DNA from: Asterochloris sp. CNOR1
Taxonomy: Eukaryota > Chlorophyta > Trebouxiophyceae > Trebouxiales > Trebouxiaceae
DNA: 64,000 nucleotides
Direction of reading: 5' to 3'
NCBI GenBank assembly: GCA_963969365.1
Contig: OZ017746.1
Span: 434,001 to 498,000, forward strand
Shown: positions 1 to 64,000 of the stretch, in pieces
Layout of the letters: each line of letters begins with the position of its first letter
Position numbering within the stretch: position 1 is the stretch's first letter
Notes under the pieces: generated by a model
What the model was told of the DNA's origin: nothing
The model's database searches: none
What the model saw: only the letters and a program-made list of their open reading frames with translations
Program-made: the position numbers and the translations under genes

Positions 1-10
1 AGGGTGCCTC

Positions 11-3000
11 TCACTTCTGCTTTCTGCTCAGTGTATTAATGGCATGCAAGCGTTCTGCAAGCACAGGGTGGCTGTGGTGGGCTGCAGAGTAGAGCCAATC
101 TACATTGGCAGGGGCTTTGTTCTTGCGATCCAGCACTCGCAGGCCACCCTTCAGGTCCTCTGCATGCCCCTGCTTCACAGCAAAAGCGTCTGCCTGGTAC
201 TCAAACTTGCGGCTCAGCAGGTTGGTTGCAAAGGTGAGCACCTCATCCACTGGGCTGATGATGAGCTGGAACAGTACAAAATTGATGTAGTTGGGGCGAT
301 ACCTAGTGAAGCCAAAACTCTCAAACAGTCCCGGGGCTGCACACAGAAGACCAGCAGTCATCAGCAGTGGTGTGTGAGCAATTTCAAAGCAGATGCTGAG
401 GGAAGAGAGAGCTGTCAGGCAGCGTACATGCCTGGAAGTCAGCAGGTGGGCAAAAGGGCGATTGCTCCTGGCAGCACAATACTTTCAGCGCCCTGAAACT
501 GTACCTGTGCGAATCATAACAAAGAGTCCAAGCTGGCTCAAGATGGTGACTTGCATCAGGACCAGGTTGTACATGATGTGTCTCATCTTCCAGTGCCCTG
601 CAGGGAGCAACGAAGCTTCACACAGCCAGGGAGTGTTGAATGCTAGCATGGGGTCTGGCCTGCCCTGCCATGCCTGGGGTCTGGCCTGCGCAGCTTCAGC
701 TCAGCCGTCGGTGCAGGATGTCTGCAGGCAGCAGCAGCAATGGCCACGAACGAGGCGAGTTGTCTGGGCAACCTTTCCAATGAAGCAGACTAGAAGGTGC
801 GGGCTTAGGGCCATTGCAACTGGCAGCCACAATCACTCCAAAAGCAGGGACACACCCCAGCACTGCTCGCCCACCTCACCATCAAGCACAACAGAGGCCT
901 CTTGACGTTTACAGAAGAGACCTCTCAGCACTGCTTACCCAGCTCACAAATGAGGACAGAAGAGACCTCTCAGCATCTACAAATGAGGCTTCTCAGCATT
1001 GCTCACCTAGCTCGTGCGCAAGAACAGCCACCACCTGGGGCTCAGTTGCCTGCTCCACCAATGTATCATACAGCACGATGCGCTTGTTATTGCCAAAGCC
1101 ATCTGCAAGCATGGACCCACATCAGGAAAGATCAGGCCTTGCATGCTCTGCCAGCAGCCCACGCCACCGCAGTGCAGTGCAGAGGGACGCATGGCTGGGC
1201 ACTGTTGACTTCAAGAAGCCATGCTGCGCTGAGACGTGCTGCTGCTGGGCAGCTGCTCAAGCGCAACACTAGGGAAGCATGCTCATTCTTGTAAGGGACA
1301 GCCTCCCATACGGCAGGACCGCAGAGGGCACAAAAACTCCCGCTGCCAAGCACATACTCACACATGTAGGCATTGCTGTGGGCGCTCCGGGTGGACCCAT
1401 CAATGACGTACAGCTTCTTCAGAGGGAAGCCCAGGGAGCCTGCCAGCGCCTCAATCTTCTCCCTGCATGTGAAAGTCTCAAGCTCCACCATGCACAGCAC
1501 CGCAAAATCGGAACTACTACAGAAGCAGGTCAGTGATGTTTCGGTGAGACGCAGGGCTCAGGAGCAGAGAAAGGGTCCATAAACTTGCAGGTGCTGCACC
1601 AGGAGGAAGCTGCTGCTGGTCAGCCAGTTGCCTCAGTGCCTACATGTCGGAGTACTCACCTGAGGGTGCCGGGCGCCAGCGGGACAAACTTGTTAAACAG
1701 CGGTGCAATGGCCACAGGGTAGATGATCATGAAGAACAACTGTACAGTCAGTATGAACAGCCAGAGGTAGACGGCCTGCAAGATTGTGCAGACGTGTGAT
1801 TTGCAGGATTTGCTTTCTTGTGGGCCCCAGCAAGTGACTGCCGCCTGAAGTGGCTGGTCACCAGGAGGCATCATGCAAACATGATGGCAGCTATCTGTGA
1901 AAGGGGCATGCTTCTGGTGTGAGCGCAGCAGCTCAACATTGCGCCCACCATGATGGGCTTTGCATGGCTCAAAATGATCGTGGTTACGCTGACAAAGGGT
2001 GGCATCAGAAGTAGCCCCAAGAAAACCTGCAGGCACCTAACATACAGCCTGAGGAGTTTTGGACAGGCTGCACCCTGCAATTGCGGCTGCCTGGGCTGAA
2101 GAGCCACTAGGCAGCGGGACACATACAACATCAGCAATGCAGTGTTCACTGATGAGGCATCGTGGCTCAACAGCCGCCAAAGGCGCCGGAAGGTGCCCTC
2201 TTTGAGCTGAACTGTAGAGGCACTACAGGTGTGCATGAGCGCAAGCTGACCGTCTTGATTTGGTCCTTGAGGAACAGCAGCGGGGTCTGCTTGTTGAAAC
2301 CGTGACGCTGCTCTACAACAAACGTGCCTACAGCCACATAGAGGGTCCAGCAGATCAGTGCACAGTGAGGCCAAGGGGAGATTATGTACGAGATGTGCGG
2401 GCACACACCAGCACTGTGGCAGAATGCAAGTGACTGTTTGCAGCCTTGTTGCGGCCAGAATGTATAGCCTGCGACCATGTGGCATGCAGTTCCGGCAGCA
2501 GATGCCACCCACAGGCCTCACCATAGATGGTCCAGGGCAAGCTGAGAACCAAGTCCTTGGCGCCATCCAGCAGAGAGAAGGTGACAGTGACCAGCACCTC
2601 ATTCTCTGGGTTGAAGCCCAGGTGCTGCACGAGGTCCCGGCTCAGCTGCCAGGCCCAGGGGAGGTACCTGCAGGGTTGCGTTGCCGGCAGATGTGGAACT
2701 GGAAGGCCGCATGCACGGTGGACAGCAAAAGGTGAGACTGATCAGCTGAGATTGCACTGCCAGCAAGTCTGGTGCTGAGAGACAGGGGCTGAGAGCACAG
2801 CACTGCAGGGGAAGCACAGCGATCTAGGTGATGTTAAAGCTGGTCTCACCAGCACAGCAGCATGGCAGAGCTCAGGCCCATTTCAAAGAGTTTGCTGGTT
2901 GCACCCAGCCACCTGCAGAGAGGTGCTGAGTGGCTCAATGCTCAGTAGTGCGACGTGGTTGAGGCAACAGCCTAAGAACTCAAGTACCATTTATCTAGTT

Positions 3001-3196
3001 GATAGCTCTGTGTCTGCCGGAATTCCTCCTGGTTGAGATGTCCCTCCAGGACCTTGGGAGCAGTCTGCTTCTCGAGAGCTTTTTTCTGCCTTAGATCAAG
3101 CCAGCTGTGAAAGGCATAAACCAAGATGCTGAAGGCCAGCACACTCTCGGAGTATGGCCAGGCCCCAACCTCCTTGGAGCTGTGGATCACTGTCAT
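11..3196 (-). CDS. STE24: CAAX prenyl protease 1 (STE24-type zinc metalloprotease)
   Basis: Membrane zinc metalloprotease that removes the C-terminal tripeptide of prenylated CAAX proteins, normally in the ER and inner nuclear membrane. About ten exons read on the minus strand. The N-terminal exon starts at 3196 and carries the YQLDKW segment; later exons give [18 protein letters not shown], a substrate-side [16 protein letters not shown] block and the C-terminal SPVDEVLTF...FEYQADAFA block that holds the third zinc ligand. The HELGHWK motif (HExxH) is assembled across an intron: HEL plus one base ends at 1007, and the next exon starts at 597. The NAYM/YGFG junction is also phase-matched through a strong GTGAGT donor. 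The stop codon is at 11–13. Order and spacing of all blocks follow human ZMPSTE24. The splice junction before the last exon did not resolve cleanly in phase, so one border is uncertain. Confidence 0.93.
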
Positions 3197-4124
3197 GCTT
3201 GGACGAAGTTGAAAATATGCATCCCGCCTATGTCACAATGGGGAACCTATCTCCACCCCTGGGGCCAGTGCAGCAATCAGGTGTTCGTCTGGCGCCGCTG
3301 AAGTGCCTGATGCAGTGTTGCAGACAAGCAGAAGCCAGAATTGGCATCCAATGGGTGACTGAGCAAGGCCATGCCCCCAATACGCTGGCTATGATGGCCT
3401 ATCCCTGAGACTGCTATTGGGTGTTAAGCAGCTGTACTGCACAGCTGCGCTGCCTGCAGAGTCGTCCTTGCAAGTCGGCAATGGCTGGGTTGCCCATCAG
3501 TTGCCATGCTTGCAGCTAAATGGCAGGTGCCCCAGAGCGGCAGCACCTCCAGGTGGTCCGAGAAGGCCTGCTGAGAGACATGGTGCCTCTCCACCACCTC
3601 ACTGCATTGTGCTGCCGGTCTTTAATTGCCTTGAGGTCTCGGTGCTGCACAGCAGGTATACGGCTTGAAAAAGCGTTCACTGATATTGCTGTGAACCAGA
3701 TGCCATGCAAGCCCCACCAAACAGGGAACCTTTGACAAATTGGGGGCCCTCTGGAGGCTACTCAGACTGGGGCAGGGGCTGGTGAGCTTCCTATAGGCTT
3801 CCTATAGGCTTAGCTAAGCAGCCGATGCATTACTGAGATGTTTCAAGCCCGAAGCCTCCTCCTCGAGCTGGCCCTCTAGCTCAGCAGGGTGGGCTTGCTG
3901 ATCTAAGCCAATCCAGTTATCATTGCCTGGCAAGACCTGCAAGCTGTTAGCCAGAACTTGACAGCCAGATCTGCCACATTTGGCAGTGCAGCGTTTGGTG
4001 GCCGGGATTTGCCCCTCTCCTTACAGGGCAAGGCAATAATCTCAGATTTCAGGGTTAGGTGCTGACAAGCGCTTAAGTTAAGCTTAAGCTTGACTTGAGT
4101 CACAGGATCTGCTTCTGGTCCCAC
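3197..4124. other. intergenic, no gene seen
   Basis: Spacer between the STE24 start and the stop of the SWIM–RING gene, both on the minus strand. It should hold the 3' UTR of the latter and the promoter of STE24. I see no coding exon or recognisable motif beyond a short direct repeat (cttcctatagg twice, near 3788) and a small palindromic stretch around 4078–4092. Confidence 0.6.
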
Positions 4125-6707
4125 TTAGCGTATCCATCTTGCGGTGTCCCCATAGAGAGAGTACAGATCAGGCCCAGTGCTTCCAGGATTCAAGTTGACG
4201 TAGGTGCTCTCCGGGGTGGCTGGCCCTGCAGCACACAAAAAGCTGATGAGAACAAGGACAGCCTCTGCTGCTGCTAGCAGGGAACTCCAGACTAATGTCT
4301 GACAAGCTTTCAGTATCTTGGGCTGGTGCAAGGCAGTACAGCAGGGCAACACTAACCTTTGCCAGTGACGCCGTCCAGCCAAGGAGCACGGCAGTAGACG
4401 CAGGTCACTGCGCTGCCCTTCTGGCCAGCCCAGCGCTTGAAGCACTCTGCATGGACATTGTTGCCACAAGAGGCGCACCAGCACAGCTTCTCCTCAAGCT
4501 TGGCACTGTCAGCCTGCACATTGTTGACCAAACGGCAGATTGCAATTCTGCAGCCCAGAGCTCAGGCAGTTTGGTGTGCAGCCAGATCATCTGCCTCAAT
4601 CTATGCATGCAGCTTCTGGCAAATGAGCTGCCAGCAGTGCAACAGGCCACCAGCACACCATCAGCATGCTTGGCCGGCCTCACCTTCAGCTCGTCGCAGC
4701 AGATAGGGCAGTCCCCTTCCACTGGGCGCTGCCCATCATGACTCTGGTGCCCAGCCTTTGAGGCAGAAGCCCCCGTGAGCTCCTTGTACCTGTTGCGCAG
4801 GGACTCTGCAGCCAGACAAGAGCGCTGAGCAGTCAATATCGGCAACAGAAGGGGCTGGCAGGGGCGCCGTGCCACAGCCGATCATGGTGAGCATCAAGGT
4901 GAAGATGGGAACCACAGGCCCTCAGAGGCACTGTGAGCGTGATGGCTGCTTGCCGGACCAGCACTACAGGAGATCACGGCAGCCTTTACGGCCTTGAGTG
5001 TGGGCATCAAACAAGGAAATGCCAGCACAAGGGAAACGGCCTGGCAGTCTGTCTTGTCATAGAGGGCCTCTGCAACAGGCTAGCATGTAAACAGCATGGT
5101 GATCACTTGCAGCCATGACAGCACTGTCTGTGTGCCCCTGCTGCCTGTCGCTCATCAGGATGTCCTCCACCTGCAGCAGCGCCTGTCAGCCCTGTGAAGG
5201 CTTGGGCTCAGACAAGAACAGCAGGTTGGGCCTGATGAACTTGCCAGAACGGCTGGAGTGAGCAGCATTGCAGGTGTGCATCAGCTGCCCCGGCATGTAG
5301 GTGCTGCCGTCAGCCAGCATGCTCTCTGACCAGCTGCAGCTTCCCATGAGAGGGGACGGACAAAGCTGCGGCGAGTTGGCAAGCAGAAGATGACCACAGA
5401 TGAGAAACAGATCACGGGGAGCGCCTGCTGAAGCACCACAATAGACCGGGGGAGGCAATCCCCCGCACATGCAAAGAGCAAGTCAGGGGTCTCAGAGGGG
5501 AGGCTGCGACACCACGCTCCACGTCAAATGGTTCAAATGCATCTAATCTGCAAAGGCAGCGTGAAATACACTGGTGCACCTTATCAGGCAGCAGGCCCCG
5601 CTAAAGGCCAGTCTCTGGCAGCTTGAGCATGAGCGCAGCATGCAGGTGAAGTGATGCGTGCACAAATAGCTGCACACATTTCTGGCTGCACAGCACGGCT
5701 CAATGCAGCAGCACCACAAGACTGCCACCGCCCCCAGTGCGCACCTCTTCAGGGAGCAGGCCCCGCTGCCAAACCCTGGGGTCGTCCTCAGGAAGCTTGA
5801 GCACGCGCAGCATGCAGAAGAAGTGGTGCTTGCACAGGCGACCCCCCTTAGCGGCATCGGGGCAGCTGCAGCTGGGGCTGAGTCCAATCTTCACTGTGTA
5901 CACTGCAGGAAGGCAGGCTTGGCTCTGCATCACAGGGTCCCCGACTGCATATGCTGCAGAGGTGGCAATGGCACCCTGTGGCAACTCACATTCAGTTGTG
6001 CCTCAGCATCCAGGCCACGACATAGGTGATCACATGTGCCATGCAGCGCCAAATCATGGGAGCGAGGACATGCCCAGCCTTCACAAGGGAAGGCTGAGGC
6101 GCAGTGCTGCATGCATTCTGCATTGTGAGGCTCACCGTTATTGGTGACGCCCAGCACTGTGAACTCCTCAGATGGCCCGCTGTCAGTGTCAGAGTTGCCC
6201 TTCCTCTCTAGTAGGAACATGGTGTGCCCCGATCCTGCATGCAAAGGAAGCTCTTGCACAGTGTTCAGCTGCATTGGCAGCATTTGCAGCAGCTAGAAAC
6301 CTCTGGAGCACCTGGCTTTGTCCTGTCCATCCTCTCCTGTGCCTGCTGTGAGGGGTTGGCAGCATAGCGCACGCTCTTGCCCTGCAGGCAGGCTGATAAT
6401 GTCTTGGGGCACCCAAATTGTCCTTTGGACGTCTGGCAAGCCTTTGTTGGTCCCGCACTGCCAGACACTACCACCAAAGCTCGCAACACAAGCCAGCGAT
6501 GCTTACCAGCCGGTCCACCCGCTGCTGTGCTGGGCTCTTGGAATGTGATGCAGCCCTGGTCTTCCTGGCTCTCTTGTTCTTAATGGTTGGGATCTCCTCA
6601 TCATTGTCAGCTGTCAAGTCCAACCACTCTGTGGAGGACGGCTCTGCTTCCTCATTGTAGCTCTTCTTTGGCAAGCGAGTTCTCTTGCCCCTCCCTGCAC
6701 CATCCAT
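4125..6707 (-). CDS. SWIM zinc finger + RING finger protein, probable E3 ubiquitin ligase
   Basis: ZSWIM2-like architecture. The start at 6707 (MDGAGRGKRTRLPKK) opens a basic, acidic-patched N-terminus. Next comes FLLERK...EFTVLGVTNN, typical just upstream of SWIM domains, then the SWIM finger CSCPDAAKGGRLCKHH (CxCx9CxH) near 5800–5880. The RING is split over two exons: CPICCDELK (about 4690–4712), then CWCASCGNNVHAECFKRW and CVYCRAPW (about 4365–4520). The last exon ends YGDTARWIR with TAA at 4125–4127, the RWI ending being typical of plant relatives. The junction before the last exon is phase-matched (one-base remainder). SWIM domains bind DNA or protein and RING fingers recruit E2 enzymes, so ubiquitin ligase activity is a family inference. 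Exon copies of this gene lie at 5560–5700 and 10.7–11.3 kb. Confidence 0.85.
5556..5700 (-). pseudogene. decayed tandem copy of the SWIM-domain exon
   Basis: Next to the real SWIM exon (about 5740–5900) lies a degenerate copy of its 3' half. Blocks such as gcagcaggccccgct and agcttgagca...gcgcagcatgcag recur in the same order at 5590–5650 and 5755–5815. In the copy the reading frame and the first SWIM cysteines are lost. It sits inside an intron of the SWIM–RING gene, so it is read as a tandem exon duplication that decayed. Confidence 0.7.
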
Positions 6708-6770
6708 GTTTGTATAGCAGTACAGTGCAGCGGGCTGCTTCGGCAAGAAGATTGATGTATTTAGTTAAAT

Positions 6771-7205
6771 TTAGAGTCTACCCTGACAAAGGTGGCAATC
6801 TGGCATCCTGGATGGTTCTTGGAAGAACCTCAACAATGACTGTTGCGGCTGAGCAAACAGGTGGCTGTGGGCAGATCGGAGGTCTGCAAAGCCTGGGCAG
6901 TGTAGCAAAATGTGCTGCTCATCTTCCACAGCGCTGGTTGACTTGCAAATGTGACAGGTTCTGTCCTTCCTCTGAAGGTGGGGCACGTGGTATCAGCCAG
7001 TCTGCACCAGCAGCTGGTGAATGCTGCATCTGATGCTGGCAAAGGCGTTGCGCAGCCGAAAGCCTCTGATCTTCAGCAGGTATGGCTGCATGTCATAGGC
7101 TGTGCTGGGACCACGCATCTGCATATAGGTCGTCACAGTGGCAGCCTGAGATTGTATGACTATGGCGTCAATGCCATAGCAATGCTGGATGGTCAGAATT
7201 AGCTA
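6771..7205 (-). mobile_element. 3' fragment of a non-LTR (LINE-type) retrotransposon, reverse-transcriptase tail
   Basis: Reading the minus strand from about 7205 gives YLLKIRGFRLRNAFASIRC, HQLLVQTGRYHVPHL, RTCHICKSTSAVEDEQH and LLHCPGFADLR, stopping near 6771. This matches the zinc-binding tail after the reverse transcriptase of plant and algal LINE elements (CxxC ... EDExHxLxxCP). No polymerase core or endonuclease is present, so it is a 3' remnant, as expected from 5'-truncated insertion. Confidence 0.75.
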
Positions 7206-7528
7206 GAGTCTAGCTCTAGACCCTCGGCTGTGACCAAGTCAAAGGTGTCTTCTAAGGTTTTGACAAAACTCCCCACCCCCTCCAGGTGGTGTATTAATGA
7301 CCATAATGAGATCTGAGAAAACACTGTTGCTTCCTGACCTCACAGAGCTAGAGCCACTGAGACGAGCTTTGGCCAGCCCTGTTTGAGGCCGCCGGCAAAT
7401 TCCGGATCGTTATCCCGGATCGGTCAATTTACCAGGCCCCACGCACCCGATGTGAGGCAGGGCTAGGGCTAGGGCATACCAAGCCAGGCACCTTGACGAT
7501 CGCATCCCGATCATGTCGCATTGGTACC
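7206..7528. other. intergenic, no gene seen
   Basis: Spacer between the LINE fragment and the start of coiled-coil copy A. It holds short palindromic sequences (ctagagtctagctctaga near 7204) and repeats of cggatcg near 7400, but no coding exon that I can support. It presumably contains the promoter of copy A. Confidence 0.5.
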
Positions 7529-8350
7529 ATGTTTGGTGCTGTCTGCAGGACCTCAGTTCCTGGCAAAGCCACTGGCACAGCATCTGGCCCCTCACCGAGC
7601 CGGCCAATGCAGGCGTCACAGGCCTCACATGGTCTCTCTGGATCTGTCCAGCAGACTCCCGTTGGCAACCCCGCCTTCAAGCCAGCGTTTGCCCTCGTCC
7701 CCCCTGCTGCTCCGGCAGCTGCTTCATCAGCTGCTCGAGGTGACTTCCAAGCTCTGTTGCATATTCCATTCCAGACAGATCCCTCAGAACACCCATGTTG
7801 ATCGGTGCTGACAGGGTGCTGCCCTGCTGTAGCTCCCGGTGGAGGCATGAGCACAGGCAGTGGGCAAGACATGAGCATGGGCCATGACTATGGGTGCAGC
7901 AGTGCCCACATGCCTGCTCTTGCACAACCCAGACAGTCTGTTGAGTGGCCCAGCCTGCCTGCTTTGTGTCCACAGATGCCACCACTAGTTCAGTATTTGG
8001 GCTCATGCATTCCTGAACAACATGTTTCATTTGTAAGCTTTTCCATACACAACTGTGCAAGAAACTGCCCCTGCTTGTGCAGGAAGGTGGTACCAGTACA
8101 GAAGTACAACAACGTCAAGAACCACAACTTCACACTCAAGGCCCAGCTGACATATTGTGAGAAGCTCAGGAAGGAGACTGAGCAGCGATTTGACGACATC
8201 CGGGTTAACTCCACCAAGTGGCAGCAGCGTGCCTTGAACTATGAGGCCCAGTTCCAACAGAATCTGCAGCCCCAGTTCATGGCAATGCAGTGGGAGAATG
8301 CGCAGCAGAAGGAGCAGATTGAGGCATTGCAACGTGCGAATGCACAGTGA
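7529..8350 (+). CDS. coiled-coil protein, copy A (short paralogue)
   Basis: Three exons with matching phases: 7529–7739, 7833–7893 and 8083–8350, giving 179 aa. It begins MFGAVCRTSVPGKATGTASG, has a Gly/Met segment (GGGMSTGSGQDMSMGHDYG), then a coiled coil ending ALQRANAQ. Copy B at 12698 has the same start, exon order and phases. Relative to B, copy A has lost bases at the end of exon 3 (B reads on through LREQL to a donor; A meets TGA at 8348), so it lacks B's last three exons. All three exons remain open, so it may still make a short protein. Function unknown; no enzymatic motif is visible. Confidence 0.6.
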
Positions 8351-8464
8351 GGTGAGAGTCCCTCAGAGACTTCAGGGCTGGTCTAGATGAAATTGTAGTT
8401 ACTGGTTCTGTTCCTTGAGCGAACAGGGTAGAAATACCACCTTGCGCAAAGCCTAGCAAGCCCG

Positions 8465-8507
8465 CTGTAGCATCCGGTGTTGCCAGACGCTACACCCGCC
8501 ATCTCAG
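8465..8507. repeat. short hairpin-forming dispersed repeat, copy 1
   Basis: The sequence ctgtagcatccggtgttgcc is followed by agacgctacacc; the outer arms tgtagc and gctaca are inverted repeats. The same 20-mer with one change recurs at 10786–10805. A third, partial copy (cggacgctacag) is at 11643–11654, in reverse orientation. Confidence 0.6.
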
Positions 8508-9218
8508 CAGTGACTTTATAGGGCTATTTTGGAGGAGTCTTGTCAGCATGAAGCTGTGCACACACGAGGTGAGGCTGTGGGTTGTGCTCAGTGGTTGGGG
8601 CTGGCGTTAAGACATGTCCTTTTCAGGGGAAATTTGCTGGGCAGGGCTCCGTGACCTCTGCTGGGTTGTCTGGGGATTTCATCACGGCGATGTTGGCCTC
8701 TGCCAAAGGGGCAGCTTGGCGGGATTCCTCCTGCTGGCGGCATTCCAATAAACTGTGTTGGTACAATGGCTGCAATCTTGCAACGCGTGTGGTAGTGCTG
8801 GGCTTTGAGGACTATAGTTGTGTGCACTGTAGTCAGGTGCTGAGCTGCTACATCAGGGTCGCAGAGAGGTTGGCAATATACTTTATGAGCAGTTGTAAAG
8901 GGTTCCCTCATCATCCTGCATCAAGCTGCACTGGGTCTGCACATGGCTTGAGCGGCCCACAGGCAGCAAAGCTTCAGCATGCAAGTCTGCCCTCTGCTCT
9001 GCTATGCAGTCCACCAGGTCTGCTTTGTACAGTGTCAGCGCTGTTTGAGGACATGTCTGAGCCCACATGAGGGTGTCTGCCTTTGAGCAGTGTGCAGTTC
9101 AGTGACGGCGCCCACACTGCATGTTGCAGATGCTTTGGGCCGCTCACCGCATCATGCCAAAGCGACTGACCACTCTCGCGACTGCTCTGTAGAGGCCAGA
9201 CAGCAGGCGGGTAGCAGA

Positions 9219-9488
9219 ATGCCAGCCACCCGCAAGCGTCCAAATGTGGAGGCCACATATGGTTCTGCTAAGCGCAGGCGGGCGTCCACCCAGGTCTGGC
9301 TCAATGAGCAGGACCGCACCTTGATCACTTTCCCTGACGCCAAGAAGGGGCAGAAACCCACTGGTGAATGTTTGTTCAATAATTGCAACGGCATGCACCA
9401 CTGGATCGAGTGCACCCAAGCTGACAACCAAATTGTGGTGGCGCGCGGCAAGGAGGCTGCTGAGCGCAAGGCTGCTGGGCAGAGCTAG
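9219..9488 (+). CDS. unrecognised single-exon ORF, basic N-terminus and possible zinc knuckle
   Basis: An 89-aa ORF from ATG 9219 to TAG 9486. The first 30 residues are very basic (RKRP, AKRRRAS). It then has the spacing CLFNNCNGMHHWIEC, which resembles a CCHC zinc knuckle but lacks its glycine pattern. Codon use looks coding, with few hydrophobic runs. It lies between coiled-coil copies A and B with no visible partner exon. It could be a small nuclear protein, one exon of a larger gene, or a fragment of a mobile-element gag. Function unknown. Confidence 0.4.
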   Translation: MPATRKRPNVEATYGSAKRRRASTQVWLNEQDRTLITFPDAKKGQKPTGECLFNNCNGMHHWIECTQADNQIVVARGKEAAERKAAGQS

Positions 9489-10699
9489 CCACCACAGGTG
9501 AGCTATCATCAGCCTACTCCCATGGCTTCAACACATGCGGTGCAATCAGCAATACTCACCATTCAGTTCAGCCACCACTGCCTCGCGCTGATGCGGTGGA
9601 TTGAACCGATAATCAAGGCAGCAATGGAAATGGTTCAGGCACATCATGGCAAGTCATCTAGCATGAATGCATATGCCATGGTGGGCAGCCGCAAAGCTTG
9701 CATGCACATCATCCTGATAATGCAGTCCACCCCTTCCTGGCTTTGCATGTTATAGGCAAGCACACTGGTGGGCCCCATCTCCACCGCTTATTGAGCAAAG
9801 CATCCACCAATATCTTAGCAGCAACTTGTACCGCTCCCAGGACAACTTCAGCATGCATTTCGGTGCCTCAGCACTCTAGCTTGAAGCAGCACCTTGGCTG
9901 CATTTGCTTCAGAGGCATGCCGCTTGTCACTCATTGTTGCAAAGTGCACTCTCTGCCTAAAAATGCCAGTGGCATCGGCAAGCGATGTACAAAGCACATG
10001 CTTGGTTTCCATGATGCTGTGGGTAGCCATGATGGCTACCCAGCACTCAGTCTTGTCTCATGGGTTTACATTTCTGAGTGCTCACCATAAGCGCCTTACG
10101 ATGCTGTTTCTTGCGATGCCTGTAGGGCATATCTCTTCACGATATTGATGTCACTTGCGAAAGGCGCCAACGCCAACATATCCACCAGAAATTAGCCTAG
10201 CAACACCATTTAGATGTTGTGGCTATCTATATGATGCCCTCATCATACTGGCCACACTGACTCAGTGATTGGCCAATGCCCACTGCCGGCCATTTACATT
10301 CAGGCTTGCCAAATTGGCGTCTGTCTTGTTGTCACATCACTTGGCCGTGGCCACTGTACTATATCAACCAATGGAGTGAGCAGAGAAAGTGCTTGTGAAT
10401 TGTTAGGATGAGTCAAGAGTTCAGAGTCAAATTGGGACTGCATGGCAGTACCCACAAGCCACCATTTTGAAACATGCTAACCACAAGGCAAAAGGGCGAA
10501 CTTAGTGGCCAAGATTTGTCTGTCTCTCCTTATTGGGCACGGCGGTCATTACAAGGTTGCAATGGTTGTGTATTGACAAGTTGTGGCTAGATCTGTTCCT
10601 TACATCAAGGAGGCGCTTTGAGAGGTTGCCTTGCCACAAACAAGGTGTGGTGCAACAAAATAGCCTCAACTGCCGCCGGCATGGAGATGCACACCAAAA
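9489..10699. other. no gene recognised
   Basis: Both strands carry only short open frames. A minus-strand frame at 9848–10030 looks mildly protein-like but matches no family I know. I see no promoter, RNA gene or repeat family here beyond the start of the SWIM–RING relic near 10700. Confidence 0.5.
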
Positions 10700-11285
10700 T
10701 ATGACAAGCTTCCAATGTCTCACAAGGGCACCGACATTTGCTAGTGACGCTGTCTACCCAGCACGGCAGTAGACATAGGTCACCTGTAGCGTCCGGTGTT
10801 GCCTCTCGCTACATCACCCGCTGCTTGCACCTATTGACCAGATGGGCAAATCACAATGCGATAGCCCAGAGGTTCGGCAATTGGTGCATCTTGATAATCA
10901 GCCCAAGCCCTCAAACATAGCAGCTTGCAGCATCTTGAGGACGAGCCAATTGCCAGCAATGCAGCATCCCACCAGCACACCACCAGCGTGCTTGGCCGGC
11001 CTCAGCCTGTTGCAGCTGATGGGGCACTCCCCTTCCACCGGGCGCTGCCCATCATGACTTAGTGCTTAGCCTTACAGTCAGCATCCCCCGTGAGCTTCCT
11101 GTACTGGTTGCGTAGGGACTCTGCAGCCAGACAACCGCACTGGGTAGTCAGCAGTTGTACCAGGCGGCGTTGCGCCACAGCCGATCCTGGTGTGCATCAA
11201 TGTGTAGATGGGAAGCCATGACCCTCAAAGATGCTATGAGCGTGATGGCATGCGGGATCAGCACCACCTGGTGTAGCACTGCAAG
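10700..11285 (-). pseudogene. decayed duplicate of the SWIM–RING gene's RING exons
   Basis: About 585 bp align in order with 4310–4970 of the SWIM–RING gene: tgacaagctt, ttgctagtgacg, cacggcagtagac, aggtcac, then accagcacacc, gcatgcttggccggcctca, cactccccttccac and gggcgctgcccatcatgact, through to gagcgtgatggc. The RING cysteine exon (CGNNVHAEC region) is missing and in its place lies the short hairpin repeat at 10786. Frame breaks make it non-coding. It is probably a dispersed duplication of genomic DNA, because sequence outside the exons is copied too. Confidence 0.8.
10786..10828. repeat. short hairpin-forming dispersed repeat, copy 2
   Basis: The sequence ctgtagcgtccggtgttgcc followed by tctcgctacatcaccc differs from the 8465 copy at one of the first 20 bases. 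The arms tgtagcg and cgctaca are a perfect 7-bp inverted repeat. It replaces about 110 bp of the RING relic. The 12-mer ctgtagcgtccg has its exact reverse complement at 11643–11654. Confidence 0.6.
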
Positions 11286-11969
11286 AGTTGCCGTTCCACA
11301 CTTACCTCCTCAAATGGCCCGTCAGTGGCATGGGCATTACCCCATGTGCAGTTGCTGCACAGCTGCGCAACAAGTGGATCTGGCTGAAAAAGAAAGGGCA
11401 GCCCTCCATTGTTCTGGACCTCTGGAATTCTCCAGGCATCACCTCTTGAACAGGTCCCCCATCATCATCTTTCTATCACACAGCACTTGGCTGTACAGCC
11501 AGTACATCACAGTTGTTCAGAATTCCACAGGCCCACTTTCACATGCCAAGCCAGCAATCGCAGCCATACTTCTCAGGCCGTTGCATCAGCAAGGATAAAG
11601 CAGCAAGGATACAGCAGCAATGCTCAGCACTGGAAGGGATTGTCGGACGCTACAGTGGTGGCGTTTGGCGCATCATCAGAAGCAAAGGACTCTCTGCCTG
11701 AGCTGTGGCATCAGTGCTTTGTCTGAACAGCACCGGGCGCATTGCTGCGGCCTCTCTGCAGAACATTGCCTGCATCCTTGAACTGGCCTGACAGCCAGAC
11801 AGCTCATGTGCCTCATGTAGCTCTTTTGACAAGCTGCCAGTCATATAAGATGGCTATGGGCAACTGCCTCAGGTTGTTACTGCATGCAGGGAATCGAATA
11901 AGCGAAATATGAGCAACTTGCTTTCTTTCGTCTTCTTGGAAAGACAAGTTGCTCAAAGTCCTGTTTTCA
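11286..11969. other. no gene recognised
   Basis: Weak open frames only on the plus strand (for example 11409–11726), with no recognisable motif. It contains the inverted partial copy of the short repeat at 11643–11654. Confidence 0.45.
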
Positions 11970-12356
11970 ATGCCCGGAGGAGAGATGGGCGAGCTGCACG
12001 TCTTCAAATACGTTTGTCCTAAAGATGGGTGGTTTTCCACCAAGTACTGGGACACTTACACGGGACATGTGGCCAACCATGTACGCGACAAGGAGCTGGA
12101 AGATAGCTGGCGGGTCCCCAAAGGCCTCAAACAATGGCCGCTATGGAAGTTGCAGATGGGGCGCCGCTGGGCTGTCAATGAGCTCACAAAGGAGGTGACA
12201 GACATACATCCAAAAGGGCAGGGAGACCTCCCACGGCCTAGAAAGGTGTTTACTCCCTTGCAGTTGCATGTTGACGCAGCCAAGTCACGCCTGCCCACAC
12301 AGTATTTCCTGATTGCTGCATTGTATGCTGAGGGTGCCAGCCACACCTCAGCCTGA
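11970..12356 (+). CDS. unrecognised single-exon ORF (128 aa)
   Basis: ATG 11970 to TGA 12354–12356. The composition is that of a folded protein: rich in W, Y and K (YVCPKDGWFSTKYWDTY, then HVANHV, then LKQWPLWKLQMGRRWAV). The single cysteine followed by an HxxxH pair does not make a full C2H2 finger. It lies between the two coiled-coil paralogues and could be a separate gene or one exon of a gene I cannot complete. No family is recognised and no function is proposed. Confidence 0.45.
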   Translation: MPGGEMGELHVFKYVCPKDGWFSTKYWDTYTGHVANHVRDKELEDSWRVPKGLKQWPLWKLQMGRRWAVNELTKEVTDIHPKGQGDLPRPRKVFTPLQLHVDAAKSRLPTQYFLIAALYAEGASHTSA

Positions 12357-12697
12357 CCAGCAGCGTGGCGCAGCCGATGCCCAGCATGCCACCAGGTAAA
12401 TCTTTCAGCAGCAGAAGACAACAAAGAGGGATGTACCACTCACTATTGCATATCTAAGCTACTGTTCTCCTGCAGCCCCTGCCTGATGCTTGATTCACTG
12501 AGTCTCATCTGCATTTCGAGTGCCCCTGAGTGCTCGAGTACTGCATATACCGTGGTTACTGCATCTGCATTGCCTCATTCGACTTCCCTTATGTCAGTCT
12601 GGAGTCCGCCATGAATTTCGATCTCATGTGAGACAGTCTAGGGCAGGCCAAGCAGCATGCCTCTTAGATTGCAGCGTTATCATGTTGCATCCGCATC
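12357..12697. other. spacer before coiled-coil copy B
   Basis: No coding exon seen. It should hold the promoter and 5' UTR of copy B; similarity to the copy A upstream region begins close to the start codon. Confidence 0.45.
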
Positions 12698-14286
12698 ATG
12701 TTCGGTGCTGTCTGCAGGAGCTCAGTCCCTGGCAATGCCACTGGCACAGCATCTGGCTTTTCATTGGGGCAGCCAATGCAGGCGTCACAGGCCCCTAGCG
12801 TGTCCCCAATCTTTTCACTTGGGGCCTTTGGAGCTGCCCACCAGACTCCTGCAAGCACCCCATCCTTCAGCCCAACCTTCGCCCTCATTCCACCTGCATC
12901 AGCTGCTTCAGGTAAGTGACGAGCTTCTTTGCTGCTTCTCCCTCCAAGACAGATCCCTCAGAGCACCTGTATCTTGTGGTGCTGACAGACTGCTACCCTG
13001 CTTCAGGTCCCCTTGGAGGCATGAGCATGGGCATGGGGCAAGGCATGGGCAGTGGGCAAGGCATAAGCATGGGGCATGACTATGGGTGTGCTGGGCCCTC
13101 ACTTTGCCTGCGGCAGTGCCCACATGCCTTGCCAATGCACATCCAGAAGGATTGAGTGACCCAACTGGCCTGCTTTGCACCCGTGGATGCCACCAACAGT
13201 CTGGAAGTTGGGCTTATGCATCCCCTGCACCATATATCTCGTTGCAGTCTCTGTGCAGGAAATTCACCCATGCTTGTGCAGAAAGCTAGAACAGGACAAC
13301 AAGGATCTCAAGAGCCAGCTGACCACAGTCCAGGCCAATCTGGCATATGCTGAGAGGCTCAAGAAGGAGGCTGACCAGCAGTGCGCTGAGGCCCGCGTGG
13401 AGTGCAACAAGGCCCAGCAGGTCGCCCGACATTATGAGGTCCAGTTCAGTCAAAATCTGAAGCCCCAGTTCGAGGCATTGCAGCGAGAGAATGCGCAGCT
13501 GAGGGAGCAGCTAGGTGAGAGTATCTGTAATTTTAGGGCTGGTCTGGAGGTAGGTAAAGTCACTAATTGTCAATGCAATGCTGGGATAGGGATCACTGCC
13601 CTGCGTGCGCCTGGCAAGCCCCTCGTCATTACGGTGTCATTTGAGGGCGGCTTTGATGGCGGCTTAACATTGAGGCAATTTTGAGTCAAAACTAGACTCA
13701 GCATGCAGCCGTGGATGCATGAGGTGAGACTTTTGAGTACTGCCCATTGGCTGGCTACAGGACATGCCCTCTTCAGGGGGAAGCTGCTGGGCATCGATCT
13801 GTGAGGTCTGCTGGGTTGTCTAGGGGTTTCATCGGGGCGGTGTCGGCCTCTGCAAAAGGAGCAGCTAGGCAAGGCTCCTCCTGCTGGCGTCAATCGATTG
13901 TTGGTGCAATGACTGCAATCTTGCAGCAGCTGGGTAGTGCCGGACCTTGGGCACCGCAGCTGTGTGCAGTAAGAGCGCTTTAGTTGGGTGCTGGGCTGCC
14001 ACTTCAGGGTCGCAGGGAGACCGGCAGTGTCCCTTACATGCTGCTAGAAGATGTCCCTTGTCTTCCTGCTGGGCATTGCTCTGCATCAAGCTGCACCGGT
14101 GTAGCAGTGCCTTGTCACGAGTCTGCACCTGACTCAGGGGGCCCACAAGCAGGAGAGGGTCAGCATGCAACTCCTCCCTCTGCTCTGCTATGCAGTGCAC
14201 CGGGCCTGCTTTGTGCATTGCCTGGGCTGTCAGCGGGAACGTCTGAGCCCACCTGAGGGCTGCCTGCATGGACAGATGTGCATGCA
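12650..14286 (+). repeat. segmental duplication, copy B (partner 7450–9095)
   Basis: Exons 1–3 and intron 3 of copy B correspond along their length to 7450–9095. The copies are imperfect, with many substitutions and small indels in introns but conserved exon phases, so the duplication is not recent. Confidence 0.8.
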
Positions 14287-15675
14287 GGCCCCTCACGCTA
14301 GTTGTTCTGAGTCAAGCAGACTGCTGGCTGGCTGCCGCAGGCACCTGCTGCAGCTAGCACAGGTCGGACTTCGAGCAGCCCCTAACACCGGCCTGTGTGA
14401 CGTCTGCAGAGTCCTGGCCTGCTGCCTCAGCTGCCAGGCCTAGAGGGCCCTCTGCATCGACTATATGGCCATCCCGGCGTATGTGATCTGAGACATGCTC
14501 ATGTGCTGCTACAATCGCCTACAGGTGTGCCAGTATCACCACTCATGTCTCCTGCAGGCGCTAGTGGTGGGCCCATGGGAGGTACTCATGACGGTGGCGC
14601 AGAAACAACTGCTTTGCAGCAGCAGCTGGCAGCCGTAAGGGTGGAGCTGGAGCAGGCTCAGAAGGTGAGGCGACGGCGCTCACAGAGGCTGCGGCAGATT
14701 GCCAAGCTCAGGACGGAGTTGGCGTGCTCGGAGGCATCTCTGGGATCTCACAGGCCTGCTGCTCTTTGTGGCACAAGGCAGGCATGAGGTGAAACAGCAG
14801 GCCCAACACGCACGTTTCAGCGCCCTGCCTGCTCAGGCGCTCTTATGCCTGCCTGAGTGCCCGGCGCAGGCCAAGGCTGATGAGAGCACACCTAAGCATG
14901 CACCAGCCAGCTCAAGCTGACAAGTCTGGTGCAGGGCTGGGGTAGCAGCAGGGCCAGCATGCGGTCAGACTGTGTCCCTGTCTGCTCAGGCACTCACTTG
15001 CACCCCTCTGCGTCACTCTAGGCCAAGGCTGAGCTGGAGGCGCAGCAGAAAATGCAGCAGGAGCAGCTCGAGCAGGCTGCCGCACACAGCGCCCAGCTGC
15101 AGGGGCAGCTGGCCCAGGCAAACAGCGGCAGCGCGGCTCGGGAGGAGGTCGAACGCTTTAGGCAGGAGGCCGAGGCTGCCAACGCCAAGGTGGGCTGGCT
15201 TTGCACATAGCACCGTTTGTTGTGTTGGGGGAAGCAGAAGCCCATCAGGACGTCGATTGCCACAGGTGGGGAGGTGTGGCTTCAGTTTTGCTTGTGGTTG
15301 AGACGCAAACGGGGAGCCAGGAGGAGATGAATTGCTGCAGGTGGAAGTCTGTCAACGCAAAAATAAGCTGGCTGCACACCCAGAGCCTTCACCTTGATGT
15401 GGTCCCCTCATGATGCTGTTGATTGCTGAGCGCTGCCTCTGCCTGTGCAGGCTGCAGCCATTGTGGAAGAGTTTGAAATCCTGAAGGCTGAGTGGCGGGA
15501 GGAGGCCCAGAAGTGGGGGCAGGACTTGTTCAAGGGAAATCAGGAGCAGTACCAAAAGGGCTTCAAGGATGGGCAGCGAGTAGGCATGGGCAAGAACGGG
15601 CAGAACCACAAGCGGGAGCGTGAGAATGGGGGCAAGGAGGAGAAGGTGCCGCCTCCCAAACGCGACAAACACTGA
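12698..15675 (+). CDS. coiled-coil protein, copy B (full-length paralogue)
   Basis: Six phase-matched exons: 12698–12911, 13007–13085, 13282–13514, 14558–14664, 15022–15189 and 15451–15675, giving 341 aa. Order: a Ser/Thr/Gly-rich N-terminus beginning MFGAVCRSSVPGNATG; a Gly/Met-rich stretch (GGMSMGMGQGMGSGQG); a heptad-rich coiled coil beginning KLEQDNKDLKSQL; a Gly-rich break (SGGPMGGTHDGG); Gln/Glu/Ala coiled coils; and a charged tail (KRERENGGKEEK, PPPKRDKH) ending at TGA 15673. The tail is basic and could act as a nuclear signal. No domain family is recognised; a structural or scaffolding role is an inference from the coiled coil only. Intron 4 near 14865–14900 holds a short decayed copy of the exon 5 start. 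Confidence 0.8.
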
Positions 15676-15799
15676 GCCTTGTTTGTTCAGGCTACTTAAG
15701 CAGAAAGAGGCAATGTAGGTAGCCTGCTGCAGCCTGGCAGGACTGCTGCCTGAACATGAACAGGTAGCAAGCTATCTGAGCTCCTCCAAAAAGGGGCTG

Positions 15800-15804
15800 T
15801 GTAA
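15800..15804 (+). promoter_or_regulatory. candidate polyadenylation signal TGTAA for copy B
   Basis: TGTAA is the usual poly(A) signal in green algae. This one lies about 125 nt after the stop codon of copy B and before the convergent IMP4 gene. Position is the only support. Confidence 0.4.
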
Positions 15805-15912
15805 TACACCTGTATAACATGCATTTGTCAAACGCAGGGCGCAAATGCAGGCAGCAGCAAAGACAGTGCTGTGGCAACATCACAGTCTCTTCCTTAATCA
15901 CAGGGATTTCAG

Positions 15913-18377
15913 TCAGGCATCAGCCGAGGGTTCTGCCAGCTTCTGCTTCTTTGCGCTGCGGGTGTAGGCACGCACCACCCACTCATTTTCAGCATGCGCC
16001 TGGTCCATGGTGCCTAGCTTGATCTGATACAGCTTCAGCTCAAACCGAGGCCCGCACTCTGTCAGCGTCAAGGATTTGACGCCTTTTGGCTGCTCATACA
16101 CATGATGCCTGAAGCTGATGTAATCGCTCTGGTTGGCTAATGTGATGATGCGCTTGCTGCCCTCTTTGGCTGTGGGGAACAGGAATTTCAGGATGTTGGC
16201 CACGCGCAGCCCCAGCTGGGTGCTAAAGTTGTTCATTACAAGGTGGGGGTAGGCCTCTGAGATGGTGCCAACCTTCCTCTTTTCGCCAATGTCGTGGCGC
16301 AATACCTGCAGGTAGCAGCAATGCTGGTCAGAATGAAAACGGTTTTCAGCAGGCGTTGCGTGTCTCTGCATGAGAGACATACATGGGAACCAACCAGGCC
16401 CAGCTGTGCCTGTGTCAGCAAGGGTTGCACAGATGGCATGCTCTGTTGGTCTGCCCTGGCCACAGTAAGCCTGGCAGTGTGAATGCAATTGGCAGCCAGA
16501 GTGAAGTGCAGCTTTGCAGAATGTCGAGCACAGAAAGCACGGGGCAGCATAGTAACTAGAGCGGGCCCAACCCACACAGGTTGAACTGCCAAGCACAAAT
16601 GTGAGAGTTGCTGTGGCAGCCCAGACGGGAGCCTGCCACCCAGCACGAGCTGTGCAAGACCCCACAGACATTTCAATTCTGGTGTGGCAGATGCAGGAAG
16701 AGCCCAGCACACAGACAGGGCTCTGCGTGAGAAGTGCAAGCCCACCGTGTTGAAGATGCCAAAGTAGGCTGTGGGGCCATAGGGGAGGTGGCACACCACC
16801 AGCCCATCTGGTTCACCCCTGTGCTCATGCACCATGACTAGGTCTGTGAAGTTGTGGCTCCGAGCTGACTCAACCAGCTCAGACAGGATCTGCAACAGCA
16901 CTGCAGATGTCAGCAGCTTCAGGAAAGGAAGGGCACGGCTGCCCCAGTCTCTGCCGCTGGCAACACTGCGCCCTAACAAACACCCCTATCTTGTTCAGAC
17001 GCCGCTGATGCCTTGTGAAGATTGCCTTGCATGAGCAGCACACTTTTAGCAGAAACTTCAAATAGATTGGCCACCTCTGCTTGGCACAAACAGTAGCCGC
17101 TCACATGGCTTGCAGCGCCAGCCCCACACCTTTAGTGAGCCATCTGCTCACTGGACGATGCATTCACCTGCTGAGGTGCATTGAACTCAGCCCCATAGCC
17201 TCAGGCCCCAACTCCTTGTCTGTACAGATGCCCCGGAAGCTTGCGAACAGCTCCCTGAGCTCCTCACCTGCCCGCCTCTGTTGATGCGTTTGCTGTTGGG
17301 GAACACCAGCTTGAGCTCCTTGGCAAAGGACACCAGGCGCGTGCTGGGGTCGCGCGAGGTGGTAATCAGCACTCGAGGGTCCTCCTCCCCGGCGTGAGCA
17401 TACTCATCGTCCATGTGGCTGCAGCATAACAACAGGAACAGTTGTCAGGCATGACCAGCGCAGCCGTGTGGGCGGTTGCGCTCATGATCTGCAAGCCTCA
17501 GTGAGGCTGCTGGGCATCTGCTTGCAGTCCGCCCTTGATGCTGTGCAGCCGCCCCTGAGGTCCCAGCCTCAGCTTGGCAGCCTCTGGCGCCGCGCCTGAG
17601 GGCTGGCAGGCCTGTTATCAAACACGAGGATGTGATCAGCACTGGCCTGTACCATAACAGGTCTGACCGAGTACGCCAGCGTCCTCCATGTCTTCATGTC
17701 TTCTGAGAGCCGCAGAGGTGGGGGCAACAGCAGGTGCTGCTGACAACCACCCTCATGCCAGGCAACGATGTGCAACTGTGCCATGATTGCTGCCACTCAC
17801 CATTACTACAACTAGGCCAGGCACACAGATGCTGCTGCCACCTGTTACCACCGACAGGGACAGCGATCAGGGCAGGTGCGATCACAGGTGCCACCGCCGT
17901 CAGCAGCAGCGTGCAGAGCAGGCAGGCGCTGTCACAGGCTGCCATGAATGCCTGGCAGTTGCAGGTGCAACTGCCACTCGCCATCACCAACCCCGAGCGC
18001 ACAGGACTGGCTGGCACGTACCTGCGGGGGACAGCTGTGTTGTCGTCCTCTGCGTCCACCTCGCGACGAAGTTGGGCCTCGTCTCGGCGCAGCTCTGTGG
18101 GGATGGGTTTGCCCTCTGCAGGCCACAGGTGCTGCTGTCCACTGAGCGGCTACATGTGGCGTCGCCGCTGCACCAACCTGGTCAAGGCAGTCCTACGGCT
18201 AGCTCCTGTGTGGGCATTGGTACTATAGAACCCACGCCAGTGTGCTTGATGAGATGCAGGCGTACCTGCGAGAGCGTCCCTGAGCTTGCGCTTCTGCTCA
18301 TACATGGTGCGCTCCTTGCCCTCCAAGCTCTTTCTGTACAGGTACTCCTTTCGCAGCCTAGCATTGCGACGCAGCAT
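15913..18377 (-). CDS. IMP4: U3 snoRNP protein IMP4 (Brix domain)
   Basis: Five exons with matching phases on the minus strand: 18377–18266, 18115–18022, 17418–17268, 16889–16746 and 16305–15913, giving 297 aa (human IMP4 is 291). The protein starts [20 protein letters not shown]. The Brix domain follows: [65 protein letters not shown] and [14 protein letters not shown], ending in [10 protein letters not shown]-type sequence ([17 protein letters not shown]). IMP4 works with IMP3 and MPP10 in the small-subunit processome, tying U3 snoRNA to pre-rRNA in the nucleolus. It faces the coiled-coil gene tail to tail. Intron 1 holds no other gene. Confidence 0.97.
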
Positions 18378-18632
18378 GCCTGCTGGCGCCCCTTAAGGGG
18401 CAGCTGACGCCTGCTTCAGATGCGCTGGCACTGGTGCTTGGTGTGGGAGGTGAACAGAGCCAAGCAGTACTGTGGCTCACCAATAACACTCTGCAGGCCT
18501 TGCTATTGCTATCAGATGGCCCTGATTGAGCCTGCAGCTGACCTGGGGCAAGCTGCAGCTGGCAAATTGCAAAGCTAAAAAGGCTGCTTGACCGGAAGGT
18601 AAATCTAAACGCCTTGCTGAACCTAACCGCAA

Positions 18633-19378
18633 ATGGCGCAAGATCAGACTAATGCCGCTCTCCAGGCTCGCAAGGACTCTATTATGGCAGAGCTGACCAA
18701 GACTGAGAAGCAAGTGAGACTTCTGAGCAGACCTTGGCCAGCTGAGGGTACTGTCAGGGGCTGAACGGCCTGGTGTCCCCTGCAGCTCTATGATGCCGAA
18801 AGCAACTACCTAGGAGCAGAGTACAGTGTGAATGGCAATGTCATCAAGGTGCGCCCCACACTTCCTGCTTGCGAGGTCAAGCTTTGATTACTTGTGGCCT
18901 CACAGGGTGCTGTCCCGACCAAGCTTGCCTGCTACAGGGCTTTGAGGGTTTCCTGTCCAGCAAAGATGTTATTCGCAAGCGTCAGCGCACTTACAAAGTG
19001 CACGACAGGGCCTTCAGCCTGTCTTCCGTGATATCCCCAGCAGTGAGAGACGCCTGGACTGCTGTCCTTGGATGTGGTGCCTTTAACTGTGCCCTTGACG
19101 CCTGTGATATGCTGTAGGGCCTGCAATTGGTATGGAAGGGTGTCCGTGACTTGCTGCAGAGCTGGAGTCCCTGCCAGCTTGCCCAGCATGAGAAAGAATT
19201 ATGACCTGTGACTAGGTTGCGCTGCTAGAGCTTGCAATTTTTGTTGCAGACCAAGGAAGTGCTGGCAAAGGAGAAGGAACAGGAGGAGGCGCTGTTGCCT
19301 GACATCCTGCTCTCAAACACTCAATTTGTCTCCGATGGGCAGGCAAAGGGGGCAGCAGCCAAGGCCCTGCGGCGCTAG
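18633..19378 (+). CDS. EAF6: NuA4 histone acetyltransferase subunit EAF6
   Basis: Four exons with phase 0 junctions: 18633–18713, 18786–18848, 18938–19042 and 19250–19378, giving 125 aa. The start is MAQDQTNAALQARKDSIMAE, a short coiled coil. The EAF6 core follows: LYDAESNYLGAEYSVNGNVI, GFEGFLSSKDVIRKRQ, then VHDRAFSLSSVIS, which matches the DRIFSLSS block of MEAF6. The last exon is variable and ends AKALRR. EAF6 is a small subunit of NuA4-type (and in animals MOZ- and HBO1-type) acetyltransferase complexes in the nucleus. The length is close to yeast Eaf6 and shorter than human MEAF6. It lies head to head with IMP4 with 255 bp between starts, so the two may share a promoter region. Confidence 0.93.
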
Positions 19379-19535
19379 AGTGGACTGGCTTTTTGCTGGC
19401 TGGGCTACATGCCTCCAGAAACAGGAGGCAGTGCTCACATATTGTATCAACAGAGGCCATTCAGCAGCAAAATTCATTTTGCATTGTGCATGATTGCATG
19501 CAATTCATCAGTTCATTTAGCGCATTGCCAGCGCC

Positions 19536-21023
19536 TCAGCCAGCAGCAGCAGTTCTGTGCTTTGCGTCAAGGCATGGGAACCAGTACAGCCTGACTCCAT
19601 CCAGCGCGCCATCGTCCAACATGGCAAACCCTTCTTTCAGCAATGAAGTCACAGTCTCAGTTGCCCTGGGCTCTGCCCATCTCAAGTCTCTCAGAATCTG
19701 GGGTTTTGAGACAAAGCCCTGCTGCTGCGCCAGCTCCAGCACTGCATTTTTGTCCGTGTTCAGCTCACCTGGCACAGACCTGACTAGCGTGTGGCCACCC
19801 AGCTTGATGATGTTGTAGCCACCCTCCAACTTTTTCAGCTTGTCTATGGCCCTCACGATGTCATCCTCGCTGATGGGGTCAGCCGCCTCACCTCGCCGCC
19901 TCTACAACAGGCATCAACGAGTCACAGGCTACACATCCGGCACAGGTTGCCTGTGACGCTGGCCAGCAGCAGTGAGCAAGGCCTGGCAGCAGCAGGCGAA
20001 CACCACATGTGTGTGGCAAGCTGCATCAGGCAGAGCCTGGCAACGCAAGCATTAGCTTTTGCTGGTGGCGGGACGCAGTGGGCTTGCCGCGAAGGCAAAC
20101 GCCTGCACTCTTGCAGCCAATGTCTGCATCCTTAGACACCAGGCACGCCCCACCTGTGCCACCACCACAGGTATTCTAGAAGCCAGGCTGACGTTGAAGA
20201 GCTGCCTCTCAGCCCTCGATGCACAGGCTCCTAGGGGGCGGACAGCAAATGCCATCAGTCGGCTGAGACATACTGCCCAGCCTCACCTGTCGCCACAAGG
20301 GCGCCTCAGCAGGGGCAGGTCAGTCATGCTGCCGATGCACTTAGGCAGGCCTCTATGACCTGCCTCCCCAGATATCAGCACGCCGAAGGCACCGGGCACG
20401 CTGCACCAATCAGCTGAGCCATGCTGCCCAGCCTCACCTGCACAAGCCGCGTCAGGAGAGAAAGCTCAATCATGCCGCCGTTGTGGGTCCTGGTGGCCAG
20501 GCAGGCTTCAATGATCTGCACCCCCAGCTGGTAGTAGAAGTCGCCGATGCCCAGCAGCTGCGCAAACATGCCCTTGTTGGATGCCAGCGGGTCCACTCCC
20601 ACGTTGGCGCACATCACGTGGAACTGCGCTCTGAAGGTTGGGTCCTGCCGGATGTCGTCCCTGCATGGGAGGGTGACGAGTTTATCATGGCGGAGCAGGG
20701 CCCCTTGCATGTGCATGCGCCATGCTCTGGAGTATCCAAACAGGTAGAACTGGGTGCCTGTGCCTGTGCCTGTGCCAAGAGGCTGAGCTTGCCTGTGCTT
20801 GATGGCAAATTCCTCGAGGCTGCGCTTGAACACTGCCATCTGAGCTTTGATGGTCTCCAGTTTCGTCTGCTGGACCTGGTTGCCCAACACCTTATAAGAA
20901 CTCTGCAGAAGCAGGCTGGTTGGCTAAGGTTTGTTTTACCATCAGGGGTGCATGAAGCTGAACAGGCCTCACCCTGGTCGCAGCATCTAGCTGCAGCCCT
21001 TGAATGCCAGGTCGCCTGCGCAT
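19536..21023 (-). CDS. SNF8: ESCRT-II subunit VPS22/SNF8
   Basis: Four exons: 21023–20973, 20902–20793, 20660–20438 and 19901–19536, all phase-consistent, giving 249 aa (plant SNF8 is about 250). The start [17 protein letters not shown] is the standard N-terminus. Then come [16 protein letters not shown], the [20 protein letters not shown] block, [35 protein letters not shown], and winged-helix repeats with [20 protein letters not shown] and [15 protein letters not shown]8 with VPS25 and VPS36 forms ESCRT-II, which sorts ubiquitinated cargo into multivesicular bodies. Intron 2 (20661–20792) has a GC donor (AG|GCAAGC), required to keep the frame, and contains a (tgtgcc)n run. Intron 3 holds a decayed copy of the end of exon 3. 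Confidence 0.96.
20235..20360 (-). pseudogene. decayed copy of SNF8 exon 3 end inside intron 3
   Basis: Positions 20250–20360 align with 20405–20530 in the same orientation: atcagtcggctgag versus atcagctgagcc, tgcccagcctcacctg in both, then gcgcctcag/gcgtcagg, tcatgctgccg/tcatgccgccg and aggcaggcctc/aggcaggcttc. The copy includes the 5' splice site of intron 3 but its frame is broken. Confidence 0.75.
20746..20777. repeat. (tgtgcc)n microsatellite
   Basis: About five units of tgtgcc (tgcctg on the same strand) within SNF8 intron 2, directly beside the GC 5' splice site. Confidence 0.85.
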
Positions 21024-21143
21024 GGTAAGCTAAGTAGGCAGCAAGAGAAAGGAAGCACCGCTTCAAGAGAGCGAGGTCTTGACACTGGCTCACATTTTGT
21101 ACAGCAAAAAGATGGCACTGGGGAGAGAACGAAAGTTCTACCT

Positions 21144-21233
21144 GGGGAATTTGGCACATGGCCTTCTTCAGCTCAGGGGTAGAGCGCTCGCTTCGCATGC
21201 GAGATGCCGCGAGTTCGATTCTCGCATTCTCCA
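21144..21233 (+). tRNA. tRNA-Ala(CGC) with an apparent 18-nt insertion/intron between positions 8 and 9
   Basis: Acceptor stem 21144–21150 (GGGGAAT) pairs with 21226–21232 (ATTCTCC) over 7 bp and includes G3·U70, the alanine identity pair. The D stem is GCTC/GAGC (21171–21174, 21182–21185). The anticodon arm is CTCGC–TTCGCAT–GCGAG (21187–21203), anticodon CGC. The T arm is GCGAG–TTCGATT–CTCGC (21209–21225), and the discriminator is A at 21233. Between the acceptor and D stems there are 20 nt instead of 2. Taking T8 as 21151 and A9 as 21170 leaves 18 extra nt (21152–21169). Without them the gene folds as a perfect 72-nt tRNA-Ala. The insert has a GGC–ACATG–GCC hairpin, and its end can pair with the acceptor 5' strand. 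It lies just upstream of SNF8. Confidence 0.85.
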
Positions 21234-21348
21234 AACTGGTATTGCTTGTCTTCTTTTTCTCGTCTGCATGCTGGATCAGCCTGAGAAAACTGAACCCCAT
21301 CGTAGGCTGCAACCTGTATCGTGATGCAGTTTCACAGTGGAAAATGCT

Positions 21349-22164
21349 TCAGTGAGCAGAACCATGTATGAACTTCTCTCGAGCGTTCAAGGCAATCTTC
21401 AGCTGGGCATTCTCAGCCTCCAGGTCCTCAACTCTGCGCTCACTCCAGCAGCACAGATCATCAAGCTTTTGCTGAAGCTCTCTCTTTGTCAGGTGCACAG
21501 GTGCTGGGGGTCTATGGAAGGGTCGCACACTTTGCCCGCCAACAGAGATGTCAGACAGGCTGTCGTCATCAGATGAGTTCCTAGTGCGATGGTGTTGCTT
21601 GAGACGCTGGACAGTGGCAGCTCTGGCAGCCTGCCGAAGTGCAGTGTGCTGCATGTGCTGCTGAGCATCCAACTTCTGTTCCAGCGCATGCACCCTGGTG
21701 CCCAGTCTGAAAACCTGCCGCTGAAATCTGGCGCACGTTCGATCATGGTGGTCGGCGATGCTGGTGGCCTGTTGTTGGGCGTGCTGCACCGCTTGCTGGC
21801 TGGCTTTCATGACATGACAAACATGCTCCTCCATCTGATCAAGCTGTAGCACTGCCTTGCTCGCCTGCTGGCATTGCCAGGCTGCTTCTTGCAAGGTGGG
21901 CTGCAAGGCCTGCCCCTTAGGTGGGCCAGGGCTTGCAGAGCTGCCCATGCCACTACACCTGCCAGGAGCAAGGTTGGCGCCGGCTGTGCTTCTGCCACAT
22001 TCCACCTCGGGCTGGCTGCTCCCTGGTCTGCAATCTGGCACGCCCTCACTAGAGGCGTCCAACATGTCCAGCTGCAGCTCAGCAGGTCCCTTGCTGAGAT
22101 ATTGGCTGAGTGCCTGCTGTTGCTGTGAGCAGAGGTGATGCCCGATGTGCCCAGTAAACGCCAT
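21349..22164 (-). CDS. coiled-coil protein of unknown function (C-terminal part)
   Basis: An 816-nt open frame from ATG 22164 (MAFTGHIGHHLCSQQQQ) to the stop at 21349. The N-terminal third is low-complexity and Pro/Gly/Ser-rich. From about residue 100 there is a long Gln/Ala/Leu coiled coil (ALQPTLQEAAWQCQQASKAV, then QMEEHVCHVMKASQQAVQHA), a Ser/Asp-rich linker (RNSSDDDSLSDIS), then a leucine-zipper-like end (KRELQQKLDDLCC, VEDLEAENAQLKIAL). Upstream the frame stays open to about 22293, where a tttgacag acceptor is possible, so the gene may extend into the exons at 22557–22933. No family is recognised; a structural or scaffold role would be a guess from the coiled coil. Confidence 0.6.
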   Translation of the reverse strand: MAFTGHIGHHLCSQQQQALSQYLSKGPAELQLDMLDASSEGVPDCRPGSSQPEVECGRSTAGANLAPGRCSGMGSSASPGPPKGQALQPTLQEAAWQCQQASKAVLQLDQMEEHVCHVMKASQQAVQHAQQQATSIADHHDRTCARFQRQVFRLGTRVHALEQKLDAQQHMQHTALRQAARAATVQRLKQHHRTRNSSDDDSLSDISVGGQSVRPFHRPPAPVHLTKRELQQKLDDLCCWSERRVEDLEAENAQLKIALNAREKFIHGSAH

Positions 22165-22556
22165 GCAAGGTGGCACCAGCTCTGCTGCTGACCTGCTGCT
22201 GGCAGAGGCTGCCGTCAGCTGAGGTGCGGGTGCGCCATGACGCCTACGCTGCCGTCGCAGTCTGAGACGCTGTTGTGGGGTGTGGTGCTGTCAAAAGCAC
22301 TCCTGCAATCAAGGTGATTACTGTGGGGATGCAATTTTTGTGGGGGTTTGTTTGGCTGCAGACTCTGGGAAAGACCCAGGATGACAAGAAACCACGCAGC
22401 CCTGTAGCATGAGCTGATGGCAGTGCATGCATGCCAAAATTCCTCTCGCGCAAGACATGGCCCTGGCAGACATGGCCCTGGCAGACAGGAATCATGCCAA
22501 GGATGGAAGACTGCGCTTGTTGCAGGATGGGCGTGTGCGCATGGTTCACAGCTTAC

Positions 22557-22933
22557 CTGAGGGGTGTCACCTTGATGCTTGAGCCATCATCCAAGTTTGC
22601 TACATGCTTTGTCAAACCCTGCGGCCCAACAACAAGTATGTCAGACGCATTGCCTGGAGCCTGCAGCCGCTCAGACAACCGGCCGCCACACCTTGAGCTT
22701 TGCTGCAAGTGTGTACCCAACAATGGCCTCCAAGCTTCTCTGAGCCCCTGCGCTCTAGGAGCAGGTGTGCTGATGTTGCAGCGCAATTTTTCTCGCCTGT
22801 CGCGAGCAGCTGACCTAATGCCAGCCTATGAGATCGCCCTCGCGGTGCACTCACATGGTCATAAGCTGCCTGGCTCTTACTGCCGTCCCAGTTAGCTCGG
22901 ATGTAACAATCCTGCTTCAGAGCAGGCACCAGG
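22557..22933 (-). CDS. two phase-compatible exons of an unrecognised gene
   Basis: Exon 22933–22855 (…DCYIRANWDGSKSQAAYDH) ends at a GTGAGT donor. Exon 22660–22557 (APGNASDILVVGPQGLTKH, then VANLDDGSSIKVTPLR) starts after ctgcag in phase 0 and ends at GTAAGC. Splice signals and composition look real. The GPQGL...DDGS...VTP pattern loosely recalls filamin-type Ig repeats but I would not assign it. These may be upstream exons of the coiled-coil ORF at 21349–22164; the linking exons (22250–22550) are unresolved. A further candidate upstream exon is MQADSGSTDFRKLVKTRLM at 24039–23983, which also ends at GTGAGC. Confidence 0.4.
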
Positions 22934-24245
22934 CTGCAACAACACCCTCTGATGTAGAGACGAACATGCAGGCGTCAGACAAGCCGCTGCTGTGCGCCTC
23001 ATGCAGGCAGCAGAGGCCACAAGATGCAATGTTTGCTGGCAGCAGTCATAGCGCCAGGCTTGCCATCCAGTCAGCTTCAGCTGAGTAGCAGGTGCAGGTC
23101 CAAGAGTCTGCCATGTTCAGTAAGTTTTGCACAATGCCTGTTAGGCGCCTCTTGGCTGCCACAACCAACTCACGACATGGTGATTTCTTGCTGCTGACAT
23201 GCCCTGGCAACTGTACATAGATCTGGCTTGGGGCTCATTGGCCCACCCAGCAAGCTTGACTGAGAGGGCTACTTCATGCCTCATGAGGTCTGGCCTGCCC
23301 GGCAAAGAGCCAGTTGCTGGCTGCAAAGCGTACCCTGATCAACGTGCAAGCCCAGTGTATGTTTATCACACGCATTTTGCACACACTTGTGTGAAACAAG
23401 ACCTCTATGAGACCATCATCGCGGGTAACTAGCGACAACGAGCTAAATGCTGTGTTGGCCTAAGTGCTGTATCAGGAATAGTGTGCATGCTGCTGGCCTT
23501 GCAGAGCACCCTCGGGCAGGCAGGCTGCAATGACACCCAGTTGCCCTGCATTGCAAGGCAATTGGGTGTCATTGCAGCTATACATCTGGTACCCCATCAG
23601 CACATGCCTGGGAAAGCCAAGCAGTTGCTTTCTGTGTTGCCGAGCCTCAAAGCATCATCAGCCCCACCGCCAGCACACTGCTTCTGTCCAGTTGCTGATC
23701 CCTTTTTAGCATTGACCTGCAAGCTCTTTGTTGTTGCTTTGACTCCACCTACAGGGGCAGGCACACACGGTGTCAGTCAACAGGTTGAGGTGTGCGCAAG
23801 AGCAGCTGAGCTGGTCTGCTCAAACTCTGGCTGCACCTGCCAGCATGTCGGCCAAGCCGTTGGCATGCCAGACTGATGCAGCGGACTCCGCCAATGCCCC
23901 TGCGGTGCTCGTGTACCTCCCACTTGACAAAGGCCATAGCAGCTGCAGTACCTTGCGGCAGAGAGGACAACATGAAGCTCACCATGAGGCGCGTCTTGAC
24001 CAGCTTGCGAAAATCGGTGCTGCCTGAGTCTGCCTGCATGATTGCCAGCTGACTTCACTACGGCATGCAAGTGTAGCTGTCTGCCAGTGACTGGGTTTCA
24101 GCTCGAGATGGTAGGTGATGCATCACTTTCCTTCTATCAGAAGAACCAAGCGTTAAACGCAGCATGTGCCTCATCACCGAGAAAAACAGTGCTCTTAGAC
24201 ACACTGAACCAGGTAGCTGACACTTTACAGACCGATCTGAGCATC
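22934..24245. other. mostly unassigned; hairpin and possible minus-strand exon
   Basis: No plus-strand gene is supported. A minus-strand stretch 24039–23920 has a start codon, coding-like composition and GT donors, and may be the first exon of the gene downstream on that strand. The strong inverted repeat at 23524–23578 lies here. Confidence 0.4.
23524..23578. repeat. 22-bp-stem hairpin (inverted repeat)
   Basis: The left arm 23524–23545 (gctgcaatgacacccagttgcc without its first bases in part) and right arm 23557–23578 are reverse complements over 22 positions with one G/T pair. The 11-nt loop is ctgcattgcaa. It is the strongest hairpin I noticed in the window. Confidence 0.85.
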
Positions 24246-26328
24246 ATGAGGGGGTTTCCAGCTGGAGAGATGGTAGAGGTGGGCATGCTGCTTTGAAAGA
24301 CAAGAGATGGTAGAGGCATGCTGCTTCGAAAAATAGTGAAGCTTTTCAGGTCTTCCTGGGACAGCCATTGGTATGCTCTGTGCAGGTCATGGGGCCAGAC
24401 GACGACACTGGCTACAAGGGCTCGTGGTGGGAGGCCAAAGTGCTGGCCAGAAAGCCGACTGCTGGAGGCGGTCAGACATACACAGTAGAGTACAGCGAGG
24501 TGGGTTTGAGGGGCGGTCACATAACAGTCCAGCAGTGCGCAGCAAGCAGCAGTGCAACTCTGCATGCAGCAGAAGTCACCAGCCGCACACAAGAATAGCA
24601 TCCTGCGCTGCCACAAGGCTGCGACTTTGTCCTCATATGCATGCTTGCCAGTGCACTCACCTACGTGGCTCCCTGACGCTTGCTGTGGATGTCGGGCGCA
24701 GCACTCTGATGGGCAGACTGATCTGGGGATAGCTTGCAAGCGAGAGCCCTTGCCAAGCCTCCCCCCTGCAGATGGCAGCAGTCCCTTGCAGGCCTGGCCA
24801 CCACTGAGCTCATCTCTGCAGATGATCACCATCTCCCATCCATCAGACATAATAGGCTCATGTTCACTGCGTTTGCAGATCATAGACGAGGAGACTGGAG
24901 GCAAAGCTCAGGACACTGTGCCGGAGGCTAAGCTGCGGCCTGCGGCCCCTGATGACAGCGCGCAGGATCTGTCACAGCGCATGCTGGGTGAGGCCAGCCA
25001 TGCACACACATCCCCAGGCAGGTTGCTTGAGGCCAGCCAGGGTCATACAAGCCCAGACTTTTAGGCAGCGTTCTGGGAAAGCTGCGCACATAAGCGTTGG
25101 ATGCACGCTCAGCTTGTGGGCAAGAGGCCCAATGGCCCAGGCTGTAAGAGGAAGCCATGCGCATACCATGATCAGGCAGTTTTGGAGGCAGGTTGCAGAC
25201 CTGGCATTTTACTGCAAATTCGCTGGCTTGCAAGGCTAAGGCTGAATGAGGGCAGCCATGCTCATGCCATTGCCGTTCACTGCCAGCTGATTGGTGCCGC
25301 AGGCTTCTCAGGCAGGCTGCGTCTGTGCTTGTATCTTGCAGAGTCTAAAAGCCAGCGGATATGTGTGCTTGTTGGGGCAGGACGCATCTATGGTATTTGA
25401 TTCCCAGGTCCAACGACAGCTGTAGGTGTTGCACGCTGTGGAAGGCAGCCTTCATCTGGGCGTACATGGAGCATCAGGCTTGCACGTGCAAGCCTCCATT
25501 GCACAAATTGGGAAGCGATGGCGGAGCCAAGGCTGTGCTGCTGCCTCCCTGAATCATGCAGGTTGGCTGCTCCTGAGCAGGCGCCATCCAAGCTTGACCT
25601 CCAGGCGCCGCAAACAGATGCTGAACATTGACCTGCTGAGCTGGATGCAACCTCGGCCAGTTGCCTGCACTGCAGACGATGCTGTCGACGTCTACTGCCA
25701 TGGGCCTGGCTGGTGGCAGGGCTGCGTGCACCAGATCTGGGAGGGCAGGCTCATGGTGCACTACCCAGGCAAGCAGCTGCAATGCTCTGCTCTGGATAGT
25801 GGCGTCACATCTAAGGTCAGCCTTCTTCTGGTTAAAAGGTGTCTCATTGTGGTTGCGCCTGTCTTGGTGCAAAGCGCACTCATGGGAGTATGTGGGTCTC
25901 GCCAAGGGATCCTGCTGAAGGACTGCGCCTTGAGCTGCGTCCATTGGCAGACCAGCCTGATGCTCTGATGCAAGCCAACAAGGCCTGTGCAGCGCTAGCA
26001 GTTGCCTGACAGGGACTGTCAGGGCCAGCAGGAGTAGGGGCAAGCCCAGGCTGACTGAGCCTGCAGCAACAGCCTGACAGCGGGCCCTGGTCTGCTGGAG
26101 ACAAGGACTGCCATGCTTCTCAGAGGTTGCTATGCAAGGTGCACTGCCTCTGCGTGCCGAGTGACATGGTGGGGGTGGGCCATGTGTGGCCCTCGCCTGC
26201 AGATCTGCATGGCTGGTGCTGGTGAACATGGCCTGTGCTGTGTGCAGAGACGCTGGAAGACTGCGAGATTTTTCAGGACACGATGCACCTGGAGGGTCAG
26301 CACAGGTGCAGGTGAGCTGGCGACATAG
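24246..26328 (+). CDS. Agenet (plant Tudor-like) domain protein
   Basis: Five exons with matching phases: 24246–24278, 24386–24499, 24879–24987, 25562–25815 and 26248–26328, giving 196 aa. The junction of exons 1 and 2 rebuilds a canonical Agenet start (AGEMVEVMGPDDDTGYKGSW then WEAKVL, and YTVEYSE). KLRPAAP follows at the end of the first module. A second module in exon 4 reads AVDVYCHGPGWWQGCVHQIW and LMVHYPGKQ. The final exon (RRWKTARFF...) is the least certain. Agenet modules are Tudor-like folds of plant and algal proteins, several of which read histone methylation or bind DNA; the role here is inferred. At 196 aa it is small for the family, so further exons could be missed. Confidence 0.72.
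24268..24340 (+). repeat. tandem duplication of the Agenet exon 1 end and its 5' splice site
   Basis: The stretch gagatggtagaggtgggcatgctgctttgaaagacaa is followed at once by gagatggtagag–gcatgctgcttcgaaaaata. The unit is about 37 bp, and the second copy lacks the ggtgg of the splice donor. Confidence 0.8.
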
Positions 26329-27432
26329 GCAGGCAGGCATCTGAACAGTGCTACTGCTTGGCTTGGTGGCAGGCCTGGCCCACCAGCTCTTGCCTCAGCA
26401 TGTCATATTCTGCATGCCTGGGCGACCAAGACTTGAACATGTGTTTGACAGCTCACAACACAGTGCCAGCTACCTGACTGTCATGCTGGCATCCCGCTTG
26501 ACCTTGTTGGCCTTCCCTGTGGCACACATATGGCAATGTAGTGGCCAGGGCACCGCAGGCTGCCTTGCAATATTGGTGTACAGGGAGTGACCAGGAAGGC
26601 CCCACTGAGACCCTTACTTGGTGGCCCTGCATACCTGTATCAATTTGCCCAGATGCAGAGCTACAAACATGCAAGACCCTGGTCAGAGGTCAATAGAGCT
26701 CACACCACAAACTGTGCACTGCCGCCCTGAGTGCAACTGAGCTGTCGGACTGTGTAAAAGGCAGCCTACACTCCTACTATCTCTCACCTCCTTGTGTCTC
26801 AGTGTCATTCACCAGGCATGGAAGCATTTCAGCTTTTGTCGAAGGTGCAGGCGCCCTGGATGCTGCTCCCTCCCTTGTCTTGTGAGCTCTAAGGTGCTGA
26901 GTGTCTCCTGATGCTGCAGGACTGCTGTGGTGTGGGATCGGGTGACTGACATGTGGACACCGCTGCCGGCAGCCAAGCTGGCGGGTGCAAGGGACCATCG
27001 ACCTTTGAAGACCGCACAGGCAGGTTCTTCTGCACGCCCGAAACAGGGCTGCACATGCTCAGCGACCTTGGGTGGCCACACGGCCAGGTCCTTTTGCACA
27101 CCCTAAACTGTATGGCACTTGCGCGGCGAGTTGTGGTCGCTGCACAGGCAGGTTCTTCCGCAACACCCTGATTGGGACTGCCCTTACACAGCGACCTTGG
27201 TAGGCCAAACAGGCAGGCCCTTGCGGCCTGTGCAAGGCTGCATGCCACCCCTTTCATGGGGCAGCAGTGTGCATAGCAGCTTACTCAATGTCTCTTGAGC
27301 ATCAGGCGTGCCCGCCACATGTTGCTCTGTGGGCACCACGCCAATGACAGCAGGTGCACGGATCTGGCAGGCTGATGGTATGCTGCGCTCTCGCAGCAAG
27401 CAGTCTCACTCATCATTATCATCAAGGACTTC
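26329..27432. other. spacer with a 128-bp imperfect repeat
   Basis: No coding exon is supported on either strand. Blocks caggcaggttcttc and cagcgaccttgg recur at offsets of 128–129 bp (27019 and 27147; 27060 and 27189), giving about one and a half tandem units between 27016 and 27215. It should also hold the promoter of the Myb-like gene. Confidence 0.55.
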
Positions 27433-30400
27433 ATGTCCGCACCGCAGGCAGGCCAATCCACAGGAAAGTCCCCAGCAGCAGCAGCAGTGCAGCGCTCAGC
27501 GGAAGTACCTGGTGTGGCCTCGCCTGCTGGCATGCCTCCTGGGTCAGCGGTGGCACCTCCTGGGTCAGCAGTGGCACCTCCTGGCTCAGGGCCTGATGGC
27601 TCAGGGCCTGCAACAGAGGGCAAGCGAAAGGTGACTGTGCGTGGTGAGGCTGCAGCAGAGGGCAGTGTTGCTGCGGCAGCTACTGGGGACAAGCATGGGG
27701 CTGGAGCAGCTCCCGCAGCCGATGCCGCTGGCAAAATGGACCAGGCCCCAGCAAAGCCTGCTCCTGCTGTTAAGGTGTTGGTTGGCCCCACAGCAGCGTA
27801 GCAGCAGCAGCCTGTGGCTGAGGAGCATCAAAATGGGCCTGCTGCACAAGCTGGGCCTGCACCTGGCGCTCTGTCATCACCCGCCCGTGAAGCAATGCAG
27901 CAGAAGGCTGCGGCAGCTTCTGAGCCGCAGCATGTTGCTGCTGCACAGGTCAAGGCCGCCCCTGGCACTGTGAGCCAGGTAGCAGCGTCTGAGCAGCAGC
28001 AGCAGGATGCTGCTGCTGAGGCACAGGCCTTGTACGATGTGTTTGGCCCGCCATCACCCCCTGAGGGCTCTGAAGAGGAGGGGCCACCAGCCAGCCCTGC
28101 CGGGGCTGGTGCTGCGGGGACCCCCAAAGAACAGCAGCCCAGGCCTGCCCCTAGAGGGCCCCATGCTGCTGACGAGCTGGCCCCAACGACTGAGAGCTTC
28201 TATCAGACTGTGAGAGCCCTGAGCCTGGGCTTGCGGAGGCAGCCAGGCTCCTCCACCCCCCAGCAGGGCAGCCCTGGAGAACTACCGCTGGCTCCTCAGC
28301 GACGGGCAGGGTCGGTGGCTCCTCAGCTGGTGGCAGTCGAGCCGCCCTTGCTGCGGCGCATCCTGCGGCAAAGGACAGCCCTCCTGGCATCTCCCCAGCT
28401 CGCAGCACCGGTCTGATGGGGCCCACTGCCTTGGGCAACGGCGGGGTGAGCTCCCAGCAGGGGCTAAGGGCTCCTGCCAAGGCTGGGGCTGACTCAGGGG
28501 CTGAGCCTGGGGCTAGGGACCCTGAGAGCGCCGATCCCAGCAAGGGGAGCTGGTCTTCAGTGGAGGTGGGGATCCTGAAGCGGGAGCTGAGGCGGTTGGG
28601 GCACCAGTGGAGCAAGATCCAGGTGGGCCAGCATGAAGGGTTTGCTGCGGGTGCTTTTCCCTGATGGGACATCCTGCTGCTAGGTCTCGTCTCTGAAGGC
28701 GCTCTTGAGTCGAGCGAGGTACTTCACAGCCCCTGTTCACGCCAATGTGACTTTTGTCTGGTTGCTTGACAGTCGGCGTGCAATTACAGGCTTTGCAGGC
28801 CCCAGCGCTTGCAGTGGAGGGCATGAAGGTAGGGTTGCATGTCTGTGAATTTGGATGCTTTGTCCAGGCGCGCAGACCCTAGAGAGAGTCAGACCCTGTG
28901 CACCTTTATAGCAACACAAAATACAACTTGCCATTGAGAGAGGGAGGAAGATGCATGCAGAATGTACCCAGGCACTTGAGGCCAGGAGGGGACTCTTTGG
29001 GTCTTGACCAGCGCTTGTACGTCCACAAGCGGCGCTGCGTGTCTTGAGCTGGTGCAGGAGGTCTTTCAAGCGCAGCTCCTGCAGTCAACGGCGAGTCAGA
29101 TAATGTTAAGAAGATCATACACGGTGCCTGTGCAAACAGAGGTCTTGCAAAGGGCTTCTTTGCCAGTCCAGATTTGCAGTGCTGGCCAGTGCCCACATGC
29201 CCTGCTGCACATATGAAGCGGCCAAGGCCGCAGAGCCCACAGGATGCACCAAGCTCTGCACACATGCTCTGACCTGTGAGGGGCTGCTGCCTTGCAATGC
29301 TGTCAGGTAGTCACACACGGCATGCACTGCAGAAGGCCAAGCCCAGGAAACATGAAGCCAACCCAAGCATATCATGCCCGGCTGCGGTCTGTCACACATG
29401 CTTCACCAATACTTAAGCTGCAGGCGGTGTACCCTGTCAGGACGTGGTCGGCCGTGCAGTGCCGATCCAACTGCACCCATGCCCTGCTGCAGCTGGCGCT
29501 CCCTCACAAGAGCAAAATTGCCATTGCCCACTACTTTACTGCCCACAAGACCGAGCTGGAGTCAACAGATGAGGATGACTTGCCCCAGCAGGCTGCTCAT
29601 GCGCCTCACGGAAGGGGGTGGTCTCGGAAAGGTGTGGCCACCCTGAAAAGGGGAATGCAGATGTGGGGCCACCAGTGGGCCAAAATCCCGGTGGGCATGC
29701 TGCTGCGCTTTGTCACAGCAAGGTGCCTGGCCGTCAGTGAGGTGCGCCTGCTGCTGGGCTTGCTGCTGGGCTTGATCATAGCGAGGTGCATGGCCGCCAG
29801 TGGGGGTGGGCCTGCTGCTTGGCTTGCTGCTGGGCTTCATCAAACCGAGGTGCATGGACGCCAGCGGGGGGGCTTGCTTGATGGTGAGGGCCCTGCAGGT
29901 GTTGGGCCGCCCGTGGGCCCAGATCCAGACAGGCCTGAGCTGGGCTTGTCTGAAGATGATGGCCTGCAGGCGCATGGCCGCCAGTGCATTGCTCGGCAGG
30001 AGCCTGGCCTGAGGCCTGGGTACAGCTGCGGCTGGGCTCGATGCCCTAGAGCACCCCGGACTCTAGCAGGAGTGGTGGTGGCCTTCTCGCCTAATGGCAG
30101 GGAATGCAGCGCAGGTGAGTCAGCTGCGGGCCAGGGCCAAGAAGGGACTAAGACAGGTGGTTGCCTGGGCTGTAGCTGAAGCATTCAACCTTCTGTCTTA
30201 GCATGACTGCTGCTGTTGGGCTTGCATGGCCAGGAACATGGGCAATCTTTGAAACTTCATACCTCAGGTGTCATGCTGCTGGGCAGAGGCTGGGCTTGCC
30301 TGGAGCCAAGGTCAGGTCCACCTGCTGTTGGCTGCTTGGGGTTCAAGAGCGGGATGGCTGAATAGCTCAACCTTGTGGGCGCACTTGAGCCGACCTGGGT

Positions 30401-33400
30401 GTGGCTTGGTAAGTGGTAACAGGCTTTTTCATCTTCACAAAAGGCCTCCCTGCCGGCTAGCAGCGGCCCTCAAAGGTCTCAAACAGTGGCCCTGTCAAGC
30501 ATTCATTCTTCAGTCTGACACCTGCAAAACCCCTGGTACAGCAAGCTTCTGTCATGAGCACGTTGCAATCGTTCCTTGAGTTTGCAAGCTGCATCCATGT
30601 ATGCTTCGGTTGAGGTCCCCAAGAGGCTGACCAAATCCAGTCCTGACTCCTTTGCGACAGTATGGCACAAAGAGTCATTGCCTGACTTAGATACCTGCAT
30701 TTTTGTTTGCTGCAGCCAAGTCTCCCTCACAAGCAAAGAGCCGCCATCAGCAAGTACTACCACCTGCACAAGGCAGACCTGGACCCCCCAAAGGCTATTG
30801 AGGAGCGTGGCTCGGGGTCTGAGGCAGAGGTCAGTCAGCCTGTTCTGCTGCTGAATTACAGAGCGTAGTGAGGAGATCCTCTGAAAGCCTTGCCCTCCTG
30901 CAGAGAGGCCGCTGTGTTGCGCATGGCATGGCAGCATCTGGATTAGGCAGTCCACTCCTGCAAATGCCACGGGATACCAGCTTATGCAGGAAAGACAGCC
31001 TTGACCTGCACAAGCTTGGCCAAGCAACAACGGGAACTACTCCAAGGATTTGCTGTCATCTTGCCTGTAGCACGTACTCAGCAGGAAGGCTGCCAGTGCT
31101 GGCCACAATAGGTGCAGTGTCACTGCTAGGCTGTGAAATTTGGAGATCTGGTCCCACTCCGCACCCTGCTGCACCTGGGTGGGTTGATTGCCAGCAAGTT
31201 GAGCGGGAAGTAAGAGGTGTGCCGGTGAGGAGAACAAATGCTGTGCAGGCGGAGGTGCACAAGTTTGACCGAGGGTGCAAGCCAATGACCATTTCCCCAA
31301 GTTGCTTGTGCAGGCAAACAAGTATGGCTCAGAGGAGGATGACTTACCCCAGCCGGCTGCTCACGCGCCCGACGGGAGGGGGTGGTCTCAGGAGGATGTG
31401 GCCACCCTGAAGAGGGGGGTTCAGGTGCATGGCCACCAGTGGGCCAAAATCCAGTGGTGCTTTCTGCTGGGCTTTGTCACAGCAAGGTCCATGGCCGGCG
31501 GTGGGGTGGGCCTGCTGCTGAGCTTGCTGCTGGCTTCATCATGGCGAGGTGCTTGGCCCCCAATGAGCCCAGATCAAGATTTGAGCAAGCCCAAAGATGG
31601 GCTTGCTCAACACTGCAGCAGCCAGCCGTCGCTGTCAGTGTATTTCTGGGCAGGAGCATGGCCTGAGGCCTGGGTACAGCTGCAGCTGGGCTTGACACTA
31701 CAGAGCACCCCAGACTCCAGCAGGCTTGTTGGTGGCTTTGTTGACTTTTGGCAGGGAGTGCAACGCAGGTGAGTCAGCTGCGGGCCAGGGCCAAAAAGGG
31801 GACTAAGACAGGTGGTTGCCTGGGCTGTAGCTGGAGCATGACTGCTGCTGTTGGGCTTGCCTGGCCTGGAACGTCGGCAACCTGTGGAACTTTGTCCCTC
31901 AGGTGTCTTGCTGCTGAGCAGAGCCTGGTTTTGCCTGGGTGTGGCTTGGTAAGTGGTAACATCACACCTCACAAAGGCTTCGCTGCCGGCTGTTAGCGGC
32001 CCTCAAAGGTCTCAAACAGTGGCCCTGTCAAGCATGGACTCTTCAGTCTGACGCCTGCAACACCCCTGGTTCAGCAAGCTTCTGTCACCAGGACATTGCT
32101 ACAATAACTGGAATCCTGAAGCCAAAACCTGCATCACTCTATGCTTCAGGTTGCAGTCCTGACTGCTTTGCGGCAGATGGCACAATCAGTTCATTGCTTG
32201 ACTTAGATACCTTGCTGCAGCCAAGTCTCCCCCACAAGCGAAGGAAAGCCATTGCCAGGTACCACCGCCTGCACAAGGCAGATCTAGACCCCCCAAAGGC
32301 TGTTGAGGAGCGTGGCTCAAGGTCTGAGGCAGAGGTCAGTCACCCTGTTCTGCTATTGAATCAAAGAGCGTGAGGAGATTCTCTGAAAGCCTTGCCCTCC
32401 TGCAGAGAGGCCGCTGTGTTGCGCATGGCATGGCATGGCAGCATCTGGTTTAAGCAGTCAACTCCTAAAGAGGCCACGGGATACAAGCTTGTGCACGACA
32501 GGCAGCCTTGACCTGCACAAGCTTGGCCAAGCAACAAAGGGAAGATGCTTCAAGGATTTGCTGTCATCTTTGCTGTGGCATGCACTCAGCAGGTAGGCTG
32601 CCAGTGCTGGCCACAATAGGTGCAGTGGCCCTGCTAGGCTGTGAGCTGGGAGACTGGTCCAACTACGCACCCTGCGGCTGAGAGGGTCGAAAGCCAGCGG
32701 GTTGAGTGCAATCAAAGAGGTTTGCTGGTGAGGAGAACAGATGCTGTGCAGGCGGAGGTGCGCCAGATTCACCAAGGGTGCAAGCCAATGACCGATCTCC
32801 CCGAGTTCTATGTGCAGGCCGGCTCGAAGGGAAATGACTTGCCCCAGCAGGCGGCTCATGCGCCTAACAGGAAAAGGTGGTCTCAGGAGGAAGTGGCTAC
32901 CCTGAAGAGGGGGATACAGATTTGGGGTCACCAGTGGGGCAGAATCCAGGTGGGCTTGCTTCTGGGCTTAGACAGAGTAAGGTGCATGGCCGTCAGAGGG
33001 TGGGCCTGCTGCTGGACGTGATACTGGGCTTGACATTAGCAAGGTGCATGGCCACAGTGGGGTGGGCCTGCTGCTGGGCTTGCTTAATGGTGACGGCTCT
33101 GCAAGTGCTTGGCCGCCAGTAAGCTCACATTCAGGCAGGCCCAACGCTGCACTTGCTTGATACTGAGGGGCTGCAGGCATATGGCTGCCAGTGCATTGCT
33201 GGGCAGGAGCACCGCCTGAGGCCTGGGTGCGGCTGCTGCTGGGCTTGACGCCCCTCAGATCTCAGCAGGAGTGGTGGTGGCTTTGTCAACTTCGGCACAA
33301 AAGCAACGCAGGTGAATCTGCTGCGGGCCAGGGCCAAGAAGGGCTAATGTATGCTGGCTGCCCCAGCTGAAGCATGGCTGCCAGTTTAAGTACAAGAGAA

Positions 33401-35051
33401 TGCTGCTGTTGTGTTTTTATGGCCAGAAAGTTGGGCAATCTGTGGAACATTGTCGCCATGTGTCATGCTGCTGAGCAGAGGCTGGGCTTGCCTTGAGCCA
33501 AATCAGGTGCATCTGCTGTTGGTTTACTTGGCAGTCAATGTGATGTGGCTCAACTGCTCAGTCTTGTGGGGCACTCGAGCGGAGCTGACACTAGCTTGGT
33601 AAGTGTCAGCATGCTGTCACACCTTCACAACAGGCTTGCTGCAGACTGGCAGCGGCCCTGACGGTCTCAGTGGCCGCGTCAAGCATCAACTCGTCAGTCT
33701 GACACCTGCCACACCCCTGGTACAGCAACGAGCACATGGCCATCATTAGCTGAGTGTTGAGTCTTGCACCTGCATCTGTCTATGCTTCAGTCAAGCTTCC
33801 CCAACAGGCTGACTGATTACAGTCCTGACTCCTTTGCGGCAGCATCGCATGACACATGATTGACTTACACACCTGCATTCATGTGTGCTGCAGCCAAGTC
33901 TCCCACACAAGCGAAGAGCGACCATTGCCAGGTACTACTACATGCACAAGGCAGACCTGGACCCCTGTGCAGATCCTGTTGCCAGGACGCGGCGAGCGCC
34001 TAAGGCTGCACCGGATGCTGCTGCTGAGTCCGCAGCCAGGCATGCTGCCAGGGCAGGCTTGCCTGCTGTCAAGGTTGCAGCCCCCGCAGGCGATAGGGCG
34101 GCAGCAGCAGGCAGTGCAGCCGACAGGGCTGGCACTGACTGGTCGCCTGTAGAGGTGGATGCCCGTGTTGCCGTGCGGAGGCAGCGGGGCAGCCCCCTTC
34201 TGGACGACTAGGCTGCGCTCAAGGTACACGTTATGCAAGCCCGCATGGACCATTCGCTGGCAAGCACAGAAGAGAGGCCCCGGAGTCACCGTTTATGAGG
34301 CCAGCAGCTTGGCACACTTGAGTTCTGCAGTGTTCCCACCTCTGGTCCCCTGCCTGACTGCAGGCTGCCCTACCAGAGAGGCCAGTGGGCAACCTTCATT
34401 CCTTCTGGAACAGCAACCGCTCCTCAGGCCTTCATCTGGAGCAGTACAATGAGGCACTCCTGCTGATGAAGCTGCTGGCCTCGGCCAAGCAGGCCGGCAG
34501 CAGGTCTTGGGCCGAGTGGCCAGTGCAGGCAGCAGGCCAGGCGCAGCAGCAGCTGCAAGCAGGGTGGCAGGAGAGGTTGGAGAGCCCCAGCAGGGCGGGC
34601 CTCTTGCAGCCCAAGCCGACTGCAGTAGGCAGGATGCCACCACAGGCAGCAAGAGGCAGTCTGCAGTGGCAGACTGGCCCAACGATGTGGCTCACTCAAG
34701 GCAGCGGTCTGCACCCCCTCCCAGACCTGCTGAGGGCAAGCAGCCTGCTGCTGCTGCACAGCAGGCTGCAAGGGAGGACTCCAAGCCCACAGGCGCCACC
34801 TTGGGCCATGGGCAGTCACTCAAGCGCAAGGTGCCTGCTCGCCCCAGCAACAACCCACAAGCTGCAGCTGCAGAGCAGACTAGAGCCGTTGCTTCTGGGC
34901 AACAGGGTGGCGCTGACGTGACAGCAAGGCAGCAGCGGCTGGTGCGCAGCAAGCCTGGTCTGCCAGAATCTAGCCCGGAGCCGGTGCAGAATGGATCTGA
35001 GGAGCCCAGACCCTCTCAGTCTGCCCAGAAGAAGCCAAGACTAGGTGGTCC
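27433..35051 (+). CDS. Myb-like protein with four repeats, each split by an intron
   Basis: A long Ala/Pro/Gln-rich N-terminus (27433–28530), then four Myb/SANT-like repeats. Each is split by a phase-0 intron after a GHQWxKIQ core. Repeat 1: GSWSSVEVGILKRELRRLGH (exon ending 28622) plus LALPHKSKIAIAHYFTAHK (exon 29493–29690, which also starts repeat 2). Repeat 2 ends in exon 30716–30829. Repeat 3 uses exon 31314–31454 and 32221–32334. Repeat 4 uses 32818–32949 and the exon from 33894. W–x18–W spacing and the basic second half (SLPHKRRxxIARYYxxHKAD) fit a Myb fold, and nuclear DNA binding is the family inference. A low-complexity C-terminal exon (to SAQKKPRLG, about 35048) has basic clusters. 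Splicing in the N-terminus is unsettled: an in-frame TAG at 27799 and a frame change between 28200 and 28420. Confidence 0.65.
29493..33893 (+). repeat. tandem array of Myb exon–intron units (1.2–1.7 kb each)
   Basis: Units starting at 29493, 30716 and 32221, with a fourth starting at 33894, share exons and also intron sequence. For example, aggtctcaaacagtggccctgtcaagca occurs near 30475 and 32008, with a diverged form near 33665; gcagagaggccgctgtgttg occurs near 30900 and 32403; and agatgctgtgcaggcggaggtgc occurs near 31240 and 32738. Exon divergence between units is modest while the introns carry indels. Confidence 0.85.
29700..29900 (+). repeat. 63–64-bp minisatellite in Myb introns
   Basis: Units marked by aggtgcatggccgccagt recur at 63–64-bp spacing (29724, 29787, 29851), with gggcttgctgctgggcttg between them. 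Shorter arrays with the same motif and spacing lie in the corresponding introns near 31490–31555 and 32977–33045. Confidence 0.8.
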
Positions 35052-35346
35052 CCCGCATCAGTATCTTCTTGCAAATTGTGAGCAACGCTGTCAAGGTCAC
35101 ATGCAATAGTATTCCAAGTATGGACTTGTCACCCCCTAGGTGAGGGGTGAGCCTACAGAACTTTGGGGTTTCCGTGCTGCAAGATGACAGGATGTGAGTG
35201 GTGCCCTGTTGCAGGTGACGCCAGGCCCTTGCTGATGAGCCTCATGACATCTGTGTGGGGCTTGCTGCAAGATGAGGGGCTGTCAGTGGTCATTGTTGCA
35301 GCCAGGAGGAACAGCACTGACTCCCCATTCCCCTTCATGTCTGTAG

Positions 35347-35496
35347 GGCAAACGCATCATCCCATTTGTGTTGGGCGGTGTGACTCGCAGCGAGATGCGA
35401 GTGGCTCACAAGCTGACGGCTTGCACAGGGCGGGAAGTGCTGCTGGGGGGGACTAGTGCAGACAACCCGTCAGAGTTTTTCTTGCAGCAGCTGCAG
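35347..35496 (+). pseudogene. orphan exon of a Sec1/Munc18-type (SM) protein
   Basis: An exon bounded by ctgtag and GTCAGC and open for 50 codons. It reads GKRIIPFVLGGVTRSEMRVA, HKLTACTGREVLLGG, then ADNPSEFFLQQLQ. This matches the C-terminal segment of plant SM proteins of the KEULE class (FVGGATRSELRVCHKLT…REVILGS…). No other SM exon is visible for several kilobases on either side, whereas a full SM protein is about 600–700 aa. It is therefore likely a dislodged exon, or an exon recruited by a neighbouring gene. The exon itself carries no stop codon. Confidence 0.6.
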
Positions 35497-36146
35497 GTCA
35501 GCACTCTTGTGGTTGCCTGGAGATGGGGTTGCATGTGCTTGAGCCCTGGTAGCAATGGCATGGATGCTGAGACCGATCTTGTCATGTCTACTGAAGGTAG
35601 ACGTGGGCGGCCACCACGTCATCCAGCGTCTGCATTGATATCAACACCTGCAACTGAAGGCAAATGGTATTTGCCAAGTAGCAGAAAGCAGCCTGTGTAT
35701 TGTCCATGTCTCTGCCATGATGCTTCTGAGCACAGCTGTAGCTGCAGCAGCTTCCACTGTTGTCAAATGCCTGCAGGATCTTGGATCCCTGGATCAAGTG
35801 GCACTGGAGATTGATGGTGAAGGCGCTGGCTCAGGGTTGCGCCCACTGCAGACCTCAATCTACTGAGTGCATTGACCTGAGCTGCTAGGCTAGGTTGATC
35901 TGACTGCTTTGTCCTGCTGTTCAAAGTGTTGAAATGCTTGGATTGGATTCAAGAAGTTTTTGCAGCTGCAGGGGCTTATTTAGAGAGCACTCACTTCAGG
36001 GAATCATTGGTGGAACATTTCCTTTCTCTCCTGTTGGCCTGATCTGGGGTGGGCTGGGCATGCCTATGCTGCAGCCATGCAGGTCGATCGCTTCCTGCTC
36101 AGGTGAGATGCCTGCTCCGTTGCAGTGTAACGGCCTTCCCGCGCAG
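35497..36146. other. spacer and probable unresolved 5' exons of the methyltransferase gene
   Basis: I see no exon that can be fixed by homology. The N-terminus of the downstream methyltransferase must begin here or slightly upstream; ATG codons at 35935 and 36077 are candidates. Confidence 0.4.
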
Positions 36147-37183
36147 GTGAAGCTGCTGCTTGAGACCCTCCTGATCTTGCTGGTAGCCTTCAGGAACCCT
36201 GAGAAAGCCGAGCTCAACCAATACTGGTACTCCAAGCAAACTGTGCTCTGCATCGCAGAGGTGACGCTTTGTGCATGAGACATTGTGTGCACAGATTAAG
36301 CACAGACCAGTACACCAGTGCACGCTCTCCCGTGATTCTTCACAGGAAGTAAGCTGCATCGCCAAGCGTGCAGCCTTTCTTTCCACTCCTAGCATCTATT
36401 TCAGCCTCAGCAAGGCAAGAATGCAGCATGCTCTGCAGGCATCTCGTCACCTGCAAGCTGCATGACAAGCTGCTATGGCGCTCTTGACACAAGTCACGTC
36501 CCCATCCATTGCTGCACCAGCACCTGTATCAAGTCTGGCCGCAGCGACCCTCCTTTGGGTGTGCAGACCTCTGATGTCCGTAAGCAGTCCTGCCTCTTTG
36601 ACCTGGACAACAAGTTTGCCACAGAGCCTGGATTTATTTGCTTTGACTTCCAGCGCCCGGAGGACATCCCTAGTAATGTCCACCAGGCCTTTGACTGCGT
36701 GATCATTGACCCACCCTTCATCACTGAGGAGGTCTGGCGCCTCTATGCAGCAGCCACCCAGCTCCTGCTGGCCCCTTCAGGTAGATAACTCGCTTGGCAA
36801 CTTGCAGCTGAGGTCTTCAAATGCAGTCTGACTCTGACTTGCTCCATTCTGACATCTCCTGCTACAATGGTGGGCCCATGACATGGTGTCATGTGTACGC
36901 AGAGACAGGTTGATAAGGTGTCCATGTGTGCAGGGAAAATCATTGCTACCACGATAGCTGAGAATGCAGCTCTCCTCAAAGAACTCCTTGGTGTTTCCCC
37001 ACAGCCCTACAAGCCATGCATTCCCCACCTAGTAAGTGCACTATTTTTTTGGCACAGCTGCTTTGCTATTGTGCTGCTTCTGACACAGGCCCCGTGCATT
37101 TGCAGGTGTTCCAGTATGACCTGTATACCAACTACAGCAGCACGCGCTTCTCCCAACCAAATAATGAGATTGCTACAGACTGA
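36147..37183 (+). CDS. EEF1AKMT1: EEF1A lysine methyltransferase 1 / EFM5-like
   Basis: Exons: about 36147–36260, 36346–36414, 36567–36780, 36934–37031 and 37106–37183; all but the first have checked phases. The segments follow EEF1AKMT1 (N6AMT2) in order: AELNQYWYSKQT, FLSTPSIYFSLSK, SCLFDLDNKFATEPGF, FDFQRPEDIPSN, the catalytic-type FDCVIIDPPFITEEVWRLY, GKIIATTIAENAALLKELLG, YKPCIPHL and VFQYDLYTNYSSTRFSQPN. DPPF is the active-site motif shared with N6-adenine methyltransferases. The family methylates a lysine of translation elongation factor 1A. Intron 2 (36415–36566) seems to use a GC donor (AAG|GCAAGA). The N-terminus, including the start codon, is not resolved. Confidence 0.9.
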
Positions 37184-37380
37184 ATTTTCATGACCTGAGA
37201 GCAAGTCAATGGCTCCTTCAAGTTGACCATGTGATCGCCAGATCGAGGTGTGACTTCCCAATGCCTGCCCCTTTCGTGAACACGCAATTTTGGGACCAAT
37301 ACGAGCCAAGCCCAAGTCTTGAAGGCGAGCTCTAAAACTGCCTATGCTGCCCAGATGTTTGCCAGGCAATCCAGGCACAC

Positions 37381-38482
37381 ATGCATGCAGAATTGCTTGG
37401 GGCGCCAGCTGAAGACCAGGTCACAAGCAGTCCTACAGTCGTGGATGGCAGTGCGCAAGGGCTTTTGTGCAGCAGCAGTGAGAAGCAGGCATGTCAGTCA
37501 CCTGAGTCTGCTCAGCAGGCGCACACGGGTTCCCAGGAAGTACAGGAGCCAAGGGCACAGGAGCTCTCAGATGGGCGCAGCCAGATGCTGCCTGCTGACA
37601 GAGCGGTGCCTACCAGGAAGCGCGAGAAGACTGATGAGCTGCAAGACTTTGGCAGCGTTTCCTGGCTGCCCACAGCTGGTGCATGGGCAGAAAGCCTGCC
37701 AGCACCCATAACAATGCCACATGTGATCATCACAGCCAAGGCGGGGGGCCGCCAAGCAGGGCTCGTGCAGCCAGACAGGTCCAGCAAGAGGAGGAAGTAG
37801 CGTCCTGAGCTGCGCCCCCAGGCGCTGCAGGAGCAACAGCAGCAGGCTGTGCCCCCCGGCATCACAGAGTCAGCAGGTGCTGCCTGCTCCGATGGCGATC
37901 ATGCCACTGGCAGGGAGGCAGGGGCCCAGCTGCAATGCCACCCCTCCGGCAGCATGGACTATGGCTCCACAGCAAGGCAGCACCCCGGCAGCTCCCCGGG
38001 ACCAGCAGCTGCCAGCAAGCAGCAGCCAAGACTTGAGGCAGTAAGCACTCCGGTCCCTGGATGGAATCAGAGGAGGACATTAGCTGGTCTTGCAACTGCA
38101 GGTGAGATATGCATTTAAAGCAAATTACAGACTGTGGCAGCTTTGTGAGGACAATGAATGGGTGTTCACAATTCTTTCATCAGGTGCTGCAGGTGCTGGG
38201 CATTCAGGCAGCGGGATCACTTGGAATGCTGCAAGTGGCGATGAGACAGCAGCCAGGCCTGCTGTTGCCTTGCAGCAATCTGCCCAAGCTGCCAGACACC
38301 CGTGCAGGCCCATGAACTGCAGCTCAGACACCCCACAGCCCAAGGATTGCGCTGATATTGATCTGGAGCCGCATGCGTCCTCCCCCGCCCAGGCCACACT
38401 GACCCATTGGACTAAGAAGCAGCACAGACGAAACGGCATTCTGGACTTGTGGTCACGCAATGGCAATATGGCCATGCGATAG
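37381..38482 (+). CDS. unrecognised gene, low-complexity with basic C-terminus
   Basis: ATG 37381 opens a Gln/Ser/Glu-rich stretch (EKQACQSPESAQQAHTGSQE) with two basic clusters (TRKREK; SSKRRK). The frame meets TAG at 37798 unless an intron removes it (GTCCAG donor in DRSS and cccccag acceptor at about 37820). A second open stretch (from 37840) ends at a GTGAGA donor at 38101 and joins in phase to the exon from about 38184. The last exon ends LTHWTKKQHRRNGILDLW, then SRNGNMAMR, with TAG at 38480. The conserved-looking tail may be a short interaction motif, but I cannot name it. It could be one gene or two. Confidence 0.45.
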
Positions 38483-38618
38483 ACTGTCCCATGCGCCTTG
38501 TGACTGAAAGCAACAGGCCCCTTTTGCTGAAACGTAAGAGACATTCTTCGGCTGCTCAAGTCATCCGTTCATGACCAGGCCTGCCACAAAGTTTGACCAC
38601 AGGATTGGGGCTTGCGAG

Positions 38619-41600
38619 ATGTTTTCGCTGAGCCAGCTGGAGCGTGGTGCAGTGCTCCTGGCTGCTGTGTTGGTCGCATGTGCGGGCAGCCCAGCAGCGG
38701 CGACGCAGGATCAGAAACTCTCAGCACGACCTGTGTCAGAGGGGCTGCCAGCATCATTTGATGAAGGCAAAGACCAGGCATGGGCTCGCATGGAAGAGGC
38801 TTTATGGGATACAGCCAGGCCTTATGTACAGGTGAGCCTGCGATGTTGCACCACGTCACATGATGCTGGTGCAATAATGTGGCACCACCAGGGCATCACA
38901 CCCCTAGGTCTGCACAGCCTAAGCCTCAGAGCAAGCTGATATCAGCATCAGTCCTGCTTCCAGCAGTGCCTGCAGCACGATCCGACAGGTGCACCAGCCT
39001 TCCTGCAATTGTGTCAGCAGGTTGCGGTCTAGCTGCAGCCCTAGGCGTAACCAGCTGGTGCAGCAGTGACTCAGACGCAGTATCTCAATCTGACACAGTC
39101 GTGCTCCTGAGCCGTGCGCCTGCGGCACATGCCACTCCACAGCATCTGGGGGCAGTATCAAATGTCTCAGTGACATGCAGTTCTGCCTGGGAGACAATGC
39201 ACGGCGTGTGCTGAACACCCTTGCAGAGTCCTTCCCATTGCCGCTGCCCTCTGGTCCACAAGACGACGAGCTATGCAGGAACAGCACCACGCTCAGTGTT
39301 CACCTCTGCACGCCTAAAGACCTCCTCTACTACTACAGGGTGAGCTTGCTGTTCAGCTTGGGGCATAGGTTGCTCAGCTCATAGTGAATTGGAGCCTTGT
39401 GGCGCCTGCTGTCTTCTCTGGAGTTCAGCAGGCATGCACCTCTGAACCTGCAGAGCGGCTGCACTCCCTTCAGAGGAATACGCTGCTTGGCTGGCTTGCA
39501 TGCCCGGCATGCGGAGCAGGGCTGGCCTTGCGGCAACAGAATCACAGCATGCAGCTTTCTTCAGATGGCATCTGCTTCTCAGCCTGCTTTGCGTCACACA
39601 GACAGGCAGGCGTGGGCTCAAGGGACGCTGTGCGGCCAGCATGTGACGCCTCCTGCACTGCAATCCTCAAGAGTAACGTTGCTGTGCACCTGGCAGCGAC
39701 AATGTCCAGCAGAGCCGCAGATGCTGACTGCCCCTCTTTGTGGGTGTGCAGTACCTGCTCATGACAGACAACCCTGAGCACCTCCCCAACACGCCGTCAT
39801 GCCCAGACGGCCTGACCACAGATGTCTGCACCCCTGGCTTCTTTGATGAGGTCAATCTGCCTGATGCACAGGCCTTGCAGGATCCTGTCGCCCACCAGTG
39901 TTGCCCAGGCAAGTCTCAGACAAGGATCTCAATAGCTGTCTGCAATCTCAAACGCTTTTGCTGGCCAGCCCATGCTCACCCCATGCTGGCAGCAAGGTGA
40001 GGAAATGCTGCGGCCTCCGGCTGCCAGCTCAGCTGGGATGGCGGTGATTCAACAGCCCTGACACGCGCTCTTGCTGGCTGCAGGGTATTTCTGCCCACCC
40101 ATGCTGACCTGTCTAATCCCCTGCCCTCTGGGTGCCATGTGCCCCAGGTGGGTGCCTGCCAGCTGTTCCTGCTGCTGACGGCTGCTGCATCACATTCTCC
40201 ATGATATCACTTTGGACAGGCCTTTGGTCATTGCTGATCGATCATAGCCCTCAGAAGCACTCTGACGGCACATGGGTCTGCAGGGCATGGCCTGCTGACC
40301 CTCCCAAAGAGTTCTTGGATGAGCTGAAGCCCGTGCCTGGCAGGCAGACCAACAAGTGAGCACGCAGACTGCCTGCCCGCTGCAGGTCTGGAGATGCTCT
40401 GCAGCCTGGCTTCACCCCATGAGGCTGCATATTGCAAGGTTGGCTGTGCTCCATGCAGGTGGTGTGCTCCCTATGGATACAAGGAAAGGGCCAACCTGGG
40501 ATGCGGAGGGGCGGACAAGTGTGAGCTGCTGGCCTGGAGGGTGATCGCAGTGCGCTGTGCAGCCCTGGCTTGACCTAAGGTGCATGGTAGATCCGCCACA
40601 TCGCATGCGCAGCTGGTGGCTGATGCCAGCATGTGGCTGCAGGGACTGTCATACCTGAGTGGGCCTTTCCAGGCTTCACTTGGGTGGCATCAGGCAACAT
40701 GTACTGTGAGGCCGGCTGGTTCTGCCCAAACACGACCACTCAGGTAAAATGCCCTCTTGCTTCCCAAACACGAGCACTCAGGTGCAGTGCCCTCGCTTCC
40801 TTTGTAGCCTGCAGCATGAGGCCTGCTCCTGGTCCCGCCGCTCAGTCAGAGCTGCCGGCCCCAGCACAGTTGGGCATCAGTCACAGCAGCACACTGTTGC
40901 CCACAGCCTGCAGATCCCGCAGCTGGCTCACTTCAAGTCCCTCAAACGCTGTGTGATGAGTGCCTGCAGCTGCCCTGCCCAAAAGGCCACTACTGCAAGA
41001 GGGGCAGCACTGCCCCCACTCCCTGCCCACCCCTGATGACCTGCCCCAAGTACTCTGAGATCCCCACGGACAACTACTCAGGCGTCCTCGTGGATGGGCT
41101 GCTGTTTGCAGCGCTGTGGGTCATCTGGCAGCTGTCCAGATGGTGAGCCCACACCGTGCCACAGTCCTCCTGCCGCCTCATTGCCGCAGTTGAGTGGCAA
41201 TGCTGGGCAACGTATCAGCATGTCAGGCCTGCAGAGCCACCCTGCCTGCAGGTACAACAGAGTGTTGCGCAAGCTCAACAGGAGGCAGCGCCTGCGCCTG
41301 ACAGCTGAGGCCTACCCAGCCCCGGCCACCTTCTTTACCCAGTCTGGCCTGGAGGCTCCCCTTGCAGCTGCAGACCCCAAGCTGGACCAGTCAGCTGCTG
41401 CTGACGGACAGAGCCTCCCTGCAACACCAGAGCGGCCTGTCCAGCCAGGAGCCACGACCACCAGTGGCCAGCCTGGGCCTGGGGCAGATGGGGCCATGCA
41501 CCTGGAGATGCAGGTGAGTGCCAGCAGTTTCACAGGTAAGGTATGCCACGCTGCTCTCCCTTACAACTCTGCATTCCGGCAGAAGTCACATCCTGCTGCT

Positions 41601-44600
41601 GAGATTCCGTGCCTGTCAGCCTTGGGCTGTCTGCTGGCAAGACTCATTGCCGTTGCTCGAAGAGTCTGCTGCACAGCTGCTCAAGTTGAGGGTGTTATGG
41701 TGATACAGACTGGCGTTCCACCCGCGGGGAGCCCTGGGGTGCTCAGTGAGGACATGAATGAGTCTGGCAGCGAGGTAAATGCCCTACTGGAGGGCAGGAC
41801 GCCTTCCAGCCGCCTGGGGCGCATAGCCAGTCAGTGAGCCAGCCTGACCCTGCAAGTTGGGCTGCTCTCTGCCTCTCTTGTCCTGCTCCTGTCTTGCAAA
41901 CATCGCCATGGCACACGCGAGGGATGCCGTTGCACGATGCAGCAGGACAGCGGATCAAAAGCTAGCCTTGCCAGGGTGCCGGTAGTTGCACTGCTTGGCT
42001 TCTGGGGCGATGGTGCTGTTGACCACAAAAGGTCATGTGCTGCATTTGCAAGCTGCTGTGCCCACAGTGTACCGGCTTGCCTGCAGCCTGAGCCCTAGCA
42101 AGCTGCGCAGCAAAAACGAGAAGCCTGGCCAGATCCCTGTCTGGGCGAGCTTTGGGGGGCCGCCAGCTTCCCCAGCAGCCATCAGGTCAATCAATGACGG
42201 GCCAGGCTTTGGGTCCAGTAGCACGTGAGCCTCTGAGACTTGTACAGGCTGTATATCCTTGGAGTTGAATGTAGTGTGTGCAGACCACATTGCCCAACGC
42301 TGGCCGTGGGGTACCCCATACAAGATCTGCCACGGCAAACAATGCCTGCAGCAGGCACTGCGTGAGCCCCACTTGACTCAGCCACACAGTGCAGGTGTGG
42401 GCATAGCCTTTGACTTCGCAACCTGTTGCGCACTGTGCTTTTGAACCCTGCCTTGCCTCCCGTGTAGGCTGCTCAGTCTGCCCTTCAGCAGTGTGCACGG
42501 TGGCCAGGCCACCATGCGCCCCAGCCTGACGGTGGAGTTCCGAAACCTGGGCCTGCGCCTCAAGGGGACAGGGAAGCGTGTGTTGGCAGGGGTGACAGGG
42601 CAGCTGCGGGGAGCGCACCTGACTGCCATTATGGGGCCCTCTGGGGCAGGTGGGGCAAGCTGCGTCTTTAAAAATTGGTTCGAGGCAGATTGGGGGTCAA
42701 ATCTGCGTGCTGAGCAGCTGTGTCGAGCCTGCGGCCCTTCAAAGTTCGTACAAGAGCACATGTGTCACCTGAGTGACTCATGCTGAGTGTGACTGCTCGA
42801 TGCAGCAGGCAGGGGCACTGAGGTGCACCTGCTTGAGTGGCTGCAGAGGAGGCAGCAACCTGCAACAATGCTGAACATGCCTCTGCTGCTGCCTCGCAGG
42901 GAAAACCTCATTGATGTCCACCCTGACTGGCAAGGCCTTCTATGGCACTCCCACAGGACACATCACTGTGAATGGCCAGCCGGGTTCGCTGCGACGCTTC
43001 AAGCGGGTGATGGGCTTCGTTCCGCAGGTGCGTCTGCCGCCAGCCAGGGATTGTTCCCATGCTTCACCCAGCTCCTGACGCACAGCATTGCCTTACCAGG
43101 CAGGTGTTGATCTTTGTCACTATTGCAAAGGTTGCAGGCTGGCTGGCATCAGCAAACCTCACTCTGATGCAGCTCCCCAGCCCACCATGAGCCCGTCACT
43201 ACCAAGGTCATGCAACTCTGTGTTTGCCCTCCTGCAGGCTGCTCTGTATGAATCGACAAGCATTGCAGCACTCATCGCACAGCCCACACTCCGCTTGCCC
43301 CTGCCCTCCCTGCTGCAGGATGACATCATGTACCCCATGCTGACTGTGGACGAGAACCTGACCTTCAGCGCCCGTATCAGGCTGCCTGCGGACTTCACTC
43401 ATGGGCAGCACCTTCACTATGTGGAGCAGGCCATCCAGGTGGGACGTGGAGTGCATGCAGCTGCCTGTCTCTGGGTGTGCTCGCCTCTGGGATGCAACAG
43501 GCATGGCTGGGGTGGCTAGTGCATACTTTGGCCGCTACAGTGCAGCCAAATCACAATCTGGAACGGTGTTCTCACGAGCAGATGCTGTATTCGAGGGTGA
43601 GCGTGCATCCTCTCACCTGGCATGTCATGTGCACTGGGTGAGGCTGCCATGTGTCAGGAGTGTTCCGCATCGGCATCTTGGCTGTAAGCTTGCAGCTGAT
43701 GCACAGGAGTCGTACAGGGCCAAACCGTCACAGCATGAAGGCTGGTGATGCAGGCTGTGGACGGACTTGTGGCGCTTCCTGCAGGTGCTGCAGCTGGATG
43801 ACATCCGGCACGAAGTCATTGGGGATGAGGAGACCAGGGGCATCAGGTGGGCGCATCCCTGTGCAGTGAGCTGTGTAGTGCACCACAGGGGCACTGCATG
43901 GGCATGGGCTGCATGAAGCTGACAGGCTTCAGTGAGCATGACAGCTAGCAAGGGTCTTACTCAGTCCTGCTGAGAAGGTGAAGCACCTGGTTCTAGTGCT
44001 TGCAAGCTTTCATGTTCAGCACCTCAGGATTGCAAGCCCTTGATGCAGTGGTGGGCAGCGAAAGCGAGTCAACATTGGCTTGGAGCTGGTGGCAGACCCC
44101 ATCCTGCTGTTTCTTGTGAGTATAGCTCTCCTGGCTGTCTGTCAGCCTTCAAAACTTCACAGCAAGCATGCAGGACAAGCAGTTGTCAGGACAGCCTGCC
44201 AGTGGCTGTTGGAATCTCTGCGCTGACAACAACCCCTCAGATCGATGACGTGCTCCTACCATACACACTGACTGCAAACAATGTGGCGCAGGATGAGCCA
44301 ACCAGTGGGCTGGATTCCACCTCTTCTAGGCTTGTTGTGAGGGCACTGCAGGAGGTGAGCCAGCTGACGCTGCAGCCATGCATTCACAGCAACCCCCAAA
44401 GCAGTTCTCCCCAGCAACAAACCCCTCTGCACGCAGACCTCACGTGCCAGACTTGCAGTTGAGGCCATGCCGAGCTCAAGCGTCCCCAGCCAGCAGCATC
44501 GGTGACTGCGCTGTATGCCAGTCAGCCAGCAGCATCGGTGACTGCGCTGTATGCCAGTCAGCCTGCGCCTGCCGGCTGCAAGTGCCCCCACATGGCCAGC

Positions 44601-47600
44601 ACTGCTTCCACGAGCCTGAACCTTGTGCTAGATGCTGCAGCAGCCCGCCCCCTGTGCGCTGCAGGTGGCCCACATGGGTGTCACCACCACAGCAGTCATC
44701 CACCAGCCCAGCTATGATGTCTTTCGCATGTTTGATGACCTCCTGCTCCTGTGCAAGGGAGGGCGCACTGCGTTTTATGGGCAGGAGGCAGAGGTGGGTG
44801 TTCTGCAGTCTCATGCCTAAAACCCTGCCCAGACTGAAACTGAAAAGGAGCATCAATATGCAGTCATGGAGAACCCACATTGGTCTGTTGCACTCAGCAT
44901 GGTGCCACCACGCCTACGCCCTGGGCGGCATTGGACTGCCTAGCTCTGCACTTAGTCATGCAAGCAGCTGCCAGGTCATCTGTACATGATGTGGTGCCAT
45001 CAAGCTTTCACAAGATGCCTGGGCCACCCCTGTTTCTGGCCTGCAGGTGCACGGCTACTTTGAGGGAATTGGGTACCAGCTCCCTGAGAAGGCCAACCCA
45101 GCAGATTTCTACATGGACATTGTGGCTGGCGTGGTGCCTAACAGAGCGGGGCAGAAGCAGACACCCCAGGCAAGCCTGCCCCTCCTCGTGCCTCTCTCTC
45201 AAGGCCCAGCCATTGATCCCCAAGTAACCTGGCTGGACATATGTTTATGTCTGTTTGGGCGTCATGCTGCAAATCCTGATCAGGCTTGGCGACACTGCAG
45301 CAGGTGACACAAGGACTGTGAGCCTGCAGTCAAAGCCTGAGCATACAAATTGTGGCTGGGCCACTCCCTCTTGAAATGCTGCAGGATATTGCAGCAGCCT
45401 GGGAGCAGCATGTCACTGGTAGCGAGGAGGCTGCTGCTGCACTGTCGCCTCTCAACTCTGATGGCGACTCAGACCACGAGGGCACAGAAGCTGACGTTGC
45501 AGCAGCAGAGGAGGCCCTGGCACAGGTCAGGCAGTTGTCAGATCATCCATGTCCAGAATGACTACCAAGATGGAGTGCACAGCCCATTTCAAGTTACGGA
45601 GCTTAGCTGAGTGGCCATGTGTGTCTTGGTATCATGCCGACTTTGAACAGTGAGCACAGTGTCCACATGCACGCGGCATGGGCATGGCGACATCCTCTGC
45701 GGAACGTCCCTGTGGTTCTGAGCACCCTCTGTGGTCCCAACCTGCTCCTGAGCCACTCCTCTGCCGCTTCGCTGCAGGCACGCATGAGTGAGCAGAGACA
45801 GCTGGCCACGCCCAGGTCCCCAGCAGCTGCACACCTGAGAAGCAGACTCACACGGGCAGGGAGATGGCTGCGGCGCAAGGGCTCCTGGCTCCGACTCTGC
45901 GGCGTGTACCTACTTTACGAGCTGCAGGAGCAGGCCGCCAATCTTAAGTGAGCCTGTTCAATGTGTTCCTGAGCCACTCCTACATGATGAAGTGCAGGGA
46001 AGTCTACGAGATCAAACAAACAGGAGGGTTCAGGGGAATGCCTCTGGCTGTGCATGGGCCTCTGCACCAAGCTGGCACCTGCAGGCAGGCTGTCTGAGGG
46101 CAGCTCTGCAGCGCTTTCGCTCACCCTATGCTGCCCGCCCTGCAGCGCGCTGGTGGCCCAGGCCATGCCAGCGAGGCTGCAGGGCCTTGGGCAGCCCCTG
46201 CTGACTGAAGCGGCTGCAGAGGCTGTGGCAGAGGGGTCTCGCGAGCGGGCAGCGCGCAAGCGCGTCACCCCAGACTTCCGGCACCAGTTTGCGTGGTGCC
46301 TGTCGCGGGCGGTGCTCATGAAGACGCGGCAGCCCCTGCTGGTCTTCACAGACCACGCCATCTTTGCCCTCACAGGTGGGAGCAGCTTGGCATGCGCTTG
46401 TGAGGTTGTGCCACCAGCAGGAGAGGCAGTCTGCAGCACTTTCTTGTCTCGCATGACACGAAGTGAGCAGCAAGGCACCAGCTGAAGATGTGGTTTCTGT
46501 GTCCATGGGTCTGTGTGCTCAGTTGGGCTGCCTGCCCTGCAGCCAGCACCAGTGTAGTCCTTGCACCCCTGCAGGCAGCATACTGGGCAACCTAATGGCT
46601 GCGACACGCACCAGCGACTGACCTTATGCAACCAGGGCCTGCCGTCCCTGTAGAGGCAGCCTCTGAAGCCTGATGCTCCTGGCAGGCCACCACACAAACT
46701 TGAAAGACAGCATTTGCTCTTTGCCTGCATGCAGGAAGGAAAGTGGGCAGCCTGGCGCCCCAGGCAGAGCGCCCTCCCCTGTTCCCAGCCTGCAGCTTCG
46801 CTGATGAGCTGCGCATTGCTGCCTTGACTGCTGACCCTGCACCCCTGAGCCCCCTGCAGGCAGCATGCTAGGCGGCCTGACTGACCGTGGGCGCGGGACC
46901 ATCATGCGCTACGATGTGGACATCCTGTACCTGAATGTGGCCCTGGGACTGATGACCATGGTGTCCACGCTGCGCACCTTTGGAGAGCACCGTGTGGTCT
47001 TCTTCCGGGAGGCCGCCACGGGGCTCAACAAGTGGGTGCTGCTCTGTGTGATGGGGGGGTTGTGCTGCAGTTTGCAGAAGCTTTGCTGTGGGTGCATGCA
47101 GCACGACCAGGGTGAACTGCTGCTGCAGCTGCACACCACAGCCTGCAGCTCAGACTCAACTTCATGATGGCTCAACATGTGTTGAGCGTTCCACTGGAAT
47201 CCTGAGCAAATGCTGGTTCAAGAGCTGCTGTCCAACCACTTCCTGAGGGGCTGGCAACACCACTTGAGACGCCGTAGCATGCTGCTATCCTGTGCGCACA
47301 TGCTACTGACCAAACCACTGTTTCATTGCCCTGTTGCCCTTTCAGGCTGGCATTCTTTCTGGCCAGTGACACGTTGGACCACGCTGGCACATTGCTCAAG
47401 TCCTTGCTCTACCTGGTGGGTTGCTGTACAGCCTGCAGTGTGTCCTCCCTTCAACAGCATGACCTGTCCTCAGCCCGGTGCAATCTGCTCAGATGGCCCC
47501 AGTCAGCTCCTGGCTGCCTGCCTCAGCACTATCTGCACAGCACAGTTCAGCACACATAGCCGCTCTTGCAGCCCTGCAGTGAAGCCACATCCAGCATTGT

Positions 47601-48662
47601 GCCAGCCCACGCTGCCTGGCCCCTGCAGGTGATGTACTATAGCTTTGCGCAGCCCAGAGCAGTCCCCTGGCAGATGTACCTGGTCACAGTCGCCATCATG
47701 TACTGCTGCACCGGCACTGCGTACTTCATTGGCCAGGTGCGCTGAGCAACCTCAGGCACCAGAATCTAACTTTGGCACCATCTCAGAGTCATTGGGGCAT
47801 TCTCGCTGCTGCTGCACAACCTCTTCTGACACTATCTGAGCTGGGCGCCGCCTCAGCACCTTTCTTGGCACCTTTCCTGCTCAGGGAGCACCATCTCAGC
47901 GTCGTCTCAGCACTCTACCCTGCTGCTAGGGCAGGTTATTTTAGTGGCAGTGAGAGTTGCAGGGGGCTGCAGCTCCTTCCTGAATGGCAAGCATATGCTG
48001 CAGGACTCTGCCCAGCCTTCTGTTGCACAAGCTGTGTCTAAAGTTGATGACAGGTTGTTTGCCATCAGGCGGGCTTGTTGCCTCTCAAGCATCTGACCTC
48101 CAGGCTGTAGGGCTGCAGCTAGGCAATCGCCCCTGTCTTAGATATCAGTCTTCCAGACATGTGAGCAAGTTCTCTACAGCAGTATCAAGGGTGAAGCGCT
48201 GCTGCCTGCAGATCATGGAAGCTGGGGCCTCGCAGCTGAGCGCGGCCGTCTTTGTCCTTATTGTGACCCTCACCGCGAGGCGGCATGATGGCATTTACAA
48301 CCTCAGCTTTGCCCGCTGGGGCCTGGAAGGTAGGGCATCTATTCGTACGAGCATCACCTGTTTCAGTCTGCAGTGTGCTTGCCTTCTTGAAAGTGGGCCA
48401 CGCAGACCACTACTAAGCCATGCGCCGAAGCCATGCGCAATTTGGACAGACCATGCTGTGCATGGTTGCAGGGTTCATCATTTCAGAAGCCAACCGCTTG
48501 ACGGGCGTCTGGTTGCTGGCCCGTTGTGCAGACCTGAAAGGCCTGGGCTACGAGGTCACTGACTACCACAAATGCTTGTTCATGCTCTTCTTCATTGGAG
48601 CTATGTTCAGGTGTCTGGCCCTCTCCTGTTTCTATTTGCTCAACAAGGACAAACGCAGGTAA
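38619..48662 (+). CDS. ABCG half-transporter with Cys-rich extracellular N-terminus (ABCG24/28 type)
   Basis: About 20 exons. Exon 1 starts MFSLSQLERGAVLLAAVLVA with a signal peptide cut near SPAAA. The luminal/extracellular Cys-rich domain follows: FCLGDNARRVLNTLAESF, GYFCPPMLTCLIPCPLGAMC, LGCGGADKCE, GNMYCEAGWFCPNTTTQ and GHYCKRGSTAPTPCP, then a membrane segment GVLVDGLLFAALWVIWQL. The nucleotide-binding domain has Walker A GPSGAGKT (split: exon end 42649, next exon 42900), Q-loop FVPQDDIMYPMLTVDENL, signature ISGGQRKRVNIGLEL, Walker B LLFLDEPTSGLD and switch HQPSYDVF. The ABC2 membrane domain runs from FRHQFAWCLSRAVLM to the end, with FGEHRVVFFREAATGLNKLA. TAA is at 48660–48662. Relatives in plants export lipids or polymers; the substrate here is unknown. 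An upstream ATG at 38571 is an alternative start. Confidence 0.92.
40725..40800 (+). repeat. 38-bp tandem duplication spanning a 5' splice site
   Basis: Two units (40725–40762 and 40763–40800) of cccaaacacgaccactcagg + taaaatgccctcttgctt in the ABCG gene. Each contains a CACTCAG|GT donor, so exon NTTTQ has two competing 5' splice sites. Confidence 0.8.
44489..44560 (+). repeat. perfect 36-bp tandem duplication in an ABCG intron
   Basis: Two identical units beginning gccagcagcatcggtgactg and ending tatgccagtca, at 44489–44524 and 44525–44560. The lack of any mismatch indicates a recent event. Confidence 0.95.
46567..46620 (+). pseudogene. decayed copy of an ABCG membrane-domain exon start
   Basis: cccctgcaggcagcatactgggcaacct at 46569 resembles cccctgcaggcagcatgctaggcggcct at 46852, the acceptor and first codons (GSMLGGL) of a real exon. 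The copy keeps the acceptor and reads GSILGNL but then meets a stop. Confidence 0.6.
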
Positions 48663-48885
48663 AAGACTTGCCTGTGTTGCACAAATTTATCTATGGGCCA
48701 TCTCAGTCCCCTCCTCTCGTGCTTATCCCTTCACTTCTTGCCTGAACTGCTTTCAAGGACTGATTGGCTGGACAATGTTTAGCATTTCCGCGCCAGATTA
48801 CTCATGAAACTCGGCTGCCTGCGCTAGCCAAGCTATCTATAAGGCTCGTCATCTCACCGAAGCCCCCTCAGTTGCGCCCTGCAAC

Positions 48886-50108
48886 ATGGCTGATGCAGGT
48901 CTGTTACATGCTGTGAGTGAGGGCCTGCTCCACTGGACCTTAAGCAATGCAGCAGGTCAATGATGTTGCAGGCTCAGCGTCTTTGGGTCAGGCTGGGGCC
49001 GCCAGCCCTGAGCCAGAGAAGAAGGTTGAGGTCACAACCTTGATGAAATCAGATCCTAGGTTTGCTTGATCTAACCGCCTGGCTCCGCAGGCCCAAGCAT
49101 TGCTTGTTCTGATTATGGGCAATTCAACGTGCATGCTTTGAGGGCTAGTCTCTGCTGTACATCGATTCAGTGCAGTAGCCTGCAGCGTTCTGCTGACTTG
49201 TGGCCCTATCATTGCAGGTTCATTGCACGCCTCATTCAGCAGCTGGACGCCCAGATGCGGGCCATGGCACACGAAAAGAAGCAGCGCCAGGAGCAGATTG
49301 AGGAGGACGCCAAAGAGATGGCTCGTCTGGATGCAGACATCAATGCCCACATCAAGCCCAAACTGGTGGGCGCGAAGCCCTGGCCACAGCCCTGCAGAAT
49401 GTCAAAATCAGAGGGCAAGCAGCGCTTATGTGGAAATGTCATGTGTTCAGCTTCAGGCTCTCATTCTGAGAGAGCCAGCAGCGGCAGCTCTGCCTCAGCT
49501 CAGAGGGCTTCACAGTGAAGCAGAGAATTTTTAGCGGTGCAGACACTTTGCAGGCTCATGCCACAGCCGCAGCCCAGCAGCCAGGCTGCAGCACGGCCAG
49601 CACCAGTGGCAGACATGCCAGCGGACTCTGTCCCTCAATCAGGGCCCAGCGCAGCTACATGGTAACAGTGCAGAGCAGTACCTGTGCTGACCACAGGCAA
49701 GCAGCAGTGCTGGCACTGCAGGATGCTTTGCTGTCTGGTCTTGAGGAGAAGAGGAAGCTGCGGGACAGCCTGCGCAAAGAGCTTGAGAGCCAGACCACCT
49801 CCTTCACCAACATGGAGCGGGAGGCACAGGCATTGCTGCGGCGAGCCACTCAGGCCAATCGGAAAGTCACGGTGGGCAGAGCACAGGCGTGACCCTCGGC
49901 CACCATGGCCCTGCACCCAAGTGATTGGGCCATGGCTTAAAGAGCATCCGTTGTGCTGCAGCGTGCTAATGCATCTGGCATCCTGCAAGAGACACGGGGC
50001 TACAGCACAGTGCAGAAGACCACAGACCTCATCAAGGCCAGGCGCCAGAAGCCTGCTGCGGGCGAGCCCACACATAGCCAGCCAGCATCGCCAAGCCCCA
50101 CCAGCTGA
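48886..50108 (+). CDS. coiled-coil protein of unknown function
   Basis: Exon 1 is only 13 nt (48886–48898). Exon 2 (48972–49059) and exon 3 (49218–49365) follow in phase and give MADAGSASLGQAGAASPEPE, KKVEVTTLMKSDPRFIARLI and a charged coiled coil (QLDAQMRAMAHEKKQRQEQI). A middle exon is uncertain (49556–49670). An exon ending at 49871 carries DALLSGLEEKRKLRDSLRKE then LESQTTSFTNMEREA. The last exon 49962–50108 ends ILQETRGYSTVQKTTDLIKA, then RRQKPAAGE, with TGA at 50106. High helical charge and no hydrophobic segment suggest a soluble coiled-coil adaptor. I do not recognise the family. Confidence 0.7.
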
Positions 50109-50151
50109 ATCTCTGTCTTGTTGCTCACATCATATCAGACCCCCATCCATG

Positions 50152-50985
50152 TCATGTCGTCGTTCTAGCAAGTGTCTGGCTGTTGTGCGCCAGTACCACA
50201 TTAAGGGGCAGCTCTGAGTCCAGCATGCGCATAAGCGTGCCATAATCTGGGTTGATGTAGTCATGGTACGCCTCCTTTTCAAGGATGGCATCCACTACCT
50301 GCATGTCGCTGACCTGCCCAAACACTGTGTGGGCATGGCCCCACTCTGGGTGGTCCACAGCAGCAATGAAGAACTCTGCTGTGCCAGGGATGGTGCAGGC
50401 ATGGCCCCGCCTGCTGCAGAGGAGACGCAAAGCCTCAGCTCTCACAGCAAACGCAGTGGGGAGAGTGCTGTGACTTGACAAGGCTTGCCTGGCTGTCATC
50501 TCCCCTTCAAGCGGGGGAGTTTCCTTCATGCCCCCAAGGCTGCCCTGGAGCAACCCATAAGGTGGCCCAAATCCGGACTGCAGGCAGCATGTCAGGAGTT
50601 TTAAGCCTGCTTCTGCATAGCAAGCTGGCTGTGTGTCATGCCTGCACCTCTGGTGGTCTCTCTGAGCGGTAGAAGCGGCAACCTGAGCAGCTGGGTGCCA
50701 CCGCCAGCTCCTTGATGGCAGCCACGGTCCTTGGGGCATTGTCAGGCAGCAGTGCAACGCGTATCTGCAGGCAGCATGGGGCTGTTGCTGTGCTGATTGG
50801 GGACTGCACATTAGCAGGCCCACCTGGCCGTGGGAAGTCTGCAGATTGATGATGTCTCGATGCCTCTCACTGTAGCCAATGAAGGCCTCACGCCTTTTGG
50901 CTTGAGGATCAAGAGCTTGGGCCGATCGGTGGCCTGTCAATAACACTGCCCACAGCAGACACGCTGCCAACCTCTGCAGCGCCAT
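50152..50985 (-). CDS. cyclophilin-type peptidyl-prolyl isomerase-like protein, secretory
   Basis: Four exons with checked phases: 50985–50824, 50764–50648, 50577–50489 and 50413–50152, giving 209 aa. The N-terminus MALQRLAACLLWAVLLTGHRSAQA is a signal peptide. The cyclophilin fold follows: IRVALLPDNAPRTVAAIKEL, CRFYRSE (in place of FHR), GPPYGLLQGSLGG, RGHACTIPGTAEFFIA and HAHTVFGQVSDMQVVD. The canonical GSQFF segment reads GTAEFF, so the catalytic glutamine is replaced and isomerase activity is doubtful. Intron 3 (50414–50488) has a GC donor (CAG|GCAAGC) needed for frame. It lies tail to tail with the coiled-coil gene, with 43 bp between stop codons. Confidence 0.9.
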   Translation of the reverse strand: MALQRLAACLLWAVLLTGHRSAQALDPQAKRREAFIGYSERHRDIINLQTSHGQVGLLMCSPQSAQQQPHAACRYALHCCLTMPQGPWLPSRSWRWHPAAQVAASTAQRDHQRCRHDTQPACYAEAGLKLLTCCLQSGFGPPYGLLQGSLGGMKETPPLEGEMTARQALSSHSTLPTAFAVRAEALRLLCSRRGHACTIPGTAEFFIAAVDHPEWGHAHTVFGQVSDMQVVDAILEKEAYHDYINPDYGTLMRMLDSELPLNVVLAHNSQTLARTTT

Positions 50986-51308
50986 CTGCGACACTGCACT
51001 ACATTACAAAGGTCATGCGAGCCCGAGGTATACTTGGAACTTTGACCGACCTCCCATGACAGCCAGGGGACAGGCAGAGCAGGTGACTTTGATTTGCAGC
51101 TTCACTGCTCTCAGCTGGTGCCCACTAATACTAGTGTCGACCATGGCATGCAGGTCAGACACGAACTGGTGCAGGCTGTGCAGGGCGCACATTATGTGCA
51201 GGCAGTTGATCTGTGCCAGCAGTGTAAGGCAGTAATCACAGCAGGCCAAGATAGTCTCACAGCGGCAGGGCCTGTTACTGGTCAAGCAAATCATTCTGCT
51301 GTCTGCAG

Positions 51309-51845
51309 TGCTCTCGCTGCAGCCTGGAGATGCCACAGCACAGGATATCCTGGCTGTGCTGCAAGAGAAGGTCCAGCTAGGTGAGTTTGCTGCGCATGAG
51401 CATTCTGCTTCCTCAGCCTGAATGAATGAACAAACATGTGATGCTGCCTGCAGATGCAGAGTCTGATGTGGCTGAGGACGATGATGAAGCTTCCTCAGAA
51501 CAAGACAGGTCCAGCAGCGAGGTACAGTGCTGCCCAGACTTTTGAACATATGCCGCTGCTGCCTCAGCTGACCCATAGGCTGCTTCCTCACAGCAGGAAG
51601 ACAGCAAGGACTCGATCGGGAGGCAGGCTTCTGGCGATGCGCAATCTGAAGAGGACACTGATGGCGTGCAGCCGCCAGCTAAGACGCCGCCAAAGCAGTG
51701 CACCCGCCTGCAGGAGGGGCACCCTGCAGCACCCGGCTCTGCAGAGGGCCGCATGCAGCTGAGGCAGGCGCTCAGGGATCAGATTGAGGACCTGAGGGTG
51801 CAGCAGGCAGCAGCAGCCATGCAGAAGTTGAACCCACTCTTGTGA
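51309..51845 (+). CDS. small acidic protein, 3' part of an unrecognised gene
   Basis: Three phase-matched exons: 51309–51380 (LSLQPGDATAQDILAVLQEK), 51454–51521 (DAESDVAEDDDEASSEQDRS) and 51594–51845, ending QALRDQIEDLRVQQAAAAMQ, then KLNPLL, with TGA at 51843. The middle is strongly acidic and Ser-rich and the end is a short coiled coil. Earlier exons must exist (the first listed exon begins in phase 1) but cannot be fixed; ATG 51052 is a candidate start. Function unknown. Confidence 0.55.
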
Positions 51846-52704
51846 GGCTGGCTTGAGGTGGTGTGTAGATCACATTGCTTTGCCAACAACCATCACCTCA
51901 GGTCAGCAGCCATGAGTTTCTGCTGCCCATTCCCTCTCACATGTATGTAGTTCGTGAGGGCAAGCCGGCACTGCTGTCTCCATCGCATCATGAGGCCTCT
52001 ACGAGCAGCAATGCAGCATGCATGCTGCCAGACCATAGCTGCAACAATGCATACAGACAAGAGAATAATTCCTGTCCTTTAGCTTTAATGGCAGCAGTGG
52101 ATATATGGTAGCAATGTTGCTCAAGCTTGTGTTTGCAGCTTGCCATTGCTGTCTTGGAGTGGAGCACACATTGCAGAACTTATGCTTTTGGTGGGGCTGA
52201 CATGCTGTTCAAAAAGCACGGCACATGCTGGTCTACGGGATTGGAGCAAGCAACACAGACTGCACCCCCATTGATGGTGTTAGTGGCCGGTAAGGCTGCC
52301 TGCAGGGCTTAGGAGCAGCAAAATGCAAATGCAGGTCTCATCATGTCCCAGAAGTCATAATTGTCCATCACCTGCTGAGTTTGTCTGTGCCCCGCCAGGA
52401 ACAAGTCTGGAGCTCACTGGATAACAATATCCATCCTTTGGGAAGTGCGCACTGCCTATTGCATTTGTATGACATGCACATGTCAATGTTCGCAAAGAGG
52501 TTGTATTCAAGCAATGACACAAAGTCAGGGCATGCGCAGGAATGAAATCAGGAAACTGGATAACTTATCTATCAGCATGCCAGATGTATTTAGGTGTTCA
52601 TGCCGCTGCAGCGTGCAGGTCTCCTGAAAGGAGACGGTAAGGATCATATGGACTGCTTCAGATATGCAGTGCTGAACCTCAACTTGTCTCAGCTGCTGCC
52701 ACAG
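51846..52704. other. intergenic, no gene seen
   Basis: Converging 3' ends of the acidic gene (plus) and the large minus-strand gene. The sequence is richer in A and T than its surroundings, and I see no open frame, RNA gene or repeat that I would support. Confidence 0.55.
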
Positions 52705-55700
52705 TCAGCTGCCTCCCGACGCGCTGCTGGACGCCCCATAGGCTGGTGATTGCCTGCCTGTGCTGCTGCCCGCTGCATCCAGTGTGTGGGCCCCGGTACC
52801 CACAACCCCTCCTGCAGCCTCTGGCGTGGGCACTTGGGGGCTGGCAGCCCCCTCCCCAGAACTTGGGGTGGGCAGGGCTGTGCTGTAGCCTCTCTCGCTG
52901 GCCACCATGCTGGCAGCATCTCCCCCGTCCCCAGGCTCGCTGCCACCATCTTCCCCATCCCCAGCCTTGCTGGCAGCAGCCGAGGCTGCCGCGCCCTGCT
53001 GCTGCGCTGTCTCAGGCGTGTGGGCGCCACCACTGCCGGTCCCCTCCTGCTGCGTGCCACTTCTCGCCTCTGCAGCAGCGCCCGCTCCTGCTTCTGGAGC
53101 CTCGCTGGAGCTATTTGCGGAGGTGCCACCCTGCCGCTCCTGTGCCAGAGCCTCCCAGTCCTCCATGGGCATGTCTGCCAGGGCAGCCAGGGCTGACCGC
53201 AGGCGGGAGTTCTTTGTCTCCATGCCAGGGGCCTTGCTGCTGCCGCTGCCATCTTCGTGCCAGGGCTCTGCAGTGTGTCAGCACAGTGTCAGTCTGCAGC
53301 AGGAAGTAGGGGCAGCGATTGAGTGATGCTCTCTGTTCCCAACTGCAGCCATGTAGATCGCAGAGCAGCAACCTTCAGCACCACACGTCTGCCTGCATGC
53401 ACACTGCGGTACAGCAGTGCTGATGGTTGAGGGCACAGTCCCAATTGAATAAAACCAGGTCAACTGCTCTCCCTCCTGCACATCAAAGATTCAGGTCACC
53501 TGCTTGCCAGTGGAGCGGCTGCACAAAAGGCTGCCCAGACGCCCACAGCTAGGTGCAGAAAGTGAGTGCCACCTGCGCTGCCAGCAGGAACAGCTGTGCC
53601 TGAGGCCCCACGTCAAGGCCCCACCAGCTCACCTGAAAAGTCTAGTGGGCTGGCAGAGGACGAAACATGCCAGTGGATCTGCAGGTCCGCACTGCGCCCA
53701 CGCCCCACAGCTGCCGCAGGGGCCGGTGCCGCCTCGTCCTGCTCCCCTGCTGCCTCAGCACCACGCTTGGCCTTGAGCTTGCGCCTGCGGCCCATCACGG
53801 GCTGGAAGGCGTCGTCAGAGTCCCCTCTGCCAGGCACGAAGGCGGCGGCAGGCATGGGGGTGCCTGCAGCGCTGCTGCCGGCTGCTGCTGCCAAGCTGGG
53901 GGCTGTCCCCAGCCGGGACTGCTGCCCTGCTGGGGTCTGGGCTTGCGCCCTGGCACTTTCGGCATTACGCTTGGTCCACTGGCGATCTATCTGCAGGCCC
54001 AAGTGGGTGGCGATCAGCCACGGTCTCAAGATGGCGGCTTGATTGCAACTGAAACAGGCAGGTGGACCGTCAGACCAGAAGTCGTCTGTACCAGGCAGTG
54101 CTGACGTCACAGCTTCCAGAGCAGGCACCTTCAGAGCGCCTGGGGTCCTTGTGAAGCCGCTCTGCAGCAAGAGGGTTAGGACAGCTTAGGGTCCCAGCAG
54201 GGGACCGTCACTCAGCAGGGAGCAAGATGCGTCCAGCCACCACAGCAGAGCACAAGCAGCGCGACGTGAGGCTGCAGCAGGCTTGCTAGCATCCTCACCA
54301 CACAACAGCCCCCAGGCTATGAAGCAGCAGACGAGCCTGAACCCACCAGGGAGACCCCACGAACGCCACCCCCTACAGCCTGCTGCAGCCTCACCACAGC
54401 AGCATCCCCAGACTCTGAAGTAGCAGACAAGCCTGTACGCACCATGAAGACCCCACGAACGCCACCCCCTAGGGAGTCCAGTGCCTCCTGCAGGAGTGCT
54501 GGTGAGGTGAATCGCACAATGACCTCAGGCGCCCCATGTACCCACTCCATGCGGTACTGCCCCTCCCACTGCTTCAGGAACCAGGCCAAGTCCACGTTCT
54601 GCATGGCACAGGAAAGGAGGCAGGTCAGTGAGGTGTGAAGGGATTCACTGAGTAGGCAACAGGTCATGTGGTCACCTCTGCTCCCACAGCTACAATACGT
54701 TTTGGAACGCACAGGGAAAGTGGCAGGTCAGAGGGATGTTCGTGAGGCCAATGTTGGTCGGCAGTGAACCATGCTGTGCTAGCCCTCCAGGCACCTGGCC
54801 ATGTCAACATTCTGCAGGGCACGGGGCCCAGAAAGGCAGGTCGGCTGCATGACATCGAAGCAATTTCTCAGAAGATGCTGCCAGCAGACCCACATGCAAG
54901 CCCTTCCAAAGGTCGCACGCCGGCATGGCAGCGCCAGCAGCTGTCTCAGCAGAGCACCTTGACAGCCTTGTCACCAAGTGCTTGTTGCAGATAGCCCCGG
55001 CAAGTTTGCGGCACCAGTACGCCTCTGAAGCAGAGCGCATCTGTGCTTCTGGTACATCACAGCACGCACCATGCTGGACAACAGACCTGCTGCACCCAGC
55101 ACCCCATGTCACCAGATGACGAGCCTTGGCACTCACCGCCTGCACCTCGATCAGCTGGAGGCAGCTCTGGTCCTCCTGGGCACTGACTGCAGAGAGAGCC
55201 TCCATCTCCCCTCGCGGCATTGTCTGGGCCACCTCAGACAGCAGCCTACATTGCAAGAAGTGTAGGCTGGCAAGTGCACTGCCCCAGTCTCACCAGCCGA
55301 GTGGGCTGCTGCCACAGAGCATTCTGGTGTGCCACGCAGCAGATGCGGCTGCGTGGTGCCTGTGCAGGTACATGCACAGCACCTGTGATGCAGGTGGCCC
55401 CAGCCTGGGAGCAGCCCTATTCCACTGCCAAGCACCACACATGCACAGGCAGAACACCGCACATCTCAGGTTGGCCACTGGCGGCCGTCTTGAACAGCGA
55501 CACGTAGCGAGCCGGCTCCTGCTTGAAGCTGCATGAAGTGAAGTTGTAGATGGAGGCCAGCTGGTGCACCAAGGTACGATCCTTGTGGGGCATGGCCTCC
55601 AGGCCATGCCGCTGGTGGTCCTTGTCGGCCAGGAAAGCTGCAAAGGCCTGCTCCAGCTTAGCGATGAAGGGGCGAGATTGGACAGCTGCCACCAGCAGGC

Positions 55701-58700
55701 TGCGTGGGTATAGTGTCGCCAGCCTGCATGGGCAGTCGTGCAACAGGTGGACCATCAGTCAGGCTGTAAAGAGTAGATAATGAAGGCTGGATGGCGGCAA
55801 CAAGTTGCGTGGGTGAAAAGAAGTGAAACTGCATGAGGTCACAGGCAGAGAGGTTGGCAAAAGCTGGCCAGGTCACCCATATGATAGGCATTGCAGCAGG
55901 GCAGGCAGCTACAAGTGTCCAAGCTGACATCAAGGGTCATGCAGCTGAGTTATGCAGCGCCAAAGGGACAGCATATGCTCCACATTTGACGCTTACCTGT
56001 ATCTGGCGAATAGAGTGCTGCCCACACATGTCTGTGGGCCAGTGCATACCAACTTGCTGCCTGGATCATGTTCTTTAAGGTGACCCACCAGCATTGTACC
56101 TGACAGTGCAGAGTCTCACCTTTGGCGGTCAAAAACCGGCACATGCTGTGCGGGGTCAACCACCCCAAACGCCCCTGCCAGCTGCTTCTGCCGCTTCAAG
56201 CGGTTGCACTCGCCATCACAGGCCAGTGGCGCCGCCTGCTGCCCCTCCACGACGGCCACGTGGCTGACGCGGCGCCCACAATGGCACTTGATCCGCTGGG
56301 TCACCAGAGGTGGGGGTCTGCAGAGCATGCAGGGCTGGCGACCTCTTGAACACATCTTGTGCCTTGGGTACGTCATCAAGTGACTCGTGGGTTCTCAAGA
56401 CAGGCAATAGGGGGCTGTTATGAGACATGCTTAATCCTCTGAAGGACCAGAGGTGGAGTCTCCCAATGCAGCAAGCACGTCTTTGGCATGGGCAATCTGT
56501 ACAGCTTACCGCGCCCAGTCCCACTGAGCAACAGCAGTTGAAAGCAGGTTGTTGCCCATGGAGGGAGGTAGAGCAACTTGCAGGCCAGAGGTCTCCAGAG
56601 AGCGGCAACACACATATCACTGACCTGCGCGAGGGGGGTTGCGCAGCACTGGGAGGCGGTATGGCAGCCACTCCCAGGTCAGGGAAGGCCTCCTCTGTCT
56701 GACCGCTGCCACCTGCCGGTGGTGCTCGTTGGGTCCCACTGACGGCTGCAGGCCCCACCTCTGGGAATTCGTTGTCATCAATCATCACCATGCCACCTGC
56801 CCAGGACAGCAGGAAGACGGCTCAGATGGAGAGCGCAGCAGACAAGACGCTCAACTGTGCCCCCTCAACGGCAGCCGACAATGTGCTGGGACATGACGCA
56901 CTTGCAGCAATTCTCGCTGCACTTTTTGAGCACCTCTTGGAATAATGTTGGGGCTGGGCTACCTTGCAATTTTGTCGTACACAGGATGCTACTATGTTCC
57001 AGATCAGGTAGGCACTGCACTCTTCCTCACCTTCCCCTTGCTGCCGGGAGCTGCTACGATTGCCTGCTGCTGCAGCTGAGCCTGGTCCCTGGGGTGGACT
57101 AGCTGATGCTGGCTCGGTCTCTGCAGCACCTACAGAAGGGCACAATCCAGCTTGAGTTGCTCGTCGACTCTGCAAGCTTTGTGACATGATGCAAACCTTA
57201 TGCCTTGCTTACACGTCCAGCTCATGTGGTTGACTATTTGGCACATGCGCTCTGCCGCAAGCAGCACGTCCTCAGCAGCGTCAAACAGGTCTTTGCAGGC
57301 ATCACCCTCAGTGCTGACATAGAGATGCACTGTGTGGTGGCAAGACCCTACCTGCTGCGGCAGCAGCTGGTGGACCTCCACCACGGCGTGCAGACTCAGG
57401 ACGTGACCCAGGGCGCGACCCAGGACGCAACCCAGAAGAGCCTGCCTGGTCCCCGTGCCTCCCATGTGGCCGGCGTGGCCTGCAGCACAGGGAAGGTGTG
57501 AGGGAAGAGTTGACAAGCAGGCCCTTGCCCACTTCTGCTGTTGCTCAGGGGAAAGGCCTCAGAACAGGAGACACTCCGCGACCGCACCACCAGACGTACC
57601 TCTGCTGATCAGGGTCCCTGCCAAGAGCACAAGACAGCAGGCTATCAGCGCCCTGCCTACCTCTGCTGCTGCTCAGGGGAGGCCACAAAGAGCTCGCTGA
57701 GAGGAACCACCCGCGCTCGTGACTGGTCCCACCGCGGCATGCCGCTGCTGTGCACCACGCGCTGATGCTGCTGCAGCTCATCCAGGGACTCGAAGGCCAC
57801 GTAGCTCTCCAAGCAGTTGCCCACCTCGCACAGGTGGTGGGCATACCTGCACCATGTGAAGCGCATGTTTCATGCACTCGGTCAAGACCACCTCCAAGCA
57901 GCTGCCCGTCTTGCCCAGTGATGAGCTTACCTGCAAAGCATATCCAGCTTCTCACGGACAACACTGGAAAAGCAAGACCATCCCGGAGGCCAGCTTATGG
58001 AGGAAGTGATGTCATGCTGTGGTGGGATCAGAAGTCAGGTGGCCGCAGCACTTAGCTGCTGGTGTGCCTTTGTGTTTCATGGTCTGGGTCAGGCTGAAGC
58101 CAGTACTGCTCAGCACCCTGCAAAGCAGTCTTTGAGGCCCCTGCACCATGCACTGCCTGTGACGCGCGGTAGGAGGGTTTCCAGCGAGTCAAAATGGCTG
58201 TGCCACCCCTAGCAACATTGCCCTGAACAGCAGACTGCCCCATTCACCTGAGGTGCTGCAGGAAGGCTTCAGGCTCATTGAAGTGGTTATAGTTGTCGCT
58301 GCGCTCGCAGACATGGCAGGTGAAGTGGGAGACACGCATGTGGTTATACAGCTCCTCTTGTGTGAAGTAGAGCTCCTTGCAGAAGCGGCACAAGGGGTGG
58401 CGCTCCTCAATGTGTTCCAGCAGCTCCGCATGGGCCATGGGTTGCAGCTCCAGGATCCAATATCGGTTGGCCTGCAGCAGCAGCAGTGTTGCACAGCGCT
58501 ATTTGGAGCACAGGGGTAGGTGTGTGGCTGCGCACAGTTACCTAGAACAGGTTCCTGCAGGTGACAAGACAGCCGCACGGCAAACCCAGCGCAACAATGC
58601 AGGGCATGACGGCATGCAGCGGCAAAGTTGGAGTCTTGGGGTGGGTGTATGAAGGAGAGGAAGGTACAGACAGCTTTGCCGTGAAATGCGCTGTGGAGCA

Positions 58701-61700
58701 GCAGAGACTGCATCAGGAGCCGTGAGATGGAAGGGGCACAGCTGTGTCCAAAAGAGGCCCTGACAAGGTGGGCTGCCTGGTACATCAGAGGCAGCCCACC
58801 TCGAGGCACACATGGCAAAGCCGCTGCGAATGCTCGCGCTGCATGTGCCGCTGCAAGCTCTTCAGGGAGGGGAATGGGTTTGTCCCAACAGGGTCGCAGT
58901 GGTAGCAGGCTCGCGCAGTCATCCTCTCCAGCTGGGCATGCAATGGCCTGCAGGCAGCAGTCACATCAACACCCCAGTGACACAGGTGCACCAGGCACAG
59001 GGCACAGGATGCCAGCCTGCTGGCTGTGCATGGGCTCAGCTGGCCTCTAGGGCTGCAGGATGACATAGCACTATGCAGCAGGCACATGCCAGCGATCATA
59101 CCTCTGGCCAGCCAGAGTTGCACAGCACAGTTTTGCACCAGTCACCTTGCACATCAGCTGGGGCAGCAGGGACTTCAGCAAGTGTAGCCTTGACCCTTTG
59201 CCAAGCCAGAAACGCCCCACACAAGCACAGCAGTCTGACAAGATGGCATCCTCACCAGGCTTGGGGCGACCTGCTGTCGTCCACAAACACGCTCAGCGAC
59301 CACTGGTAGTTGATGATCAGCTTGTGCAGACCTGGCAGGCGCGACTTGTAGTTTGACCAGTCTGGCACTGAAGGGCGCCAGACTGCCAGCACAACCTGAG
59401 GCAAGGCGTTCCCTGGCAGTGAGGTTTGCTGCTTGAGCTCAGCAATGGCATTGTGCTGTACAGAGCTCTGCAAGCCCAGGTTGTGCAGATTCCAAGAGGG
59501 TCTTAGGTCAAGCGCACATTGTCAGGGGCCGGCACAGCGTGGCCCATTGCACCAGCGTCAACTGCATCACCTGATGCTGCTCTGCTTTGCACAGGGGACA
59601 CTTCTTGTCGGAGTAGCACTCCCTTTGCTTCAGGCAGCACTCTGCACACACTGCCTTGTGGTTGCAGCTGCCCACTGCAACATCCTGCAGTGGGAGAAGA
59701 ACTTTGGTGAGGCTTCAAGCCAGCACTTGTCAAGCTGACACATTTAGGAGCACAGATGTGTTCTGGCTGCATGAGGGTCATGACAACAGCAGTTTCAGCT
59801 TTCAGCTGCTTGACAGTGAGCAGTGGTGCTCATGCAGTCTGTGTGCTTGCTCCTGCAACATTAGTCAACAAAAAGCAGCATGATGAGTGTGAAGGCAACT
59901 CACCTGCATTTCCTCGGAACAGACTACACAGGACGGTACGTCCACGCCCTGCCCTTCCATCTCGTCACGCAGCTTCTGAACAGAGACCACTGCTTCGCGC
60001 ATGGCAGCAAGTTTCTCTGCAGGGATGCGTGTCATGCTGGGCCGCTCCATCCGAGGCCGTAGAATCCTGCACGCCACCTCTTACGCTCCAATGACATGCC
60101 AGTGCTTAGCATACACGCACCGGACCACACTGGCTGCACATCAGCTCACACTGAGGCCAATGAACCCCTGTGAGCTGGCACTACTGTCACGCCATGACAG
60201 AACATCACCACATGGCGCCCCCACTGCTGAGCATGGTTTTTGCTGTGCCTGCTGGCCTTGAAGGACCTTCATGAACACCGCTGCTGCACGTCAGCCAAAA
60301 TGTCACTATGTGCTTTCTAACAGACCCACCTTAGAACCTCGTCAGTGTCAACAATTTCTGGCCCCTCTAATAGACTGGGCTGTTGTGGCGTCCCTCCGCT
60401 CGAGCTGGCATCACAGGGGCGCAGCTGCTCCATGGCCCTCCTGTTACTGCCAGAGCGCAGAGGCTGCAGCAGAGAGAGCCTTTCTGAGAGGGGTGACCTT
60501 GGCAAGCTTGGGTTGTGCTGCCTGCTGACAGCAAATTCAAGCATCTTTGACTGTGCATAGCTCTGTGAGAGCAAAGTGGGCACCAACGAGCATGATCACT
60601 CGACAGGATGTCTTGATCAATTTCAGGAGGACTTGCCGTCGAGGCATAGCAAGTGTCTGCGGAGTAAATTCAAGCAGCGAGAGCGCGCAGCCCAGCACTG
60701 CATGCCAGCCTCGCACCTGCCTAGGTCCCTCTGTGTGTGGCAGGGAGCGCTCCGTGTCCCAGGAGTCCCATGGGCGGCTCCTGCCACGTCTCCCAGTGCC
60801 GCCAGAGCCCCTTCCCTGCCTGCCAGCCCCAGCAGGCTGCACAGGCTCTGCACCCAAAGGGCTCTGGCCCCTGCCACGGCCACGGCCACCTCTGCGCAAG
60901 TCAGCTGCCTGCTCAGCCCCGCGCCTGCCGGCAGCACCAGTATCTCTGACATGCGGGTTCCCCTGGGGCGGCCGGCGGCTGCCTCTGCTTGCGTCAGCTG
61001 CCTGTTCGTCCCCATGCCTGGCGCCAGAGCCAGCCCTGCCAACATGCCGGCTGCCCTCGGCCTGCATGTTCTGCGACTGAGGAGTGAGCTGTCTGCCCCG
61101 GCCCTGCCCGGCCGCCCTCTGCGACTGCTCCATGGGGGGGGCTCCCTGGCGAGCACGTGGCTGGTACCTGCCCCTTGACGGGCCGGGCTCACTGCCGTCA
61201 GGTCTGCTGGCCCCACCCCAGTCAGCAGCAGCAGCTGCAGGCTGCTGCGTGCTGCCGCGCGTGCCGCTGTGGCCTGATGTGCCCTCAAACTGGTCTGAAG
61301 GTGGGAACAAATTCCGGCCATGGCTGTCCCCCATGCCTGAATTGTCCCGGCGAGCCCCTGCTTGCGCTAGCTGCTCCCCTGAGGGTGCTGCCTGGCGTGC
61401 ATGCGCAGGCCGTCTGTCTCTGGGAGGTGCTGGCTCAGCCTCAGCATTCCACTCACTGCTGAAGTCTTGCCAGTCATTGTCAGCAGCACCAGGTCGCATC
61501 CTGTCCTCATGCACACCATGGGAGGTGGCCGGGCCTGGCCTCCTGTGATCGGGTCTGCCATAGGTGCTGGCAGGACCTGGTCTGCTGCCGCCAGCAACAC
61601 TGGCTGGCCCAGGGGGGGAGCCAGCAGGAATGCCAGTCCCACCGTCACCCCTCCCTCTGCGGCGCCCTGGCTGCCCCCCCTGTTGGATTCTGTCGCTAGC

Positions 61701-61870
61701 AGGCAGTGCCAGCCCAGGAGTGCCAACTAGGTACTCAGCAGCCTCATCCTGAGCAGGAGACTGACTGTCCTCTGGCCTGGTCTCAGAGCGGCCCTGCGCC
61801 CGCTCAGCTGCCTGCTGCCGGCCCTGTCCACGCCGCCCCTTGGATCTCCTTGGACGCTGCTCTCCCTGCC
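52705..61870 (-). CDS. ZNF598/HEL2-type RING–C2H2 E3 ligase fused to an NFX1/FAP1-type C-terminus (R3H, RRM-like)
   Basis: Order on the minus strand: an RG-rich exon (61870–60718; e.g. RGGRGRGRGQSP). A RING split as SCVVCSEEMQ (about 59908) and GSCNHKAVCAECCLKQRECY, KKCPLCKAEQ (59580–59690). HEL2-type fingers: CYHCDPVGTNPFPSLKSLQR/HMQREH (58.9 kb), LCRFCKELYFTQEELYNHMR/VSHFTCHVCERSDNYNHF (58.3 kb), CEVGNCLESYVAFESLDELQ (57.8 kb). EFPEVG and EAFPDLG motifs (56.7 kb). Then IKCHCGRRVS and CDGECNRLKRQKQLAGAFGV (56.2 kb), the cysteine tail before the R3H of NFX1/FAP1, an R3H domain (LEAMPHKDRTLVHQLASIYN, 55.6 kb), an RRM-like segment (WFLKQWEGQYRMEWVHGAPE, 54.5 kb) and an acidic tail. The EAFPDLG-to-CHCGRR junction is phase-matched. 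HEL2/ZNF598 ubiquitinates stalled ribosomes; R3H and RRM bind nucleic acid. The first exon upstream of 61870 is unresolved. Two separate genes remain possible. Confidence 0.78.
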
Positions 61871-62223
61871 CTGCAGCATCAGCAAAAGCAAGTGCTGAGA
61901 GTCACTGATTTGCATGCCTCACTGAAATTTCATGCGACTCAGGTGCCTCTCATGGCTGGCGCTGAGTGGGGGCATCTACCTTAGGGAGCCCTCACACAAG
62001 TGCTTCCTGGCCACGCTGTTGCATGCTGAAGCTGAGCACGGACAGCTGCCTGGGCAACATATCATGTGATCAAGCCTTCGACAATGTCAAGCTTACCAGT
62101 GTCTCCCTGGTCCCGTTGTGTTTGCTGATCCATGCGGAGGCGCCTGAAGGTGCAGGCCCACCAGACGAGAAGAAAAGGAGAAGGACTTTTTCATTTGCAG
62201 GACTTCTTCTGCAGAGTGCACTC

Positions 62224-62954
62224 ATGTCTGCAATCGGCACTGACCCGTCACAGTGTAGATGTCTACTCAATGCCAGCACCACACGAGGTCGCAGATCACC
62301 CCCTGTGAAGTGCCATCAGGCACAGCATGAGCCAGGGATGTCCAGGCGTGGCCTGCTGGCATCTGGCCTGCTGGTTGCTGTGACATTGCCCTCCAAAGCC
62401 CAGGCAGCAGGTTTAGAGCTTCCGCAGCTGCCCAAGCTGCAGCCCCCTGACCCCACCAAGACCGGGGGCGCAGCCAACAGGAAGAAGCTTGCTGATGCTG
62501 AGGATACATTTCAAAACTCAGATCTGCTCAAGCGCATGAAGGTGAGGCGGGCACTCATGCATGCATGGCACCAGAGCCTGTGTGCAGCACAAATCATGCT
62601 GTGTGCAGGAGCGCACACAGGCAAACTCAAGACAGAATCGTGTTGAGCTCCAGGTTTGGGCCTGTCAGCTGTAGCAGCCTGCGCTTGCACACTGCTGTGA
62701 TGCCAGTCATTTGCCACATGCAGAACAAGTATTGCTACCGCCAAGCAGAGATGGGCGTGGGGGACTGTGGTGGCCTCAGAGTGAGCAGCATCACCGTGTG
62801 CAGCTTCAGGTATTTTTATTGAAGTCTGCAGATTTGGTTGTTCTGTACTCTGCAGTTGATTCCAGGCATGACCAAGTCAGGGAAGCAAAAGACGCCAGAA
62901 TGGCTGAAAAAGGTGTTGGGCCAAGAGGAGGGCAAGGAGGATGCAGCAAGATGA
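62224..62954 (+). CDS. thylakoid-lumen protein with twin-arginine signal
   Basis: Four phase-0 exons: 62224–62541, 62621–62653, 62724–62780 and 62856–62954, giving 168 aa. The start MSAIGTDPSQCRCLLNASTT is a chloroplast transit-type sequence rich in S, R and C. A twin-arginine lumen signal follows: MSRRGLLASGLLVAVTLPSK then AQAAG, with a typical cleavage site. The mature protein has a Pro-rich start (LPQLPKLQPPDP), a charged helix, then a small conserved-looking block NKYCYRQAEMGVGDCGGLRL, IPGMTKSGKQKTPEWLKK. Two cysteines there could form a disulphide. I recognise the plant/algal targeting but not the family. It faces PPME1 tail to tail. Confidence 0.82.
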
Positions 62955-63063
62955 GGCAAGGCAGCATATGGTCTAGAATCAGCAGTGACGCAGCGCACAG
63001 ATCAACTATGGATGCAACTTTGGCAGATTCAGTGTGTGGCCCTGACCAGGGAGATGGCTACAA

Positions 63064-64000
63064 TTATGTGACAGCGATTGGGATCTTGGTCTGACCAACT
63101 CTAAATCTCTGAATGAAATGAAGCAGCACATCTGCTGTCTTGTCTGCCTCGTCTTCATGCACGGCATGCCCAGCCTGCACATAGATGCAGACATGCCCTC
63201 AGTCTCATATATTCCAAGGCCTCTGCGGCAGTGCTCCAAGCACGGCATGTACCTGTGGAAGCAGGCTCATCTGGAACTTGCCCTGCATCTGCCCGATGGT
63301 CAGGGGCTTGTCCAGCCGGTCGGTGCCAGCCAAGATGAGAATTTTGGGAGCTGTCACCGATAAGTACATATCAGACAAGCCAGAGTACCAGCCTGTCCAA
63401 TACTGCTCACTTTGCCGCAGGTTGGTCCGCCACACCACAGGTGCTGAATAATGTAACAAGACCGGTGTCAAAAATCGATAGGGAGCAGCTTGGCAGCGTT
63501 TGAAGGTTTGACATACCATACAGCCCAGGAACTGCTGTCACCTTCATCTGACGAATTTTCAAACATGACACAGTCTGGCAGGGAAACACGTGCCGCCTCG
63601 CCACTTTTTGACATTCCTGCAGTAAGTGCACTGCTTGCCCGTCAGGCTGAGCTGAGGCCAGAAGCACGGTGTGAAGCTGCTGTCTGCATCAGCCGCTTAG
63701 CTCACCTGATCTCAATGCCCACTGCAGCATATGGTCCACACTCGCGAATTTGCCTGGCCGCTGATTCAAAACACTCGTCATGTGTGGCAGCGATGCCAAT
63801 GCTGTGCCCTCCACAACATCAATCACAACAAGCCCCTCCAGCGAAGAGATCCCCTGCAAGAGCAAAGCACAGTCCCTTGGTCGCCTTGCCAAAAGGGTTC
63901 CTCTTGCCAGCTCAATAAGCAGTGCATGGCTACACAGTCCTGGCAGAGTCAAGGGGCTACTCAGCATCAGGCACACCTTGCTGGCAGCTGCCCGCACCGC
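63064..64000 (-). CDS. PPME1: protein phosphatase methylesterase 1, cut by the window edge
   Basis: C-terminal half of PPME1 on the minus strand; the N-terminus lies beyond position 64000. Visible exons give GLVVIDVVEGTALASLPHMT, then SVLNQRPGKFASVDHMLQWA (about 63845–63700), which matches the human VVEGTAMDAL…FLRGRPKTFKS block. Next, VVWRTNLRQSEQYWTGWYSG, LSDMYLSVTAPKILILAGTD, RLDKPLTIGQMQGKFQMSLL (63440–63270), and a last exon AGHAVHEDEADKTADVLLHF, IQRFRVGQTKIPIAVT, with TAA at 63064–63066. The His of GHAVHED is the catalytic histidine region and the Asp in LAGTDRLD is in the acid position. PPME1 demethylates the C-terminal leucine of PP2A catalytic subunit. The serine nucleophile would be in the missing part. 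Confidence 0.93.

Follow-up and report, generated by a model that had tools for sequence, protein, structure and literature searches.

Hel2 and Fap1 are the closest described counterparts of the gene reported here. Hel2 is reported to recognize ribosomes that collide and to ubiquitinate uS10 (PMC9831982). In two reviews Fap1 is described as an E3 that acts after Mag2 and extends the K63 chains on uS3; it contacts both the 40S subunit and mRNA, at the entry and exit sites alike, and it favors monosomes and senses stalled ones, whereas a clash with collided ribosomes is expected (PMC9953336, PMC9846516). NFX1-123 is reported to bind and stabilize an mRNA, for which its PAM2 motif and R3H domain are needed (PMC8067315). 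Arabidopsis NFXL2 is described as having NF-X1 fingers and a C4HC3 RING, without an R3H domain or PAM2 motif (PMC3207813).

A single algal gene appears to draw on both kinds of ligase. Domain searches, pairwise comparisons, and reading frames together support the proposal, made in an earlier sequence-only reading of this DNA, that one phase-consistent gene has a front half of HEL2 type and a tail of NFX1/FAP1 type.

The gene and its predicted product

The genome examined comprises 56.4 Mb in 21 contigs. The window, the whole stretch of 64,000 nucleotides that was analyzed, corresponds to positions 434001-498000 of contig C1. Within it the fusion gene runs on the minus strand from 62133 to 52705. 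The model has 19 exons (4656 nt, 1551 amino acids) and 18 GT-AG introns of 43 to 538 nt, and it contains no internal stops; its splice sites were picked by hand so that the frame stays open. The extent first proposed, 52705..61870, ended too early, leaving out exon 1 together with eight codons at the start of exon 2. The uncertain points of the model are the exon 15 donor (GAT/GTGCGG), the join between exons 17 and 18, micro-exon 10, and the start codon.

The predicted protein consists, in order, of an RG-rich N-terminus, a C3HC4 RING, a HEL2-type C2H2 array, two EFP-type motifs, a CxC...CDGEC segment, an R3H domain, and an RRM-like segment. Much of this run, on one strand, had been read from the letters alone: the RING, fingers, EFP motifs, cysteine tail, and R3H domain are all present on the minus strand, whereas the RRM-like segment found no sequence match.

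Exon 1 (62097..62133) supplies the ATG and residues 1-12, and exon 2 (60717..61894) the long R/G/A/P-rich region with its RG/RGG motifs; this N-terminal region occupies 405 residues and is followed by a linker (exon 3, 60330..60562). The RING (residues ~528-574) is divided between exon 4 (59904..60066), which carries cysteines 1 and 2 (CVVC), and exon 5 (59571..59684), which carries the remainder (GSCNHKAVCAEC...CPLC) and is where PF13920 and, below threshold, PF25447 register. A post-RING region (VVLAVWRPS...; exon 6, 59256..59395) leads to the fingers at residues ~640-800: the first region in exon 7 (58800..58947; FPSLKSLQRHM...CHVCLE), the middle fingers in exon 8 (58248..58471), and the last block in exon 9 (57661..57846; YAHHLCEVGNC...). 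The 18-nt exon 10 (57600..57617), an RG-rich linker (exon 11, 57352..57479), and a further linker (exon 12, 57031..57129) precede exon 13 (56625..56796), which encodes NEFPEVG at residue 898 and EAFPDLG at 925.

The boundary between the halves falls at intron 13 (56318..56624). Exon 14 (56120..56317) encodes the cysteine segment, IKCHCGRR...LACDGECNRLKRQKQLAGAFG, and exon 15 (55463..55723) the R3H domain at residues 1032-1091. Exon 16 (55137..55245) contains a post-R3H segment and the putative first strand of the possible RRM-like fold, which continues in exon 17 (54443..54598). Exon 18 (53633..54161) encodes a C-terminal region, and exon 19 (52705..53267) the acidic, G/A/S-rich C-terminus up to the stop codon.

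Within the gene, the edges of some exons recur nearby as imperfect tandem copies (77-83%), at 56287-56313/56430-56456, 54289-54375/54385-54471, 54594-54636/54697-54739, and 57518-57552/57646-57680; among them is a decayed copy of the exon 14 start inside intron 13 (ETPPLVLQRIK versus PPPLVTQRIK). Head-to-head with the fusion gene, an open frame on the plus strand (window ~62260-62950) contains MSRRGLLASGLLVAVTLPSKAQAAG, which to our impression resembles a plastid lumen targeting signal.

Relatives of the two halves

The domain search that had been proposed as a check returned a divided answer: R3H stands above its Pfam cut-off and zf-C3HC4_3 does so in the isolated half only, whereas NF-X1 and zf-C2H2_13 are unmatched. 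In the front half, zf-C3HC4_3 (PF13920) scores 29.0 bits when that half is isolated and 26.2 in the whole model (cut-off 27), and RING_ZNF598 (PF25447) scores 24.1 and 21.3, under its cut-off of 27 in both. The ligands of the RING read C3HC4. Neither zf-C2H2_13 (PF23230) nor PAH_ZNF598 (PF23202) is among the Pfam matches of the protein. Compared with the PDB, the front half finds generic RING ligases first (best BRE1, E 0.0045), and no Hel2/ZNF598 chain appears among its 46 distinct matches at E ≤10.

The nearer comparison comes from within the genome. The minus strand of contig C8 holds a canonical ZNF598/HEL2 gene (~68360-75191). It carries several DFPALGG/AYPALGG-type motifs, and its hand-joined pieces exceed the Pfam cut-offs for RING_ZNF598 (30.8 bits), zf-C2H2_13 (37.6 bits), and PAH_ZNF598 (45.4 bits). 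The single PAH_ZNF598 match in the genome is an exon of this gene. Its RING exon is likewise the sole match to RING_ZNF598, in a search that would miss the intron-split RING of the fusion gene; and the sole zf-C2H2_13 match, again a C8 exon, scores 19.9 bits, under the cut-off of 27 because exons were searched apart.

The RING and finger matches between the fusion protein and this canonical HEL2 are colinear. With one 10-kb locus as search space and with the low-complexity filter and composition correction off, permissive settings for the E values that follow, identity is 36% over 50 amino acids in the RING (E 6e-10), 32% over 28 in the earlier finger, in exon 7 (weak, E 0.036), 34% over 29 in the middle finger (E 1e-4), and 46% over 56 in the last finger block, in exon 9 (E 8e-12). 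Measured over shuffles, the RING stands at 15.4 SD and the finger segment at 23.4 SD, and none of 2000 shuffles reaches either score. Judged by these comparisons, the front half is a diverged ZNF598/HEL2 paralog that lacks a detectable PAH domain, and, given the canonical gene on C8, it is not the sole ZNF598 of this alga. The ribosome contacts of canonical HEL2 may have been lost from it, in view of the sub-threshold RING_ZNF598 score and the lack of matches to zf-C2H2_13 and PAH_ZNF598.

The tail points elsewhere. Its R3H domain (PF01424, cut-off 26.8) scores 41.3 bits when the tail is taken by itself and 39.7 within the full model. A search of 177635 distinct PDB sequences places FAP1 isoform 1 (7zw0 chain sh, E 7e-4) first for the tail, followed by SPAG7 (0.0049) and KIAA1002 (0.29); 7zw0 we take to be the yeast Fap1-80S complex. 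Taken alone, the cysteine segment finds FAP1 as its sole, weak match at E ≤10 (E 0.053), and the R3H domain finds SPAG7 best (E 0.003), with FAP1 not listed. Aligned with FAP1 651-810, the whole tail lies 19.0 SD above shuffles (0 of 2000 reach its score), the part before R3H 13.7, and the R3H part 7.8, values somewhat overstated because the pair was picked from a database search. Both proteins have the cysteine segment C..EC..LKR.K.L..AFG followed by R3H, and this shared order is specific. The back half thus resembles FAP1 beyond the R3H domain itself.

An RRM-like domain downstream of R3H is a feature of NFX1. The corresponding segment here matches nothing by sequence in Pfam or the PDB; its largest exon, exon 17, is modeled by AlphaFold2 as helix-strand-strand-helix (mean pLDDT 80.4) with low-Z structural matches only, so that the tail possibly contains a fold of this kind. 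No PAM2-like motif was found in the protein by the pattern used.

A second, weak R3H occurs in a different gene on the minus strand of contig C7 (2586627-2586737; 25.7 bits versus the cut-off of 26.8), presumably of the SQS1/G-patch type. Against FAP1 it reaches 3.4 SD, and 17 of 2000 shuffles attain its score.

A separate NFX1/FAP1 gene in the genome was also considered; searches with PF01422 (the NF-X1 finger), the NF-X1 consensus, and the tail all ended without a convincing match. PF01422 has no match at E 0.001, a strict search that is also silent in 14 of 14 control genomes and so is no proof of absence by itself, and at E 10 it returns 15 scattered weak matches, none above cut-off. The consensus gives E 0.39 at best, versus 1.9e-28 over eight stretches for FAP1 itself, and the best match to the tail outside the window has an E of only 0.126. 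Within the fusion protein Pfam finds no NF-X1 fingers, and a motif that detects fingers in a piece of FAP1 finds none in 52-64 kb on either strand. The codon pattern for CHxGxCxxC occurs at 74 places in the genome versus 5 for the reversed control. By eye these places are scattered without a cluster, and the one pair less than 10 kb apart, identical letter for letter, resembles a repeat; single real NF-X1 fingers may be among the 74. Since the genome searches take exons apart, very short exons could hide NF-X1 fingers. As far as these sequence searches reach, the genome is likely to be without an NF-X1 finger gene.

Function, age, and the exon 13/14 junction

The best reading, and in our judgment a probable one, is a chimeric RING E3, the product of one nuclear gene, that has a HEL2-type front and an NFX1/FAP1-type tail and would act as a merged ribosome-stall ligase. 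The diverged ZNF598/HEL2 RING and C2H2 array would be joined, through the linker with the EFP motifs, to the part of NFX1/FAP1 that follows the zinc fingers. The HEL2-type fingers would bind the 40S side of stalled ribosomes, and the R3H tail would touch mRNA or rRNA, as that of FAP1 may; the RING would then ubiquitinate a 40S protein and so mark the ribosome. Given the reported roles of Hel2 and Fap1, the combination of Hel2-type RING and fingers with a Fap1-type R3H tail is most simply read as a ribosome-stall E3. The sequence-only reading had arrived at a ribosome-directed ligase with added RNA-binding modules. The combined protein is supported by the comparisons above, and the wording understates the case, since FAP1, the known relative of the tail, has a reported role of its own as an E3 that senses ribosome stalls. 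Against the merged ligase counts the absence of FAP1's NF-X1 fingers, which may be the part by which FAP1 binds ribosomes.

The fusion protein may stand in for a missing NFX1/FAP1, with the C8 HEL2 keeping the ordinary collision-sensing role. We can suggest only tentatively that the alga lost NFX1/FAP1 and that one E3 now merges Hel2 collision sensing with Fap1 sensing of stalled monosomes, so that it could read stalled ribosomes both singly and in collisions, or that the Hel2-type fingers took over the Fap1 role. Should the merged ligase be real, a natural fusion would tie together the Hel2 pathway, for colliding ribosomes, and the Fap1 pathway, for single stalled ones, and would suggest a use for FAP1's R3H tail even where NF-X1 fingers are absent. 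The gene offers a direct way to test a FAP1-type tail on the ribosome.

How old is the arrangement? The same biology could belong to an old, widespread green-algal architecture that has so far gone undescribed. This view is compatible with the merged ligase, and we give it a substantial chance, if somewhat less than an even one. Since each half has diverged well away from its relatives, a recent join is not required. Arabidopsis NFXL2 is reported without R3H (PMC3207813), a fact with no bearing on green algae. Prokaryotic and viral contigs, searched for relatives of the finger block and the tail, gave 50 + 10 and then 29 + 1 pattern matches, none of which was confirmed, and the same order was not found; algae would not be looked for in such collections, which therefore carry no information on the distribution of the fusion. 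Among open-licence papers on ZNF598/Hel2 with R3H or NFX1, nothing evidently concerns a fusion of this kind.

A less probable alternative, though one that keeps an appreciable minority chance, accepts the same fusion and places it in mRNA control: the R3H tail, like that of NFX1-123, would bind mRNA, and RNA-binding proteins would be the targets of the E3. NFX1-123 is indeed reported to bind and stabilize mRNA through PAM2 and R3H (PMC8067315), collision sensing could be left entirely to the canonical HEL2 on C8, and the N-terminus of the fusion protein is RG-rich. Yet the HEL2-type RING and fingers are retained in order, the pattern search for PAM2 came up empty, and the tail's best match is FAP1, which is reported as a ribosome-stall sensor (PMC9953336).

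Every version of the fusion depends on the junction of exons 13 and 14. Exon 13 ends at 56625 with CAG/GTCAGT, CTCTGCAG precedes the start of exon 14 at 56317, and both boundaries are in phase 2; the splice from AQPPSR to PPPLVTQRIKCHCGRR is phase-matched, just as had been read at the outset. The intervening 307 nt are an ordinary intron length for this gene. When codon scores are trained on the rest of the exons, exon 13 (+0.31 bits per codon) and exon 14 (+0.20) are positive in frame, and intron 13 is negative in all three frames (-0.40, -0.31, -0.37); this is a soft test, as the background was the introns themselves and stops were penalized, which biases introns low, and it has exceptions in exon 5 (negative) and in intron 10 (about zero in one frame).

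The same region could be divided between two neighboring genes, one HEL2-like and ending at ~56.2-56.6 kb, the other an R3H gene starting at ~56.3 kb, or the join could be an artifact of the assembly or the model. In keeping with a division, ATGs lie upstream of exon 14 in its frame (56376, 56355, and 56328), the exon 13 frame meets its first stop only at 56218, and the model's splice sites were hand-picked. However, because the exon 13 frame stays open past those ATGs, a pair of genes would be left overlapping on one strand, whereas the canonical, phase-matched splice favors a single gene, and 52000-62200 contains no N letters. Algae use TGTAA as a poly(A) signal. A poly(A) site between the EFP-motif and R3H exons had been named as a sign of two genes: on the minus strand of 50000-62500, TGTAA occurs only at 57213, within intron 11, and at 51008, and not between exons 13 and 14, a result that weighs little and does not discriminate, since none closely follows the predicted stop either. 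On the reading-frame and splice evidence, which is good though indirect, two genes or an artifact are very improbable beside one chimeric gene.

Comparison with known systems

The fusion protein resembles ZNF598/Hel2, as represented by the C8 copy, in its C3HC4 RING, its C2H2 fingers in matching order, and its EFP/DFP-type motifs. It differs in that RING_ZNF598 is sub-threshold and zf-C2H2_13 and PAH_ZNF598 are unmatched; instead it carries an R3H domain and a FAP1-type cysteine segment.

Plant NFXL2 offers a parallel from the green lineage, being a RING protein of the NFX1 group. The composition differs: Arabidopsis NFXL2 is reported to have NF-X1 fingers and no R3H (PMC3207813), whereas in the fusion gene R3H is present and NF-X1 fingers are missing. 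The RINGs differ as well, C3HC4 here and C4HC3 as reported for the NFX1/NFXL proteins (PMC3207813). Although it is without the NF-X1 fingers of NFX1/FAP1, the fusion gene shares with FAP1 (PDB 7zw0 chain sh) the cysteine segment followed by R3H.
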